Origin: Desulfolutivibrio sulfoxidireducens
GTDB lineage: Bacteria; Desulfobacterota; Desulfovibrionia; Desulfovibrionales; Desulfovibrionaceae
Length of the DNA stretch: 64,000 nt
NCBI RefSeq assembly: GCF_013376475.1
Contig: NZ_CP045508.1
Span: 4,066,001-4,130,000 of the forward strand
Reading direction: 5' to 3'
A program made the position numbers and the translations under genes. The notes beneath the pieces were generated by a model. That model saw nothing but the letters and a program-made list of their open reading frames with translations. It did no database searches and had not been told where the DNA came from. Positions 1 to 64,000 of this stretch are shown here, one piece after another. The first letter of the stretch is position 1; each line of letters opens with the position of its first letter.

Positions 1-55
1 TGGCGGTCATCTTCTCCAGCGGCTTCTTCAACTCCAGTTGCAATCCTTCGCTCAT
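1..55 (-). CDS. 5' end of an unidentified protein, cut by the window edge
   Basis: Reading leftwards from an ATG at position 55 there are 18 open codons (beginning MSEGLQLELKKPLEKMTA) that run off the window. The ATG overlaps the TGA stop of the DciA-like gene by four bases (ATGA), which suggests translational coupling in one minus-strand operon. Too little is visible to name a family. It could also be a chance open frame, but the ATGA overlap and the amphipathic, Lys/Glu-rich start favour a real gene. Confidence 0.45.
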   Translation of the reverse strand, partial: MSEGLQLELKKPLEKMTA

Positions 56-555
56 GTCCTCTTCGCCTCCAGGTCCGTATTCCGTGACGTCTTTCGCCGG
101 CCGCCGCGTTTCGCGGTCCCGGAAAAAAAGCGTACGTATTTCTCGTAACACCGCCCCACCGGAGAGGTCGGATCAAGCTTGCCCACCAATCCGCCCAACT
201 TCGCGGGCCTGACCATCGCCGGCACATGAAAAATCGGACGCGACACCCGCGTCGCGTCAAGCGGAACTTTGCTTCCTATCAGGTCGAATTGTACCTTGTC
301 AAAAAGGTTTTGCCCCAGCCACCCGTTCACCCGCTCCAAAAGCTCCGGAACGAAAAATACCATCTCCTGCATCACCACCACATCGGCCACTCCCAACCGA
401 AGTTCCCCTCCCCGATGCCCAAGCGGCTTCACATGACCCGCCAGCTCCTCGCCGACCACACCCTCCCACTCCCGATACAAATCCACCACCCGACACGCCC
501 GCCGGGCCTCCTCGCCACCCAGGAAAACCCCCATAAGCTCGGCCAACGTCCGCAT
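52..555 (-). CDS. DUF721 / DciA-like protein
   Basis: A 167-residue protein of the DUF721 family. In bacteria lacking DnaC or DnaI, members (DciA) help load the replicative helicase DnaB. The family pattern is visible: an N-terminal helix with the REWEGVVGEELAGH segment (conserved Trp followed by a Val-Gly turn), then a beta-rich stretch ending near FDKVQFDLIGSK, and a basic C-terminal tail. The ATG at 555 was chosen because GGAGGT lies 4 bases upstream. The open frame continues upstream into the repeat at 571-880, but that extension is low-complexity Gly/Pro/Arg and unlikely to be translated. Its role as helicase loader here is inferred from the family only. Confidence 0.75.
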   Translation of the reverse strand: MRTLAELMGVFLGGEEARRACRVVDLYREWEGVVGEELAGHVKPLGHRGGELRLGVADVVVMQEMVFFVPELLERVNGWLGQNLFDKVQFDLIGSKVPLDATRVSRPIFHVPAMVRPAKLGGLVGKLDPTSPVGRCYEKYVRFFSGTAKRGGRRKTSRNTDLEAKRT

Positions 556-650
556 GCCTACCTCCATACCGGGGCTGCCGCCCCCGCCCAACCGGGGCTG
601 CCGCCCCGGACCCCGCCCGGGGGGAATCATTCCCCCCGGACCCCCTGACT

Positions 651-697
651 CCGTTGGGTCTTGTCCCGGCGCTTCGCGCCGGGACAAGACCCAACGG
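651..697. repeat. Variable palindrome P1 of repeat copy 1
   Basis: A perfect inverted repeat with 22-base arms (651-672 and 676-697) around a 3-base TTC loop. The centre reads GGCGCTTCGCGCC; the outer arm (CCGTTGGGTCTTGTCC) is not shared by the other copies. There is no following T-tract, so it is not a typical intrinsic terminator. Confidence 0.85.
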
Positions 698-765
698 GGA
701 TCAAGGGATACGGAGGCAACCATGTCCTCCGGGCAGGACTGACGAGACGGGCGACACGAATTTCG

Positions 766-812
766 CCGGCGGGGTTTGATCGGGCGCGAAGCGCACGTTC
801 AAACCCCGCCGG
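766..812. repeat. Variable palindrome P2 of repeat copy 1
   Basis: An inverted repeat with 14-base perfect arms (766-779, 799-812) around a 19-base loop that itself contains the GCGC-GAA-GCGC core, the reverse complement of the core in P1. The outer arm sequence differs from the matching palindrome at 53331-53377. Confidence 0.8.
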
Positions 813-880
813 CGTGATCGGGGTGCGGGGGCCAAAGGCCCCTGCTGGGGGGGGTGTGGGGGGGCAAAGCCCACCACGCC

Positions 881-2272
<1,392 letters not shown>

Positions 2273-3442
2273 CTACAGCTTGAGGGCCGTTTTGAGGTCG
2301 TCGGCCATGTCCGTCTTTTCCCAGGTGAATTCCGGCCGCTCGCGGCCGAAATGCCCGTAGCAGGAGGTCAGCTTGTAGACCGGGCGCTTGAGGTCGAGCT
2401 TCTTGATGATGAAGTACGGGCGCAGATCGAAAACCTCGCGCACGGCCTTGGTCAGGGCCTCGTCGGGCGTCGTCCCCGTGCCGAACGAGGTCACCAGCAC
2501 CGACAGCGGCTCGGCCACCCCGATGCAATACGCGATCTGGACCTCGCACCGCTCAACCGCGCCCGAGGCCACCAGGTTCTTGGCGATGTACCGGGCCATG
2601 TACGCCCCGGAACGGTCCACCTTGGAGGGGTCCTTGCCGGAAAACGCCCCGCCGCCGTGGTTGCCCATACCGCCGTAGGTGTCCTGGATGATCTTGCGAC
2701 CGGTCAGGCCGCAGTCGCCCATGGGGCCGCCGATGACGAAACGGCCGGTGGTGTTCACGTAGATCTTGGTCTTCTTGTCCACCATGTCTTCGGGCAGGGT
2801 CTTGAAGATAACCTCTTTTTTCACCGCCTCCACCAGGTCCGGATAAGCGATGTTCTCGTCGTGCTGGCAGGCCACCACCACGTTGTCGATGCGCGCCGGC
2901 TTGCCGTCCACGTATTCCACGGCCACCTGGGTCTTGCCGTCCGGGCGCAAAAAGTCCAGAATTTTGTTCTTGCGAACATAGGACAGACGGCGGGACAGCT
3001 TGTGGGCGTAGTAGATGGGGGCGGGCATCAGCGTCTCGGTCTCGGTGCAGGCGAATCCGAACATCATGCCCTGGTCGCCGGCGCCCTGCTCCTCGGGCTT
3101 GGCCCGGTTGACGCCCTGGGCGATGTCCGCGGACTGCTTGTCCACCGAGGACACCACGGCGCAGGTCTCCCAGTCGAAACCCATGGTCGAGCTGTTGTAG
3201 CCGATTTCCCGGACCGTCTCCCGGACGATGGCCGGGAAGTCGGCATAGGCCGTGGTAGTGATCTCCCCGGCGATGAAGGCCAGGCCGGTGGTCACCAGGG
3301 TCTCGCAGGCCACATGGGCATCCGGGTCCTGGGCCACCAGAGTGTCCAGAACGGCGTCGGAGATCTGGTCCGCGACCTTGTCCGGATGCCCCTCGGTCAC
3401 GGATTCGGAACTGAAAAGATAATGGCCTTTCGCGTTGATCAT
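2273..3442 (-). CDS. metK: S-adenosylmethionine synthetase
   Basis: A 389-residue enzyme making SAM from methionine and ATP. The N-terminal [20 protein letters not shown], the signature [12 protein letters not shown] and the P-loop-like [19 protein letters not shown] are all present, and the length is normal for bacterial MetK. The ATG at 3442 is preceded by GGAGGAGAAAACAACC, a strong ribosome site. ahcY follows 135 bases downstream, giving a SAM-cycle pair. No SAM riboswitch is evident in the 129-base gap upstream, which carries a panC terminator-like stretch instead. Confidence 0.97.
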
Positions 3443-3485
3443 GGTTGTTTTCTCCTCCGAATGGTATCCAGCAGGCCGGGAGACT

Positions 3486-3512
3486 CAAAAAAAAACCCGT
3501 CCTTGGGGGTTC
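3486..3512 (-). terminator. Likely intrinsic terminator downstream of panC
   Basis: On the minus strand an AACCC...GGGTT stem is followed by a run of nine T residues. It lies about 60 bases beyond the panC stop and before metK, which suggests that metK has its own promoter. Confidence 0.45.
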
Positions 3513-3571
3513 TTGAGATGAAAAAAAAGTTTCCTAAACGGTTTCTCAAAAAATGACAAGGTGGCACGGTT

Positions 3572-4441
3572 TCACCGGCCTTCCCCGCCGGCCGCTGGCC
3601 TGGCCAGCCGGTTGTCGATCAGCCGTACCCGGGAAAAACGCATGGCCGCGGCCAGCACCGTGGGGCCGTTCACCCGCGTCACCGGGGTCATGGCGTCCGG
3701 GTCCACGGCCTCCAGATACTCGACCTCGCCCAGGGGGGCGTGCGCGGCCAGGATGTCCCGGGCCAGGACCAGGGCCGTACCCGGATCGCGTTCCCCGGAG
3801 GCGATCAGATCCGCCGCCGCCTGAAGGGCCTTGTTGATCCAGAGGGCCTGGTCCCGCTCGTCCTGGGACAAAAACACGTTGCGGGAGCTTAGGGCCAGGC
3901 CGTCGGGCTCGCGCACGATGGGCCGCCCCACCACCTCGACCGGAATGTCCAGATCCCGGACCATGCGCCGGATCACGGCCAATTGCTGACGGTCCTTCTC
4001 CCCGAACACCGCGAACGTGGGCTGGACCAGCATGAAAAGCTTGGTCACCACCGTGGCCACGCCGCGAAAATGCGTGGGCCGCGAGGCCCCGCACAGCCCG
4101 GCGGACACCCCGTCCACAGTGACCGCGGTCGAGGCGTCCGGGGCGTACATGGCCCCGGGCTCGGGGGCGAAAAGGATGTCCACCCCGGCCTTTTCCGCCG
4201 TGTCCCGGTCCCGCGCGAAATCCCGGGGGTAGCGGTCCAGGTCCTCGCTCGGGCCGAACTGGGTGGGATTGACGAACAGGCTGACCACCACCGTGTCCGC
4301 GCGACCCCGGGCGTGGTCCATGAGGCTCACGTGGCCCTGATGAAAATAGCCCATGGTGGGCACCAGGCCCACGGTCTGGCCCTGGCGGCGCAGATCAAGG
4401 CAGATCCCTTGCAATTCACGTGGTTCGATGACGATGCGCAC
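3572..4441 (-). CDS. panC: Pantothenate synthetase
   Basis: A 289-residue cytosolic ligase joining pantoate and beta-alanine with ATP, the last step to pantothenate for coenzyme A. The adenylate-forming motifs are visible: PTMGYFHQGH (HIGH-like) near the N-terminus, FVNPTQF, FGEKDRQQL and the KMSKS-like SSRN loop. I chose the GTG at 4441 (VRIVIEPREL) because GGAGGA lies 5 bases upstream and the length then matches the family; the ATG further upstream adds an unconserved leader. No panB or panD is adjacent. Confidence 0.94.
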   Translation of the reverse strand: MRIVIEPRELQGICLDLRRQGQTVGLVPTMGYFHQGHVSLMDHARGRADTVVVSLFVNPTQFGPSEDLDRYPRDFARDRDTAEKAGVDILFAPEPGAMYAPDASTAVTVDGVSAGLCGASRPTHFRGVATVVTKLFMLVQPTFAVFGEKDRQQLAVIRRMVRDLDIPVEVVGRPIVREPDGLALSSRNVFLSQDERDQALWINKALQAAADLIASGERDPGTALVLARDILAAHAPLGEVEYLEAVDPDAMTPVTRVNGPTVLAAAMRFSRVRLIDNRLARPAAGGEGR

Positions 4442-4558
4442 GGCGTCCTCCGGCAAGCGGTTCGGGCCTCGGTAGCCCAATTGCCCCCCGCTGTCCACGC
4501 CGCACCCCGGGCGCCCAAGGTCAGGAAGTCCGGGCCGCGCCGGGCCAAGCCGGCCTTT

Positions 4559-6667
4559 TCATCCCAAAAGATCGACCAGCCGATTTTTTTTCTCCAGATC
4601 GAATTCGCTCATGGTCGCCGGCGCAAGGTTTAAAAAGGCCGTCTCCGGCTTGAAAAAGGATGGGGACCCAAGGCTCAATACGTCCGCCACCGCGGTTCGC
4701 CAGGCCGGGATCAGGGCCTCCTGTCCGCTCCACAGGGTGGCGCGCGCCCCCGGACCCTCGGCCCCGAGCGTGGTCCAGAAGGTGGTCCGGTCTATCCACA
4801 GTTCCCCGGTCTTCGTAGCCCGGGACACCCCCAGCCTGGACAGGCCGGCCATGTTCGCCAAGACCGGGGCCTCGAGCCTGGCCCGCAATCCCTTGTCCAG
4901 AATGTCCCGGTTCCTGTGGAGAAGCCGCATGACCCCGTCATATGCCGCCACCACCTCCCCGACCTCGGCCTCGACCGCCTGCATGCCCGCCACCACCCGA
5001 AGCGGCAGGTCCTCGACGTTTTCAGACCGGGCCGTGACCAGAAGCCGGCCCTGCTCCAGGCTGTAGGCGTCGTTCTCCGAGGTCATGGCCGTGCCCCCGA
5101 CCGTGATCAGACCGTCCTGGCCGGGCTGGGAATCCGTCAGGGACAGGGATGACAAAAGCCCGGTGGCGCCGTCGTGAAGGTGCAGGGTCTCGCTTATGCG
5201 CCGGTCCGCAAGGCTCACGTCCACGGTCACGGACCGGGAGGTCAGGGCCTTGCCGGGGACCACATAGGAGGGCGTCAGGGCGCTTTTGACCTCGGCCGCA
5301 AGGCGCGTGCTGGACATGGCCGCCACCCGGGCCACGGCCTCGGCCACGTCCTTTTCGGTCCAGCCCGCCTGCACGGTGATCGACAGCGGTGTGCCCCGCA
5401 GGGCCGTGGTCAGCCCCAGGGAGGACAGGATGCCCCCGGTCCCGTCCGTGAGTTTGAGCGCCCCGGCGGCGTCCGTGGCCGCCGCGGCCACGGTGAGCAT
5501 CTGTCCGTCCGTGAACGCCCCGGCCTTTGTGGCCGAGGGAATCGGCGCGTCGTCAAGGGACACGCTCACCCGCTGGATGGCGTAGGACGGGGCGTCGATC
5601 ACCCCCCCGTCCGTGGCCATGGCCGCCTCGGCCCGGATGGCCGCGCCCACCCCGCGCATGACGTCCCCCCAGGTCCAGCCGGAGCGCACGGTCACCGAAA
5701 GATCCCGGGACTGGCCGTTATACTCCATGCCGAAGGTGTAGGTCCCGGGGGCCAGGGTGGTGGCCGCGTCCGTGTTCATGGTCTTGGACAGGTAGGTGGT
5801 GGCCTGCGTGGTCGTGGCGTCGCTTAAAAGGGCGAAGGAAAAGTCGTGGCGGCCCAGGGCCAGGGTCGTGGCCGCGCCGGGGTCCAGGGACGCGGAGTGA
5901 TACCGGGTCGTGGCCGAGGTGCTCCGGACGCTGACGTATGTCAGGCCCGTCTCGGCCGGGGTGTTGGCCAGGGCGCTTCGGGTCATGCCCAACTCGTCCA
6001 GGAGGTGGCCCGAGGTGTCCGCGACCGTGACGCTTTGGTCGTCGCGCAGGGGATTGACCGACAGGGCCAGGACGTAGCCCGTGGCCGCCAGGGACGGATC
6101 CAGGGTGAAGGGGGCCTGCTGGCGCGAGATGTCCGCCCGGACGCTTAAATCCGTGGCGTTGACCGCGTTTTTGACCGTGGTCAGCACGTCCCCCCAGGAC
6201 TCGCCCTCGGCCACGCCGACGGTGAGCGTGCGGCTTGCGTCCCCCTGAGTGACGCGAAAGGAATAGTCCCCGGCGGCGATGCCCGAGTCCTGGGTCAGGG
6301 TGGCCTTGCCGTGCGAAAAATACTTATAGAAGGGCTCGGCGGTAAAGGTGGGGGCCGTGACCGCCGCCAGGCTCTTTTCCGTCTCCTGGTCCCGCACGAC
6401 CAGCCGGGCCTTGGACCAGGGCCAGGTCTCGGACGGCCAGGAGAACCGGTCCAGAACCTCACCGAAGGCGGTCAGCCGCCGGGTCAGGGATTGGGCCAGG
6501 GCGTCGGTGACGCGATGATGCGACAGCCGCCCTGAATCGCCGCCAAGCCCCGTGGCCCGAACGGCATTTTTCACCCGCGCCGACTCGCTCACCGTCGCGG
6601 CGTCCGCGTCCGCCCCCCGGGCCAGACGCAGGCTGGTCAGATAGATGTCGCTTATCCCCGTGGCCAT
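4559..6667 (-). CDS. FliD-like protein with repeated IN-type beta domains
   Basis: A 702-residue protein without an N-terminal signal peptide. The ends resemble flagellar hook-associated protein 2 (FliD): a helical N-terminus (MATGISDIYLTSLRLARG) and a C-terminal part with LSRLGVSRATKTGELWID, like the FliD C-terminal domain. Between them are at least three related beta segments with a WGDV or WTEKDV turn (GESWGDVLTTV, SGWTWGDVMRGV, AGWTEKDVAEAV), resembling flagellin IN motifs. Such proteins are exported by the flagellar apparatus or sit at filament tips; that role is inferred. There are no other flagellar genes nearby. Its ATG at 6667 lies inside the truA frame, giving a 209-base overlap. 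Confidence 0.6.
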   Translation of the reverse strand: MATGISDIYLTSLRLARGADADAATVSESARVKNAVRATGLGGDSGRLSHHRVTDALAQSLTRRLTAFGEVLDRFSWPSETWPWSKARLVVRDQETEKSLAAVTAPTFTAEPFYKYFSHGKATLTQDSGIAAGDYSFRVTQGDASRTLTVGVAEGESWGDVLTTVKNAVNATDLSVRADISRQQAPFTLDPSLAATGYVLALSVNPLRDDQSVTVADTSGHLLDELGMTRSALANTPAETGLTYVSVRSTSATTRYHSASLDPGAATTLALGRHDFSFALLSDATTTQATTYLSKTMNTDAATTLAPGTYTFGMEYNGQSRDLSVTVRSGWTWGDVMRGVGAAIRAEAAMATDGGVIDAPSYAIQRVSVSLDDAPIPSATKAGAFTDGQMLTVAAAATDAAGALKLTDGTGGILSSLGLTTALRGTPLSITVQAGWTEKDVAEAVARVAAMSSTRLAAEVKSALTPSYVVPGKALTSRSVTVDVSLADRRISETLHLHDGATGLLSSLSLTDSQPGQDGLITVGGTAMTSENDAYSLEQGRLLVTARSENVEDLPLRVVAGMQAVEAEVGEVVAAYDGVMRLLHRNRDILDKGLRARLEAPVLANMAGLSRLGVSRATKTGELWIDRTTFWTTLGAEGPGARATLWSGQEALIPAWRTAVADVLSLGSPSFFKPETAFLNLAPATMSEFDLEKKNRLVDLLG

Positions 6668-7424
6668 GGTCCCCGTACTCCACCGCTTCGAGGCACAGCC
6701 CCCGGGCCGGCGCCGTTGCCGGAGCCCGGGTTCTGTCCCCTTCGGTAAGAAGGGATCGGACATCTTCGGGGGAAACTTTACCCTTGCCCACGGCCACCAG
6801 GCAGCCCACCATGTTGCGGACCATCTGCTTGAGGAACCCGTCGGCCGTAAACCGCCAGATCGTCTCGAAAGGCGTGGTCCCGGGCGTGGGGGTGATCGAA
6901 AAGACCGTGCGCACCGTGCTGGCGATCTCGGTGCCGGTGTTTTGCATGGCCGCGAAGTCCCGGGTGCCGACAAATTCCCGGGCCGCCGCATTCATGGCCG
7001 CCATATCCACCGGGCCGCAGGCCCATACGAAGGGCCGCCTCTGGGGCCAGACGAATTCCGGCTCGGTCCACAGGCAGTAGGCGTAGGTCTTTTGCACCGC
7101 CCCGAACCGGGCGTGAAACCCGGCCGGGGCGATTTCCGCCGACACCACGGCCACGTCCTCGGGCAAAAGCGCGTTTACGGCCCGCCGCCAGGGCAGGCCG
7201 GCCCGGCTCGCGGGCACGTCGGCATGCGCGGTCTGCCCCAGGGCGTGCACCCCGGCGTCCGTGCGCCCGGACCCGATGGCCCGCACCGGCACGCCCGCCA
7301 GCACCTCCAGGGCCTTTTCCACAACGCCCTGCACGGTGCGGTCCCCGGCCTGGAGCTGCCAGCCGTGGAAGCGGGTGCCGTCGTAGGCCAGCACCAGCCG
7401 CAGGCGGACAACGGGATGGTCCAT
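6459..7424 (-). CDS. truA: tRNA pseudouridine synthase A with an extended C-terminus
   Basis: A 321-residue enzyme that forms pseudouridine at positions 38-40 of tRNA anticodon arms. It has VLAYDGTRFHGWQ, the catalytic-Asp motif GSGRTDAGVHALGQ, and the later RNMVGCLVAVGKGK. TruA normally ends soon after a motif like GLCLEAVEYG, about residue 255; here the frame stays open for about 65 more codons of Gly/Arg-rich sequence lying over the start of the FliD-like gene. The natural stop may have been lost, or the extension is simply tolerated. The ATG at 7424 lies 15 bases after the stop of the upstream glycosidase. Confidence 0.93.
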   Translation of the reverse strand: MDHPVVRLRLVLAYDGTRFHGWQLQAGDRTVQGVVEKALEVLAGVPVRAIGSGRTDAGVHALGQTAHADVPASRAGLPWRRAVNALLPEDVAVVSAEIAPAGFHARFGAVQKTYAYCLWTEPEFVWPQRRPFVWACGPVDMAAMNAAAREFVGTRDFAAMQNTGTEIASTVRTVFSITPTPGTTPFETIWRFTADGFLKQMVRNMVGCLVAVGKGKVSPEDVRSLLTEGDRTRAPATAPARGLCLEAVEYGDHGHGDKRHLSDQPASGPGGGRGRRDGERVGAGEKCRSGHGAWRRFRAAVASSRHRRPGPIPDPAADRLR

Positions 7425-7438
7425 GAAAACTCGCGGCC

Positions 7439-9697
7439 TCACGCCGGAGCGAACCACAGCGCGTCGGCCAGCTCCCGGGCCTGTGCCCGGCCCGGATGCC
7501 GTTCCCACAGAAGATTCTGCACCGCCCACCAGTCCGGATCGAATCCGATGGCCCGGCCCCGGGCCACCGCCCGGACCAGGGCCGGAAAATCCGGTTCCGG
7601 CCCGGACAGCCGGGCCAGGAATTCGGCGACCACCCGGTCCGCCAGGGCCGTCTTCCAGGGATTGTCCCTGCCGGCGTCGCACAGATAGGCGTCCACGAGG
7701 GCGGCCCGGGCCGGGGCCAGATCCGGGCCGAAAAGGCGATGCCAGACAAGCCCCGGATACAGCCCGACCCACAGGGAGGCCAGATTGAGGGTGGCCTGGG
7801 CCTCCTGGATCTCCGGGATCAGCCGGATCGCGTCGGCGGCCAAGGCCACGGACTGTTCAAACAGCCGTTTCCCGGCCCGCCCGGCAAAGGCGTCGGCCAC
7901 GCCCTGGCGCTTGTTCCAGGCCAGACCGGCCCTATCCAGCCGGAAGGACTCGAGAGCTGTCCCGTCCTCGGACACAAGCGCCGCCTCGCCGGTAAACGGG
8001 TCCCCGCCCGGCCCCGGACAAAAGGCCAGGGCGTAGTCCTCCCGCCCGGCCTCCAGGGTCCAGGCCACGGACAGCCGGCCGTCCCGGCGGCCGCCGCTGG
8101 CCTCGCCAAGCGCGACGGACACGGCCACGGCCGGCCAGGGCGCGGTCCGGACCTCGCCCGGCCCGGGCAGGCGGTCCTCTGCGGCCAGGGTCAGAAGGGC
8201 CTGGGCCGCCAGGGTTCTCGGGGTCTCCCGGCGCGGGACCACCAGATTCTCCCAGACGTCCCGGCCCGTGCCCATGGCCGGATCGTTGGACACGGCCTTT
8301 TCCAACTCGCGAAGGAAACGGGACTCGGGATCGGCCATGCCCGTGGCCCGGGCCAGATCCATGGACCGCAGGGCGTAGGTCAGGGCGTTGACCGGCTCGA
8401 TGCGCGTCAGCTCGTCGAAAAACCAGGCGCAACTGGCGAACGAGGACACGGCCCAGCGCTGCATGGACAAAAGCTTCCAGGCCGCCGCGCGCCGCGACTC
8501 GTCAAGCCCCGGAACAAACCGACCAGTCTCGAACCCGGCCTGGTCCATGGCCCCGCACAAGACCTCGCCGTAGTCCAAAAGGGCCGACCGGGGATCCACG
8601 AAAAGCCCGGCCCCGGCCGCGAAATAGTGGGCGTCCACCTCGGCTTTGAGGAGATTAAGGGCGCTTCGCAGCGGGCCGCGCCACTTCTGGTTGTAGCCCG
8701 GGTGCTCGCCGTTGGTGCAGCCACAGTCCGAGCGCCAGCGCTCCACGCCGTGAACGCAGCTCCAGGCCGAGGGCTCGCGCAAAAACACCCGGTGCTGGGG
8801 CGGGTTTTTCTCCAGAAAGGCCGCGAAGTTGGTGGGCGCAAGGCCGTCGCGGCCCGAGGCGGCCTGGGCCATGACGTAGGCCAGGGCCATCTCTCCGAAG
8901 CGGAAATGGTGGCCGTAGGTCTCCCCGTCCGTGGCCAGGGACAAAAGACCCGGGCCGGCCGCGCCGGAAAGCCGGCGCCAGAAATTCTCGCCGTCGGCCA
9001 AAAGGCGCTCGAAGGCCACGGCCTGGGACAGCCCGCCGTGATAGAAAAAGATGTCCACGAAGCGGCCCGAGGGCAGAAAGGCCCGGTAGGGCCGGGAGAT
9101 GTCCAGGTCCCATTCGGACACGGCCCGGCGTCCGCCGCCGTCCAGGTCGGCCACGAAGGCGGCCTGGGACGGGGCCAACACCGTGAACGCGATGCCGTTC
9201 TCGGCCAGGACCTCCAGGGTGGCGGTGTCCACGGCGGTCTCGGACAGCCACATGCCCTCGGGGTCGCGGCCGAAATGGCGCCGGAAGTCGGCCACGGCCC
9301 AGGCCGTCTCCACGTGTTTGTCCAGGTCCGAGGCCAGGGGCATGATCACGTGGTGGCACACCTGGGCCAGGGCGTTGCCATGGCCGCATCGACGCGCCCC
9401 GGCCCGGTCGCCCTCCACCACCCGGGCCAGCACCTCGGGGGCGTTGACGGCCATCCATTTGCACAGGGTGGGGCCGAAGTTGAAACTGATCCACTCGTAC
9501 AGATTGAAGATGTCCAGAATGCGGCCCCGCCCGTCCAGGCGCCGGGCCCGGGCCATGGGGGCGTAGGATTCCCGGCAGATGCGCTCGTTCCAATGCCGGC
9601 TGGGCGCGGCGCTGCCCTCGGGAAGCACCGTGTCCAACCACGGGTCCTCCCGGGGAGGCTGGTAGAAATGGCCGTGGATGCACAAAAACCTGTCCAT
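7439..9697 (-). CDS. GH57-family glycoside hydrolase with DUF3536
   Basis: A 752-residue protein of the glycoside hydrolase 57 / DUF3536 type. The N-terminus CIHGHFYQPPREDPW is the GH57 entry motif; WNERICRESYAPM, the GMWLSETAVD segment (likely catalytic region), DGETYGHHFRFGEMAL and the Cys/Trp-rich WRSDCGCTNGEHPGYNQKWR follow. Known GH57 members act on alpha-glucans (amylases, branching enzymes), so a role in glycogen or trehalose turnover is plausible, but the substrate is not known. No signal peptide is seen, so it is probably cytosolic. The ATG at 9697 has AAGGAG upstream. truA follows directly. Confidence 0.8.
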   Translation of the reverse strand: MDRFLCIHGHFYQPPREDPWLDTVLPEGSAAPSRHWNERICRESYAPMARARRLDGRGRILDIFNLYEWISFNFGPTLCKWMAVNAPEVLARVVEGDRAGARRCGHGNALAQVCHHVIMPLASDLDKHVETAWAVADFRRHFGRDPEGMWLSETAVDTATLEVLAENGIAFTVLAPSQAAFVADLDGGGRRAVSEWDLDISRPYRAFLPSGRFVDIFFYHGGLSQAVAFERLLADGENFWRRLSGAAGPGLLSLATDGETYGHHFRFGEMALAYVMAQAASGRDGLAPTNFAAFLEKNPPQHRVFLREPSAWSCVHGVERWRSDCGCTNGEHPGYNQKWRGPLRSALNLLKAEVDAHYFAAGAGLFVDPRSALLDYGEVLCGAMDQAGFETGRFVPGLDESRRAAAWKLLSMQRWAVSSFASCAWFFDELTRIEPVNALTYALRSMDLARATGMADPESRFLRELEKAVSNDPAMGTGRDVWENLVVPRRETPRTLAAQALLTLAAEDRLPGPGEVRTAPWPAVAVSVALGEASGGRRDGRLSVAWTLEAGREDYALAFCPGPGGDPFTGEAALVSEDGTALESFRLDRAGLAWNKRQGVADAFAGRAGKRLFEQSVALAADAIRLIPEIQEAQATLNLASLWVGLYPGLVWHRLFGPDLAPARAALVDAYLCDAGRDNPWKTALADRVVAEFLARLSGPEPDFPALVRAVARGRAIGFDPDWWAVQNLLWERHPGRAQARELADALWFAPA

Positions 9698-9726
9698 GGG
9701 TACTCCTTGGCTGTGTTCGGTGACAC

Positions 9727-10989
9727 TCAGCGCGCCGCCGCGCCGGGGGCCTGAATCGAGGCATCGGGCTTGCCGGACGCCCGTCCGGCCCCGAAGGTCT
9801 TTTTGGCCAGGGCCTCCAGGGCCGCGTCGATCCGCATGTTCTCGATCTGCCGCAGCACCGGCGCATAGGCGTAGCAGATCTCCAGGCTCCCCGTGTCCCG
9901 GTAGCGGATAAGGGCTACGGCCGCAGCCGGCCAGCTCCACACCAGATGCTCGTTCGCCCCCGGGGAGATGGCCTCGTAGGGGCCGTACTTGGCCTCGTAG
10001 GCCGCGCGCAGCCGCTCGAAATCCCCGGGGGACGGTTGTTTGATCACCAGGATCACGTAAAAGAGCTTGTCGTCGCGAAACGAATAGATCACGTCGTCAA
10101 GGGCAATGTCCCCGATGCGCCGTTTTTCCCCGACCCGGCGGTACTGGCGCACGTCCTTGTGCACGAAGACGTATTCCATGCCGGGGAGAAGGGCCACGTT
10201 GGTCCCGAAGGGAATGCCCCCGTAGCCGTCCGGAGGCGGCCTTTTGGCGTAGACCGCAAGCCCCGGGCGCAAAAAGACCGGGTCCCCGGGCAGGGGGTCC
10301 GGGGCGGCCCGGCGCATTTCCTCCAGGATCGGCAAGAAGGTGTAACCGATGGACAGGGAATCCTCCAGGACGTCCCGGTCCAGGGCGATCTGGGCCTCGG
10401 GCCAGCTCCACAGATAGTTTTCGTCCAGGGCCGTGACGCTCTCCCGGGGCGGACCGTACTTGGCGGCATAGGCGGCCCGCAGGGCCGCGATGTCCCCGGG
10501 CTCGCGGGCCCGCATCTGCACGTGGAAAAACCGGTCGCGGAAAAATCCGTACAAAACGTCCTTCAGGCGAAATTCCCCGATCTCCAGGTTGTCCCCGGTG
10601 CGGCGGTAGTAGGCCACCTCGCCCGAGCCGTAGAGGTATTCCAGGTCCGACCGGTTCCCGGCGGCCTCGCCCCAGGCCAGCCCTCGAAAGCCCAGGGGGC
10701 CCCGGGCCTTGATGTCCTCCACGGCCCGGCCCTGGTCGTGATCCTCGACGCCCGGCGATCCCTCGGACGCCCCCGGCAGCCCCAGGTCGTTGGGCGCGGC
10801 GGACGGCGCGGGGGCCATGCCCGACGGCGTCTCCGGGACGGACCCGGACGGACCCGGTGGGGATTCGGCGGCATGGCAGGGTACGGCGCCAAGTCCCGGC
10901 CAGGCCAGGACGGCCAGGGTCAGGATCGCCGCCCCGATCCGGGCCAATCGCGCCGCGATGGCGGGCATGCGCAACCTCGGCGGGGTCAT
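9727..10989 (-). CDS. Exported protein with two repeated domains
   Basis: A 420-residue protein with a signal peptide (basic start, hydrophobic run AAILTLAVLAWPGLG, then CHA|AE), a Pro/Ser-rich linker, and two related domains of about 140 residues. Each carries an RIGDIALDDVIYSF / EIGEFRLKDVLYGF strand, an RLRAAYEAKYGP / ALRAAYAAKYGP helix and a tryptophan pair LVWSWPAA / YLWSWPEA. I do not recognise a named family. The ATG overlaps the stop of the sensor gene upstream (ATGA), so the two are probably co-translated and may act together in the envelope. Function unknown. Confidence 0.75.
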   Translation of the reverse strand: MTPPRLRMPAIAARLARIGAAILTLAVLAWPGLGAVPCHAAESPPGPSGSVPETPSGMAPAPSAAPNDLGLPGASEGSPGVEDHDQGRAVEDIKARGPLGFRGLAWGEAAGNRSDLEYLYGSGEVAYYRRTGDNLEIGEFRLKDVLYGFFRDRFFHVQMRAREPGDIAALRAAYAAKYGPPRESVTALDENYLWSWPEAQIALDRDVLEDSLSIGYTFLPILEEMRRAAPDPLPGDPVFLRPGLAVYAKRPPPDGYGGIPFGTNVALLPGMEYVFVHKDVRQYRRVGEKRRIGDIALDDVIYSFRDDKLFYVILVIKQPSPGDFERLRAAYEAKYGPYEAISPGANEHLVWSWPAAAVALIRYRDTGSLEICYAYAPVLRQIENMRIDAALEALAKKTFGAGRASGKPDASIQAPGAAAR

Positions 10990-12158
10990 CTGGCGAAGGT
11001 GCGGCCGAAACGTCTGGACAACTCGCGCAGGGATTCGGCCAGCCGGGCCACCTCGTCCCGCCCGCCCACGCGGAGATCCCCCGGCACGCGGCCCCGGACC
11101 AGGGCCACGGCAAAGGCGGCGCACCGGGTCACGGGAACCCCCAAAAAACGCACGGCCAGGATGAGCCAGGCCAGGCCGAAAAGCAGGGTGACGCCCAGAA
11201 ATCCCCACACCAGGGCCCCGGACACGGCATACGTCGAGGACAGACGCTCCAGCGCGATCCGCTCCTCGGCGGCGGCGTTCTCGGCGGCCCTGGACACGGC
11301 GGCCAGGGCGTCGCGCTCGGCCAGGGCCAGGGTGCGCCCGGCGGCATGCAGCACATCCCACTGGGCGACCAGATCCTCGGCGGCCTTGCGAAATTCCTCG
11401 CCCGTGGAGGCGATCTCGTCGATTTTTTTTATCTCGTCCTCCGAGGCCTGGGGCCGAAGCCCCCCGATCCACTGGTCCATGCCGTCAAAGCGCCCCAACG
11501 CCGCGCGCAGCATCTCCGGCCGGCGCGCCCGGCCGGCCTCGGCCTCGGCCAAGAGCACGGCCCGGCCGGCCTCGGCCAGATCCTGGGCGTGGTAGATCCT
11601 CTGGGCGAACTTGCGCACCATCTCGCCCTGGGGATACTTGACCGCAAACTCGGTCAGGGCCGCCTTCTTGGCCTTGGCCAGCTCATCGCCAAGTTCCACC
11701 AGCCGGTTCCCGGCGGCCTCGAAGGCGGTGCGGACCTCGGCCACGGCCTCGTTCTGGCCCACGATGGACTCGGCGGATTTCTTGTACGCCTCGACCAGCC
11801 AGGCCACCCGCTCGACCTCCTCGACAAAGGGGCCCGCGCCGGCCGCCCCGGAGGCCTCCTTGAGGCGTTGCAGACGTTCCAAGGCCGCGGCCAGTTCCTT
11901 TTTGGCCTCCTCCAAAAAATGCCTCTCCCCGGTCAGGGCATAGCCCCGCAGGTGGTGGGCGGTCATGAGGGTCCGGCGTTCAAGCCGCACCGCGGCGTCG
12001 GCCCGGCGGGAAAAGACCTCGGCCACCATCCCGGCCTCGTCGTGAGTGGACGTCAGGACGCTCGCCGCCGCAAAGCAGGCCAAAACGGCCAAAAGGACCG
12101 GCAATCCCACGGCCAGGGCGATCTTTACCGAAAAAAAGGGAATCCTGGGCATGCTCAT
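10986..12158 (-). CDS. Membrane sensor with helical (HBM-like) periplasmic domain and HAMP, no output domain
   Basis: A 390-residue protein built like the front half of a chemoreceptor. It has a transmembrane segment at about residues 7-29, a long all-helical periplasmic domain of about 280 residues (resembling HBM or four-helix ligand-binding domains), a second transmembrane segment near VWGFLGVTLLFGLAWLILAV, then a HAMP-like stretch ending DEVARLAESLRELSRRF. It stops there: there is no methyl-accepting, kinase or cyclase domain. It may signal through the coupled exported protein or through a partner. The start at 12158 is uncertain; a second in-frame ATG lies at 12152. Confidence 0.7.
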   Translation of the reverse strand: MSMPRIPFFSVKIALAVGLPVLLAVLACFAAASVLTSTHDEAGMVAEVFSRRADAAVRLERRTLMTAHHLRGYALTGERHFLEEAKKELAAALERLQRLKEASGAAGAGPFVEEVERVAWLVEAYKKSAESIVGQNEAVAEVRTAFEAAGNRLVELGDELAKAKKAALTEFAVKYPQGEMVRKFAQRIYHAQDLAEAGRAVLLAEAEAGRARRPEMLRAALGRFDGMDQWIGGLRPQASEDEIKKIDEIASTGEEFRKAAEDLVAQWDVLHAAGRTLALAERDALAAVSRAAENAAAEERIALERLSSTYAVSGALVWGFLGVTLLFGLAWLILAVRFLGVPVTRCAAFAVALVRGRVPGDLRVGGRDEVARLAESLRELSRRFGRTFAR

Positions 12159-12495
12159 GGGGCGTCTTGCCTCGTCCGCTTGGTGGTTATCGCGACGCAC
12201 GACCGCACTTCCGGGACCGGGAGACCATGGTCGCATTTTCTATACCGACTCCGCCGGACTCTTCAAAGGGGAAAAATCAGGGAAATCACGGCGGCGGACC
12301 GAGCGATCCGCTTCATGCGCGCCCAGAGCTCGCGAAAAAGGCGCAAAGGGGGAGGGACGCGCGGCCAGCCTCCCGGCGGGGTCGGGGTCGTGAAACGGGA
12401 CGCGGGAGCGCCCGGGGATGGCGAGGGAAGGGGACCGCGCCGGATCGTCCGGCCGTTATGGCCCGAAACGGAGGAGAAAACCCGAACGGGCGCGG
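12159..12495. other. Gene-free stretch between phoU and the HAMP sensor
   Basis: These 337 bases carry no coding frame with plausible composition on either strand, no clear tRNA fold and no strong terminator. It is less constrained than its surroundings and probably holds the promoter of the sensor gene, which I could not locate. Confidence 0.4.
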
Positions 12496-13173
12496 TCAAA
12501 ACGGCCGGCAGTGGTGCTTGACGCTTACCCCCTTGACGATGAAAATCGTGGCCTCGGCGATATTGGCCGCCTTGTCCCCGATGCGCTCCAGGGACCTGGC
12601 CGCGATCACCTCGTGAATGGCGCGCTCCAGGCTCTTTGGCGAGCAGGACTCCACCTCGGCCAGGCCCAGGGCGTCCTTGATGACCCGGACGTTCAGGTCG
12701 CCGATATCCGCGTCCATGCGGCATACCTCCTGGGCCAGATCCGCGTCACCGGCCTGGAACGCGGCCAGGGCCTTGTCCAGCATCTCCTCGGCCCGGAAGG
12801 CCAGGTCTTCCAGGGGCGCGGGCAGGGGCGCGGCGGGCAGTTGGGCCAGAAATATGGCCCGCTCGGCGATGTGCAGGGCCTCGTCGCCCACCCGCTCCAG
12901 GTCGATGATCATGCGCATGCCGCCCACGATCCGCCGCAGGTCCAAGGCCACGGGCTGCTCCAGGGCCAGAAGCCGCAGGCAAAACTCGTCCAGGTCACAT
13001 TCCAGGCGGTTTATTTCCACGTCCCGGTCGATGACCGCCTTGGCCAAGGCGATGTCGCGGCCGGAAAAGGCCCGCATGGCGTCCCCAAAGGCCTTGCGGG
13101 ACAGCGCGGCCATGCGCAACAGTTTCTCCGTGAAGATTTCGAGCTCGGCGTGAAAATGGCTTCTGCCGTCCAT
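12496..13173 (-). CDS. phoU: Phosphate-transport regulatory protein PhoU
   Basis: A 225-residue all-helical cytosolic protein with two PhoU three-helix bundles. The paired metal-binding motifs are visible: DLRRIVGGMRMIIDLERVGDEA in the first half and ARSLERIGDKAANIAEA in the second. PhoU links the Pst transporter to PhoR and keeps the Pho regulon off in high phosphate. A strong AGGAGG precedes the ATG at 13173. It is the last gene of the phoB-phoR-pstB-phoU string; pstS, pstC and pstA are not in this operon. Confidence 0.94.
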   Translation of the reverse strand: MDGRSHFHAELEIFTEKLLRMAALSRKAFGDAMRAFSGRDIALAKAVIDRDVEINRLECDLDEFCLRLLALEQPVALDLRRIVGGMRMIIDLERVGDEALHIAERAIFLAQLPAAPLPAPLEDLAFRAEEMLDKALAAFQAGDADLAQEVCRMDADIGDLNVRVIKDALGLAEVESCSPKSLERAIHEVIAARSLERIGDKAANIAEATIFIVKGVSVKHHCRPF

Positions 13174-13273
13174 GACCGTGTTCCTCCTGGCCGGTCCCGC
13201 AAGGGGAAAAGGCCTGTATTGGGCATCTTGCCCGACGCCGGTGATCGCCGCGACGCATTCCGGATACGCTGCA

Positions 13274-14035
13274 TCACCCGAAGCGTCCGGTGATATAGTC
13301 CTCGGTCTGCTTGTTGGACGGCCGGGTGAAGATGGTCTCGGTGTTGTCCGTCTCCACCAGCTTGCCCATGTAGAAAAAGGCGGTCATGTCCGACACCCGG
13401 GCGGCCTGCTGCATGCTGTGGGTGACGATGATGATGGTGAAGCGCTTTTTGAGCTCGTGGATGAGCTCCTCGATCTTCTGGGTGGCGATGGGGTCCAGGG
13501 CCGAGGCCGGTTCGTCCATGAGCACCACGTCCGGGGCCACGGCCAGGGCCCGGGCGATGCACAGGCGCTGCTGCTGGCCGCCGGACAGCCCCAGGGCCGA
13601 GTCGTGCATCCGGTCCTTGACCTCCTCGAAAAGCGCCGCGTCACGCAGGCTTTTTTCCACCTGCTGGGCGATGTAGGCGTTGTCCCGCACCCCGTTGACC
13701 CGAAGCCCGTAGGCCACGTTCTCGAACACGGTCTTGGGAAAGGGATTGGGCTTTTGGAAGACCATGCCCACCCGGCGGCGCAACTCCACCACATCCACCT
13801 CGGGAGCGTGGAGGTTCGCCCCGTCCAGGGTCAGCTCGCCGTCCACCCTGGTGCCCGGGATGAGATCGTTCATGCGGTTTAAACACCGCAGAAACGTGGA
13901 CTTGCCGCACCCGGAGGGCCCGATGAGCGCCGTCACCCGGTTTTCCTGGATTTCCAGGGAGATGTCGTGCAGGGCCTTGAAGCTGCCGTAGTAGAAATCA
14001 AGATTGCGGGCCGCCATTTTGATCTTGTGCGCCAT
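13274..14035 (-). CDS. pstB: Phosphate ABC transporter ATP-binding protein
   Basis: A 253-residue ABC ATPase powering phosphate uptake by PstSCAB. The Walker [20 protein letters not shown], the Q-loop VFQKPNPFP, the signature LSGGQQQRL and Walker [14 protein letters not shown] are all present, and the PstB-specific NRMNDLIPG is clear. Its cognate permeases PstC/PstA and the binding protein PstS are not next to it, so they must be encoded elsewhere. It sits between phoR and phoU on the same strand. Confidence 0.96.
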
Positions 14036-14103
14036 GAACGTTTCCTTGTCGTTTGCGGACTGTCCCGGTACAGGCCCGGTCCCAGCATCCTGCCGGCGCG
14101 GCC

Positions 14104-15519
14104 CTAGCCGCGCGCCTCTTCCCGGGCCTCACCGGCCGGGGACTCCCCGGACGGCGGCGTGGCCAGGGTGAAAAAAAAAGCCGCCCCGGACATCTCTCCC
14201 CGGGCCCGCTCCACCCAGATGCGCCCCCCGTGACGTTCCACGATATGCTTGGCGATAGCCAACCCCAGGCCCGTGCCGCCCGCGGTCTTGGCCCGGTGCC
14301 TTTCCACCCGGTAGAAGCGTTCGAACACCCGCTGCCGGTCCTCGTGGGGCACGCCCGGGCCATTATCCTGCACAGCGAAGGTCACGGTCCCGTTATCCTT
14401 GTGCCGCGAGACCGTGACGAACGACTCGGCCGGACTGTATTTCACGGAATTTTCCAGAAGGTTGCGAAAGACCTGGGCCAACTGGCCGAAATCGGCCAGA
14501 ACCGGCACGCCCTCCTCGGGCAACCGACTCTTGATGGCGATCCGCTTCTGCGCGGCCATGGCCTCGCATTCCCTGCGAGCCAGCACAAAGGCCTGGAGGG
14601 CGTCGGCCCGGGGCGGGGCCGCCGGCATGGGGCTGTCCTCGATGCGCGCCAGGCACAGCATGTCCTCGATCATCTTGGACATGTGGTTGGCGTTTTTGAG
14701 GATGACCTCCAGGAAACGGACGCGGTCCGGAGAAAGCCCCCCTTTGTCCTGCAACAGCGTCTCGGCGTAGCCCTTGACCGAGGTCAGGGGGGTGCGCAAC
14801 TCGTGGGTGACGTTGGCCGCGAAATCCTTGCGGGCCCGGTCCAGGCGCTTGAAGTCGCTGAGGTCGTGGAAAACGGCCACGGCCCCGAGCTCCCCGCCGG
14901 CCCGGTGCAGGCCCACCACGCTCACGTCGTAGAACCGGTCCGGCCCGATCTCGATCTCAAGGCGGACCATGGCCGGTCCGGCCCCGCCCTCCCCGGAAAG
15001 CACGGCATCGCAGGCCGACTGAAACCTCGGGCAGGGCACCACCTCGATGGGCCGACGGCCGACGCGCTCCCCGTTTCCGGGAAACACCTGGGCGAAGGCG
15101 TTGTTCACCGACCGGATATTACCCTCGGCGTCGAGCACCATCACCCCTTCCTTCATGCCGTTTAAAATAGCCTCGAGCTGGCTTTTCTGGGCCGTGATGG
15201 TCCGGATGTGCTCCTCGATGCCCCGGGCCATCTCGTTGACGGACGCGGCCAGGGCCTCGAATTCCCCCCCCCGGGGCACGAGCAGGCGCTTGGCGTAGTC
15301 CCCCCGCCCGATGGCCTCGGCCACCCGGATGGTCTCCCGGATGGACCGGGCCGCCCGGCGGCTCAGGAGGTACCCCGCCGTCCCGGCCGCGGCCAGGGCC
15401 AAGACCAGGGCCACCGGGGCCTGGGCCATGGGCCGGTCCGGGAAAAAGACCAGCGGCAGGGCCAGGGCCAGGGCGGCCACGGCCGCGAAGGAAAAAAAAA
15501 GCCTCATGCCCAAGGACAC
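14104..15519 (-). CDS. phoR: Phosphate-regulon sensor kinase PhoR
   Basis: A 471-residue membrane histidine kinase. Two short hydrophobic segments at the N-terminus (about residues 6-24 and 34-50) anchor it with almost no periplasmic domain, as expected for PhoR. A HAMP region, a PAS domain ([21 protein letters not shown]), the H-box with His239 ([16 protein letters not shown]) and the ATPase domain ([26 protein letters not shown]) follow. It is 15 bases downstream of phoB. The reduced sensor region suggests that it senses phosphate through PstB/PhoU. Confidence 0.93.
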
Positions 15520-15534
15520 GCGCGCCCCCTGGTC

Positions 15535-16218
15535 CTATTCCTTGAAACGGTAGCCCACGCCGCGCACCGTCTCGATCATCCCGGCGTAGGCGCCGAGTTT
15601 CTGCCTGAGCCGCCGGACATGGGTATCCACCGTGCGGGCGTAGCCCTCGAATTCATAGCCCCACACCGTGTTGAGCAACTGGTCCCGGGTCTGCACCCGG
15701 CCCTGGCCCCGAAACAGTTCCGCCAGAAGCTTGAACTCCGTGGCCGTCAGCATGATTTCCGCGCCGTCGATCTCGGCCCGATGGGCGGCCAGGTCCACGC
15801 AAAGCCCCCCCTGGCGCAGCACCGGCTTCTCCCGGACCTCTGGGCCCGCCCGCTTGAGCACGGCCCGCACCCGAAGCATCAGCTCCCGGGGGCTGAAGGG
15901 CTTGACCACATAGTCGTCCGCCCCCAGTTCCAGGCCCACGATGCGGTCCACCTCGTCCCCCCGGGCCGTGAGCATGATCACCGGCACCCGGGAGGTCTTG
16001 GCGTCGCGCTTGAGCTCCTTGCACACCTCGAAGCCGTCCAGGCCCGGAAGCATAAGGTCCAAAAGGATCAGGTCGGGCGGGGAGCGCCGGGCCTTGCTCA
16101 GGGCGTCGAAGCCGTCGCGGCTGGCCACGACCGCAAACCCCGAGCCGCGCAGATTGTAGGACAACAGTTCGAGGATGTCCTCGTCGTCTTCGACAATCAG
16201 GATGGTATCGTTGGACAT
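15535..16218 (-). CDS. phoB: Phosphate-regulon response regulator PhoB
   Basis: A 227-residue OmpR-type regulator. The receiver domain has the acidic pocket Glu10-Asp11-Asp12, phospho-acceptor Asp54 (LLDLMLPG), Thr84 and Lys106. The C-terminal winged helix ends with RTVDTHVRRLRQKLG and the usual ETVRGVGYRFKE. Phosphorylated by PhoR, it would activate phosphate-starvation genes. A Pho-box-like pair of repeats lies 69 bases upstream on the same strand, consistent with autoregulation of phoB-phoR-pstB-phoU. Confidence 0.95.
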   Translation of the reverse strand: MSNDTILIVEDDEDILELLSYNLRGSGFAVVASRDGFDALSKARRSPPDLILLDLMLPGLDGFEVCKELKRDAKTSRVPVIMLTARGDEVDRIVGLELGADDYVVKPFSPRELMLRVRAVLKRAGPEVREKPVLRQGGLCVDLAAHRAEIDGAEIMLTATEFKLLAELFRGQGRVQTRDQLLNTVWGYEFEGYARTVDTHVRRLRQKLGAYAGMIETVRGVGYRFKE

Positions 16219-16286
16219 GTTTTCCCGTCCTTGCTTATGAACCCAAAATGTCGAACATCGTTGCGTGACGGGGGAATGGTGCTCGT

Positions 16287-16304
16287 GTTACGGCTATGTG
16301 ACAT
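16287..16304 (-). promoter_or_regulatory. Candidate Pho box upstream of phoB
   Basis: On the minus strand the sequence reads ATGTCAC-ATAG-CCGTAAC, two 7-base repeats 4 bases apart, the layout of a PhoB site (CTGTCAT, 4 bases, CTGTCAT). A further TTGTCGG lies about 10 bases upstream. It faces phoB. Confidence 0.55.
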
Positions 16305-16373
16305 TTCCCGACAAAAAGGACAACGGGCCGTATTTTCCCGCGACAAACGGGCCTTCCCGGGCCGGCCGGCCGT

Positions 16374-16391
16374 TTGTCACACGGCCGTCAC
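16374..16391 (+). promoter_or_regulatory. Candidate Pho box facing the binding-protein gene
   Basis: TTGTCAC-ACGG-CCGTCAC on plus has the 7-4-7 layout of a PhoB binding site. It lies 115 bases before the start of the Liv-type binding protein. The right half (CCGTCAC) is the same as in the site before the alkaline phosphatase. Confidence 0.6.
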
Positions 16392-16505
16392 GGATCGTAT
16401 CGGGTCGCCAGGGCGTCATCGGCCCGGGTCAAGACCGCTGCTCGCCCGCCCGACCGGAACCGTCATGATTTGACGCCTCACTCCAAAGACCATAAAAGAA
16501 TCGGT

Positions 16506-17879
16506 ATGGAACTCCCGCGATCTGGCGAAGCGGCCATTTCCTCCCTTGCGGCGACGCGGCCCGGCGGTTCAGGCCCGATGGCCCGCCCGACCGTCGGCGA
16601 TCCGCCCAATTTTGGCCGTCCGAACCGGTTCGGACGGGACGGCGCGACCCGACCGGTCATGGCCGCCCTTCTGGCCGCCTGTCTGGCCTTGGTCGGCCTT
16701 GTCCCCGGGGCCCGGGCCTCGGAGGAGATCCGGCTGGGCATGTCCGCCGGATTCCACGGTCCCACCCGGGGACTGGCCGTGGAACTCTACCGGGGGGCCA
16801 TGGCCTACTTCGAGCACGTCAATGCCCAGGGCGGCGTCGGGGGAAAAAAGGTGGTCCTTCTCGCCGTAAACGACGACTACGACCCCCTGCCGGCCATCGA
16901 AAACACCATCCAGTTGGTGGCACAGGACGTCCTGTGCCTGTTTTCCTACCTGGGCACCCCCACCGTCACCCGGGTCCTGCCCCTGCTCAAAAGCTACCAC
17001 ACCAAGGACATCTTCCTGTTTTTCCCCTTCACCGGGGCCCAGCCCCAGCGCGAGCCGCCCTACGACCGGTTCGTCTTCAATCTGCGCGCCTCCTACCGGG
17101 CCGAGGTCAAGGCCCTGGTGGACGCCCTGGTCAGGGTGGGGCACACCCGGGTGGCCGTGTTCTACCAGGCCGACGCCTACGGCCGCAGCGGCTGGGACGG
17201 GGCGCGCCTGGCCCTGGCCGCCCATGACCTGGAGATCGTGGCCGAGGCCACCTATCGCCGGGGCACGCCCTTCACGGAAAGCATGCGGCCCCAGGTGGCC
17301 GAACTGCAAAAAGGCGGCCCCGACGCCGTGATCTCCGTGGGCGCCTATCCGGCCTGCGCCGCGTTCATCCGCGACGCCAGGGCCGCCGGGCTCGACGTGC
17401 CCATCGCCAACGTCTCCTTCGTGGGCAGCGAGCTGCTCTTGCGCGTGCTCCTCGAAGAGGGCCCGGCCACCGGACGCGACCTGACCCGGGGCATCATCAA
17501 CTCCCAGGTGGCCCCAAGCTACGAGGACGTCTCCCTGCCCGCCGTGCGCCAATACCGCCGGCTCATGGATTCCTACGGCGACAAGCTGCCCCTGGACCTG
17601 GTGCGGGGAGAATACCGGCCCTTCCGCTTCAGCCAGGTGGGGCTCGAGGGGTTTCTCAACGCCAAGGTCATGGTGGAGGTCCTGCGGCGCATGGAAAACC
17701 CCCTGGACCGCCGCCAGCTCAAGGCCGCCGCCGAGGGCATCCATGACCTGGACATCGGCATCGGCGAACCGGTATCCTTTGGCCCGGACAACCACGAAGG
17801 TTTGAACCGGGTTTTTCTGACCGTGGTCAAGAACGATCAGTTCGTCCCCCTGCGGGACATGTCGGTGTTCGCCAAATGA
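16506..17879 (+). CDS. Liv-type periplasmic substrate-binding protein
   Basis: A type-I periplasmic binding protein (Peripla_BP_6 fold) of up to 457 residues, with a signal peptide whose hydrophobic core is MAALLAACLALVGLVPG, cleaved after ARA. The mature start EEIRLGMSAGFHGPTRGLA, the VNAQGGVGGKKV motif and VFYQADAYGRSGWDG are typical of amino-acid or amide receptors. No transporter genes are next to it. Its stop overlaps the start of the hybrid kinase (ATGA), so it probably acts as the kinase's ligand receptor rather than in uptake. The start is uncertain: in-frame ATGs at 16578 and 16659 are alternatives, and the latter lies right at the signal peptide. Confidence 0.8.
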   Translation: MELPRSGEAAISSLAATRPGGSGPMARPTVGDPPNFGRPNRFGRDGATRPVMAALLAACLALVGLVPGARASEEIRLGMSAGFHGPTRGLAVELYRGAMAYFEHVNAQGGVGGKKVVLLAVNDDYDPLPAIENTIQLVAQDVLCLFSYLGTPTVTRVLPLLKSYHTKDIFLFFPFTGAQPQREPPYDRFVFNLRASYRAEVKALVDALVRVGHTRVAVFYQADAYGRSGWDGARLALAAHDLEIVAEATYRRGTPFTESMRPQVAELQKGGPDAVISVGAYPACAAFIRDARAAGLDVPIANVSFVGSELLLRVLLEEGPATGRDLTRGIINSQVAPSYEDVSLPAVRQYRRLMDSYGDKLPLDLVRGEYRPFRFSQVGLEGFLNAKVMVEVLRRMENPLDRRQLKAAAEGIHDLDIGIGEPVSFGPDNHEGLNRVFLTVVKNDQFVPLRDMSVFAK

Positions 17880-20389
17880 ACATGTCCCGGCTCTTCCGCA
17901 AGACCCTAGTGGCCATCGTGGTCATCTTCGGGCTGGTGGCCAACGCCACGGCCCTTTTGTCGGCATGGATCCTCTATACGGACCTGACCGAGGAATACGT
18001 GACCAAGGGCCGGGCCATCGCCGGCAGCATCGCCGAGGCCAGCGCGGAGCTTCTGCTCAACCGCGACGCCTCCACGGTCCAGGCCATGATCGACAAGTTT
18101 TTGGAAATCGAGGGTGTGGGCTACGTCTATGTGGCCGACGGCGAAGGCCGGATACTTTCCCACACCTTCGTGCCGGGCATCCCGGAGCAGGCCCGGCGCG
18201 ACGTCGCGGACGCCCGGGGACTTACGGTCAAGGACCTGGACCTGCCGGGCATCGGCAGCTTCATCCAGGTGACCGCGCCCATCCTGGCCGGGGTGGCCGG
18301 GGTGGTGTCCGTGGGCATGGACAAGGATATCATCCACGCCAAGATCCGCAGGGCCGTGGTGCAGCAGGAACTGCTCATGCTTTTCATGCTGGCCGTGTCC
18401 GTGGCCGTGTTTTTCATCCTCATCAAGGGCGTCTCAAGGCCTCTGATGGAACTCTCCGAATACGCCAAACGGCTTCGCGCCCACGACTTCTCGGCCAGGA
18501 TCGCGGTCACCTCCGAAGACGAGGTGGGACTTCTGGCCTCCACCATGAACTCCATGGCCGACGAGCTTTCCGAACTGGTGTCCGGCCTGGAGCGCTCCGT
18601 GGCCTCCTCCACACGGGAACTTCAAGGCGCCCTGGCCTACATGCGGGCCGTCATGGACAACATGGCCGACGGCCTCCTGGTCACGGACACCTCCGGCCGC
18701 ATCACCCACTTCAACCCCCCCCTGGTCCACATGTTCGGCCTGGAGGGCGCGGACATCACGGGCAAGGACACCCGGCAGCTTTTCTCCGGGGCCATGGCCG
18801 GCCTGCCCGGCGCGGCCATGGCCGACGCGTCCGAGATCCTTTCGGCCGAGGTCCGTTTAAGCGGCGGACGGGTGGGCAAGGCCGCGGCCTCGGCCATCCA
18901 CGCCAGGGTCGAGGGGACAAACGGCCCGGACAAGAACGCCGCCTGTCTGGGCACGGTCATCCTGGTGCGCGACATCACCTCCGAAAAGGAGGTGGACCGG
19001 ATGAAGACGGAGTTCATCTCCACCGTGTCCCACGAACTGCGCACTCCCCTGACCTCGGTGCTCGGTTTCGCCAAGATCATCCGCAAAAAATTCCAGGAGG
19101 ACATCGAGCCCCGCCTGGACGCCACGGACAAAAAGGCCCTGCGGGCCGCCGGCCAGATCGGCGACAACATCGGGATCATCGTCTCCGAGGGCATACGGCT
19201 CACGGAACTGGTCAACGACGTCTTGGACATCGCCAAGATGGAGTCGGGCAAGATCGAGTGGGATCTGCGGCCGGTGACCATCGCCGCGGTTGTCGCCCGA
19301 AGCGTCTCCTCCACGAGCGCGCTCGTCGAACAAAAAGGCCTGACCCTGACCGTGGACGTAAGCCCCGGCGTGCCGCGTTTTCTCGGCGACCAGGACCGGC
19401 TCATCCAGGTCATGCTCAACCTCATCTCCAACGCCGTGAAATTCACCGCCTCCGGCGGCATCACCATCCGGGCGTTCATCGAGGGCGAGATGATCCGGGT
19501 CGGGGTCATCGACACCGGGCCGGGCATCGCCCCCAAGGACCAGGAGATCATCTTCGAAAAATTCAAGCAGGCCGGGGACACGCTTACGGAAAAACCCAAA
19601 GGCACCGGCCTTGGCCTGCCCATCTGCCGCCAGATCGTGGACCGCCATGGCGGACGCATCTGGGTGGAAAGCACCCCCGGGCAGGGCAGCGCCTTCTGGT
19701 TCACCCTGCCCCTCCGGGGCGCGGCCCTTACGGCCGAAGAATATCCCGTGCCGGAACCGGCCTACCGGGACCGTCTCCAGCCCCTGCCCGCCGGCGAGGC
19801 CCAGGGCACCATCCTGGTGGTGGACGACGAGCCGCCGGTCAGGCTGTACCTCGAACAGCTCCTGGCCGACGAGGGCTTCCGGGTCCTGGCCGCCGCCGAC
19901 GGCCCCCAGGCCATCGACATGGCCATGACCCACCATCCGGACCTGATCACCATGGATCTCATGATGCCCGGCATGGACGGCGCGACCACCATCCGCCGCC
20001 TGCGCGCCGAACCCGCCACCAAGGACATCCCGGTGGTGGTCATCTCCGCCCTGCCCGCCCGGGAATGCGAACAGGCCGGCGGCGACGCCTCCATGATCAA
20101 GCCCGTGGACGAGGCCGCCCTGCTGGAGACCATCATCAGCCTCCTGCGCGGGGCCGGCAAGGACACCCGGCCGTGCATGGTGCTCAAACGCAACGGCGAG
20201 GAGAGCACGCACTCGCTGCTCATGATCTGCCCGGGCAAGGTCCAGCACACCACCCGGGAGGAGTTGTGGCGGCGCCTGGACGAGGGATTCACGGGCACCG
20301 TGTTCGTCCCCGGCTCCATCAGCCACGAGATGGACCTGGCCCGGCTTTCGGCCAACCCCAACATCCACGTGGTCATCTTTTCCGAATAG
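17876..20389 (+). CDS. Hybrid sensor histidine kinase with receiver domain
   Basis: An 837-residue inner-membrane kinase. The order is: transmembrane segment at about residues 10-35, a small periplasmic domain of about 125 residues, a second transmembrane segment at about 165-187, HAMP, PAS (AVMDNMADGLLVTDTSG), the H-box with His386 ([10 protein letters not shown]), the ATPase domain (NLISNAVKF, DTGPGIAP, GTGLGLPI) and a receiver with VVDDE near 647 and acceptor Asp694 (TMDLMMPGMDG). The C-terminal 80 residues after the receiver are unfamiliar. No separate output regulator is adjacent. Translational coupling to the binding protein suggests a receptor-kinase pair; a Pho box upstream suggests phosphate-dependent expression. 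Confidence 0.9.
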   Translation: MNMSRLFRKTLVAIVVIFGLVANATALLSAWILYTDLTEEYVTKGRAIAGSIAEASAELLLNRDASTVQAMIDKFLEIEGVGYVYVADGEGRILSHTFVPGIPEQARRDVADARGLTVKDLDLPGIGSFIQVTAPILAGVAGVVSVGMDKDIIHAKIRRAVVQQELLMLFMLAVSVAVFFILIKGVSRPLMELSEYAKRLRAHDFSARIAVTSEDEVGLLASTMNSMADELSELVSGLERSVASSTRELQGALAYMRAVMDNMADGLLVTDTSGRITHFNPPLVHMFGLEGADITGKDTRQLFSGAMAGLPGAAMADASEILSAEVRLSGGRVGKAAASAIHARVEGTNGPDKNAACLGTVILVRDITSEKEVDRMKTEFISTVSHELRTPLTSVLGFAKIIRKKFQEDIEPRLDATDKKALRAAGQIGDNIGIIVSEGIRLTELVNDVLDIAKMESGKIEWDLRPVTIAAVVARSVSSTSALVEQKGLTLTVDVSPGVPRFLGDQDRLIQVMLNLISNAVKFTASGGITIRAFIEGEMIRVGVIDTGPGIAPKDQEIIFEKFKQAGDTLTEKPKGTGLGLPICRQIVDRHGGRIWVESTPGQGSAFWFTLPLRGAALTAEEYPVPEPAYRDRLQPLPAGEAQGTILVVDDEPPVRLYLEQLLADEGFRVLAAADGPQAIDMAMTHHPDLITMDLMMPGMDGATTIRRLRAEPATKDIPVVVISALPARECEQAGGDASMIKPVDEAALLETIISLLRGAGKDTRPCMVLKRNGEESTHSLLMICPGKVQHTTREELWRRLDEGFTGTVFVPGSISHEMDLARLSANPNIHVVIFSE

Positions 20390-20421
20390 GCGCGACGCGC
20401 CCAGGCCCCCCAGGCCGTGCC

Positions 20422-20461
20422 AAAAAAAGCGCCCCCGGACCGAGCGGTCCGGGGGCGCTTT
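20422..20461. terminator. Strong bidirectional hairpin terminator
   Basis: Perfect 15-base arms (20428-20442 and 20445-20459; AGCGCCCCCGGACCG) are preceded by an A-run on plus, so the T-tract is read in the minus direction. It separates the convergent hybrid kinase and coiled-coil genes. Confidence 0.8.
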
Positions 20462-20479
20462 CACGGGCGACGGGAAAAA

Positions 20480-22201
20480 TCAGTCTTCCATCTCGCGGGC
20501 CAGGGCCGCGATCTCCTCGCGGATGATTCGGGCGGCCTCGACCGGCACGGCCTTGCCGATCTCGGCGGACAGGTCCGTGCGCAGTCGCGCGTACACGGCA
20601 TCCCGGTCCACTCCGGACTTTTCGATCTCGGCGGCCATGTCCATGCGCAGCCGCGTGGTCAGGGCGTCCTGGTCCACCTTGGTCACCCGGGCCGCGACAT
20701 CGTCGCGCAAGGCCTCCAGGGTCGTGGACAGGGACTCGATCTGGGTGCGAAGCCCGGCCAGGTCGTCCAACGTGGGGGCCGGGGCGGCCTCCTCGGCGGG
20801 CCTCGCGGATTCGGCTACGGCCTTCACCGCCGCGATCTCGGCCCGCAGGTCCGCGACTCCGGACGCCCTCTCGGCCCGCAGGTCCGAAACATGGGAATCC
20901 ACATCGGCGCGCAACCCGGAAAGCTCGGTCCCGGCCTGGCCGGTCCATTCCTCGACCTTGGCCAGGGCGGCCCGCGTCTCACGCGAGGTCTCGGCCAGGA
21001 TGTCCCGCCGCAGGGTCTCGGCCTTCTCGGCCTCCAACAGCGGATCGACGGGGGCCGGCAGTCTGGCGGCCATGTCCGCCTCGAAGGCCCCAAGCCGCGC
21101 CTCCACAAAGGCCTTGATCTCCTCGGATAGGGCGGACAGGCCGCCGGCAACGTCCGGCATCTCCGGGGCGTTGCGGGACAGCTCCACGCCAAAGGCCGCC
21201 AGCCGGTCCTCCAAAAGGGTCGTGAACTCATCCAAAAGTCCGGCCTTGTCCGGAATCATGGCCTGTACCGCGGCCACGGCCCGGTCCGTAACGCCGTCGG
21301 AAAGGTCCGCCAGGGCGGCCTCGTGACGGGCGGCCTGGGCGGTCGACTCGGCGCGAAAGGCGTCAAGGGCGACTTCGTGGCGGCCGGTCAGGTCACTCAC
21401 ATCGGTAACCTCGGCCTCAAGGGCGGAGATCCTGTCCTCCAGGGCGGCGATGCGCGCCGTGGCGGCGGCCAGGGCCTCGGCGGCGGCCTGGGTTTCCTCC
21501 TCGGAGGGCTTTGGCGGCGGGCCACCAGCCTTGGCGATGATGGCGTCCAGGGCCTCCAGGTCGATGCCCTGGCCCGAGGCGGAAGCGGGCGCGACGGCCG
21601 GTTCGACGCCAGCGCCCTTGGCCACGCACAGAGCGGCCCCGGCGGTCGCGGCGGCGAGTTCGGCGATGGCCGGCCCGGCGGCGTCAGACGGAACCGGGGG
21701 CGATTCCTCGCCCGGGATGATCAGGTCAAGGTCCTCGTCCCCCTCCCCAAGACCCAGACCGGAAAGATCGGACGATCCCTCGTCCCGCGAACCCGCGACG
21801 GGCTCGGCGTTCGCCTCGGGCATGCCCGCCGGGAACTGGTCCTCGTCGATGAGGTCCGAAAGGTCGATGGCGTCCTCGTCACCATCCCCGGGCGCGGCCG
21901 TCTTCCCGCCCTGAGGAGGGGCGGCCGAGGGCGTGTCGAGTCCCAGGGAGGAAAGGTCCATCTCCTCCAGTTCCAGGGCGTCGATATCGCTCGTGGGGGG
22001 GGTGGGGGGCGTCGTGGTGCCGGCCGACGGCGCGGCGGGCGCGGGTCCCGCATCGGAAAAAAGGTCCTCGAGCTCGCGCTCGAAGCTCATGTCCACTCCG
22101 GCGTCGCCGGTCCCGGCTCCGGAACCGGATGCGCGGGGTCCGTCCTCCTCGATGATGTCCGTCAGTTCGATGATGTCGTCGGAGGACGTGTTCTCGGGCA
22201 T
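20480..22201 (-). CDS. Acidic, coiled-coil protein of unknown function
   Basis: A 573-residue protein with no signal peptide or membrane segment. The first 190 residues are acidic and low-complexity, with recurring short motifs such as DIIELTDIIEE, DAIDLSDLIDEDQ, LDLIIPGEE and SDLSGLGLG. From about residue 215 on it is Ala/Glu/Leu-rich and predicted to be a long coiled coil (AALEDRISALEAEV, FVEARLGAFEADM). The C-terminus has helical AALAREMED. No family is recognised. The repeated acidic D-L-I segments could be docking motifs for a partner. It is followed downstream by a bidirectional terminator and stands alone. Confidence 0.7.
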   Translation of the reverse strand: MPENTSSDDIIELTDIIEEDGPRASGSGAGTGDAGVDMSFERELEDLFSDAGPAPAAPSAGTTTPPTPPTSDIDALELEEMDLSSLGLDTPSAAPPQGGKTAAPGDGDEDAIDLSDLIDEDQFPAGMPEANAEPVAGSRDEGSSDLSGLGLGEGDEDLDLIIPGEESPPVPSDAAGPAIAELAAATAGAALCVAKGAGVEPAVAPASASGQGIDLEALDAIIAKAGGPPPKPSEEETQAAAEALAAATARIAALEDRISALEAEVTDVSDLTGRHEVALDAFRAESTAQAARHEAALADLSDGVTDRAVAAVQAMIPDKAGLLDEFTTLLEDRLAAFGVELSRNAPEMPDVAGGLSALSEEIKAFVEARLGAFEADMAARLPAPVDPLLEAEKAETLRRDILAETSRETRAALAKVEEWTGQAGTELSGLRADVDSHVSDLRAERASGVADLRAEIAAVKAVAESARPAEEAAPAPTLDDLAGLRTQIESLSTTLEALRDDVAARVTKVDQDALTTRLRMDMAAEIEKSGVDRDAVYARLRTDLSAEIGKAVPVEAARIIREEIAALAREMED

Positions 22202-22233
22202 CGATCACCTCGCGCCGGGGGGGGGTTGCGGGC

Positions 22234-22264
22234 CATGGAGAGGCCGCCCGGCGGCCTCTCCATG
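22234..22264. terminator. Hairpin downstream of cytochrome c3
   Basis: Arms of 15 bases (CATGGAGAGGCCGCC and its complement) are separated by a single base, 12 bases beyond the cytochrome stop. There is no T-tract, so it may protect the 3' end of the mRNA rather than terminate by itself. Confidence 0.5.
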
Positions 22265-22276
22265 ACAACGGTCAGG

Positions 22277-22666
22277 CTAGGACTTCTTCGGATGGCAATC
22301 CGTGCACTTGGTGGGGCCCTTCTGCTGGGTCTTGTGGCAGCCCAGGCAGCTCTTTTGGCTCTTCATGTCGTGATAGGCCCGGTAGAACGACTTGTCGCTG
22401 GTCTTGTCCTTGGGGTCGGTGCTGTCGTGACACCCGGCCGAGGCACACTTCACGATGGCGGCCTTGCCGTCCCACTTGTGATGACACACCTTACAGTCGG
22501 TGGCGGCGTGCCCTTTGTGAGAGAAGTTCACCGGCGCCTGCGTGGCGGCCATACCCTCGGGAGCCTTGATCACCAAGTCCGCAGGGGCATCGACGGCATA
22601 CAGGGCCGGCAGGCAAAATGCGCTGACACACAGCGCTCCAAGAAAACCAATAAGCCATTTTTTCAT
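22277..22666 (-). CDS. Periplasmic tetraheme cytochrome c3
   Basis: A 129-residue class III cytochrome c, the abundant periplasmic electron carrier between hydrogenases or formate dehydrogenases and membrane complexes in Desulfovibrio. A signal peptide (MKKWLIGFLGALCVSAFCLPALYA) is followed by four heme-binding motifs: CKVCH, the spaced CASAGCH (CX4CH), CLGCH and CTDCH. Upstream histidines in VNFSHKGH fit distal heme ligands. The ATG at 22666 has AGGAGGT 7 bases upstream; the GTG 9 bases before it is not used. It is a single-gene unit. Confidence 0.95.
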   Translation of the reverse strand: MKKWLIGFLGALCVSAFCLPALYAVDAPADLVIKAPEGMAATQAPVNFSHKGHAATDCKVCHHKWDGKAAIVKCASAGCHDSTDPKDKTSDKSFYRAYHDMKSQKSCLGCHKTQQKGPTKCTDCHPKKS

Positions 22667-22771
22667 CCCGCTCACCTCCTCAAGCGTTTGGGAATCATTT
22701 CACACCCTGCATTACGGCCACGGATAGCTCCCTGTCAAGGACCGTCGGAAAAAACCAGAGGCAAATCAACC

Positions 22772-23509
22772 TCAAAGCCGGTATTTCCGGCCATATCCCC
22801 GGGGCGTGAGCATCCAGGTCCCGGCGGTCCGGGTGGCCGAATTGCCCACGATCACGATGGTCAGCATGTCCGCGCACCCGGGATCGAACCCGGCAAGGCT
22901 GGTCACGAAAACCTCCTGGCCCGGCCGGTAGGCCCGGCGCACCACCCCGACCGGGGTGTCCGGACCGCGCCACTTCCCTATGGTCTCCACGGCCTTGGCC
23001 AGATGCCCGGCCCGACGCTTTGACCTCGGGTTGTACAGGACCAGCACGAAATCGGCCTGGGCCGCCAGATCCACCCGCCGCTCGATGACCTCCCACGGCG
23101 TCAAAAGGTCGCTTAAGCTTACGGACGCGAAATCGTGGGTAAGCGGCGCGCCAAGAAGCGCCGCCGCGCCGAGAAGGGCCGCGATCCCCGGAATCACCGA
23201 GAACTCGACCTCTCCGACACACCCCCGGGCCGCAAGCATCTCCAGAACCAACCCGGCCATGCCGTACACCCCGGCGTCGCCGCCGGACACCACCACCGTG
23301 TCCCGTCCGGCCAACGCCTCGGCCATGGCCCGCTCGCAACGCTCCACCTCGCCGGTCATGCCCGTCTCGATCACGTCCTTGCCGGCCAAAAGCTCCCTTG
23401 GCACAAGGTCCAGGTACGTGCCGTACCCGACCACCACCCGGGCCCGCTCGATGGCCCGCCGGGCCATGGGGGCCAGAAGCCCCGCGTCCCCGGGGCCAAG
23501 CCCGACCAC
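22772..23509 (-). CDS. cobJ: Precorrin-3B C17-methyltransferase (CobJ/CbiH)
   Basis: About 245 residues; a SAM-dependent methylase of the corrin ring in cobalamin synthesis, in the anaerobic route also responsible for ring contraction (CbiH). Motifs: VVGLGPGD at the N-terminus, VVVSGGDAGVYGMAGLV, FSVIPGIAALLGAAALLGAPLTHDF, and FVLVLYNPRSKRR. The exact start is unclear. The only standard codon is a GTG at 23509; a CTG two codons earlier (LTVVGLGPG) would fit the family N-terminus better. It is read right after the cbiG stop in another frame. Confidence 0.9.
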   Translation of the reverse strand: MVGLGPGDAGLLAPMARRAIERARVVVGYGTYLDLVPRELLAGKDVIETGMTGEVERCERAMAEALAGRDTVVVSGGDAGVYGMAGLVLEMLAARGCVGEVEFSVIPGIAALLGAAALLGAPLTHDFASVSLSDLLTPWEVIERRVDLAAQADFVLVLYNPRSKRRAGHLAKAVETIGKWRGPDTPVGVVRRAYRPGQEVFVTSLAGFDPGCADMLTIVIVGNSATRTAGTWMLTPRGYGRKYRL

Positions 23510-23511
23510 CG

Positions 23512-24633
23512 TCAGCCGGCCATGGCCACGGCCACGGTCACCGGTCCCACAACCCGCTTGTTCACCACCAGCCGGTTCGTCCCGGCCGCCAGCATCGCCG
23601 CCGCCTCGCATACGCTTGCCGTCCCCACCCGCAGTTTCACGGTCCGCGACGGACTGGGCACGTCCACCGCGTCCAACGCCCGCGCCGAAAAATACCGCAC
23701 GCCCACCCCACATTCCCGGGCCGCCCAGGCGATCCCCGCCTCGTCGCGCTTGACCTCGACGCTGGCCAGAACCCCCACGCAGGCCGCCGCAAATCCCCTC
23801 TCGGCCAACACCCCGCGCACCGCCGCCGCGATCTCCTCCCCGGACGTCCCCCGGCGACAGCCCACGCCCACGGCCAGAACCTTCGGCCGCAGCACCAGCC
23901 GCCCGGCCACGTTCCCCATCTCCCGCACGTCCACGACAATATGCGGCCGGCCCGCCTCGATCACGCCCGGGTCCGACACCCACTCGAAAAACCGCGCCAA
24001 CCCCGACTCCTCGATCACCCACCGGTTGTCCGGATCGAACACCGGCACCGTGCCGCCCTCGGCCAGAACCGCGTTGACCCTGGCCAATGCCGCCCGGTTC
24101 TCCACCCCCAGTCCGCACCGCGCCGCCAACACCTCGGCCGCCGGCGCGCCCACGGCGTCCGTGGCCGTGGTGATCACCGCCTGCCCGCCGGTCACCGCCG
24201 CCACCACCCGGGCCAGCTCGTTCGCCCCGCCCAGATGCCCCGAAAGCACGCTGACCACGAACCGGCCCGCCGGATCGGCCACGACCACGGCCGGGTCTGT
24301 GGCCTTGTCCCGCACAAGCGGCGCGATCGCCCGGACCACCGCCCCGCAGGCCGCGAAAAACACGTGCCCCCGATACGCCCCCCACACCCGGGCCACATGT
24401 TCGACAAACGACCCGAATCCTTCCGCCCCCACCTCGGAGGCAAACCGATCCGGGGCATACAAGACGCCCCCCAACTCCCGGCATACCCTGACCGCCTCGT
24501 CCGAGGCGGTCAGGGTATGCACGGCGATGGAGGGAGGCGAACCGGGAGAGGAAGAAGCAGACCAGGAGGGGAACCCCTTTTGTGAACAAAAGGGGTTCCC
24601 CTCCTGGACCTCCCCTCCCCAAAAAACGTTCAT
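23512..24633 (-). CDS. cbiG: Cobalt-precorrin-5A hydrolase CbiG, with an unusual 5' end
   Basis: Up to 373 residues. CbiG opens the delta-lactone of cobalt-precorrin-5A in anaerobic cobalamin synthesis. Recognisable parts are HVFFAACGAVVRAIAPLVRDKATDPAVV, VLSGHLGGANELARVV, the central VFDPDNRWVIEESG and the C-terminal domain VLAVGVGCRRGTSGEEI ... EAAAMLAAGTNRLVVNKRV. Conserved sequence begins at about IAVHTLT. The ATG at 24633 has GAGG upstream but makes the first 37 residues come from a repeat hairpin (24562-24607); the alternative is a GTG at 24522. A perfect palindrome (24481-24520) lies within the first conserved codons. Confidence 0.86.
   Translation of the reverse strand: MNVFWGGEVQEGNPFCSQKGFPSWSASSSPGSPPSIAVHTLTASDEAVRVCRELGGVLYAPDRFASEVGAEGFGSFVEHVARVWGAYRGHVFFAACGAVVRAIAPLVRDKATDPAVVVADPAGRFVVSVLSGHLGGANELARVVAAVTGGQAVITTATDAVGAPAAEVLAARCGLGVENRAALARVNAVLAEGGTVPVFDPDNRWVIEESGLARFFEWVSDPGVIEAGRPHIVVDVREMGNVAGRLVLRPKVLAVGVGCRRGTSGEEIAAAVRGVLAERGFAAACVGVLASVEVKRDEAGIAWAARECGVGVRYFSARALDAVDVPSPSRTVKLRVGTASVCEAAAMLAAGTNRLVVNKRVVGPVTVAVAMAG
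24481..24520. repeat. Perfect 40-base palindrome inside the start of cbiG
   Basis: Arms of 19 bases (starting GCATACCCTGACC) around a 2-base centre, within codons for HTLTASDEAVRVC of cbiG. The mRNA would fold into a very stable hairpin overlapping or just following the start region. Confidence 0.85.
24562..24607. repeat. Repeat hairpin upstream of or within the cbiG leader
   Basis: Arms of 20 bases (24562-24581, 24588-24607; CCAGGAGGGGAACCCCTTTT) flank GTGAAC, followed by ACCTCCCC. It matches, in inverted orientation, the GGTCC-AGGGGGGAAAC hairpin that ends repeat copies 2 and 3, so it belongs to the same family of intergenic elements. Confidence 0.75.
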
Positions 24634-24792
24634 CGCCGCCTCGGAAACATGATGATCCTCCACAACCTCCGTCCAAAACAAACGCCCCGGGCTACCGCCG
24701 CCAGTGCGTGGAAAAGGCCGGCCGCCAGTTCCGTCACCATCCAGATGACCCTATTTCCCGTGCCATGGCAACGTCTTTTGACCACGCCACAA

Positions 24793-24821
24793 TTGACAAA
24801 ACTAGACGACCGGTCTACTAG
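24793..24821 (+). promoter_or_regulatory. Promoter and operator of the TetR gene
   Basis: TTGACA (24793-24798), a 17-base spacer and TACTAG (24816-24821) make a plausible sigma-70 promoter. Between and over them lies an operator-like palindrome CTAGACGACCGGTCTACTAG (24802-24821) centred on GACCGGTC. The same core occurs at 25531-25550. Confidence 0.6.
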
Positions 24822-24829
24822 AAAGAATC

Positions 24830-25435
24830 ATGAATACGCACGACGGAAAAGGCATGAAACGCGATCAGCGCACCGCCATCCTGGAGGCCGGCGCACAACG
24901 CATCAACCTGCAGGGATTCCACAACACCGGCCTGAAGGACATCCTGGAGACGGCGGGTGTGCCAAGAGGGTCTTTCTATTTCTATTTCAAATCCAAGGAA
25001 GACTTCGGGCTGGCCCTGATCGATCACTTCATGCGCGTCCTCGGCGACAGGACCCGCCCGCTCCTCGAAGACGAAAGCCTGTCCCCGCTTGGGCGCCTGC
25101 GCCTTCTTTTCGAGAGGGCGCGCCTGCGCTACCAGTCCGAGGACTTTGCCGGAGGCTGCCCCATCGGCAACCTGACCCAGGAGATGAGCGATCTGTCCCC
25201 GGCCATGCGGGAACGCCTCCAGCAGGCCCTGGCCGGCATGACCGCGCGCTGGGCCGCACTCCTGCGCCAGGCGGCCGACAAAGGCGAGATCGCCCCCGGC
25301 ATCGATCCGGACCTCATGGCCGGATTCCTCCTCGACGCCTGGGAAGGGGCGCTTATGCGCATGAAGGTCGAACGTAGCGCCAAGCCTCTCGAACGCTTCG
25401 AGCAGATCCTTTTCAGCGGACTTCTGGCCCGCTGA
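24830..25435 (+). CDS. TetR/AcrR-family transcriptional regulator
   Basis: A 201-residue repressor. The N-terminal helix-turn-helix reads GLKDILETAGVPRGSFYFYFKSKEDF, followed by an all-helical ligand and dimer domain with the family motif GGCPIGNLTQEM. The ATG at 24830 lies 9 bases after an operator-like palindrome that overlaps the promoter, so it probably represses itself. The same palindrome core stands before the downstream AhpD-like gene, its likely target. The ligand is unknown; the target's redox family suggests an electrophile or peroxide. Confidence 0.88.
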   Translation: MNTHDGKGMKRDQRTAILEAGAQRINLQGFHNTGLKDILETAGVPRGSFYFYFKSKEDFGLALIDHFMRVLGDRTRPLLEDESLSPLGRLRLLFERARLRYQSEDFAGGCPIGNLTQEMSDLSPAMRERLQQALAGMTARWAALLRQAADKGEIAPGIDPDLMAGFLLDAWEGALMRMKVERSAKPLERFEQILFSGLLAR

Positions 25436-25530
25436 CGACCCGGAAACGGCCGCCCCATCGTCCGGAGCGGCGGATGCGGGATCGTCCGCCAGTGTTCCCG
25501 CCGGTTGGCCGCTCTTTTTTTGAAGTGGCC

Positions 25531-25550
25531 ATAGTCGACCGGTCAACTAT
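25531..25550 (+). promoter_or_regulatory. Second TetR operator, before the AhpD-like gene
   Basis: ATAGTCGACCGGTCAACTAT is a nearly perfect 20-base palindrome with the GACCGGTC core shared with 24802-24821. It lies 18 bases before the AhpD-like start codon, in a position to block initiation. Confidence 0.6.
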
Positions 25551-25567
25551 TAACCCCGGAGGTTCCC

Positions 25568-26098
25568 ATGTTTCTTTTGCGCACCGCCGATCCCGATTCC
25601 CTCGCGCCCGCCTTCCCCAACACAAACCAAGCCGGTCCCGGAAACGGCGTGTCCCTGATGCGGCGGATCTTAAGCGCCAGCCCGGAACTCCTGGACCGGG
25701 TGGCCGGGCTGATCGGGCATTACGCCCATCACCGGACCCTCAGCCCCGAGCTCATCGCGGCCATCAACTACACGGTGGCCGTCAGCCGGGGCAACACCTG
25801 CTGCGAGGCGTACAACGCCGGCCGCCTGTCCCGAATGGGCATGTCCGACGACGATCTCGCCCATCTTGCCGCCGACGCCCCGGCCAGTCCCCTGTCCCCT
25901 GCGGACGCGGCGCTTTTGTCCTTTGTCCGGCGGGCCGTGGCGGCCCCGGACGGCGTCGCCGCCGAGGACATCGACCGGCTGCGCGGCCTGGGCCTGAACG
26001 ATGCCGACATCATGGACGCCGCCTACCTTGGGGCCAACATGCTGGCGGCCACGGTGCTCTGCAAGGCCTTTTACCGGGACGGGGCCAGCCCCGCCTGA
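25568..26098 (+). CDS. AhpD/carboxymuconolactone decarboxylase-like protein lacking the CxxC
   Basis: A 176-residue all-helical protein of the peroxidase-related AhpD family. The active-site helix INYTVAVSRGNTCCEAYNAG aligns with the usual N-x-C-x-x-C-x-x-x-H pattern. However, it has Cys78-Cys79 followed by Glu-Ala, so the second Cys is missing from its normal place (Ala81) and the proton-relay His is a Gly. The C-terminal half has the helical ADIMDAAYLGANMLAATV. It is preceded by the TetR operator and CGGAGG. Because the dithiol is lost, a classical alkylhydroperoxidase reaction is doubtful; a vicinal-Cys redox or sensing role is possible. Confidence 0.75.
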   Translation: MFLLRTADPDSLAPAFPNTNQAGPGNGVSLMRRILSASPELLDRVAGLIGHYAHHRTLSPELIAAINYTVAVSRGNTCCEAYNAGRLSRMGMSDDDLAHLAADAPASPLSPADAALLSFVRRAVAAPDGVAAEDIDRLRGLGLNDADIMDAAYLGANMLAATVLCKAFYRDGASPA

Positions 26099-26114
26099 CG
26101 CGGCGCGGGGCACG

Positions 26115-26172
26115 TTACGGGGCGCAGGGGGCTTAGCCCCCTGCCGGAGGGCGTGGGGGGCTAAGTCCCCCA
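26115..26172. repeat. Partial copy of repeat block C
   Basis: Two consecutive hairpins, CAGGGGGCTTAGCCCCCTG and GTGGGGGGCTAAGTCCCCCAC, separated by CCGGAGGGC. They match block C of repeat copies 1 and 4 in layout and flanks, but have no P1 or P2 palindrome. It lies between two convergent genes and may serve as a shared terminator. Confidence 0.6.
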
Positions 26173-26198
26173 CATTCTTCTCTTCCCTCTTCTCCGTC

Positions 26199-27464
26199 CT
26201 ATCCCGCGAAGGACCGGGCGGCGGCGAGGGTTTTGTCCAGATCGGCGTCGGTATGGGCGAACGAAGTGAAGGCGCATTCGAAGCCCGAGGGGGCCAGGTT
26301 TACGCCGTGCGCGCGCATGTGGCCGTAGAAGCGGGCGTACAGGGCGCTGTCGGAGGTCTTGGCCGAGGCGAAGTCGGTCACGGGCTGGTCGGTGAAAAAG
26401 AGGGTGAGGATGGAGGCGATGTGGTTGAGGGTGACCGGAAGGCCCTTGGCCCGAAGGATGTCGGCCAGGGCGATGGCGAAGGATTGGGTCCGGGCGGCCA
26501 ATCCGGCGTAGTCGGCCTTGGAAAGGGCCAGAAGCGTGGCCAGTCCGGCGGCCATGGCCACGGGATTTCCGGACAGGGTGCCGGCCTGATAGATGTCGCC
26601 CTCGGGGCTTATGCGCTGCATGAACCGGCGTTTGCCGCCGTAGGCCCCGACCGGGAAGCCGCCGCCGATGATCTTGCCCAGGCAGGTCAGGTCCGGATCA
26701 ATGCCGAACACGGACTGGGCCCCGCCGTAGGCCACGCGGAAGCCGGTGATGACCTCGTCGAAGATGAGCAGCGCGCCGTGTTTCGCGGTCAGGTCGCGCA
26801 GGCCCTCAAGGAATCCGGGGGCGGGGAGCACGAGCCCCATGTTGCCGGCCACGGGTTCGACGATGACCGCGGCGATGTCGCCCGAGGCCTCGAACAGGGC
26901 GGCCACGGCGTCGAGGTCGTTGTAGGGGGCGGTCAGGGTGTGGCGCACGGTGTCCTCGGGCACGCCCGGGGTGCCGGGGATCCCGAAGGTGGCCACGCCG
27001 GAGCCGGCGGCGGCCAGGAAGGCGTCGCCGTGGCCATGGTAGCAGCCCTCGAACTTGACCACCGCGCTTTTGCCGGTGACGCCCCGGGCCAGACGCAGGG
27101 CGCTCATGGTGGCCTCGGTGCCGGAATTGACCATGCGCACCATCTCGATGCCGGGCACGGCCGCGACCACGGCCTCGGCCATGGCCACCTCGGCCGGGCA
27201 GGGCGCGCCGTAGCTGGCGCCTTTGAGCATGGCCGTCCGGGCGGTCTCGGTGACCCCGGGGTGGGCGTGGCCAAGGAGCATGGGTCCCCAGGACATGACG
27301 AAATCCACGAGTTCGTCGCCGTCGACGGTGAAGAGCTTTGAGCCGGCGGCCCGGGCGATGAACAGGGGATCGCGGCCCACGCTTTTGCAGGCCCGCACGG
27401 GGCTGTTGACCCCGCCGGGGATGAGGGTTCTGGCCTTGGCGAAAAGTTCGGCGGAGGTGGGCAT
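26199..27464 (-). CDS. hemL: Glutamate-1-semialdehyde 2,1-aminomutase
   Basis: A 421-residue PLP enzyme that turns glutamate-1-semialdehyde into 5-aminolevulinate, the start of tetrapyrrole synthesis. It has [44 protein letters not shown], the [11 protein letters not shown] segment and the PLP-binding Lys264 in [21 protein letters not shown] precedes the ATG at 27464. Upstream on the same strand are a VOC protein and the siroheme decarboxylase AhbB, so this may be a heme-pathway operon. Confidence 0.96.
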
Positions 27465-27517
27465 GGGTGTCTCCGAAAAGGGTTGACGGGTTTGGCGCGG
27501 AGCGAAACAGGGCGGGC

Positions 27518-27943
27518 TCAGGCGGCCTTCTGGGCGAAGACCAGGATGTAGCCGTTGATATCCTTGAAGTAAAATTCGCGCATGCCGTAGAAGGTGACGT
27601 GGGGCCTTTTGAGGAAGACGGTGTCCTCGTCGTCCAGGGCGGCGAAGCGGGCCTCCAGGTCGTCGCATTCGATGTACAGGGTGAACGCACCACCGACCTT
27701 GACGTTCTCCAGTGAGGGCAGTTCGGCGGCCAGGCTTTTTTTGGACTGGAACATGATGTGTACGGCCCCGGAGGTGACCATGGCGTAGCACAGGGGTTCG
27801 GGCGCGGGCCAGGCGAACACGGGTTTTTGGCCCTCGTCGGTGACGCCCATGGCGAAGTCGAAGCCAAGCACGCGGGTGTAGTAGTCCACAGTGCGGCCCA
27901 CGTCGTGGACCATGAGGTTGGGGGCCAGGGAGGTAAGCGGCAT
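27518..27943 (-). CDS. Glyoxalase/VOC-superfamily protein
   Basis: A 141-residue protein with two beta-alpha-beta-beta-beta modules typical of the vicinal-oxygen-chelate fold ([21 protein letters not shown] in the first, [15 protein letters not shown] and [15 protein letters not shown] in the second). Members include glyoxalase I, dioxygenases and drug-binding proteins; the substrate is not evident. It sits between ahbB and hemL on the same strand, with gaps of 21 and 53 bases, so it is probably co-transcribed with heme genes. A direct part in heme synthesis has no support beyond this position. Confidence 0.8.
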
Positions 27944-27964
27944 GGGAGTGATCCTTCGAAATGG

Positions 27965-28456
27965 TTAAAAATATTCCATCGACGTCTTCTTGAGTTCCTT
28001 GCGGCTCAAAAGCATGACGAAATCGTCCAGGCCCGACTCCCGGACCAGTTCGGCCACGATGCGCCGGCACTCCTCAGGACTGCCCGCGTGGACCATGGTG
28101 TACAGGTTGTACGGCCAGTCCAGGCAGTTGATCCGGTGGTAGCAGTGGCTGATCTCCCGGCGCGAGGCCATGTACTCCCCCACCCGGGCCATGTCGTCGT
28201 CGTCCACGTACCAGGCCACCATGGCGTTGGCCCCGTAGCCGGCCTTCTGATGCCGCAGCGTGGCCCCGAAACGCCGTATGGCCCCGCTGTCCTTCAGGCG
28301 CGCCAGAAGCGCCAGCACCTCGGCCTCGGTCGTTCCGGCGGCCTCGGCCATGTCCGCATACGGCGTGGCCGAATCCGGAAGATCGGCCTGAGCGATACGC
28401 AATATCCGCCGCTCGGCCTCGGTGAATTCCGGTTTTTTCCCCTTTCGCGCGCTCAT
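27965..28456 (-). CDS. ahbB: Siroheme decarboxylase subunit (AhbB-like)
   Basis: A 163-residue Lrp/AsnC-like protein with an N-terminal winged-helix part ([30 protein letters not shown]) and a C-terminal domain with [24 protein letters not shown], characteristic of the AhbA/AhbB/NirDLGH enzymes. In sulfate reducers AhbAB removes two carboxyl groups from siroheme to give 12,18-didecarboxysiroheme on the way to heme. The ATG at 28456 has AAGGGG upstream; the GTG nine bases earlier is an alternative. The AhbA partner is not in the window. Next to hemL, which supports a heme role over a regulator. Confidence 0.85.
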
Positions 28457-28636
28457 GCCGATCACCCCTTTGGCCGGTCATCAAAGGCTTTGTCCTTATC
28501 CGCTTCATGTGCTAGATGCAACCGGACCCGCCTCGCCCCAAAACGCCCCGCGACATCCCCGCGGACACGCGGGCACGGCGGCGTTCCCGGGAAATCCCAG
28601 CCATGGGCCTTTCCCGGGCATCATCCGGAGGACTTC

Positions 28637-29629
28637 ATGAAGATCGCGGTCATCGGCGGAGGAAGCTGGGGCACCACCCTGGCCGACATGCTGGCCAAAA
28701 AAGGCCTCACCGCGCGGCTTTGGGTCCGCGAACAGGCGGTGATGAACGAGATCCGCACCCGCCACGAAAACACCTGGTACCTGCCCGGACGCACGCTGGC
28801 GCCAAACCTCGACGTCAGCACCGACCCGGCGCACATCGCCGACGGCGTCAAACACTTCCTGTTCGCCGTGCCCTGCCAGTTCATCCGCCACGCCTACACC
28901 CGGTTTTTCAAATACCTGCCCAGGAACCCGGCCATCATCTGCGCCAGCAAGGGCATCGAGCTGGACACCCTCATGCCCATGTCCGACGTCTGCGAGGACG
29001 TGCTCGGGCCGCTCAAACCCCGCTTCGCCATGCTCTCGGGGCCGTCCTTCGCCTTTGAGGTCATCCGCGAGATCCCGACTGCCGTCACCCTTGGTTGCGC
29101 CCACAAAAAAACCGGCAAGGATGTCCAGCAGGCCCTGTCCACGCCCTATTTCCGGGTCTACACCAACCCCGACGTGCGTGGCGTGGAACTGGGAGGGGCC
29201 ATCAAAAACATCATCGCCATCGCCTCGGGCGTGGCCGACGGTCTGGGCTTCGGCGGCAACGCCCGGGCCGCCCTGATCACCCGGGGCCTCAAGGAAATGA
29301 GCCGGCTGGGCCAGGCCATGGGCGCGGACACGGCGACCTTCATGGGCCTGTCGGGCCTGGGCGACCTGGTGCTCACCTGCACCGGGGACTTAAGCCGCAA
29401 CCGGCAGGTGGGCATGCGCCTGGCCAAGGGGCAAAAGCTCCTCGACATCCTGGGCGAGATGAAAATGGTGGCCGAGGGCGTCAAAACCACCGAGGCGGTC
29501 TATGCCCTGGGCGAAAAGCTCAAGGTGGAACTGCCCATCACCGAACAGGTCCAGGCCATCCTCTACCGCGACCAGGACCCGGCCCAGGCCGTGCATACCC
29601 TCATGACCCGGACCCTCAAGGACGAATGA
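28637..29629 (+). CDS. gpsA: NAD(P)-dependent glycerol-3-phosphate dehydrogenase
   Basis: A 330-residue cytosolic enzyme reducing dihydroxyacetone phosphate to sn-glycerol-3-phosphate for membrane lipids. It has the Rossmann motif AVIGGGSWGTTLA, CASKGIELDT, SGPSFAFEV, the catalytic-Lys region GGAIKNIIAIASGVADGLGFGGN, and LSGLGDLVLTCTG. GGAGG precedes the ATG at 28637. It is divergent from ahbB; the 180-base gap must hold both promoters. Confidence 0.96.
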   Translation: MKIAVIGGGSWGTTLADMLAKKGLTARLWVREQAVMNEIRTRHENTWYLPGRTLAPNLDVSTDPAHIADGVKHFLFAVPCQFIRHAYTRFFKYLPRNPAIICASKGIELDTLMPMSDVCEDVLGPLKPRFAMLSGPSFAFEVIREIPTAVTLGCAHKKTGKDVQQALSTPYFRVYTNPDVRGVELGGAIKNIIAIASGVADGLGFGGNARAALITRGLKEMSRLGQAMGADTATFMGLSGLGDLVLTCTGDLSRNRQVGMRLAKGQKLLDILGEMKMVAEGVKTTEAVYALGEKLKVELPITEQVQAILYRDQDPAQAVHTLMTRTLKDE

Positions 29630-29753
29630 CGTTCCGGGAGCCGCTCCATGCGCATGCCGGACGTGGTCCGTCCCCTTGACGAGGCGGCCATCATGGCTAT
29701 TTTTCGAGACGACGCAGGCCCCGTCCGCGAGGTTTGCCGAAAAGGAGATGGAT

Positions 29754-29993
29754 ATGTCCGATGAACGGTTTTGCCCGCATTGCGGAAAACGGCTCGAATC
29801 GTGGGTCGGCCCTCCCGAATCCGGATGGGGGGAGCTTTTGGTGTGCAACAACAATGACTGCGTCTATTACACGGGGTCGCAGGCCGACATCCGGCACAAG
29901 GACGAGGACAACCACCTTGGCTGCCGGTACGCCGAAAATCCCGACAACGGCTACAAGCCCTTCGCCATCCTGGCCTGGCTGCCGAATGTGTGA
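29754..29993 (+). CDS. Small zinc-ribbon protein
   Basis: A 79-residue soluble protein starting with a Cys pair, FCPHCGKRLESW, and a second pair about 20 residues on, LLVCNNNDCVYY, which together form a four-Cys zinc ribbon. The rest, ending GYKPFAILAWLPNV, is unlike any enzyme I know. The ATG at 29754 is chosen because AAGGAG lies at good spacing; an ATG two codons earlier is too close to it. It follows gpsA by 124 bases and ends at a clear terminator. Function unknown. Confidence 0.8.
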   Translation: MSDERFCPHCGKRLESWVGPPESGWGELLVCNNNDCVYYTGSQADIRHKDEDNHLGCRYAENPDNGYKPFAILAWLPNV

Positions 29994-30021
29994 GCCTCCG
30001 GGGGGACCTGGAGACGAAAAA

Positions 30022-30051
30022 AACCGGTTCCCGAGGGAGCCGGTTTTTTTT
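30022..30051 (+). terminator. Intrinsic terminator after the zinc-ribbon gene
   Basis: AACCGGTTCCC and GGGAGCCGGTT form an 11-base stem (with one G-T pair) followed by eight T residues. A matching A-run upstream makes it potentially bidirectional. Confidence 0.8.
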
Positions 30052-30138
30052 CGTCCTTCGCCCTGCCGCGCTACCGCTTCAAAGAGTTCTTTTATTCCAA
30101 TGAGTTATCACAAATTCGGCAAAGCTCGCCGGATTGCC

Positions 30139-30195
30139 TTGAAGCCCTCTCCCCGCAGTGGTATCGTGTTTTTTGAACGTCCGCGGGCGGACGTT
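30139..30195 (+). promoter_or_regulatory. Candidate promoter and leader hairpin of the STAS gene
   Basis: TTGAAG (30139-30144), 17 bases, TATCGT (30162-30167), then a 9-base-arm hairpin (AACGTCCGC/GCGGACGTT, 30176-30195) in the expected leader. The start codon follows 73 bases later. Confidence 0.4.
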
Positions 30196-30268
30196 TGCCG
30201 CAATGGGGAGGGGAGGACCCAAAGCGGCGGCTTTCAAGGCAACCTCGCTCTCGCCTTCAAGAAAAGCA

Positions 30269-30622
30269 ATGAACCATATCGACATCACGCGTCGCGGGCA
30301 GTGTCTGTGCGCCCGCTTGGCCGGGGACTTCGCCGATAACGCGGCCCGGGACATCGACGCCGCCCTGTTGGGCGTCGCCGAGGCTCCGACGCTGGTCCTG
30401 GATTTATCGGACGCCGCAAGCCTTGGCGGGGCGGGCATCGCCTACCTGATCCGGTTGCAGACCCGGCTTTCCACCCGGGGCGGCACGCTTTTCCTGCACG
30501 CCTTGTCCGATGCCGTGGCCCAGGAACTGGCCATCCGCGATCTGACGGATTTTTTCCGGGTGGTGGAGGAATGGGACGAGGACATGGGCGAGGAAATGCT
30601 CCCGCTGCTCGCGGTCCGCTGA
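30269..30622 (+). CDS. STAS-domain protein
   Basis: A 117-residue protein made of one STAS domain (anti-sigma-factor-antagonist fold). The core strand LVLDLSDAASLGGAGIAYLIRLQ carries the Ser that is phosphorylated in SpoIIAA-type proteins, followed by TLFLHALSDAVAQELAI. Such proteins switch partners by phosphorylation, but no anti-sigma kinase or PP2C phosphatase is adjacent. The start at 30269 has only a weak ribosome site; a longer frame upstream is unlike coding sequence. Confidence 0.75.
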   Translation: MNHIDITRRGQCLCARLAGDFADNAARDIDAALLGVAEAPTLVLDLSDAASLGGAGIAYLIRLQTRLSTRGGTLFLHALSDAVAQELAIRDLTDFFRVVEEWDEDMGEEMLPLLAVR

Positions 30623-30732
30623 CCACCCGCCCGAATATGGCCTTTTGCCCGGGAAGGCCCCCACCCCGAAAAAGGCTTCTCCCGGATACCGCGCCCCACC
30701 GGCAAGCCGAAACAGGGGTGAAACCCGCCCCG

Positions 30733-31845
30733 TCAGCCCCTGGCCGTCGGCGAGGACATGACGATATCGCCGTCGACGTAGCGAAAAAGCACGTCCCTGG
30801 CCCCGTCCGGGGCATCCAGCGACGTCTCGCCGATGCCGATCTCCACATTGGCCCCGACCACGCCCGGCACGATGACCCGGCAAACCGAAAAATCCTCGCC
30901 GCCATGGCGGTTGAGCCACAACCTGTGGCGCAGGATATGATACGCGGCCAGCTTTTTTTCCATTTCCTCGAGTTCCGCCGCCGCCTCGCTCCCCAAACGG
31001 CCTCCGGGGCCTCCCTCCCGGCGTAGCGACAGCACCCGTTCGGTGACCCGCTGGATCTTTCGCCGCAGGGAACGGTCCTTGGAGATCAACTCCGGGTCGT
31101 ACCCCAAAAGAAGCCTGGTCTGGGTGCGAAGGCCTCCGCCAAGCGCCTCGCCCACGTAGACCGCCCCCGCGCAGGTGGCCGTGCCGCCCACCAGCCGTTC
31201 CTTCACCGCCAGCTTCCCGCCCACGTAGAGGTGGCACAGCATGCTTGAGCCGTCCACGAGCAGATTTTTCCCGGCGTGCAGTTCCGCGTTCTCGCAAAAC
31301 CGCGTCCGCAGGTTCGCGCCGGCCCGGATGACCGCGTTGTCCGAGCCCTTGATCCCGGCCTCGGCCGAAACCGATCCCGAGGCCCGGATCCTGGCCCCCT
31401 CCACCAGTCCCTTGACCGTCACGTTGCGGCCCACCACCTCGAATCCGGCCCGGATGCCCCCCTCCACCACCACGTCGCCCACGAACACGATGTTGCCGGT
31501 GTGGAATCCCACGTCCCCGGGCACCACCAGATTGCGCCGAACCATGATCCGGCCACTGTCGAAGGCCACGTAGCCGTTGACCGAGGCCACCAGCCGGTCC
31601 GGGTTCCCCGGGTCCGGCGTGCAGCCCAGGCCGTAGGGGAAAACCTTCTCGGTGAAAAAGGCCCTTCGGTCGGCGCCGGCCGGGGCTCGATCCGCCGGGA
31701 GCCACTCGGCCAGCACCTCCCCGGCCAGAACATTCTGCACGTACCCCAGATCGTAAAGATCCACAGTGCCGTCCTGCCGGCGTCTGGGCGTGAGCGTGCG
31801 ACGGTCGAAAGCGGGATCGAAATGAAACTTGAGATAGTGCCGCAT
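30733..31845 (-). CDS. FapA-family (DUF342) protein
   Basis: A 371-residue protein with the Gly/Val-rich beta-solenoid typical of FapA/DUF342 (NIVFVGDVVVEGGIRAGFEVVGRNVTVKGLVEGARI and following turns), then a helical part (ELEEMEKKLAAYHILRHRL) and a C-terminal strand region. FapA proteins are widespread and associated with flagella or the cell envelope, but their biochemical role is unsettled. No signal peptide. The ATG at 31845 (MRHYLKFHFDPAFD) fits the start of the conserved N-terminus, although no clear ribosome site is visible. Confidence 0.75.
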   Translation of the reverse strand: MRHYLKFHFDPAFDRRTLTPRRRQDGTVDLYDLGYVQNVLAGEVLAEWLPADRAPAGADRRAFFTEKVFPYGLGCTPDPGNPDRLVASVNGYVAFDSGRIMVRRNLVVPGDVGFHTGNIVFVGDVVVEGGIRAGFEVVGRNVTVKGLVEGARIRASGSVSAEAGIKGSDNAVIRAGANLRTRFCENAELHAGKNLLVDGSSMLCHLYVGGKLAVKERLVGGTATCAGAVYVGEALGGGLRTQTRLLLGYDPELISKDRSLRRKIQRVTERVLSLRREGGPGGRLGSEAAAELEEMEKKLAAYHILRHRLWLNRHGGEDFSVCRVIVPGVVGANVEIGIGETSLDAPDGARDVLFRYVDGDIVMSSPTARG

Positions 31846-32069
31846 AAAAGACCGCGCTTGTACGTCTGTTTCGGGGCCATGTTGTCCGGGTGCCCGCAAG
31901 CCGCCCGCCGGCTCGCCAACTGGCTTTGATTCCGGCTTAATTCATCTCTATCCGGACCCGGACAATTGCACAAGATGTAAGCCGTACGCGCCCCCTTATC
32001 GCCGGATCGTCCACCACCGGAACCCGTTGACGGGTATGGTCGAATACCGTACGTTCCGGGCTCATTTTC

Positions 32070-32085
32070 AAGTCCGACCGGACTT
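32070..32085. promoter_or_regulatory. Operator-like palindrome before the acyl-CoA dehydrogenase
   Basis: AAGTCCG-AC-CGGACTT is a perfect 16-base inverted repeat 32 bases before the start codon. A weak TTGACG/TACGTT pair lies just upstream (32027-32055). This fits a repressor site for the ACAD-ETF genes, but no cognate regulator is adjacent. Confidence 0.4.
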
Positions 32086-32117
32086 CGCGTCACCTCAAAT
32101 ATCGGGAACTTCAGAGC

Positions 32118-34175
32118 ATGGAAACCTTACGCACCCTGCCGGGCGACGATGTCCGGCAAATCATGTGGCGCTACGCCGACCGCTTCGACCTCCAGATGGC
32201 CGTCCAGTCCTCCCGCGCCGTGGCCCGGGGCCTGGTGGCCAGGATCGTGGCCGAAGGCGCCCGCCACACCCACGAATGGACCCCACAAAAAGCCAAGCTG
32301 CTTCAGGCCTTCGACGAATCCGGCATCACCGCCGTGTTCCTCGACCCCCACCAGGGCGGCTATATCGAGGGACCAAAGAACATGGGGCTGGCCCTGGTGG
32401 CCTTCGAACTCTCCTGGGTCGACGCCGGCTCGGCCACCTGCTCTCTGGCCGGAAACCTGGCCCTGTCCCCCATTCACGAGCGCGGCACCCCTGAGCAGCG
32501 CGACCACTACATGAGCCTGTGCGCCCCGGCCCAGCCCGGCGAGGACCGCAAACCCTGGCGCGGGGCCTTCGCCCTGACCGAACCCCTGCCCTACGTGGGC
32601 GTGGACACCGGTGTTCTGTGCGGCCGGGTGCGCGTGGCCTCCTGGGAAGAGGGACAGGAACCCATGCTCGCGGTCGAAAAACGCGGCCGGTTCATCACCG
32701 GCATGGACTTCGCCAATTTCGTCACCGCCGCCGTGGAAACCGGCGACCCGCGCATCAAGACCTCGTGCATGGTCATTCTGGAGGAGTCCGACCCCGGTAT
32801 CTTCGACCGCGGCGCGCCCACCCTCAAGATGGTCCACCAGCTTTCCTCCACCCGCGACCCGGTCCTGTCCCTGACCGTCCCGGCCAGCAGGATCATCGGC
32901 GGCTATACCATAAAAGACGGGGTCATCGTCCCCAACTACACCCACGGCGAGATCATCGCCGCCGTGTTCCATCGCACCCGGGTCACCGTGGCGCTTATGA
33001 CCACGGCCAAACTCCTCTCGGCCGTCGAACCGGTCATCCGCTACCAGCGCGCCCGCTTCCGGGGCGGCGACGCCTGCACCGAGGGTTCTCCCAAATACGA
33101 ATTCGGCCTCCAGCAGAAACAGGACGCCGTGCACCGCCTGGCCGACGTGTGGGCCGCCGGCGAGGCCAGCGCCTCGCTCGGATTCGCCACGGCGCGACTC
33201 TTCGATCTCCTCGACCCCACGGAAAAGGCCAAGGAACAGGCCCTGGCCGACATGGGCGTCCAGGGCGTGCGCGCCCAACTCATGGCCGTGCGCAAGGTCC
33301 AACCCAAGGCCCTGGAATACCTCGACCTGCTCTTCTCCCCGGCCGACACCCGCGACGAGGCCCGCCTGGCCGAACTGGCCGCCGACCCCCTGGTGCTCTA
33401 TACCGTGCTCGAGGCCGAGGCCTCGGTCCTGTGTCCGGCCTGCAAGCTGTGGAACACCGGCTACGGCGCGGTCATGATGCGCGAGGCCGTGGCCCTTATG
33501 GGCGGCTACGGCATCACCGAGGACTGCCCGGGCTTTCTCTTCCACAAATGGACCGACTGCCAGCTCGAGGCCACCTACGAGGGTCCCGAGGCCGTGCAGC
33601 GCCGCCAGCTTTCCGCCACCATGGTCAACGAAATCTTCCTGGCCCTGACGCGCCACTACGTCGACGAACTCGAAACCCTGCACGCCGCCCGCCCGGACCT
33701 CGGGGCCGCCAGCCTGGCCGCCGGGTTCAGGCTGTGGCTGTGGACCCTGGACTTCCTGCTGGCCTCGAAGGACGCCGACGGCAACCGCCTGTACCACGGC
33801 AAACGCCAGGGCGTGACCTTCCCCCTGGCCGACGCCCTGTGCTGGCTGGTGGCCACACGCCTGCAAATCCTCGACGTGGTGGAACTGGCCGAAAAGGGAC
33901 CGGAAAACCCCATCCTGGCCGAGGGCCTGGACGGCACCGTGGCCTTCCTCGGCGACCTTTCCCGCATCCACGCCGCCAAGGCCGCCGCCGAGGTTGGCCG
34001 GATCACAAGCCTTCTGGTCAACGGCTTCGCCGCCCCGGACGCCGACACAACGACCTTCGACGCCCTGCGCCTGGCCGTGGACAAATCCCTGGCCGGAACC
34101 GGCCAGGCCAAAGACCGCGCCGCCGACGCCCTGACCAAGGTCATGATCCCGGAGGCGCTCGATTACCCGATGTAG
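32118..34175 (+). CDS. Acyl-CoA dehydrogenase family protein (large form)
   Basis: A 685-residue flavoprotein, longer than the usual 380-residue acyl-CoA dehydrogenases because of extra C-terminal sequence. ACAD features: GAFALTEP (flavin and substrate loop), IKTSCMVILEESDPGIFDRG, AVALMGGYGITEDCPGFLFHKWTDC and the catalytic-region sequence EATYEGPEAVQRRQLS. The last 150 residues are helical (TFPLADALCWLVATRLQ). It would oxidise a CoA ester and pass electrons to ETF. The next genes encode ETF:quinone oxidoreductase and both ETF subunits. The substrate is not evident from sequence; no thiolase or CoA ligase is nearby. Confidence 0.88.
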   Translation: METLRTLPGDDVRQIMWRYADRFDLQMAVQSSRAVARGLVARIVAEGARHTHEWTPQKAKLLQAFDESGITAVFLDPHQGGYIEGPKNMGLALVAFELSWVDAGSATCSLAGNLALSPIHERGTPEQRDHYMSLCAPAQPGEDRKPWRGAFALTEPLPYVGVDTGVLCGRVRVASWEEGQEPMLAVEKRGRFITGMDFANFVTAAVETGDPRIKTSCMVILEESDPGIFDRGAPTLKMVHQLSSTRDPVLSLTVPASRIIGGYTIKDGVIVPNYTHGEIIAAVFHRTRVTVALMTTAKLLSAVEPVIRYQRARFRGGDACTEGSPKYEFGLQQKQDAVHRLADVWAAGEASASLGFATARLFDLLDPTEKAKEQALADMGVQGVRAQLMAVRKVQPKALEYLDLLFSPADTRDEARLAELAADPLVLYTVLEAEASVLCPACKLWNTGYGAVMMREAVALMGGYGITEDCPGFLFHKWTDCQLEATYEGPEAVQRRQLSATMVNEIFLALTRHYVDELETLHAARPDLGAASLAAGFRLWLWTLDFLLASKDADGNRLYHGKRQGVTFPLADALCWLVATRLQILDVVELAEKGPENPILAEGLDGTVAFLGDLSRIHAAKAAAEVGRITSLLVNGFAAPDADTTTFDALRLAVDKSLAGTGQAKDRAADALTKVMIPEALDYPM

Positions 34176-34187
34176 GACGACCGGGGA

Positions 34188-34431
34188 GGGGGCTTCACCC
34201 CCTCCCCGGACCCCACCCCCGCCCGGGGGAAATCATTTCCCCCGGACCCCCTGGCATCCGGGCGTCATCCGCCGAAGCTTCGCTTCGGCGGATGACGCCC
34301 GGAAAGCCAGAATGACCGGAGAACGTGATTGCTCCCGAGCGTGGACGCGAAGCGCGAAAAAGTTTTTTGAAGGGGGGTCCAGGGGGGAAACTTTTTTTCA
34401 AAAAAGTTTCCCCCCTGGCCGCCGGAGGCAA
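34188..34431. repeat. Composite intergenic repeat, copy 2
   Basis: Between the acyl-CoA dehydrogenase and ETF-QO. Order on plus: a GGGGGCTTCACCCCC stem, block A (CGGGGGAAATCATTTCCCCC then GGACCCCCTGG), palindrome P1 (34258-34302, 21-base perfect arms around TTC), a linker with CTCCCGAGCGTGGACGCGAAGCGCG, and a terminal hairpin at 34382-34415. P1 arms differ from those of copies 1, 3 and 4. The ribosome site GGAGG of ETF-QO lies right at its end. Confidence 0.8.
34382..34415. terminator. Long hairpin just before ETF-QO
   Basis: Perfect 16-base arms (GGGGGGAAACTTTTTT and complement) with a 2-base loop, ending 20 bases before the ETF-QO start codon. It could end or attenuate transcription from the acyl-CoA dehydrogenase. 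The same type of hairpin is at 44946-44983. Confidence 0.6.
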
Positions 34432-34435
34432 TACC

Positions 34436-36289
34436 ATGGATGTCGAACGCCAGGTGATGGACGCGGACATGGTGTGTGTCGGGTTCGGTCCGGCAGTGGG
34501 CGGTTTTCTGACCACGTTGTGTCGCGGGCTGGTGGATGAAAGCGGCGCTCCCGTGGTGGAGAGCGCGGCCATGCCCGGCATGCCGCCCCAGGTGATCTGC
34601 TACGAACGGGCCGACGACATCGGGTTCGGGGTGTCCGGGGTGGTCAGCCGGGCCAGGGGGATACGGGCCTCGTTCCCTGGGTTCGACCCGGTGATGGTGC
34701 CGCTGTGCACCAGGGTGAGGGAAGAACGGGTGGCCTATCTGCTCGATCCGATCGGCGTGAGCCGCAGGCCGAGGATGGTACGCCTGAAGGACCGGGCGAT
34801 ACGGGCGCTGGGGAAGCGGCTGCCGTGGTTCGCCCACGAGGCTGTGGAGCTGCCGTACATTCCGCCGTTTCTGGCCAAGCATGACGGATTTGCATTTTCC
34901 CTGGGCCAGTTCAACCAGTGGGTGGGAGGCGAGATCATGGGCTCGGGGCTGGCCCAGATCTGGCCGTCCACGCCCGTGGCCGGGCCGCTCATCGAGAACG
35001 GCGCCGTGGTTGGCGTCAGGCTGGCGGACCAGGGCGTAGACAAAAAGGGCGCGCCGGACGCCGGGTACATGCCGGGCATGGACGTGCGCGCGCCGCTGAC
35101 CGTGGTCGGGGATGGGCCGGTGGGGCCGGTGGGCCGGGCCATCGATGACGCTTTCGGGATGCCCGCCGGACATCATCGCCGGGAATGGGCCGTGGGCATG
35201 AAGCTGGTGGTGGATCTGCCCGAGGGCTGCGAACTTTCCGAGGGCACGGTGTTGCATACCTTCGGCTATCCCGAGCCGGAAATTTTCGGATTCCTGTATG
35301 TGTTGCCGGACCGGGTGGCCTCGCTGGGCATCTTCGTGCCCTCGTGGTTCGACAACCCGGTACGCACGGCCTACCGCTACCTGCAGCACTGGATGCAGCA
35401 CCCCTACCTGTGGCGGCACCTGAAAGGCGGCCGGCTGCGGTCCTTCGGGGCCAAGAGCCTTTTGGAATCCGGGCGGCGGGGGGAGCCGTTCTTGGTGGGC
35501 AACGGCTATGCGCGCATCGGCGAGGGTTCGGGCTCGACCAACGTGCTCACGGGCTCGGGCGTGGACGAGGCCTGGATGACCGGGGTGCAACTGGCCGAGG
35601 CGGTGCTGGAACTGGCCAAGGCGGGCCGGCCGTACACCAAGGAAAATCTGGAGGCCGCCTACGCGGCCAGACGCCGGGCCTCCTGGGTCGAGGCCGAGGC
35701 CAAGGTGGCCGAGAAGGCCCGCGACGGGTTCACCGAGGGATTTCTGCAGGGGCTTATGGGCATGGGCCTGGCCGGGTTCAGCAAGGGCAAGGTGTACTGG
35801 CCGGGGGTGTCGCGGCGGGTGCATGAGCGCATCCCGAGCCTGGAGACGTATTTTGCGGACCGCATTCCGACGGCCGAGATCGCGCGGATTCGGGCCGAGT
35901 GCGCGCAAAAGGGGCTGTCGCTTCACGACGCCCTCATGGACCGGGTGGGCTGGCCGCCCATCGAATACGACGGCGAGCTTCTGGTGTCGCATCAGGACGC
36001 CCTGCTTCTCGGCGGCAAGGTCCAGGCCAATCCGGGCTACGCCGACCATGTGGTCTTTGCCGACCCCGGGGTCTGCGGCCGGTGCGACACGAAAATCTGT
36101 ATCGAGGCCTGCTCCGGGCAGGCCATCACGGTCAATCCCGAGGGCGGCGCGCCGCTTTTCGACCGGGAAAAGTGCGTCCACTGCGGGGCCTGCCTGTGGA
36201 ACTGCTCCAGGCCGCATCCCCGGAATCCGGAAAAGACCAACGTGGAGTTTCGGGCCGGCTCCGGCGGCCTGCATTCAGTGGAGAACTAG
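34436..36289 (+). CDS. Electron-transfer flavoprotein:quinone oxidoreductase
   Basis: A 617-residue FAD and [4Fe-4S] protein that takes electrons from reduced ETF to the membrane quinone. It opens with an FAD-binding motif (VCVGFGPAVGGFL, a variant of GxGxxG). The C-terminal cluster domain has GVCGRCDTKICIEAC and EKCVHCGACLWNCSRP, which supply the iron-sulfur Cys. The middle region (PSWFDNPVRTAYRYLQHWMQHPYLW; GEGSGSTNVLTGSGVDEAW) matches the ETF-QO quinone and FAD domains. GGAGG precedes the ATG at 34436, emerging straight from repeat copy 2. It precedes etfB and etfA. Confidence 0.9.
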   Translation: MDVERQVMDADMVCVGFGPAVGGFLTTLCRGLVDESGAPVVESAAMPGMPPQVICYERADDIGFGVSGVVSRARGIRASFPGFDPVMVPLCTRVREERVAYLLDPIGVSRRPRMVRLKDRAIRALGKRLPWFAHEAVELPYIPPFLAKHDGFAFSLGQFNQWVGGEIMGSGLAQIWPSTPVAGPLIENGAVVGVRLADQGVDKKGAPDAGYMPGMDVRAPLTVVGDGPVGPVGRAIDDAFGMPAGHHRREWAVGMKLVVDLPEGCELSEGTVLHTFGYPEPEIFGFLYVLPDRVASLGIFVPSWFDNPVRTAYRYLQHWMQHPYLWRHLKGGRLRSFGAKSLLESGRRGEPFLVGNGYARIGEGSGSTNVLTGSGVDEAWMTGVQLAEAVLELAKAGRPYTKENLEAAYAARRRASWVEAEAKVAEKARDGFTEGFLQGLMGMGLAGFSKGKVYWPGVSRRVHERIPSLETYFADRIPTAEIARIRAECAQKGLSLHDALMDRVGWPPIEYDGELLVSHQDALLLGGKVQANPGYADHVVFADPGVCGRCDTKICIEACSGQAITVNPEGGAPLFDREKCVHCGACLWNCSRPHPRNPEKTNVEFRAGSGGLHSVEN

Positions 36290-36364
36290 GACGAGCACGC
36301 CTGTGACGCCCCGGAAAGATGCGGAAGCGACCGGGAGCGGCGAGATGCACAAGGGAGACATGGT

Positions 36365-37174
36365 ATGAGCACGGGATTTCACATCGTGGTGTGCGGCGGC
36401 ATCGTGCCCGATCCGCTGCAGACCCTCGAACCGGTGACCACCCCGGCCGGGCCGGGACTCAAAAACGAGATGATGCTGCCGGCCATTCTCGATCCCTGGG
36501 CCTCCCACGCCCTGTTCGAGGCCGCGCACCTGGCCGGGAAAGTCCCGGACAGCAAGGTGTGGCTGGTGAGCCTGGGCCCCAAGGCCAAGCTGCAGCAGGT
36601 CATGATGTCCGTGGCCCAGAAGGCCCCCTTCGAACTGGTGGTCTGCGACGGCCCGGCCGGGGGCTTCGTGGAGTCGGCGGACGTGGCCGAGGCGTTGGCC
36701 TTGGCCATCGAGGGCATCCCCGGGCTGGACAAATCGCGGCTTCTGGTCTTCGGCGGCTGGCAATCGGCCTCGCGCGGGGCCGGGACCACCTTGCAGACGG
36801 TGGGCGAGCGGCTTGGCGTCACCGAGCAGTTCCAGGGCGTGGACAGGCTGGCCGTGGGACAGGACGGGTCGCTGGAGATCATGGAGCGCGTGGAGGGCGG
36901 CGCCTATCAGGTCTCGGTGTGCCAGGGCGCGCCGGCGGTCCTTGGCTGGGCCACCGGGGAGCTTCCCGAGCCACCGAACAACCCCCAGGTGGGCATGCGG
37001 AACATGCGCCTGATCATGCCCGCCCTGCAAAAGGCCAAACCGGCCAAGGCCGGCATCGAGGGCGTGACCTTCGCCTCGGTGGAATTGCCCAAACAGCGCC
37101 GGGAGACGCGCATCGTCAAGGACACCCCGGCCGAGGACATCGCCAGGGAGATCCTGGCCTGGCTGAACGCCTGA
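36365..37174 (+). CDS. etfB: Electron transfer flavoprotein, beta subunit
   Basis: A 269-residue subunit of ETF. It has NEMMLPAILDPWASHALFEAAHLA, VSLGPKAKLQQVMMSVAQKAP, and the ETF-beta signature region with PNNPQVGMRNMRLIMPALQKAKP. The C-terminal arm carries RETRIVKDTPAEDIAREI. It lies between ETF-QO (75-base gap) and etfA (90-base gap), forming one plus-strand unit with the acyl-CoA dehydrogenase. Confidence 0.92.
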   Translation: MSTGFHIVVCGGIVPDPLQTLEPVTTPAGPGLKNEMMLPAILDPWASHALFEAAHLAGKVPDSKVWLVSLGPKAKLQQVMMSVAQKAPFELVVCDGPAGGFVESADVAEALALAIEGIPGLDKSRLLVFGGWQSASRGAGTTLQTVGERLGVTEQFQGVDRLAVGQDGSLEIMERVEGGAYQVSVCQGAPAVLGWATGELPEPPNNPQVGMRNMRLIMPALQKAKPAKAGIEGVTFASVELPKQRRETRIVKDTPAEDIAREILAWLNA

Positions 37175-37264
37175 TCCGGACCACCGGACCGACGCGACAA
37201 CATCGATTTCCGTGACGATCGGGGGGGAGCGCGCCTCCATCCCCTGATCATCGGAGGCCTATCC

Positions 37265-38284
37265 ATGGAAAAGATTCTTTTTCTCGCCCATACCGAGACC
37301 GACGGCGGGCTGTCCAAGGCCAGCCTGGAGGCGCTCACGGCCGCCAAAACCCTGGCCGGGGAACTCGGCTGCGGCTTCGGCGCGGCCCTTTTCGGCGCGG
37401 ACGTGGCCGACGCGGCCAACGCCCTGGCCGGATGCGGGGCCACGGCCATGTACGGCGCGGCCGGGCAGGCCTTCGGCCAGGCCCGCTACGCCACGGACGC
37501 GGCCGCGATCACGGCGCTTTGCCAGGCGGTCGGGGCCACCATCGTGGTCTGCGCCGACGACTCGCGCCTGTCCCGGGCCGTGCCTGGCGCGGCCCACCGT
37601 TTGGGCGGCCGGGTGGACGCCCACGTCACGGCCCTCGCGGCCAGGGACGGCAAGGCCTTTCTCGTGCGCTGGTACTACCGGCAGCGCATGTCCGCCGAGA
37701 TGACCCGGGAGCAGCGGCCATGGTTCGTGACCGTGTCCGGCGGGGTATTCGAGGCCCATGCCGTAACGCCGGGACAGGCGGCCCTGAGCGTCGTGGACGT
37801 TCCGGACGCGACCTCGCGGACCACGGTCAAGGAAATTCTCACGCCCTCCGCCGACGAGCAGACCATCCGGCCGGACGCGGCGCTTCTGTTCGTGGCCGGC
37901 GCGGGCTGGACCAAGAAGCAGGCCGACGGACAGCCCCATGTGGCCGAGGCCGGGGAGATCATTCTTGGGTTCACCGCCAAGGCCCAGGCCTCGCTTGGCA
38001 GCAGCAAGTCCCTGGTGGACATGGGCGGCGAGGGCCAGGCGATTTTGCCGTTTCTCACCCACCTGCACCAGGTGGGCCAGACCGGGGCCACGCCGCGCCA
38101 TCCCAAAGGCCTGGCCACCTGCTGCCACGGCGAGGAACCGCACGTGGTCGGGTGGCGGTTCATCGGCGAGCGCCGGGCCGTAAACCTGGACGCGAACTGC
38201 GGCTGGGCCCAGGGCAAGTGCGACGTGCTCTACGTGGCCGACGCCTTCGCGGTCATGCGCGCGGTCAATGAGATGCTTGGATAG
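37265..38284 (+). CDS. etfA: Electron transfer flavoprotein, alpha subunit (divergent)
   Basis: A 339-residue ETF alpha subunit. The N-terminal domain (MEKILFLAHTETDGGLSKASLEALTAAKTLA) is normal, and the middle VFEAHAVTPGQAALSVVDVP and GWTKKQADGQPHVAEAGEIIL region matches. The FAD-binding C-terminal domain is unusual: it keeps VGQTG but then has ATPRHPKGLATCCHGEEPHVVGWRF instead of the common GISGAIQHxxG stretch, and ends NLDANCGWAQGKCDVLYVADAFAVM. It may bind FAD differently or contact its special dehydrogenase. It is followed by a terminator. Confidence 0.88.
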   Translation: MEKILFLAHTETDGGLSKASLEALTAAKTLAGELGCGFGAALFGADVADAANALAGCGATAMYGAAGQAFGQARYATDAAAITALCQAVGATIVVCADDSRLSRAVPGAAHRLGGRVDAHVTALAARDGKAFLVRWYYRQRMSAEMTREQRPWFVTVSGGVFEAHAVTPGQAALSVVDVPDATSRTTVKEILTPSADEQTIRPDAALLFVAGAGWTKKQADGQPHVAEAGEIILGFTAKAQASLGSSKSLVDMGGEGQAILPFLTHLHQVGQTGATPRHPKGLATCCHGEEPHVVGWRFIGERRAVNLDANCGWAQGKCDVLYVADAFAVMRAVNEMLG

Positions 38285-38337
38285 CGACGCGCACCGCGCC
38301 GCCGGGTCTTCACGGGGCGAACATCGGGTGAAAGATC

Positions 38338-38373
38338 ACGCGCCGGACGGATGGCCGTCTGGCGCGTTTTTTT
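38338..38373 (+). terminator. Intrinsic terminator of the ACAD-ETF unit
   Basis: ACGCGCCGGACGG and CCGTCTGGCGCGT pair (one G-T) around ATGG, followed by seven T residues. It also marks the 3' border with the convergent mazF-like gene. Confidence 0.85.
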
Positions 38374-38702
38374 CAGGCGAACATCTCCCGCAAGAGGATC
38401 AGCATCCGATCCTGATCCCGGCGGGTCAGGTGCCCCAGCTTTTTTACCAGACGCCTGGCGTCCACAGCCCGCATCTGATCCGGGGCGGCCTCGCCGTCGC
38501 GGCCCTCGAAGCGCAGGCGCAAGCGGAAGGGCAGGTTCCTGACCGTCGAGGTCAGCGGGACCACCAGCACGGTTTTAAGCGAGTCGTTGAGTTCGTTCGG
38601 CGAGACCACGATGACCGGCCGCGTCTTGGCCGTCTCGTGCCCCACGACCGGATCGAAACCCACCAGGAACACGTCGAATCGACGCGGGGTCACCACGTCC
38701 AT
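38373..38702 (-). CDS. MazF/PemK-type toxin
   Basis: A 109-residue PemK/MazF-fold protein, a likely sequence-specific mRNA endonuclease. It starts RRFDVFLVGFDPVVGHETAKTRPVIVVSPNELN with the family's G-x-E-x-x-K-x-R-P-x-V-V core, followed by VLVVPLTSTVRNLPFRL. Its start overlaps the antitoxin gene by 13 bases. MazF toxins are neutralised by the partner made just before them, and this arrangement is the normal order. AGAAGGA lies directly before the ATG. Confidence 0.9.
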   Translation of the reverse strand: MDVVTPRRFDVFLVGFDPVVGHETAKTRPVIVVSPNELNDSLKTVLVVPLTSTVRNLPFRLRLRFEGRDGEAAPDQMRAVDARRLVKKLGHLTRRDQDRMLILLREMFA

Positions 38703-38932
38703 TCCTTCTCGTCCCAGTCCGTCGCAGGCGCTCCGGGAAGCGGTTCCAGCGTGGACGCCGCGGCCCTGGCGGCCTCGGCCCATCCCTGCCGGGGCACACT
38801 GGAGGGCGTGAGCACCAACTCGCCGCCTTCCAGGCGCAATTCCAGGCTTGACGGAGAACCGAGTTCCTCCAGCACTGCCTTGGGGATGCGAATCCCCCTG
38901 CTGTTGCCGACAGACACAATGGTGGCGCGCAT
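38690..38932 (-). CDS. MazE/AbrB-type antitoxin
   Basis: An 80-residue antitoxin with an N-terminal SpoVT/AbrB DNA-binding fold (VSVGNSRGIRIPKAVLEEL) and an acidic, flexible C-terminus (DWDEKEWTW) of the kind that wraps the toxin. GGGAG precedes the ATG. It probably represses the pair through the palindrome at 38974-38992, which overlaps the promoter. Confidence 0.88.
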   Translation of the reverse strand: MRATIVSVGNSRGIRIPKAVLEELGSPSSLELRLEGGELVLTPSSVPRQGWAEAARAAASTLEPLPGAPATDWDEKEWTW

Positions 38933-38973
38933 GGCGATCTCCCGGGAGGCGGACCTTTGCCCGGCCCGACAAC

Positions 38974-39010
38974 GTGATTACATCGTAAGCACTTCAGCGG
39001 GCGGCGTCAA
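38974..39010 (-). promoter_or_regulatory. Promoter with overlapping operator for the mazE-mazF pair
   Basis: On minus, TTGACG (39010-39005), 17 bases, TACGAT (38987-38982). Over the -10 lies GTGATTAC-ATC-GTAAGCAC (38974-38992), an inverted repeat with 7 of 8 matches in the arms, a likely MazE/AbrB operator. Confidence 0.6.
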
Positions 39011-39026
39011 CCCGCCCAAGGGCGCA

Positions 39027-41312
<2,286 letters not shown>

Positions 41313-41778
41313 GGCGTCCTTTTTCGGATGCGGCCGCAGCCGGCTCCCGATTCACGCGACACGGCGGGGCCAGCCGCATGGCCCGGATTTATCGGCCTGA
41401 AGCGGCGTTGGCCAAAAAAGGCGCCGCTTGAACGCGTATCGAATATAGGGACTAGTGCCTATTGTGTGTAAGCCGAAACGAACCCGCGCGCAATACGGAT
41501 CGCCCGCTTACGCGTCAAAAAGGCGGGAGGGTTCCCGGCGGGTCCTGGGGGCGGAAGCGGGCGGGCCGCTGGGCTGGGCAGCCTCTCCATCCTCCCCGCC
41601 CGGACGGGCGAAACGGCGCGCCCCGGCCCCCTACGGCGCTGCCGGAACAGGAGGATTTTGGTCGAGGCAGCCGCCAGCCGCAATCCGGGGGCTCGGCCGG
41701 GATGTTCGGGAACGGCAGGCCAGCCGCCACCCGGGGAGCGCCGCCGGGGATGTCTGGGAGAAACGCTGTTTCGGCCGG
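41313..41778. other. Gene-free stretch between hybrid kinase and methyltransferase
   Basis: No protein-like reading frame, tRNA fold or repeat family member is visible in these 466 bases. Frames on both strands are open only because of high GC and read as Pro/Arg/Gly-rich sequence. It must hold the hybrid-kinase promoter. Confidence 0.4.
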
Positions 41779-42240
41779 TCAGCCGGTCAGGCCCGGAACC
41801 ACCCCGCCCACCCTGGCCCGGTAGGCCCGGTAGGTCTCGCCGAACGTGGATTCCAGCCAAACCTCCTCGTGGCGGATGGCCAGGCGATAGACAAAGGCGG
41901 TGAAAAGCGGCGCGGTGAGCACCAAAAAGCCGCCGGCCAGAAGTGAGACCCCGGGGATGATGCACACCACCCAGGCCGCGTACATGGGATGGCGCAGCAC
42001 GGCGTAGATGCCGCCCGTTTCCAGGCGGCTCGTGTCATAGGACTGGTACAGGCGCATGATGGCCGCCGCGTAGATGGCGATGCCCAGGAGCACAAGCGCG
42101 GTCCCGACGGGACGCACGGGCAGGTATTTGACGTAGGGCCGGGCCACAGCGGCAAAAAGCAGTTCGTCGTATAAAAAGGCCAGCTTGGTGTAGCACAGGG
42201 AGGCCCGGTACAGGGCCGTTCCCGCTCCCCATCGATTCAT
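41779..42240 (-). CDS. Isoprenylcysteine methyltransferase-family membrane protein
   Basis: A 153-residue integral membrane protein with about four hydrophobic segments. The C-terminal ICMT/PEMT pattern is visible: GGIYAVLRHPMYAAWV and the conserved RHEEVWLESTFGETYRAYRARV. Bacterial members are poorly characterised methyltransferases acting on lipids or other small molecules in the membrane; the substrate is unknown. GGAGG lies before the ATG at 42240. It stands alone between two gaps. Confidence 0.78.
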   Translation of the reverse strand: MNRWGAGTALYRASLCYTKLAFLYDELLFAAVARPYVKYLPVRPVGTALVLLGIAIYAAAIMRLYQSYDTSRLETGGIYAVLRHPMYAAWVVCIIPGVSLLAGGFLVLTAPLFTAFVYRLAIRHEEVWLESTFGETYRAYRARVGGVVPGLTG

Positions 42241-42441
42241 GGTTTGCCTCCGGTCCTTGATATGTGAAATTTATCACTATCAAAACCGGGACGTCAAGCC
42301 GTCGCGGCGGGGCACACCCGGCATCGTGTCGCGGTTTGTTAAGGCTGTCGCAACACAGGGTCTCCGGCCGCCTTCGGTGGGCCTTTCAGGCACACGAAGC
42401 CGGCACGGCGCGGCATGACGGGATTCCACCAAAACTCCCAC

Positions 42442-43341
42442 TCACGCGCGGATGTCAGTCGTGGCGCGTAGTGGCAGGCCGGGCAGGGCCGTGATTTTGA
42501 AATCCTTGAGCGAGACCTGGCTCTCCCATTGCGGCAACCTGCCGCCGGGTCCCTCTATCCGCACGAGGGGAGGCACATGGTCCGCAAGTCCATTGATTTT
42601 GGCCCACAGTGTCGTATCACCCCAGAATTTGGGTGGCGTCTCGGCGGCAGCCACTGACCTGATAATCTCGCACGGTATTTCGCAACCGGCCCGGATCGCC
42701 GCGAGGGCAAGGCCTTCGAGCCTCCCCAAACCGGTCAGCGGGTCGGGTTGTTCCTGGAGCCATCGTGTTGCCGCCGCCGGAAGCCAGAGGAAAGGCGGAT
42801 CGGCCATTTCCGACAATTCAGTGAGCAAAGCGGCATCCTGTGTTGCAAAGGCCGTGTCCACAACAGTTGCAAACCTGAATTGCTCGTCTGTGACGGGACG
42901 CCTTCCGGTATAAAGCGACGCAAATTGTTCAGGATGCAGTTGTCCGAGTCCATGGAATGGCTCGATCCCCGGGAATGCGTCAACACAGACGAGTTCCGCT
43001 TCCTTTTTTCCTGTATGAACTAGGCACGTGAGGATATGTGCAAGCATGGACTGGTCAAAAAGACACGCGTCGAACCACAGTACTATACGTCCACTGGATG
43101 CTGCTTCAATAAGCCTCTGATACTGATCGTGGAGTACTTTTAGAATGGAGTCCCGGTCCATACCTCCTGCGGTGAGCTCCTCCAAAAACAGCGCACGGGC
43201 GTTGAGAGTATTTTCACTTGGCCAACCCGGCTGCCGGGGACCATCATAGAGAATATCATGCCAGACGAAGATTTCTCCTGGAAGACCGGCCTTTGCCAAG
43301 CTTGCGCCCGCGATGTCGCCGCTCGTGATGTGCGTTATCAT
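42442..43341 (-). CDS. DUF1835/DUF3658 protein
   Basis: A 299-residue cytosolic protein starting THITSGDIAGASLAKAGLPGEIFVWHDILYDGP, the DUF1835 N-terminal pattern, followed by RIVLWFDACLFDQSMLAHIL and a DUF3658-like C-terminal half. Function unknown. The ATG at 43341 lacks a clear ribosome site; a TTG two codons upstream is an alternative. Its base composition is less GC-rich than neighbouring genes, which suggests more recent acquisition. It lies immediately downstream of the tandem repeat array at the aroC 3' end. Confidence 0.72.
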   Translation of the reverse strand: MITHITSGDIAGASLAKAGLPGEIFVWHDILYDGPRQPGWPSENTLNARALFLEELTAGGMDRDSILKVLHDQYQRLIEAASSGRIVLWFDACLFDQSMLAHILTCLVHTGKKEAELVCVDAFPGIEPFHGLGQLHPEQFASLYTGRRPVTDEQFRFATVVDTAFATQDAALLTELSEMADPPFLWLPAAATRWLQEQPDPLTGLGRLEGLALAAIRAGCEIPCEIIRSVAAAETPPKFWGDTTLWAKINGLADHVPPLVRIEGPGGRLPQWESQVSLKDFKITALPGLPLRATTDIRA

Positions 43342-43348
43342 GCTCAAC

Positions 43349-43734
43349 TCTCACAAAAAAACACAGGCTGTGTTTTTCCCTGCCCTCAACCCATACGCCG
43401 CCGCATCAAGACGAAGTCGGCCAAAGCCGGAAGGACCATGGCCCATCATAAAAAACACAGGATGTGTTTTTCCCTTCCCTCAACCCATGCGCCGCTGCAA
43501 AAGGACGAAGTCCGCCAAAGTCAGAAGGACCATGGCCCATCACAAAAAACACAGAATGTGTTTTTCCCTTCCCTCAACCCATGCGCCGCTGCAAAAGGAC
43601 GAAGTCCGCCAAAGCCGGAAGGACCATGGCCCATCACAAAAAACACAGGATGTGTTTTTCCCTTCCCTCAACCCATGCGCCGCTGCAAAAGGACGAAGTC
43701 CGCCAAAGTCAGAAGGACCATGGCCTTTAAGACC
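43349..43734. repeat. Four tandem 94-base repeats derived from the 3' end of aroC
   Basis: Units repeat every 94 bases: CCATGG boundaries are at 43436, 43530, 43624 and 43718. Each contains the last 17 codons of aroC (MVLxxLADFVLLQRRMG and stop, read on minus) followed by an intrinsic terminator. The unit nearest aroC is the real gene end; the other three are copies. Units alternate between AAAGCCGG (1, 3) and AAAGTCAG (2, 4), and the outermost unit has the most changes. The terminators (AAAAACACA, 3 bases, TGTGTTTTT) are at 43357-43377, 43451-43471, 43545-43565 and 43639-43659. Confidence 0.92.
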
Positions 43735-44726
43735 GGCACGATGCGCGGGATGGCGCTGCGGTCGTGGCGGCCGCCGACAACGATGGTGGCCGGGTTGCCG
43801 TCCGTATCGACCGTGGCTTGGGGAAGACCGATGGAGGGAATGGGCTTGACCGCCGCCCGGACCACGATGGGCGCGCCGCACGAAATGCCGCCCAGGATGC
43901 CCCCGGCGTTGTTGGACACCGGGGGCGTCCCGGCCGGGACCAGGGGGTCGTTGTTCTCCGACCCGGTCATCCTGGCCGCCGCGAATCCCGACCCGATCTC
44001 CACGCCCTTGACCGCGCCCACACCCATAAGGGCAAAGGCCAGCCGGGCGTCCAGCTTGTCGAAAACCGGCTCCCCGAGCCCGGCGGGCACGCCCGTGGCC
44101 ACCACCTCCACGACGCCGCCCAGGCTGTCCCCGGCGGCCACGGCCTCGCGCGCCCGGGCCGTAAACGCCGGGACGGCCTCGGCCGAGGCCGCGAAAAAGG
44201 GCCGGTCCCAGACCCTTTCCGGGTCCTCGACCGGGGACGCGATGCCGCCGAACTCCACAGTGTAGGCCGTCACGGCGATGCCGCAGGCGGCCAGAAGCTC
44301 CTGGGCCACGGCCCCGCCGGCCACCCGGCAGACCGTTTCCCGGGCCGAGGACCGGCCGCCGCCACGGTGGTCGCGCCGGCCGTACTTGGCCCGGTAGGCG
44401 ATGTCCGCGTGGCCCGGCCGGAAAAGATTTTTCAGGGCGTCGTAGTCCGAAGAGCGCTGGCAGGTGTTTTCGATGCCAAACCCGATGGGCGTGCCCGTGG
44501 TCACACCCTCGAACACCCCGGAGAGCAGACGCACCAGGTCCGGCTCCTTGCGCGGGGTGGAGATCGGGCTCCCGCCGGGCTTTCGCCGGTCCAGCTCGCG
44601 CTGGATCATGGCCTCGTCAAGCGGGATGCCCGGCGGACAGCCGTCCACCACCCCGCCCAGAGCCGGGCCGTGGGATTCGCCGAAGGTGGTCAGCCGAAAA
44701 AGCCGTCCGAAGGTGTTGCCGCTCAT
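43668..44726 (-). CDS. aroC: Chorismate synthase
   Basis: A 352-residue enzyme forming chorismate from EPSP with reduced FMN, the last step of the shikimate path. It has SGNTFGRLFRLTTFGESHGPALGGVVDGCPPG, RPGHADIAYRAKYGRRDHRGGGRSSARET, EIGSGFAAARMTGSENND and the late GRHDRSAIPRIVPVLKAM. The ATG at 44726 gives the usual family start MSGNTFG; an ATG three codons earlier is possible. Its last 17 codons and terminator are repeated three more times downstream. Repeat copy 3 lies directly upstream. Confidence 0.96.
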   Translation of the reverse strand: MSGNTFGRLFRLTTFGESHGPALGGVVDGCPPGIPLDEAMIQRELDRRKPGGSPISTPRKEPDLVRLLSGVFEGVTTGTPIGFGIENTCQRSSDYDALKNLFRPGHADIAYRAKYGRRDHRGGGRSSARETVCRVAGGAVAQELLAACGIAVTAYTVEFGGIASPVEDPERVWDRPFFAASAEAVPAFTARAREAVAAGDSLGGVVEVVATGVPAGLGEPVFDKLDARLAFALMGVGAVKGVEIGSGFAAARMTGSENNDPLVPAGTPPVSNNAGGILGGISCGAPIVVRAAVKPIPSIGLPQATVDTDGNPATIVVGGRHDRSAIPRIVPVLKAMVLLTLADFVLLQRRMG

Positions 44727-44741
44727 ATTCCTCATACCTCA

Positions 44742-44985
44742 TCGGGGCTGCCGCCCCGAACCCCGCATCGGGGCGTCGCCCCGAACCCCGCCCGGGGGAA
44801 ATCATTTCCCCCGGACCCCCTGATTTCCGGGCGGGCGTCCCGGTCGCGTCGCGCCCGGGACGCCCGCCCGGAAGCCAAGGGTACGGAGGGACTGGTCTCT
44901 CCCGAGCGCGGACGCGAAGCGCGCCGAAATTTTCGAAGGGGGGGTCCAGGGGGGAAACCTTTTAAAAAAGGTTTCCCCCCTGGCC
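44742..44985. repeat. Composite intergenic repeat, copy 3
   Basis: Between purN and aroC. On plus: two GGGGCxxxGCCCC stems, block A (CGGGGGAAATCATTTCCCCC then GGACCCCCTGA), palindrome P1 (44826-44872, 18-base perfect arms TCCGGGCGGGCGTCCCGG around an 11-base loop), a linker with GGGTACGGAGGGACTGG and GAGCGCGGACGCGAAGCGCG, and a terminal hairpin (44946-44983, CCAGGGGGGAAACC...GGTTTCCCCCCTGG). It is closest in layout to copy 2. Confidence 0.8.
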
Positions 44986-44999
44986 TCGTCACACCGCCG

Positions 45000-45680
45000 T
45001 CAAAACCCCTGTTCCAGGGGCGGGTTGACCAGGCAGGGGCCGGCGCCGGCCATGTCGGCCGGGGGAACGTCCGCCGGGTCCAGGTGCACATGGCGGCCCC
45101 GGACGTGAAGCCTGCCCGTGCACAGCCAGTGCACGGCCTGGGGATAGATGCGATGCTCCAGGGCCAGGATGCGCGCCCCCAGAGCCTTGCCGTCGTCGTC
45201 GGCCAGGGCCGGCACCGCGGCCTGAATGACGATGGGCCCGTGGTCCATCTTCTCGTCCACGAAGTGCACGGTGCATCCGGAAATCTTCACCCCGTGCCGG
45301 GCCGCGTCGGGTTGGCCGTGCACCCCGGGAAAGCTCGGCAGAAGGGCCGGATGGATGTTCAGCATGCGCCCGGCAAAGGCCGAAACGATTTCCGGGCCGA
45401 GGATGCGCATGAACCCGGCCAGGACCACGACCCGGGCCCCGGACTTGGCGATGGCCGCCAGAAGCGCGGCGTCAAAGGCCTCGCGGCAGGGGTAGGCCCC
45501 ATGTTCCACCACGGCCGTGGGGATGCCCCGCTTCGCGGCCCGGGTCAGGCCGAAGGCGTCGGCCCGGTTGGAGAGCACCAGCCGGATGTCCGCCTCGATG
45601 ACCCCGGCCTGGACCTTGTCGATCATGGCCTGGAGGTTCGATCCGGACCCGGAGAGAAGCACGGCCACGGGCGTCTTCAC
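45000..45680 (-). CDS. purN: Phosphoribosylglycinamide formyltransferase
   Basis: A 226-residue purine-synthesis enzyme using 10-formyltetrahydrofolate. Motifs: VLLSGSGSNLQAMID, VLSNRADAFGL, VVLAGFMRILGP, and the catalytic-loop region LNIHPALLPSFPGVHGQPDAARHGVKISGCTVHFVDEKMDHGPI. The ATG overlaps the cobA-hemD stop (ATGA), so it is translationally coupled to it. The last 25 residues are a Pro/Gly-rich extension. Confidence 0.94.
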   Translation of the reverse strand: MKTPVAVLLSGSGSNLQAMIDKVQAGVIEADIRLVLSNRADAFGLTRAAKRGIPTAVVEHGAYPCREAFDAALLAAIAKSGARVVVLAGFMRILGPEIVSAFAGRMLNIHPALLPSFPGVHGQPDAARHGVKISGCTVHFVDEKMDHGPIVIQAAVPALADDDGKALGARILALEHRIYPQAVHWLCTGRLHVRGRHVHLDPADVPPADMAGAGPCLVNPPLEQGF

Positions 45681-47209
45681 GGCCGGATCTCATTTTCCCG
45701 CGCCGCATGGTCGGCGATGGCCCGGGCCAGGGCCGGGATCGTGAACTCCTCGGCCGAAACGTCCGGGGTGAAGCCGTAGTTCGCCAGGGTCCTGGCCGTG
45801 ATCGGGCCGATGACCGCGCATTGGACCCCTGGGGTGAATTCCCGGAAGGTCTCGGGCGGAATCTTGGCGAAAAAGTTGTCCACGGTGGAGGAGGAGGTAA
45901 ACGTCACGTAGCCGATCTCGCCGGCGCGCATGGCGTCGAGGATCTCCCCGGGGTCCTGGTCGGCGGGCCGGGTCTCGTAGACCGGCAGGACCGTGACCTC
46001 GGCCCCGGCCTCGGCCAGCTTTTCCGGAAGCACCTCCCGGGCCTGCCGCGCCCGGGGGATGAGCACCCGCTTTCCGGCCACGCCAAGCCCGAGAAGCCCC
46101 TCGACCACGGATTCAGCCACGAAGCGTTCGGGCACAAAGTCCGCGCGGATGCCGCGCTCGCCAAGGGCCTTTTCCGTGGCCGGGCCGATGGCCGCCACCC
46201 TGGCCTGGCCAAAGGTCCGGGCGTCCAGGCCCTCGGCTGCAAGGACGGCGAAAAAATGGGCCACCCCGTTGGCCGAGGTGAAAATCACCCAATCAAAGGA
46301 CGCAAGCTCCCGGCCGGCCCGGCGCACCGGCGCGTCGTCGGCCAGGGGCGCGATGGCGATGGACGGAAACTCGTAACAGCAGGCCCCCTGGTCGGACAAA
46401 AGCCGCACCAGGTCGCTGGCCTGCTCCCGGCTTCTGGTGACCACCACGCCCTTGCCCAAAAGAGGCCTTTTTTCGAACCAGCCAAGCCGGTCCCGCAGCC
46501 TGACCACCTCGCCCACCACCAGAAGCGAGGGCGCGGCGAACCCGGCGGCCTGGGCCTTTTCGGCGATGCTCGCCAGATCGGCGGCCAGGGAACGGTGGCG
46601 GCATGTCGTGCCCCAGCGCACCAACGCGGCCGGGGTCGTGCCCGGACGGCCGGCGGCCATGAGGTTTCGGGCGATCTCGGGCAGGTTTTTGACCCCCATG
46701 AAAAAGACCAGGGTGGAGGCGCTTTTCGCCAGGGCATCCCAGTCGTGGGCGCTTCCGGGCTTGGTCGGGTCCTCGTGGCCGGTGATGAAGCTCACCGACG
46801 AGGCGTAGGCCCGATGCGTCAGGGGGATGCCGGCGTATGCCGGCGCGGCCACAGCCGAGGTCACTCCGGGCACCACCTCGAAGGAAACCCCGGCGTCGAG
46901 AAGCTCCTCGGCCTCCTCGGCCCCCCGGCCGAAGACGTAGGGGTCGCCGCCCTTGAGCCGGGCCACCACCTTGCCTTCCTTGGCCTTTTCCACCAGGAGT
47001 CTGTTGATCTGGTCCTGGGGCAAGGTGTGGTCCCCGCCCTTTTTCCCCACATAGTGGATCACCGCGTCGGGGCGGCAAAAATCCAGGAAGGACTTGTTGG
47101 CCAGATAGTCGTAGACCACCACGTCGGCCGTCTCCAGCACGGCCTTGGCCTTGAGCGTGAGCAGGCCCGGATCGCCGGGGCCGGCGCCGAGCAGATACAC
47201 CTTGGGCAT
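45677..47209 (-). CDS. Fused uroporphyrinogen-III C-methyltransferase / uroporphyrinogen-III synthase
   Basis: A 510-residue bifunctional enzyme. Residues 1-245 are SUMT (CobA): VYLLGAGPGDPGLLTLKAKAVL, KGGDPYVFGRGAEEAEEL, PGVTSAVAAPAYAGIPLTHR. From about 255 onwards is HemD: VVVTRSREQASDLVRLL, DWVIFTSANGVAHFF, AAIGPATEKALGERGIRADFVP and TFTSSSTVDNFF. Together they make uroporphyrinogen III and precorrin-2, feeding siroheme, heme (through AhbB) and cobalamin, all of which have genes in this window. AAAGGAA lies before the ATG. purN is coupled downstream. Confidence 0.94.
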   Translation of the reverse strand: MPKVYLLGAGPGDPGLLTLKAKAVLETADVVVYDYLANKSFLDFCRPDAVIHYVGKKGGDHTLPQDQINRLLVEKAKEGKVVARLKGGDPYVFGRGAEEAEELLDAGVSFEVVPGVTSAVAAPAYAGIPLTHRAYASSVSFITGHEDPTKPGSAHDWDALAKSASTLVFFMGVKNLPEIARNLMAAGRPGTTPAALVRWGTTCRHRSLAADLASIAEKAQAAGFAAPSLLVVGEVVRLRDRLGWFEKRPLLGKGVVVTRSREQASDLVRLLSDQGACCYEFPSIAIAPLADDAPVRRAGRELASFDWVIFTSANGVAHFFAVLAAEGLDARTFGQARVAAIGPATEKALGERGIRADFVPERFVAESVVEGLLGLGVAGKRVLIPRARQAREVLPEKLAEAGAEVTVLPVYETRPADQDPGEILDAMRAGEIGYVTFTSSSTVDNFFAKIPPETFREFTPGVQCAVIGPITARTLANYGFTPDVSAEEFTIPALARAIADHAARENEIRP

Positions 47210-47578
47210 GACATTCCTTTGGGCCGAAAGGGGGATAATGGGCCGGAACCCTTGTCCCGGCCGGTTTTGTGTACCGGCTAACGGCCCGCCTGACAAGGAC
47301 CGCCCGGCCGGGAAGGTTCTTTCCGGGACCGCCGGCGACCCCAGGCCGCCTCCTTTGACTTTCCCCCCTCTTTAAGGGCATAGAGGCTTGGCCGCGCGAC
47401 GTGACGGACAACGGGCGAAAGCGCGTTCCCGCCGCGCGGTGAAGACCAGACACAACCGAGAAACCGGTTCCTCGTGGAGATGGAAAAGGCCCGGAGACGA
47501 AACACACATGTTCGGCCCGCGCCTGTGACGCCGCCCGCCATCCCCTGGCGGCCATGACCGTCCCCACCTTCCGGACCA
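47210..47578. other. Divergent intergenic region between cobA-hemD and asmA
   Basis: 369 bases without a coding frame of natural composition. It must hold promoters for both directions; a TTGACT near 47355 on plus is the only reasonable -35 I see, and no good -10 pairs with it. I saw no conserved cobalamin-riboswitch core. Confidence 0.4.
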
Positions 47579-50500
47579 ATGCCCATGAGCACGCCTTCCG
47601 ACCACCCCCCCGCTCCCGTGCTTGTTTCGCCCGGGAAAAAACGTCTGCGCCCAAGGCCCTGGGTGTTTGTGCTGCTCGGCCTGCTGTTGGCGGTGGGGGT
47701 CTTTGTCCTGCCCCAGGCCATAAACCTGTCCCTCGGCCAGCAAAGACTTAAAGAATACGCCGAACTGTCCCTGTCTCAGGCATTTGGACGCAAGGTGACC
47801 GTCAGCGGCGAGGCCCGCCTGACCTCCCTGCCCTGGATGTCCCTGCGCGTGGCCGATCTGGCCGTGGCCGACGCGCCGGGCTTCGGGCCGGAGCCCTTTT
47901 TGTCCGTGGGCCTGGTCACGGTGGACATCCGCATCCCGCCGCTGTTCTCCCGGACCATCATGCCCGGGGCCGTCACCCTGGCAAGCCCCACCCTGCGCCT
48001 CAAGCGCGACGCCTCGGACCGGGGCAACTGGGAGGATCTGCCCTTTTTCGCGCTCCAGGACCGGAGCGGCCCGGCCCTGGGAGCCCCGGACAACGGCGGC
48101 GGCCCCCACCGCGAGGATGCCCCTCCGGGGTGGGAGGTGGTCCCGCTGCCAAGCGGCATCCGCATCCAGGACGCCACCGTGCATTTCGAGGACCGCCGCC
48201 GGGGCTGGTCCGGGGCGTTGCGGCACTTCACCCTGGCCACGGGCCGGGGCGAACGCTTCGACTTTCACCTGTCTTTCGACGTCACCGGCCTTGACCCGGC
48301 TGTGGAGGCCCATATCAACGCCAAGGGCACGGCCGGTTTCGACCTGGAACGGCAAAGCCTGTCCCTGGAGGGGGCGCTGGTGGAATCGACGCTGTCCGTT
48401 CCTGGTGACGAGCGCTTCGCCGCATCCCCCACGGACGAGGCCTGGAGGGTGACGCTTCGAGCCCTGGTCGATTTCGATTCGGCCCAGGGGCGGCTCGCGG
48501 TACGCGACGTTACGGCCGCGTCCGCGGATGCCCAACTTACCGGCCGGCTCGAAATCCAAAACCTCATGGTCCGGCCCGAGGCCACGGCGGCCCTGGCCCT
48601 GCGCGGCCAGCTCGACGGACCACTAGGCCGGCTGATCGGGGTCGCCCCCCCCCCCGGCGGCGAGTACGACCCCATCCCGCCCCGGGAGCCCTCCGCGACG
48701 ACGAACAAAATCCGTTCGTTCCTCGATTTTTCCTCCCACTCCCTGGGTGGAGGGAAAAAAAACCTACGCGAAGACTTGGCCCTGGACATGGAGATCACCG
48801 CCGGTCCGGACCGGGTCGCGGTCACGGCGCTTTCCCTGCGTTTTTTTTCGGCCATCGTGACCGGCCAGGGGGAATATCTGCCTGGCGAGCGCCCGCGCTT
48901 ACGCGCCACCCTCTCTTCCGAGGCCGTGAATCTGGACCGCCTGCCCTGGCCCTCCGGCGGCCCGACCTGGGCGATCCCCACCGCCTTCCTCCAGGCCACG
49001 GACGGCCTCCTGCGCCTGGATGCCCGCGGCCTGACCGTGGGGGGCGTCGCCGTGACGGACGCCCATGCCACGGCGGCCATGGAAAACGGCCAGATCCGCC
49101 TTTACCCCGTCTCGGCCCTGACCCCGGGCGGAACCGTGGCGGCGGACCTGCGCGGCGAGGTCCGGGGACAGGCCCTGGACGTGACCGCCGAGGTCGAAAT
49201 CATGAACATAGCGCCCAGGCCTGACGAGCCAAACAAAAAGATCAACGGCCAGTCCCTGCGGACCTCGGTCCTCGTCGCCAACGGCACGGTGGAGGCCCAC
49301 GGGGTCAAGGGCAATATGTCCCTGACCAGCCCTGATCCCCTTGCGGCGGCAAAATCCCTTGGATTCGGCCGAGGCGGCGGCCCGGCCCAAAATCCCCTGG
49401 AAACGACGGCCAGGGCGGCCTTTGTCCTGGTCCCCGGCCGGGAACGGAGTTGGGAACGTCTGGAACTGTCGGGCCTGCGCGCCCACATCGGACCAGGCGA
49501 GATCGACGGCAAGCTGGTCGTCAAAAACACCCCGGTCCCGGCTGTGGACATGGACCTGCGGCTGCAAACCCTGGACCAGGACATCCTCGCCGCGCTCTCC
49601 GGGCTTGCCGGCCCTTCCGGCGACTCCCGGCCCCGGATGCCGCGGATTGACGCCAGCGGCAGGATATCCGTGGACAAGGCGGCCCTGCGCGGCGTCGAGG
49701 CCAAGAATCTGGTCGTCGAGGGAACAGCCTCCAGGGACCGGGTTGAGGCCTCCTCCATCAGCGCGGAGATGTTCGGCGGAAAGCTCTCCGGCCGGGTCGT
49801 GGCCGCGCTTGGGGACCAGACGAACAAGCTGACCGTGACCGCCGCCCTGACCGGCGCCGACGCCGCCGCGCTGACGGACAAGCTCCTGGCCGGCCCCTGC
49901 ACCGTCACCGCCACCGCCGAAGGCGAGGGCCAGACCCTGGCGGACCTGCTTGCCGCCCTCAAGGGCCGCATTGAGGCTGAGCAAAACAAGGACCCCAAGG
50001 CCCGTAAGCCCGGGGAGGCGGCCTTCTCCAAAATCAAGGCCGACATCGGATTCAAGGGCCGCCCCGGCCGCCCCGAAAACGGCCCAACTGAAGCCCCCCT
50101 GTCCTATGACGTCACCTCGAATATCCTTCTGGCCGGACCGGGGACCCTGCGCGAGGTCAAGGCCGACGCCCAGACCGTGGCCGCCTTCGGCCAGGGTGGC
50201 GTGCTCTTCGGCCAGGGCAAGCTTTCCGGCACGGCCAGCCTCTTTTTGCCCGGCGAGAAAGGCGATCGGACCCTGCCCGTGACCTTCGCCACCGGCTTCA
50301 CCATCGATCCGGCCAAGAAGGCTTTCGCCGCGCGCAACCTGACCCTGGAGGCGGCCGGAAGCAAGGGCGGCGGCAAGATCGAGAAAAAAGGTCCGGAAGA
50401 GGGCGGCAAGCTGTCCGGTTCCTTCGAATTTCCGGATATAAACCCCCGGGACGTCCTGCCGGCCCTGGGCCTGGCCACGCCGCCCCACACCGCCGAAGGC

Positions 50501-51562
50501 GACCTGCGCCACGGCAGGCTCTCCTTCCAGGTGGCCGAGACCGCGGGCGGGACGGAAATCAAGGGCATCGCCCTCAACCTCGACGACACCCAGGCCACGG
50601 GCTCGGTGCTTTTCCGAAACGGACTCGGCCGTCCAAAGATCGACCTGGACATCTCCCACCTGGACTGGGACCGCTATTTTCCGCCAAAAACCGGCGAGGT
50701 CAAACCCAAGGGCGAGGGACAGGACGATCCCCTCCCCCTGGCCAAAATCCGCGAATACGACGCCGAAGCCCGCATCCGCTTCGGGTGGCTCAAAAAGGGG
50801 AACGTCACCTGGAAGAACGGACACACGGCCCTCTCGGCCAGGGGCGGCGTCTTTTCCATTCGCCACGAGGCCGCCGACTTCTACGGCGGCCGGTTTCTGG
50901 CCGAACTCAAGGGCGACGCCCGGGACGTGGTGCTCAAAACCTCCCTGGACCTGCAGATCGACGGGTTCGACGCGGCCACCTTGCTTAAGGAATGGGCCGA
51001 GGGGGACGTGTTGGCCTCGGGCGGCACCACCTTTGTTTTGGCCATCAAGACCAATGGGCTCACGGAACGGGCCCTGCGCCGCAACATCTCCGGCAGCGCC
51101 CGCTTCCAGGTCACCCGGGGGGCGCTCAAGATCAGGGAACCCGGAAGCTCGCCCCCGGCCCAGGAACTTCCTCCGCAGACCCCGGCCGCGCAGACGGCGC
51201 CCGCCGCGCCGGCCGCAAAACCAGCCGAGCCCAAATTCGACCTGTTGCCCTTCTCCGTGCTCTCCTCGTCCTATACGGCCCGCGAGGGCGTGGCCGTCAC
51301 CAGCGACTTCCTCATCGACGGCAAGGACATGCGGGTCACCGGCAGCGGCTCCGTGGATTTGCGCGACGAATCCATCGACCTGGCCGTGGTGGCCACCCTG
51401 GACAGCGGCAACAAGGTCCCGGCCACGGTCAAAGGCCCCCTGGAGGACCCCAAGCTGGAAATAGACCGCAACAAGCTGGTCGGCGACATGGTCTACCGCG
51501 TGCTGAAGGGCATCATCACCCTGCCGGCCAAGGCCCTGGGCAAAATCCTGTTCATCGACTGA
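47579..51562 (+). CDS. AsmA-family envelope protein
   Basis: A 1327-residue protein with one N-terminal membrane anchor (WVFVLLGLLLAVGVFVLPQ, about residues 28-46) and a very long, repetitive beta-rich periplasmic part. The start of the mature region, AFGRKVTVSGEARLTSLPWMSLRVADLAVADAPGF, is the AsmA pattern, and the C-terminus has the AsmA_2-type VTGSGSVDLRDESIDLAVVATLDSGNKVPATVKGPLEDPKLEID. AsmA-like proteins form periplasm-spanning bridges for phospholipid transport to the outer membrane; that role is inferred from the family. A second ATG lies two codons downstream. Confidence 0.88.
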   Translation: MPMSTPSDHPPAPVLVSPGKKRLRPRPWVFVLLGLLLAVGVFVLPQAINLSLGQQRLKEYAELSLSQAFGRKVTVSGEARLTSLPWMSLRVADLAVADAPGFGPEPFLSVGLVTVDIRIPPLFSRTIMPGAVTLASPTLRLKRDASDRGNWEDLPFFALQDRSGPALGAPDNGGGPHREDAPPGWEVVPLPSGIRIQDATVHFEDRRRGWSGALRHFTLATGRGERFDFHLSFDVTGLDPAVEAHINAKGTAGFDLERQSLSLEGALVESTLSVPGDERFAASPTDEAWRVTLRALVDFDSAQGRLAVRDVTAASADAQLTGRLEIQNLMVRPEATAALALRGQLDGPLGRLIGVAPPPGGEYDPIPPREPSATTNKIRSFLDFSSHSLGGGKKNLREDLALDMEITAGPDRVAVTALSLRFFSAIVTGQGEYLPGERPRLRATLSSEAVNLDRLPWPSGGPTWAIPTAFLQATDGLLRLDARGLTVGGVAVTDAHATAAMENGQIRLYPVSALTPGGTVAADLRGEVRGQALDVTAEVEIMNIAPRPDEPNKKINGQSLRTSVLVANGTVEAHGVKGNMSLTSPDPLAAAKSLGFGRGGGPAQNPLETTARAAFVLVPGRERSWERLELSGLRAHIGPGEIDGKLVVKNTPVPAVDMDLRLQTLDQDILAALSGLAGPSGDSRPRMPRIDASGRISVDKAALRGVEAKNLVVEGTASRDRVEASSISAEMFGGKLSGRVVAALGDQTNKLTVTAALTGADAAALTDKLLAGPCTVTATAEGEGQTLADLLAALKGRIEAEQNKDPKARKPGEAAFSKIKADIGFKGRPGRPENGPTEAPLSYDVTSNILLAGPGTLREVKADAQTVAAFGQGGVLFGQGKLSGTASLFLPGEKGDRTLPVTFATGFTIDPAKKAFAARNLTLEAAGSKGGGKIEKKGPEEGGKLSGSFEFPDINPRDVLPALGLATPPHTAEGDLRHGRLSFQVAETAGGTEIKGIALNLDDTQATGSVLFRNGLGRPKIDLDISHLDWDRYFPPKTGEVKPKGEGQDDPLPLAKIREYDAEARIRFGWLKKGNVTWKNGHTALSARGGVFSIRHEAADFYGGRFLAELKGDARDVVLKTSLDLQIDGFDAATLLKEWAEGDVLASGGTTFVLAIKTNGLTERALRRNISGSARFQVTRGALKIREPGSSPPAQELPPQTPAAQTAPAAPAAKPAEPKFDLLPFSVLSSSYTAREGVAVTSDFLIDGKDMRVTGSGSVDLRDESIDLAVVATLDSGNKVPATVKGPLEDPKLEIDRNKLVGDMVYRVLKGIITLPAKALGKILFID

Positions 51563-51576
51563 ACCCCGTGCCCGCC

Positions 51577-53265
51577 ATGCCCCATGTCGCCACGCCCGTG
51601 ACCGATCCCGCCACCGGCCGGCTCGTGGACATCCGGCTGACCGTACAGGGCAAGATCCGCCACCTGTGCGGCCGCCAGGGCGAAACCCGCCTGGCCGAGG
51701 CCGCCCGCCTGGCCACCCTGGCCGGCGACGCCCTCATCTTCATCGGCTTTGGCCTTGGGACCGCACCGGCCCTGGCCCTGGCCCTTGGCGCGCCCCGCGT
51801 GGTCGTCGTCGACCGCGAATCCGGCATCCTGGCCCTGGCCCTGCCGGCCTCCGGCCTTGCCGACGATCCCCGGCTGGTCCTCGTCGACGACCCCGACCCC
51901 GGGATCGCGGCGGAAACGGCCCTGGCCGCCGTGGCCGATGCCCCCTTTCCCCGGGTCACGATCATCGAGCACCCGGCCTACGCCCGCCTGGACCCGCTCC
52001 ATTACCCGGAAACCGCCCGGCGCATCCGCGCCGCCGCCCTCTTCAGGCAGCGTACCGGCTACCGCAAATTCACCGCCCCAAAGCCCCGGGCGCTCCTTTT
52101 CGCCGGCGATTATTTCCTGGTGCGCGAGATCGCCGAGGCCCTGACGGGCCTCGACGTCCCCCTGCGCACCCTGCCCCTGCCGGATCTGGAACGCGGCCAA
52201 ACCGGCTTTGTCGAGGACCTGCTGGCGGCCGTGGCCGCGTTCCAGCCGGACTTCGTCCTGACCGTCAACCATCTGGGCCTGGACCGGGAAGGCCGGCTCA
52301 TGGGCCTTCTGGCCGATCTGGAACTGCCCCTGGCCTCCTGGTTCGTGGACAACCCCCATCTCATTCTCCACGACTTCCCCAGACAGGTCAGCCCCTGGTG
52401 CCAGGTCTTCACCTGGGACGCCGACACCGTCCAAAGCCTCGCGGCCATGGGCTTCACCACCCCCGCCTTCCTGCCCCTGGCCACGGACGCCGCCCGCTTC
52501 CGCCCCCCGAAACCCGACGATCCGCCGCCCGATCCATCCTGGCCAGCCGCCTGCTCCTTCGTGGGCAACTCCATGATCCACCAGGTGCGCGAGCCCCTCT
52601 CCCGCCTGGCCGCCTTCCCGGAACTCACCCGGGATTACGCCCGCCTGGCCGCCGACTTCGCCCGGCACGACACGCGAAACGTCCGCGATTTCCTGGCCCG
52701 GAAACATCCCGCCACCCTCGAAACCTACCTGGCCCTGCCCGCCTCCCACGACCGGCTGGCCTTCGAACTGCTCATCACCTGGGAGGCCACCCGGCAATAC
52801 CGCGTCCAGTGCGTATCCGGCATCCTGCCCTTTTCCCCGGTCATCGCCGGCGACCGCCACTGGGCCGAAACCTTCCCCGACCCCTCGCCGCCCTGGCGTC
52901 TCCTGCCGCCGCTTGGCTACTACCAGGACCTGCCCCGTTTCTATCCCCGCACGGACGTAAGCCTCAATTGCACCAGCATGCAGATGAAGGGCGCGATCAA
53001 CCAGCGCGTTTTCGATGTCCCGGCCTGCGGCGGCTTCGTGCTCACCGACCGCCGCGAGCAGCTCCACATCGCCTTCACACCCGACGAAACCGCCTGCTAC
53101 GACCACCCGGACGAAATCCCTTCCCTCGTCCGCCACTACCTCAACCACCCCACCCAGCGCCTGGCCATCACCACCAAGGCCCGGACCCGCATCCTGGCCG
53201 AACACACCTACCGACACCGGCTCTCCACCCTCATCGACGTCCTACGCCGCCGCTACGGCGGCTGA
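51577..53265 (+). CDS. CgeB-like glycosyltransferase (DUF3880)
   Basis: A 562-residue cytosolic protein. The N-terminal third resembles a Rossmann-type nucleotide-binding or methyltransferase-like fold (ALIFIGFGLGTAPALALALG). The middle is DUF3880-like (PLASWFVDNPHLILHD, VFTWDADTVQSLAAMGF), and the C-terminal Glyco_trans_1_2 part has YYQDLPRFYPRTDVSLNCTSMQMKGAINQRVFDVPACGGFVLTDRREQL and the acid pair typical of GT-B enzymes. Likely a protein or surface-polysaccharide glycosyltransferase; the acceptor is unknown. It starts 14 bases after the AsmA stop, so the two form one operon. Confidence 0.8.
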   Translation: MPHVATPVTDPATGRLVDIRLTVQGKIRHLCGRQGETRLAEAARLATLAGDALIFIGFGLGTAPALALALGAPRVVVVDRESGILALALPASGLADDPRLVLVDDPDPGIAAETALAAVADAPFPRVTIIEHPAYARLDPLHYPETARRIRAAALFRQRTGYRKFTAPKPRALLFAGDYFLVREIAEALTGLDVPLRTLPLPDLERGQTGFVEDLLAAVAAFQPDFVLTVNHLGLDREGRLMGLLADLELPLASWFVDNPHLILHDFPRQVSPWCQVFTWDADTVQSLAAMGFTTPAFLPLATDAARFRPPKPDDPPPDPSWPAACSFVGNSMIHQVREPLSRLAAFPELTRDYARLAADFARHDTRNVRDFLARKHPATLETYLALPASHDRLAFELLITWEATRQYRVQCVSGILPFSPVIAGDRHWAETFPDPSPPWRLLPPLGYYQDLPRFYPRTDVSLNCTSMQMKGAINQRVFDVPACGGFVLTDRREQLHIAFTPDETACYDHPDEIPSLVRHYLNHPTQRLAITTKARTRILAEHTYRHRLSTLIDVLRRRYGG

Positions 53266-53267
53266 AA

Positions 53268-53505
53268 GGCGCCGGGGGGCTCCGCCCCCCATACCCCCGG
53301 CAGGGGCGTCATGCCCCCGCACCCCGACACGCGGCGGTCCTGTGTTCGCGCACCGCGCGCGGACACAGGACCGCCGCGAAATCGGGCAGCATGGCCCGAA
53401 GCCCTGGCCGGAGGGCATGATTGCCTCCGTATCCCGTGATTTCCGGCGGTTTTTCTCCGGCGCAAAGCGCCGGGAAAAAAACCGCCGGAGTCAGGGGGTC
53501 CGGGG
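53268..53505. repeat. Composite intergenic repeat, copy 4, left part (reverse orientation)
   Basis: Reading on plus: block C (GGGGGGCTCCGCCCCCC, CAGGGGCGTCATGCCCCCGCACCCCG), palindrome P2 (53331-53377, 15-base perfect arms, 17-base loop), a linker with CATGATTGCCTCCGTATCCC, palindrome P1 (53443-53488, about 21-base arms around AAA) and the first part of block A (AGTCAGGGGGTCCGGGGGGG). It is copy 1 in reverse, but the P1 and P2 arms are different sequences. Block A is interrupted by the IS element and resumes at 54922. Confidence 0.85.
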
Positions 53506-53509
53506 GGGA
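53506..53509 (+). other. Target-site duplication, left (GGGA)
   Basis: GGGA at the left edge of the IS element, repeated at 54918-54921. Removing the IS and one copy restores block A as in copy 1, with one extra G. Confidence 0.6.
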
Positions 53510-53589
53510 TGTATGAACCGGGTACATAGGTGACAGTTTAGACCGGGAACATGGGTAACAGTTTCCGATAAGGGTATCGGAGGTGTCCG

Positions 53590-54801
53590 ATGCCTTGGAA
53601 ACAGGTTAATCCCATGGATGAGCGTGTTCGATTCGTCGTTGAAACACAACTTGGCATGAAATCGATCCAGCAGCTTTGCCATGACTATGGAATCAGTCGC
53701 AAGACAGGCTATAAGTGGTTAGAAAGGCGTGCTAAAGGTGGTTTTGAAGCCTGTATGGATCAAAGTCGAGCGCCTCATTCATGTCCACATAAGACCAGTG
53801 ACAAGATAGAAGCACGGCTAATTGAGTTGCGCAACATCTATCCAAAGTGGGGTCCGAAAAAGCTTGTTGCGCTTCTTGAAATGGAGATGAAGGAAAGCCA
53901 CGTCATCTCAGCGAGCACCGCAGGAGATATATTGTATCGCCATGGCTTGGTAGTTCCCAGAAAAGTAAAAAAACGAAATTACGGGAAGACGAAAACCCAT
54001 TTTTTGAGGGAGCCAACATCTGCCAACGATGTATGGGCTGTGGATTATAAAGGATGGTTCCGGACCAAAGACCATTTCGTCTGCCATCCATTAACCGTGA
54101 CAGATTTGCATAGTCGATATGTCTTGTGGTGCAAGGGGCACAGAAAACAATCGGCCTCTGAAGTAGAAAAAAATTTTGAAACAATCTTCACTACGTATGG
54201 AGTGCCACTGGCACTCAGAATGGACAATGGTTCCCCGTTTGGCTCAACTGGACCAGGAGGGCTGACATATTTAAGTCTGAGATGGATGCAGATTGGAATT
54301 GATATAGAATTCATAACTCCTGGGAAGCCGCAACAAAACGGAAGCCATGAGCGCATGCATAGAACATTGAAGTTTGAAGCGATCTTGCCACCAGCACGTG
54401 ATATATATGAACAGCAGTATCGTTTTGACGCCTGGAGAGAACGATTTAATACGCTTCGTCCCCATGAATCCTTGCAGCAGAAAACGCCAGAATCGGTATA
54501 TACCCCATCGCCTCGGCGTTATACTGGTAGAAAGGGATTCACATATCCAGGTTACTTTGAGGTCCGGTCCGTTCGAAAAGACGGCATGTTTTTTTGGAAG
54601 GGGACACTGCGTTTTGTCGGCGAGGCATTCGGAAAAGAACAGATCGGCCTGGTCCGTGACCACGAAGATCGATGGCTTGTGTTTGCCGGAGAGATGCTTG
54701 TGGGGTGGTTTCATGAATCGTTGTCGGGAGTTAGACCCCTGAGCGAATGGGAATCATTTTGTGGCCGAGTTGGGCGGCGGCCTCCGACGGGCTCTTTGTA
54801 G
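53590..54801 (+). CDS. IS481-family transposase
   Basis: A 403-residue DDE transposase. The N-terminal helix-turn-helix is SIQQLCHDYGISRKTGYKWLERR; a second DNA-binding segment is YPKWGPKKLVALL. The catalytic core has Asp152 (VWAVDYKGWF), Asp212 (LRMDNGSPF) and Glu254 (NGSHERMHRTLK). All three acids are intact and the frame is unbroken, so the protein could be active. GGAGGT lies 6 bases before the ATG. Codon use is AT-richer than neighbouring genes. Confidence 0.93.
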   Translation: MPWKQVNPMDERVRFVVETQLGMKSIQQLCHDYGISRKTGYKWLERRAKGGFEACMDQSRAPHSCPHKTSDKIEARLIELRNIYPKWGPKKLVALLEMEMKESHVISASTAGDILYRHGLVVPRKVKKRNYGKTKTHFLREPTSANDVWAVDYKGWFRTKDHFVCHPLTVTDLHSRYVLWCKGHRKQSASEVEKNFETIFTTYGVPLALRMDNGSPFGSTGPGGLTYLSLRWMQIGIDIEFITPGKPQQNGSHERMHRTLKFEAILPPARDIYEQQYRFDAWRERFNTLRPHESLQQKTPESVYTPSPRRYTGRKGFTYPGYFEVRSVRKDGMFFWKGTLRFVGEAFGKEQIGLVRDHEDRWLVFAGEMLVGWFHESLSGVRPLSEWESFCGRVGRRPPTGSL

Positions 54802-54830
54802 GCCCATTCTCGGCCGCCGCCCAACTCGGC
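54764..54830. terminator. Long inverted repeat at the transposase stop
   Basis: Perfect 19-base arms (GCCGAGTTGGGCGGCGGCC and complement) around a 29-base loop, overlapping the last transposase codons. It probably ends transposase mRNA and may shield the gene from outside transcription. Confidence 0.6.
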
Positions 54831-54917
54831 TTGGCAGCCCCGTTGGCTGGGGGAAAAACAACCGGAGTGTCACCTATGTACCCGGTTTAAAGTGTTACCC
54901 ATGTTCCCGGTTGCACA

Positions 54918-54960
54918 GGGAATGATTCCCCCCGGGCGGGGTCCGGGGCGGCAGCCCCGG
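54918..54960. repeat. Composite repeat copy 4, right part (rest of block A)
   Basis: Begins with GGGA, the right target duplication, and continues AATGATTCCCCCCGGGCGGGG then TCCGGGGCGGCAGCCCCGG, the reverse complement of the outer part of copy 1. Confidence 0.85.
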
Positions 54961-54964
54961 GGCA

Positions 54965-55684
54965 TTACCCCAATTGGGCGGCGGCGATGTCCCAGTTGAC
55001 GAGGTTGTCCAAGACGGCTTTGACGTAGTCGGCGCGACGGTTCTGGTAGTCGAGGTAGTAGGCGTGTTCCCAGACGTCGATGGTCAAGATGGGTTTTTGG
55101 CCGGAAAGCAGGGGATTGGCGGCGTTGGGGGTTTTGGTCGTCTTGAGCGTGCCGTTGTCCAGGACCAGCCAGGCCCAGCCGCTGGCGAACTGGGAGACGG
55201 CGGCGGCGGCGAGTTCCTTTTTGAGGGATTCGACATCGCCGAAGGAGGCGGCGATCATGGTGGCCAGCTTGCCGGTAGGGGCCTTGGGGCCGCCGGGGGT
55301 CAGGCCTTTCCAATAAAACGTATGGTTGAAGGCCTGGGCGGCGTTGTTGAAAAGGACGGTATCATCAGGCTTTTTCGCGGCGTCGAGGAAGACCTGGTCC
55401 AGATTTTTGGGGGCGGCGGCGGCGGCTTTGAGGAGTTCGTTGGTCTTGTCGTAGTAGGCCTTGGTGTGCTTGCCGTAGTGGAAGCCGACGGTCTTGGCCG
55501 AGATGTGGGGTTCCAGGGCGTTTTCGGGATAGGGAAGGGGCGGCATGGCGAATGCCGGGCCCTCGGCTGCGAAGGCCGGGGAACCGGCCAGGGTGGAAAG
55601 CGACGACAGAATCAGGCCGGTGGCGGCGGCGAAGCCCAGAAATTCACGTCTGGTGAGGGAACCGGGGGTGGCATCTGCGTTCAT
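54965..55684 (-). CDS. Tat-exported iron superoxide dismutase
   Basis: A 239-residue Fe/Mn-family superoxide dismutase. A Tat signal peptide is present (SLTRREFLGFAAATGLILSS, Arg12-Arg13, cleavage near AFA|AEG), so the enzyme should work in the periplasm. Predicted metal ligands are His69 (GFHYGKH), His121 (NHTFYW), Asp203 and His207 (DVWEHAYY). FNNAAQAFNH with its Gln is the iron-type pattern. GGAGCACCACC precedes the ATG. It lies 47 bases from the IS element and its repeat, and probably forms its own unit; the YibE/F gene upstream ends 84 bases before. Confidence 0.93.
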   Translation of the reverse strand: MNADATPGSLTRREFLGFAAATGLILSSLSTLAGSPAFAAEGPAFAMPPLPYPENALEPHISAKTVGFHYGKHTKAYYDKTNELLKAAAAAPKNLDQVFLDAAKKPDDTVLFNNAAQAFNHTFYWKGLTPGGPKAPTGKLATMIAASFGDVESLKKELAAAAVSQFASGWAWLVLDNGTLKTTKTPNAANPLLSGQKPILTIDVWEHAYYLDYQNRRADYVKAVLDNLVNWDIAAAQLG

Positions 55685-55768
55685 GGTGGTGCTCCTTGGG
55701 CGGGCGCGCGAAGAGGTTTTGGGAGTAAGGCATCCTCTCCGATTTTAGGCCAGAAGGAAAGCGCGTTT

Positions 55769-56935
55769 TCATGCGGCGCGGGGTGCTGGTTCCGCCTGGG
55801 CGGCGCTTTTTTTGGAACCGAACAGGAAGGCCCCGACCAGGGCGGTGAACGGGGCCACGGCCACCAGTCCGAAGCTGCCGACCAGGGTATTGAGGATTTC
55901 GGCGGCCACGTAGATGAGGTTGAAGAGGTTGGAAAGCGGCACCCCCTGGGCCATGAACATCATGAGCAGCGCGATGTACCCGCCGGAATAAGCGAATAAA
56001 AGCGTGGTGGTCATGGTGCCGACCACAGCCCGGCCCACGCGCAGCCCCGCGCCAAGGAGCTGGCGGCGGGTGGCTCCGGGCATGCTCCGGGCCACCTCCT
56101 CGATGCTGGCGGCCACGTCCATGGCCAAATCCATCATGGCCCCGCAGGAGCCGATGAACACGGCGGCCACGAAGATGCGCCGCAGGTCCAGGTGGCCGTA
56201 GCCGGTGTACAGCAGGCTTTCGGCGAAGGGCTTGATGGCCCCGTGCAGCCTGAAGAGATCGGTAAACACCAGGGCCAGGACGCAGGCCGTGCCCACTCCC
56301 AGCATGGCGCCGAGAAAGGCGGTCATGCCTTTTCGGGTCACGCCGCCGACCAGGAAGATGATGCAGGCCGTAAGCAGGGTGACCACGCCGAGCGACACCA
56401 GCACGGGGTTTATGCCGTTTAAGAATGCGGGGATGAGGATCTTCCAGATGGCCAGGGCGGAAAAGGCGAAGGACAGAAGGGCCTTGGCCCCGGTAAGGCC
56501 GCCGAAGGCCAGAAGCAGGGCCGCGAAGAGCCCGAAGAGCACAAGTTCCAGGCCCAGGCGGTAGTGGTCCACGGGGTTGACGTGGGCGATCTGCCCGTTT
56601 TCGTCCCGGGTGATAACGACCAGGGCCGTATCGCCCGGGGCGAAAAACTTGTCCATCTCCATCTTGCCCAGAAGCTGGTTGTGGCCGCGCACGGTCTTTC
56701 CGGCAAACGGCCCGTCCAGAAGCTCGATCTCCACGGTCTGGACGCCCGTGCGCACCAAGCCGAACTGGACCACGTCGGCGTCTTCGGTGGCCAGGATGTG
56801 GCCCTTGCACTGCACGGCCTGAGCGTCGATGTGGGCCTCGTAGCCGGTGGGCAGAAAGACCAGGGCCACGGTCAGGACCAGAAAGATCAGGGAGAGCAGG
56901 AGGTCTCGCCTTTTGGCGGGCTCGGTGGAAAGCAT
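55769..56935 (-). CDS. YibE/F-family membrane protein
   Basis: A 388-residue protein with an N-terminal membrane anchor, an extracytoplasmic beta-rich domain (VQTVEIELLDGPFAGKTVRGHNQLLGKMEMDKFFAPGDTALVVI) and seven or eight further hydrophobic segments (ALLLAFGGLTGAKALL, GCVTRK-like loop, IFVAAVFIGSCGAMMDLAMDVAAS). This is the YibE/F pattern. Function unknown; transport has been suggested for the family. The ATG at 56935 has AAGGAG upstream. It lies between alkaline phosphatase and SOD on the same strand. Confidence 0.85.
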   Translation of the reverse strand: MLSTEPAKRRDLLLSLIFLVLTVALVFLPTGYEAHIDAQAVQCKGHILATEDADVVQFGLVRTGVQTVEIELLDGPFAGKTVRGHNQLLGKMEMDKFFAPGDTALVVITRDENGQIAHVNPVDHYRLGLELVLFGLFAALLLAFGGLTGAKALLSFAFSALAIWKILIPAFLNGINPVLVSLGVVTLLTACIIFLVGGVTRKGMTAFLGAMLGVGTACVLALVFTDLFRLHGAIKPFAESLLYTGYGHLDLRRIFVAAVFIGSCGAMMDLAMDVAASIEEVARSMPGATRRQLLGAGLRVGRAVVGTMTTTLLFAYSGGYIALLMMFMAQGVPLSNLFNLIYVAAEILNTLVGSFGLVAVAPFTALVGAFLFGSKKSAAQAEPAPRAA

Positions 56936-56977
56936 GCCTACTCCTTGCGCCGGTTCGGGATGATGCCCATGAAAAAT

Positions 56978-57033
56978 CGTCAGGGGATTCCAAAGGGTGG
57001 AGCCCTTTGGCCGCCGAAGGCTTCTCCCTGACG
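56978..57033. repeat. Nested inverted repeat upstream of yibE/F
   Basis: Outer arms CGTCAGGG/CCCTGACG (56978-56985, 57026-57033) enclose a hairpin CCAAAGGG-TGGAG-CCCTTTGG (56990-57010). The layout differs from the A-P-C repeats, so it is a separate kind of element. Confidence 0.6.
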
Positions 57034-57053
57034 CATTCCTCATGACGGAAATC

Positions 57054-57083
57054 GGGCGGCGCGGCGAGTGCGCCGCGCCGCCC
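57054..57083. terminator. GC hairpin downstream of alkaline phosphatase
   Basis: GGGCGGCGCGGCG and CGCCGCGCCGCCC around AGTG, 30 bases beyond the alkaline phosphatase stop. No T-tract follows on minus. Confidence 0.5.
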
Positions 57084-57112
57084 GGTCGAGGGGGTGAAGC
57101 GAGGGTGTGGGC

Positions 57113-58624
57113 CTAGTTCGCGGCCATCTTGACCGTATCGGGCATGCCCATGGCCGCCTTGAGCTTCTTGGCGATGTCGGTGTTGTCGTAGAACCCGTTG
57201 AAGGCCGCGGCCCCGGCGCCCTCGGCCGAGACCGTGACCGGCACGCCGGTGTGGGAATAGGAGGTCCACCCGAGGCCGGCCTTCTGGTTGAGCAGGTGGG
57301 TGATGGTCACGGACAGGGGGTTGTAGCCGCCGTAGAGCAGGTAGGCCTGGGGGTCCTTGCCGTCCGCGCCGTAGCCCTTTGCGTCCTCGGTCGCGGCCAT
57401 GTACAGGTCGAAGGCCTCCTTGATCTTGGCGACCTCGAACTCCTTGAGCACGGCGGCATCCTTGGCGTCACCGGCGAACTTCAGGCCGAAGCTCTCCTCG
57501 ATCACCGGCTTGACCGCGTCGAAGGAGCAGTTCTGACCGCAATTTTTCTTGAACTCGGCCATCTTGTCGGTAAAGGCCTGGAAGGACATCTTCTGGCCGG
57601 TGAGCACGTGGTAGAAGCTGGCGTACTTGGTGCCGGCGAAGCCGATGGTCAAGCCGCCGCACTCATGGTCGCCGGTGACCAGGATGAGCGTCTCGTCGGG
57701 GTGCTTTTTCTGGAAGGCCAGGGCCACATCCACGGCCGCATCCACGTCGAGCACGTCGCCGATGGCCCCGGCGGCGTCGTTGGCATGGCAGGCCCAGTCC
57801 ACCTTGCCGCCCTCGGCCATGATGAAAAAGCCCTGGGGGCCGTCCAGGACCTCGGCGGCCTTGGCCACCAGATCGGCCAGGCTCATGTCCTTTACGGTGC
57901 GGTCGATGAGGTAGGGCATGGCCTTGCTGTCCTGGAGCCATTCGTTGATGACGATGACCTTGCCGTCGTTTTTGGTGATCTTCTCGAAGCCTTCCTTGCC
58001 GGTGACGACCTTGTACCCGGCGGCCTTGGCCGCCTCGATGGCATTGCCCTGGGGGGCCTTGGATTTCTTGCCCTCGGGGTCCTTGAAGCCGCCGCCACCG
58101 AAGAAGTCGAAGCCGCTTTTGACCAGTTCGTGGGCGATTTCATGGTAGTTGTCGCGGCTTTCCTGGTGGGCGTAGAAGCCGCCGGGGGTGGCGTGGTCGA
58201 TGGACACGGTGGAGATGATGCCCACCTTTTTGCCCTTTTCCTTGGCCAGTTCGGCCACGTTTTTGACGGCCTTGTTGTCCGGGGTGACGCCGAGCATGCC
58301 GGAGTTGGTCTTGACCCCGCAGGCCATGGCCGTGGCCGTGTCCGCCGAGTCGGGGATGATGGAGTTGGCGGCGTGGGTGGTCATCATGCCCTGGGCCGGG
58401 AGCTTGCTCATGGAGAGCTTCACCGTGCCGTGGGGCTTGCCTTCCCTGGCCGCCAGAAACATCTCCGTGGACGTGCGCTGGGGCTGGGCCATGCCGTCGC
58501 CGATGATGAAAAACACGTACTTGGCCTGTTTTTCGGCGGCAAAGCCGGCCTGTCCACAGCACAGCACAACGGCCAGGGCCAAAAAGGCCAGGGCCGAACG
58601 GGAAAAGGATTTGTGCAACACCAT
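57113..58624 (-). CDS. Alkaline phosphatase
   Basis: A 503-residue secreted phosphatase. A signal peptide (hydrophobic ALAFLALAVVLCCGQAGFA) precedes the alkaline phosphatase core: VFFIIGDGMAQPQ (metal-binding Asp), the catalytic Ser93 in PDSADTATAMACGVKT, GIISTVSIDHATPG, FFIMAEGGKVDWACHAND and LILVTGDHECGG (metal-binding Asp and His). C-terminal SYSHTGVPVTVSAEG supplies the last His. It would release phosphate from organic esters in the periplasm. GGAGG precedes the ATG. A Pho-box-like site 85 bases upstream links it to PhoB control. Confidence 0.93.
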   Translation of the reverse strand: MVLHKSFSRSALAFLALAVVLCCGQAGFAAEKQAKYVFFIIGDGMAQPQRTSTEMFLAAREGKPHGTVKLSMSKLPAQGMMTTHAANSIIPDSADTATAMACGVKTNSGMLGVTPDNKAVKNVAELAKEKGKKVGIISTVSIDHATPGGFYAHQESRDNYHEIAHELVKSGFDFFGGGGFKDPEGKKSKAPQGNAIEAAKAAGYKVVTGKEGFEKITKNDGKVIVINEWLQDSKAMPYLIDRTVKDMSLADLVAKAAEVLDGPQGFFIMAEGGKVDWACHANDAAGAIGDVLDVDAAVDVALAFQKKHPDETLILVTGDHECGGLTIGFAGTKYASFYHVLTGQKMSFQAFTDKMAEFKKNCGQNCSFDAVKPVIEESFGLKFAGDAKDAAVLKEFEVAKIKEAFDLYMAATEDAKGYGADGKDPQAYLLYGGYNPLSVTITHLLNQKAGLGWTSYSHTGVPVTVSAEGAGAAAFNGFYDNTDIAKKLKAAMGMPDTVKMAAN

Positions 58625-58708
58625 AGCCGGGTCCTCCATGTTTTGCGGGGTGGGCGGCGCGACGCGCCGGGTCGTTTCGTGGAATCGACCAAGGCTTCCC
58701 AGAGAACC

Positions 58709-58726
58709 GTGACGGTGTTGTGACAT
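58709..58726 (-). promoter_or_regulatory. Candidate Pho box before alkaline phosphatase
   Basis: On minus, ATGTCAC-AACA-CCGTCAC, a 7-4-7 repeat with the same halves as the sites at 16287-16304 and 16374-16391. It lies between the CnrX-like gene stop and the phosphatase. Confidence 0.65.
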
Positions 58727-58733
58727 GGCCCGC

Positions 58734-59123
58734 TCATTCCGATGACGTGCCGTCGCGCAGGGCCTTGAAGCGCCGGGCCATGTCAGCCAAGCGCCGTCCC
58801 TGTTCCGGGGTGAGTTCCGCCTTCATGTCCCCCACGGCCCTGTCCAGGATGGCGTCCACCCGGGGCCTGGTTTCCCGGCGCAGGGCCGCGAACTCGTCCA
58901 GGGCCTGGGCCAGGATGGGCCGCAGGGCCTGAAGCTGGCGCTCGTCGAGATCGAGTCTGTCGTCCAGGCGGTCCAGGAGCAGGCGTTCCACGTGGGCCGT
59001 GTCCCCGGCCACGGTGCGGGTCACGGCCCGCTGCACATAGGCCCGGGTCCCGACCACGCCCAGGACCACCCCGGACAGGAAAATGACCACGGCGGCCAGA
59101 ATCGGTTTCCAGTTCTTCCTCAT
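58734..59123 (-). CDS. Membrane-anchored Spy/CnrX-like periplasmic protein
   Basis: A 129-residue protein with one N-terminal membrane anchor (ILAAVVIFLSGVVLGVVG) and an all-helical periplasmic part with the Spy/CpxP/CnrX-type pattern LDLDERQLQALRPILAQALDEF and ELTPEQGRRLADMARRF. CnrX-type proteins hold an anti-sigma factor and sense metals, but this one has a single His and no Cys, so metal sensing is doubtful. It is the last gene after Spy-like, sigma and anti-sigma genes, with 15-base spacing. Confidence 0.7.
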   Translation of the reverse strand: MRKNWKPILAAVVIFLSGVVLGVVGTRAYVQRAVTRTVAGDTAHVERLLLDRLDDRLDLDERQLQALRPILAQALDEFAALRRETRPRVDAILDRAVGDMKAELTPEQGRRLADMARRFKALRDGTSSE

Positions 59124-59138
59124 TGAAGGCTCCCGTGT

Positions 59139-59477
59139 TCACAATCCGGCCAGGCGCAGGACGCCAAGGCCCGTGGGGTCGGCCAGGGCCACACGCATGA
59201 CCAGGAGGTCCAGGCCCTGTTCCAGGGAAACGCTCCAGACCGCGCAGACGGCCGCAGCCAGGGCCGAGGCCGCGGCAAAGGGATAGAAGACGCGGGCTAC
59301 GCGTTCGCGCGGGGAACTGACCGGGGCGGGGCCGGGCGCGTATCCCGGCAGGGACCGCACCCTGGCCATGACCGAACGGACCGTGTCCTCGCCGGTTTCG
59401 GGAATGGGCCGGGCGGCGTGGGCGCGTCGAAGATGCTCCTCCAGCCGGTCGATGCGCTCTCTGGTGTGGCTCTTCAT
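59139..59477 (-). CDS. Putative anti-sigma factor (single-pass membrane protein)
   Basis: A 112-residue protein with a charged cytosolic part (about residues 1-65, RIDRLEEHLRRAHAARPIP) and one hydrophobic segment (VFYPFAAASALAAAVCAVWSV), followed by a short periplasmic tail. It starts 4 bases after the ECF sigma stop, the typical place for an anti-sigma factor. It lacks a zinc-binding ZAS motif (no HxxxCxxC). The function is inferred from position and topology. Confidence 0.6.
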   Translation of the reverse strand: MKSHTRERIDRLEEHLRRAHAARPIPETGEDTVRSVMARVRSLPGYAPGPAPVSSPRERVARVFYPFAAASALAAAVCAVWSVSLEQGLDLLVMRVALADPTGLGVLRLAGL

Positions 59478-59481
59478 GATG

Positions 59482-60069
59482 TCACCTCTCGGAGATGGTC
59501 GTTTCCAGCATGGCCCGAAGGGCCTTCCTGGCCCGAAACGCCCGGATCTTCACGTTGGCCCGGCTGATGCCCAAAAGCGCGGCGGCCTCGGCTGTGGAGC
59601 GTTCCTCCAGGCAGGTCAGGACCAGGACCATGCGGTCCGTGGCCGAGAGCCGGTCCAGGGCCGCGGTTAAAAGCTTCGAGGCCTCATGGCCGTACAGGCC
59701 CTGGTCAAAGGGGGTGTCGTCCTCGCCCGCCGTATTGTCCACCATGGCCCGGCCGGCCTCGGACAGGTCGGCGTGCGGGGTCTCCCGGCTCCGGTAGCGG
59801 GCGCGCCAGAAGTCGTGGCAGGCGCGCACGGCGATGACCGACAGCCAGTGGGAAAAGGGACTGTCCCCCCGGTACGCGGCAAGGGACACGTAGGCGCGCA
59901 CGAAGGTCTCCTGGATCAGCTCGTCCACCTGGCCGGCCGGGACATGGGCCGAGACGATGCGGGCCACGGCCTGACTGTGGCCGCGCACCAGCCCCTCGTA
60001 GGCGTTTTTGTCGCCGCGAAGGACCCGGGCCACCAGGCCCGGGTCCCCGGATTCGTCATGTTGGGCCAT
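59482..60069 (-). CDS. ECF (RpoE-type) sigma factor
   Basis: A 195-residue RNA polymerase sigma factor of the extracytoplasmic-function group. Region 2 has DELIQETFVRAYVSLAAYRGDSPFSHWLSVIAVRACHDFWR and region 4 has DRMVLVLTCLEERSTAEAAALLGISRANVKIRAFRARKAL with its helix-turn-helix. The ATG at 60069 fits the end of the upstream gene; an in-frame ATG at 60123 would add 18 residues and overlap it. A TGTAACC/CGACA motif before the first gene of the unit suggests autoregulation. Confidence 0.88.
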   Translation of the reverse strand: MAQHDESGDPGLVARVLRGDKNAYEGLVRGHSQAVARIVSAHVPAGQVDELIQETFVRAYVSLAAYRGDSPFSHWLSVIAVRACHDFWRARYRSRETPHADLSEAGRAMVDNTAGEDDTPFDQGLYGHEASKLLTAALDRLSATDRMVLVLTCLEERSTAEAAALLGISRANVKIRAFRARKALRAMLETTISER

Positions 60070-60089
60070 GGCCGTGGGGCACGCCTGCG

Positions 60090-60599
60090 TCAGCCCGCGC
60101 TCGGGGCGTGGGTGTTGATCCATTCCTCAAGGAGCGACCGGGCGGTTTCGACCCGGACCCGGACCGTTTCCGCGACCACGTCCCGTCCTTCCGTAAGGAT
60201 GCGCCGTTGGTCGGGGGTGAGCTTCCGGCCGATCTCGGCCATGATCCGGCCCTTGACCACCACGGCCTCCTCGCCGGCCGCGGCCAGGGCCCTGAAGGCC
60301 TGGCGCACGGCGGCCTCGTCGGCCGTGTCGGACGTAACCACCGTGTCGAAGGCCCGGGCCGCGTCCCGGACCCGTTCGAAGGCGGCCCGGGCCGCGTCCT
60401 TGTGGCCGCGTAGCACCAGGGCCAGCTCGCGCTTCTGGGCGTCGGTGAGATCCAGGCGGATGATGGTCCGGGCGATGGCCTCGCGGGGGGTGAGCCCGGC
60501 CGCGCCGGGGAGGATGTCCGGAGCGGCTGCGGCCACGGCCAGAAAACCGCCCAGGGCCAGGACCAGGGCCAGCAGGATGGTGGGGGCGAATCGTTTCAT
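60090..60599 (-). CDS. Periplasmic Spy/CpxP-like protein
   Basis: A 169-residue protein with a cleavable signal peptide (TILLALVLALGGFLAVAAAA) and a helical mature part with LDLTDAQKRELALVLRGHK and KLTPDQRRILTEG, the LTxxQ motifs of Spy/CpxP chaperones and Zn-resistance proteins. Such proteins bind unfolded proteins or act as envelope-stress sensors. AAGGAG precedes the ATG. First gene of the sigma module, after a candidate ECF promoter. Confidence 0.75.
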   Translation of the reverse strand: MKRFAPTILLALVLALGGFLAVAAAAPDILPGAAGLTPREAIARTIIRLDLTDAQKRELALVLRGHKDAARAAFERVRDAARAFDTVVTSDTADEAAVRQAFRALAAAGEEAVVVKGRIMAEIGRKLTPDQRRILTEGRDVVAETVRVRVETARSLLEEWINTHAPSAG

Positions 60600-60649
60600 G
60601 TCGGTTCTCCTTCGTGTGGGTGTGCGCCGTAAGGCGGCGTCACCACCCC

Positions 60650-60677
60650 TGTCGGGCGAAGGAGGCGAGCGGTTACA
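60650..60677 (-). promoter_or_regulatory. Candidate ECF-sigma promoter
   Basis: On minus, TGTAACC (60677-60671), 16 bases, CGACA (60654-60650), 51 bases before the Spy-like gene. The AAC element and spacing fit ECF promoters, so the module may switch itself on. Confidence 0.45.
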
Positions 60678-60705
60678 CCCCGGCCGGGAAAAATCCCGGC
60701 CGGGG
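60678..60705. terminator. Hairpin between aldolase and the sigma module
   Basis: Perfect 12-base arms (CCCCGGCCGGGA and TCCCGGCCGGGG) around AAAA, about 40 bases beyond the aldolase stop. No long T-tract. Confidence 0.5.
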
Positions 60706-60744
60706 CGCAGGCATTACGGGAACGCGACGCGACCACAGCCCGGA

Positions 60745-61797
60745 TCAGGCGACGGTCACGTCCTGGCACAGGTAGACGTCCTGGATGGCCTGAAGGAGCC
60801 TCACCCCCTCGGCCATGGGCCGCTGGAAGGCCTTGCGGCCGGAGATGAGCCCCATGCCGCCGGCCCGCTTGTTGATGACCGCCGTGCGCACGGCCTCCTC
60901 GAAGTCCTGGGCCCCGGCCGCGCCGCCGGAATTGATCAGTCCGGCCCGGCCCATGTAGCAGTTGGCCACCTGGTAGCGGGTCAGGTCGATGGGGTGGTCC
61001 GTGGTCAGTTCGGTGTACACCCGCTTGTCGGTGACCCCAAAGCCCACGGCGGTGTAGCCGCCGTTGACCGTGGGCTGCTTCTGCTTGACGATGTCGGCCT
61101 CGATGGTGGCCGCCAGGTGGTTGGCCTGGCCGGTCAGATCGGCGGCGACATGGTAGTCCACGCCGTCTTTGACGAAGGCCGGATTGCGGATGTAGGCCCA
61201 CAGCACGCAGGCCATGCCCAGTTCGTGGGCCCGACGGAAGGCCTTGCTGATCTCCTGGATCTGGCGCCTCGATTCGGGCGAGCCGAAATAGACCGTGGCC
61301 CCCACGGCCGTGGCCCCCATGTCCCAGGCCTGTTCCACCGAGGCGAAAAGGGTCTGGTCGTGGATGGCCGGCAGGCTTAGAAGCTCGTTGTGGTTGATTT
61401 TCAGCATGAGCGGAATCTTGTGGGCGTACTTGCGGGCCACGCAGCCAAGGACCCCGAGCGTCGAGGCCACGGCGTTGCACCCGGCCTCGATGGCCAGCCT
61501 GACGATGTTTTCCGGGTCGAAATAGATGGGGTTGGGGGCGAAGGAGGCCCCGGCCGAATGCTCGATGCCCTGGTCCACGGGCAGGATGGACAGATAGCCG
61601 GTGCCGGCCAGCCGGCCCGTGCCGAAAAGGGCGGCCAGGCTTTTCAAAACCGGCACGCTACGGTCCGTGGGGGTGAAGACGCGGTCCACGAAGTCCGGGC
61701 CGGGCAGGTGCAGGGACTCCTTGGGAATGGTGCGGCAGACGTGCCCGAGCAGGGAATCGGCGTCGGGTCCGAGCAGTTTGACGATATCATCCAGCAT
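60745..61797 (-). CDS. Fructose-bisphosphate aldolase, class I (archaeal/DhnA type)
   Basis: A 350-residue DhnA/FbaB-type class I aldolase, using a Schiff-base Lys and no metal. The family run [30 protein letters not shown], then [35 protein letters not shown] and [16 protein letters not shown] is typical. It splits fructose-1,6-bisphosphate in glycolysis or makes it in gluconeogenesis. GGAGGT lies 5 bases before the ATG at 61797. It is divergent from the permease gene. Confidence 0.93.
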
Positions 61798-61955
61798 GAT
61801 GACCTCCGGATAACGATTTTTCATATCACAGCTGACCGTAAACAAGTCGGGTGCGCCGCGCAAGGGCCGCATCGGGGATTTCACGCAAACGTCGCGGGAC
61901 GGCCGCGGCGCGCCCCGCATTGACGCGGCCCGGGCCGGGAGGTACCACCGCCCCC

Positions 61956-62912
61956 ATGTTCGACGCCTTTTCCGAGTACCTGGGCTTTTTCGCCCAGACC
62001 GCCACGGCCATCTTCCTCGAGGCCGCGCCGTTTCTGCTTCTGGGGTCGTTTCTGGCCGCGCTCATCGAATGCTTCGTGCCGCCGGAGCGCATGCAACGCC
62101 TTTTCCCCAAGCGCGCCGTGCCCGGGGTCCTGGCCGGGCTTGTCGGCGGGCTGGTCCTGCCCGTGTGCGAATGCGGCATCGTGCCCATCGTCCGGCGCAT
62201 GCTCAAAAAAGGCGTGCCCCCGGCCTCGGCCATGACCTACATGCTGGCCGCGCCCATCGTGAATCCCGTGGTCATGGCCTCCACATACACGGCCTTCCAG
62301 GGCGACTGGTTCATGGTCGCGGCGCGCACGGCCATGGGGGGCGTTGCCGCCCTGATCGTAGGGCTGATCTTTTCGCGCCGGCCCGTCGAGGACATCCTTC
62401 TTGGCGCGAACCTCCCAAACGGCATACACGGGCACGGCCCGGCCAGCGGGTGCGCCTGCGGGTGCGGCGGCGGCGAAACGGCCACGCCTGAGGGCCGGGT
62501 CACGGCGACCGGACGAATCAGGGCGGTCATGGCCCACACCCTCGCGGAGTTTTTGGACATGGGGGCCATCCTGATCCTGGGCAGCCTCTTTGCCGCGAGC
62601 TTCAAGACCCTGGTTCCCTCCGGGGTCATGACCCTGTTCGAGACCGATCCGGTGCTGGCCATCTCGGCCATGATGCTCCTGGCCATCCTGCTTTCCCTGT
62701 GCTCCGAGGCCGACGCCTTCGTGGCCGCCTCCTTCACCGGCTTTCCGGCCAGCGCCAAGCTGGCCTTTCTGGCCCTGGGCCCCATGCTGGACGTGAAACT
62801 GGCGGTCATGTTCCAGGCCGTGTTCACCCGCCGCGCCGCCGCCATCCTGATGGTGGCCACGCCGGTCATGGTCTTTGCCATGTCCCTGGCCCTGTCCCTG
62901 CTCGAACCGTGA
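61956..62912 (+). CDS. Permease of the DUF318/ArsP_1 family
   Basis: A 318-residue membrane protein with eight or more hydrophobic segments. It has [22 protein letters not shown], the family motif [41 protein letters not shown], and a matching second half, [20 protein letters not shown] and [14 protein letters not shown] Cys/Gly-rich loop (CACGCGGGE) lies between the halves and may bind metal. These permeases occur with TIGR03943 proteins, as here; metal or arsenical transport is inferred only. GGAGGT is about 13 bases before the ATG. Confidence 0.88.
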
Positions 62913-62931
62913 ACAACAACAACCACCAACC

Positions 62932-63687
62932 ATGAACAACAAGCGAAGCGCGCTCCTGGGCCGTTGCGACGGCCTGCTGCTCCTGGGACTGGCCCTGTTC
63001 ATGGCCTGGCTCGTGTCCGGCGACGCCTACTGGAACTACCTCCACCCCCGGTTCATGCCCCTGACCACCGCCGCCGCCGCGATCCTGGCCGGGCTTGGAC
63101 TGTTCGCCCTGTGGCGGCCTCCCCGGCCGTCGCTTTCCCGCACCCTGGCCTTCGCGGTCATGCTCGGCCTGGCCCTTTTCAGCCTGCCCCCCGCCGACCC
63201 CTTCGGGTCCGCCACGGACCGGGCCGCGGCCGAGGAAGAGGCCGTGCCCGAGGACGAGAAGGGATACGTGCGCATCAATACCGGGGAGCTCTACGACGTG
63301 GCCGAAAACGGCGAGATGGGGAATTTTCCCGGACCGGGCTTCGCCGTGCGCGGCTTCGTGCGCCGCGATCCGGCCCTGGAGCGGCTGGGATGTTTCGGGC
63401 TGTACCGGGTGGCCCTGTACTGCTGTTTCGCCGACGCCACGGCCGTGGGCTTCGCGGTCCGGCCCGCGGACGGGGTCATGCCCGAAGACGGGACCTGGGT
63501 GCGCGTCCTGGGGAAGCTCGAACCCGCGCCCGGCGGCGCGGCCCTGCCCCAGCCCGAGGTCCCGGGCATCTTCTACGCCTCGACCCTATCCGGATACGTT
63601 TTTCACGCCGACCGGGTCGTGCCCGTGCCCGCCCCGCGCGAGGCGTTCATGTTCGAATGGCGCCAGGCCGAGCCCTACGCCTATTGA
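62932..63687 (+). CDS. TIGR03943/DUF1980 family membrane protein
   Basis: A 251-residue protein with two hydrophobic segments (LLLGLALFMAWLVSG; TLAFAVMLGLALFSL) and a C-terminal soluble domain. That domain has GEMGNFPGPGFAVRGFVRRDPA, FGLYRVALYCCFADATAVGFAV and DGTWVRVLGKLEPAPG, the OB-like TIGR03943 domain. It begins 19 bases after the permease stop and is almost always its partner in other genomes, which suggests a joint transport complex. Confidence 0.85.
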   Translation: MNNKRSALLGRCDGLLLLGLALFMAWLVSGDAYWNYLHPRFMPLTTAAAAILAGLGLFALWRPPRPSLSRTLAFAVMLGLALFSLPPADPFGSATDRAAAEEEAVPEDEKGYVRINTGELYDVAENGEMGNFPGPGFAVRGFVRRDPALERLGCFGLYRVALYCCFADATAVGFAVRPADGVMPEDGTWVRVLGKLEPAPGGAALPQPEVPGIFYASTLSGYVFHADRVVPVPAPREAFMFEWRQAEPYAY

Positions 63688-63802
63688 CGCCTTCCGGCCT
63701 TCCCCGCCGTCCCGGCCATCCGTTCTTGACGGCGGCGCGCGGCCGGGAATATCCATGGCACAAGGATCGACCCCCTTGCCCCGCGAAAAAAGGAGCCCGA
63801 CC

Positions 63803-64000
63803 ATGGACGCCTCCGTCTCCCGCCTGGAAGGCCTGGTGACCCTGCTTCGGGGCAGGGGCCGCCGGATCACGCCCCAGCGCCTGGCCATCCTGCGCGTCCT
63901 GGCCCGCGACAGCGGCCATCCCTCGGCCGAACAGGTGCACGCCCGGCTGGTGAGGCACTTTCCCACCATGAGCCTGGCCACGGTGTACAAGACCATCGTC
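63803..64000 (+). CDS. Fur-family regulator, N-terminal part
   Basis: The first 66 codons of a Fur/PerR/Zur-type metal or peroxide-responsive repressor, cut by the window edge. The winged-helix part is visible: GRRITPQRLAILRVLARDSGHPSAEQVHARLVRHFPTMSLATVYKTIV. AAAAGGAG precedes the ATG at 63803. The metal-binding C-terminus is missing, so Fur, Zur and PerR cannot be told apart; the permease and TIGR03943 genes upstream favour a metal-uptake link. Confidence 0.9.
   Translation, partial: MDASVSRLEGLVTLLRGRGRRITPQRLAILRVLARDSGHPSAEQVHARLVRHFPTMSLATVYKTIV

Follow-up and report, generated by a model that had tools for sequence, protein, structure and literature searches.

The window analysed here, a 64-kb stretch of Desulfolutivibrio sulfoxidireducens DNA (positions 4066001-4130000 of a one-contig genome of 4,155,851 bases), contains four copies of a composite intergenic repeat that can be read directly in the sequence. 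The original prediction had placed copies at these four positions, and all were found there. The neighbours of copy 1 are ahcY and a dciA-like gene, those of copy 4 a glycosyltransferase gene and sod, and copy 3 adjoins aroC. On the strand of block A the modules follow each other in the order A1 hairpin, GGACCCC, A2 palindrome, ACCCCCTGACTCC, P1 stem, a sequence resembling GGAAATCA, and a linker with a small hairpin. After the linker copies 1 and 4 carry P2 plus block C. Copies 2 and 3 have instead T, a conserved and A/T-tipped hairpin that is an alternative to P2 and C.

Modules of the four copies

In copy 1, on the forward strand, the A1 hairpin (592..609) and the A2 palindrome (617..639, with the sequence CCGGGGGGAATCATTCCCCCCGG) are followed by the variable P1 stem (651..697, arms of 22 bp without mismatches), the linker (698..763, containing a small CGGAGG/CCTCCG hairpin), the variable P2 stem (764..814, arms of 24 bp with 2 mismatches) and block C (815..874, two small hairpins). 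Copy 2, on the same strand, has a variant form of the A1 hairpin (34181..34209), the A2 palindrome (34223..34245), a P1 stem (34257..34303, arms of 22 bp without mismatches) and the T hairpin (34379..34418). As at 34379-34435, the T hairpin of many copies is followed by CCGCCGGAGGC, which in copy 2 stands immediately 5' of a start codon and resembles a ribosome-binding site. Copy 3, also forward, comprises the A2 palindrome (44792..44814), a P1 stem (44825..44873, arms of 23 bp with 1 mismatch) and the T hairpin (44946..44983).

Copy 4 lies on the reverse strand, with block C at 53268..53329, the P2 stem at 53330..53378 (arms of 22 bp, 1 mismatch), the P1 stem at 53442..53489 (arms of 19 bp, 2 mismatches) and a portion of A2 at 53498..53509; the remaining A2 and A1 are found at 54918..54961. 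What had been described as a copy spanning 53268-54960 is indeed present, but as a single element split within A2 by a 1408-bp IS481-like insertion sequence (53510..54917, forward strand) that is foreign to it. The insertion encodes a transposase (53590-54801) with Pfam rve and IS481 domains, is flanked by GGGA on both sides, and scores 207.6 with the NCBIfam IS481 model, below the cut-off of 224. The IS481-like element favours A2 as a target. Among the seven IS481-like copies counted in this genome (six full-length and one split in two pieces, two more short pieces being left out), six sit inside an A2 palindrome (L236, L237, L238, L240, L241, L242/L243), and the exception (L239) is in a different G-rich site.

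Copy number and position relative to genes

Collecting the copies genome-wide, as the original prediction had proposed, gave at least 51 in the 4.16 Mb genome, with arms that are paired yet different. This number is a lower bound: of 129 first-look candidates, the A query scored 40. A 19-base pattern from the end of A, with up to 3 mismatches, has 58 matches genome-wide against 3 for the reversed control. In the own-genome DNA examined there are 67 strand-wise A2 matches, 49 of which pass a strict hairpin score, while a looser rule yields 51 copies with a stem of at least 14 bp, perfect in 35; since P1 was located as a hairpin beside A2, these counts under-represent decayed or lost stems and favour well-paired copies. 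Blocks occurring independently everywhere would speak against a composite element. They are partly separate: P1 is lacking beside 15 of 66 A2-like palindromes, and 9 of 30 T hairpins lie more than 330 bp from any A2.

Block A was searched in 39 genomes, i.e. the own genome, two of the same genus, 20 of the same family and 16 of the same order. It is present in nine of them, every one within the family, and the exact A motif is found in records of Desulfovibrionaceae MAGs and Solidesulfovibrio magneticus, among others. The two same-genus genomes, hereafter G001 and G002, have the A-end pattern at 14 and 40 places, respectively (controls 3 and 4). In other genera of the family A-like hairpins linked by GGACCCC recur, and long P1-like stems are found at scattered loci only; P1 is therefore described here for the own genus only.

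The repeats are found at the ends of genes. Each of the 49 distinct copies for which both neighbouring genes were called adjoins at least one gene 3' end (the neighbour table holds 51 distinct copies, two of them at stretch edges, after removal of 419358 and 749415); in 15 the neighbours are convergent and in 34 tandem. A tally by gaps of at least 150 bp, in which copies are assigned to gaps differently, gives 1 divergent gap out of 47 with an element and 26 out of 95 without (p=0.00016). Both tallies rely on genes called with a home-made program, which was seeded on GC by codon position. There is no fixed orientation of the element relative to genes among the 34 tandem copies, in which the A side is toward the gene start in 21 and the other side in 13.

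Such a location, together with the share of convergent gaps (15/47 with an element vs 14/95 without, p=0.026), is what one would expect if the copies were plain bidirectional transcription terminators sharing sequence by chance. We find this improbable. A scan for intrinsic terminators (a GC stem followed by a T run) came up empty in copy 1 and gave a single weak site in copy 2 (shuffle mean 0.7); the T run of the T hairpin is at its tip, not after the stem; and termination does not need shared A and T sequences. Classical terminators occur at 4 of 63 element 3' ends and at 17 of 136 others, a non-significant difference (p=0.22). Simple terminators were thus set aside, copies 1 and 2 being unlike standard intrinsic terminators. 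From the position of the copies we infer that the hairpin chain probably acts at transcript 3' ends or delimits neighbouring genes, in either orientation.

Pairing and change of the stem arms

P1 stems of the own genome are 16-33 bp long and nearly perfect. An inclusive set of 51 stems has 1142 Watson-Crick pairs out of 1166, the others being 5 G.T, 10 A.C and 9 of other kinds; 35 stems are free of mismatches, 12 have a single one and 4 have two to four. In a stricter set, also of 51, from which two second-strand A2 entries were removed, 1159 of 1176 pairs are Watson-Crick, and in the relatives the count is 688 of 706 over 33 copies. The own-genome hairpin that follows P1, missing in 10 of 51 copies, is likewise nearly perfect (245/251 pairs in P2, 541/547 in T, with a few stems mis-sorted by the rule separating the two). 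A control for wobble pairs in tRNAs gave 44 Watson-Crick and 2 G.U pairs, from two tRNAs, too few to use.

The arms had been described as varying from copy to copy while remaining paired, and this is what we observe. Over 50 copies, pairing is 98.4% between the arms of the same stem and 48.1% between arms swapped between copies; in the middle 12 pairs the values are 98.7% and 39.1% for own arms and arms of different copies. The proposed covariation check on P1 agrees, since mutual information is above all 1000 shuffles at 17 of 17 stem positions in the own genome. In the relatives it is above all shuffles at 16 of 17, position 1 being reached by 39 of 1000 shuffles. In the own genome, knowing one arm is enough to predict the other without error at positions 10-17, counted from the apex. 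The arms do differ between copies, as was claimed, but they are not wholly unrelated: the stems conserve the foot TCCGG and the apex GGCGC, and many arms are of common descent.

Loci shared with G002 show how the stems change in place. Among the 30 copies of G001 and G002, 13, all from G002, are placed at gene ends that bear a copy in the own genome, nine by both flanks and four by a single flank (L211, L225, L210, L140); the remaining 17, without a matching own-genome stretch in the DNA compared, count neither as present nor as absent. At these 13 loci 637 of 675 aligned bases agree in A (94%), and 430 of 684 in the 60-base segment that follows P1. In P1, 196 pairs are unchanged, 55 are changed on both sides (38 transversions and 17 transitions), 8 are one-sided or non-Watson-Crick, and 48 pairs are inserted or deleted. 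The nine both-flank loci give the corresponding counts of 140, 34, 4 and 30; in A, 440 of their 467 bases agree. Over 46 bases, identity of A is 93.6% at shared loci and 80.9% among all cross-genome pairs; among copies of the own genome it is 80.2%, and among those of G001/G002 83.6%. Tested by these identities, homogenisation of A between copies was not found. The higher identity at shared loci than among cross-genome pairs indicates that copies were inherited in place without A being homogenised across them. Recent mobility is unnecessary for many copies, because the 13 elements are at the same gene ends in G002 and locus-specific A variants are inherited.

This bears on the earlier idea of a mobile element with a cassette-like stem, here taken as REPIN-like or MITE-like, whose stem would be swapped upon movement or by recombination between copies. 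Copies are many in each genome. Furthermore, ten copies (nine from G002 and one from G001) have a common P1 stem type, TGATATC..TGGCGTTTCC, which is carried by no own-genome stem. At three loci, two of them placed by both flanks, it lies where the own genome has a different stem, as would be expected from the swapping between relatives that had been proposed as a test. Junctions in G002 that join the flanks of two own-genome copies also speak for recombination at the elements. Yet, the 13 copies kept in place in G002, and identities of A of 93.6% at shared loci against 80.2% within the own genome, show copies that are old and not homogenised. In addition, no intact RAYT (Y1_Tnp, PF01797) is found in the own genome, G001 or G002: the own genome has two adjacent pieces resembling one broken gene, and the two others have none, for which reason REPs driven by a RAYT were set aside. 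The idea of a mobile element with a cassette stem is partly supported, but we hold it to be unlikely as an account of the family. Exchange of whole stems or whole elements between copies probably also occurs. The G002 elements joining flanks from two different own-genome elements are at L140, L226 and L228, L140 being both a rearrangement junction and one of the shared loci placed by one flank; such rearrangements seem to have their breakpoints in the repeats.

Stems that differ little from each other and the loops between the arms give further information. Close stems (at most 15% of pairs different) show 45 both-side changes for 6 non-Watson-Crick pairs. Transversions make up 19 of these 45 changes, and transversions cannot go via a G.U step. 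Among the closest stems there are 9 transitions and 4 transversions. Loops occur together with their reverse complements 92 times in the own genome, where the shuffle mean is 52 and none of 5000 position shuffles reaches this value; an excess over position shuffles is also seen in the relatives (p=0.0026). These loop tallies still contain 419358 and 749415, which are second-strand A2 readings of loci already counted. Copies 3268938 and 3294016, for example, have identical 5' arms and the loops TTT and AAA, and inverted loops are found in 7 of 49 close pairs, which are not independent. Loop counts are near balance for AAA/TTT (9 and 8) and GTC/GAC (10 and 6), whereas TTC (15) exceeds GAA (4). 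In contrast, rRNA loops are strongly biased, GAAA being 99 times commoner than its reverse complement according to a section of PMC8794818.

Origin of the matched arms and related repeats

The idea that a stem is made by copying one arm is the best supported of those put forward originally. P1 and P2 are near-perfect DNA palindromes. When a mutation strikes one arm, template switching in the course of replication (quasipalindrome correction) would usually either erase it or copy it to the opposite arm. Both arms would then drift together, the loop would sometimes emerge inverted, and exchange between copies would sometimes swap a whole stem, while A1, A2 and T stay nearly constant, through selection or otherwise. 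We infer arm copying at the DNA level because wobble pairs are rare on both strands, both-side changes include transversions, insertions and deletions are paired, and loops occur with their reverse complements. The transversions, the insertions in both arms and the inversion of loops favour such copying over slow compensation in an RNA. Arm homogenisation and inversion of the loop or spacer are marks of template switching in the portions of PMC8794818 and PMC8604942 consulted, and the present family has arm identity, both-side changes and loop inversion. Some observations limit this conclusion: the lead of transitions among the closest stems, 9 to 4, is also what a path through G.U would give, no more than 7 of 49 close pairs have inverted loops, TTC loops exceed GAA loops 15 to 4, replacement of a whole stem can mimic a both-side change, and template switching alone would not lead one to expect a conserved apex and foot. 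We give about even chances to the explanation as a whole, i.e. a largely vertical family of hairpin chains whose arms are equalised by template switching and which has a role at gene ends.

One might instead suppose that natural selection keeps the stem as a hairpin of DNA or RNA and that ordinary two-step compensatory mutation, without arm copying, accounts for the paired changes. The persistence of copies at corresponding gene ends of another species, the conservation of foot, apex and flanks, and the same 9 to 4 ratio would all fit. But this reading must accommodate the near absence of G.U on either strand, the 19 transversions among 45 close-stem changes, the pairs inserted or deleted in both arms, and the lack of a clearly preferred loop on the sense strand of the 34 tandem copies; we consider it possible, at perhaps half the weight of template switching. 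The strand-specific structured RNA that had also been suggested is disfavoured by this lack of a sense-strand preference, by the variable orientation and by the absence of Rfam matches at the gathering threshold in the 64-kb window, and known Rfam families were set aside. Least probable of all, in our opinion, is a dedicated process that actively diversifies P1 and P2, renewing the two arms of each stem together and leaving A and T unchanged, so that each gene end has its own stem. If it existed, it might prevent recombination between copies, or mark them.

Arm copying by template switching, which we favour, relates the family to homogenised inverted repeats and quasipalindromes with equal arms, compensatory changes and an inverted loop or spacer. 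The cases treated in the parts of PMC8794818 and PMC8604942 consulted are rRNA and yeast genes, whereas here we have a multicopy intergenic family with constant flanks; the likeness is one of mechanism, not of family. REP and REPIN sequences are also repeated extragenic palindromes with conserved ends and a less conserved spacer that still forms a hairpin, by compensatory changes in REPINs, as excerpts of PMC3116915 and PMC3733652 describe them. Our elements likewise have conserved ends around a spacer that keeps its hairpin. They differ in their P1 stems, which at 16-33 bp are much longer than the 5-13 bp of the GTAG and CGTC repeats in the same excerpts, in that several hairpins are strung together in each copy, and in that stems change in place at shared loci. 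The GTAG/CGTC foot tag is missing from the consensus (flanks CCCCTGACTCC and GGAAATCA, foot TCCGG), which was scored in place of single copies.

BIME, ERIC and other intergenic mosaic repeats are mosaics of palindromic modules in gaps beside genes, and an insertion sequence prefers them. The present repeat resembles them as a palindromic mosaic near genes targeted by an insertion sequence, and differs by its other sequences, its other host group and its variable stems within constant flanks. Among the papers listed from an open-access library, titles and opening lines of abstracts revealed no earlier description of such a Desulfovibrio repeat, and a term search for Desulfovibrio found nothing in the searchable text of PMC3733652 or of the survey of stem-loop families PMC2267715. 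The family is new, but its pattern and the copying process have precedents in REPIN spacers and in template-switch homogenisation. This repeat of a sulphate-reducing bacterium provides a good natural setting to study a known arm-copying process: with at least 51 long palindromes, some having counterparts at the same sites in a sister species, the rate of arm equalisation in nature would become measurable, and the set could separate mutation from selection. It also carries a warning, as covariation in a repeat family, usually taken as proof of a structured RNA, can originate at the DNA level.

Two minor observations concern the relatives. In a genome of another genus (G007), hairpin chains linked by GGACCCC/GGGGTCC contain A2-like palindromes that vary between copies and remain paired (L142, L150, L157, L162). 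In the draft genome G001 several contigs stop inside or just after P1 (L180, L182, L184, L186, L206), as if the assembly broke there.
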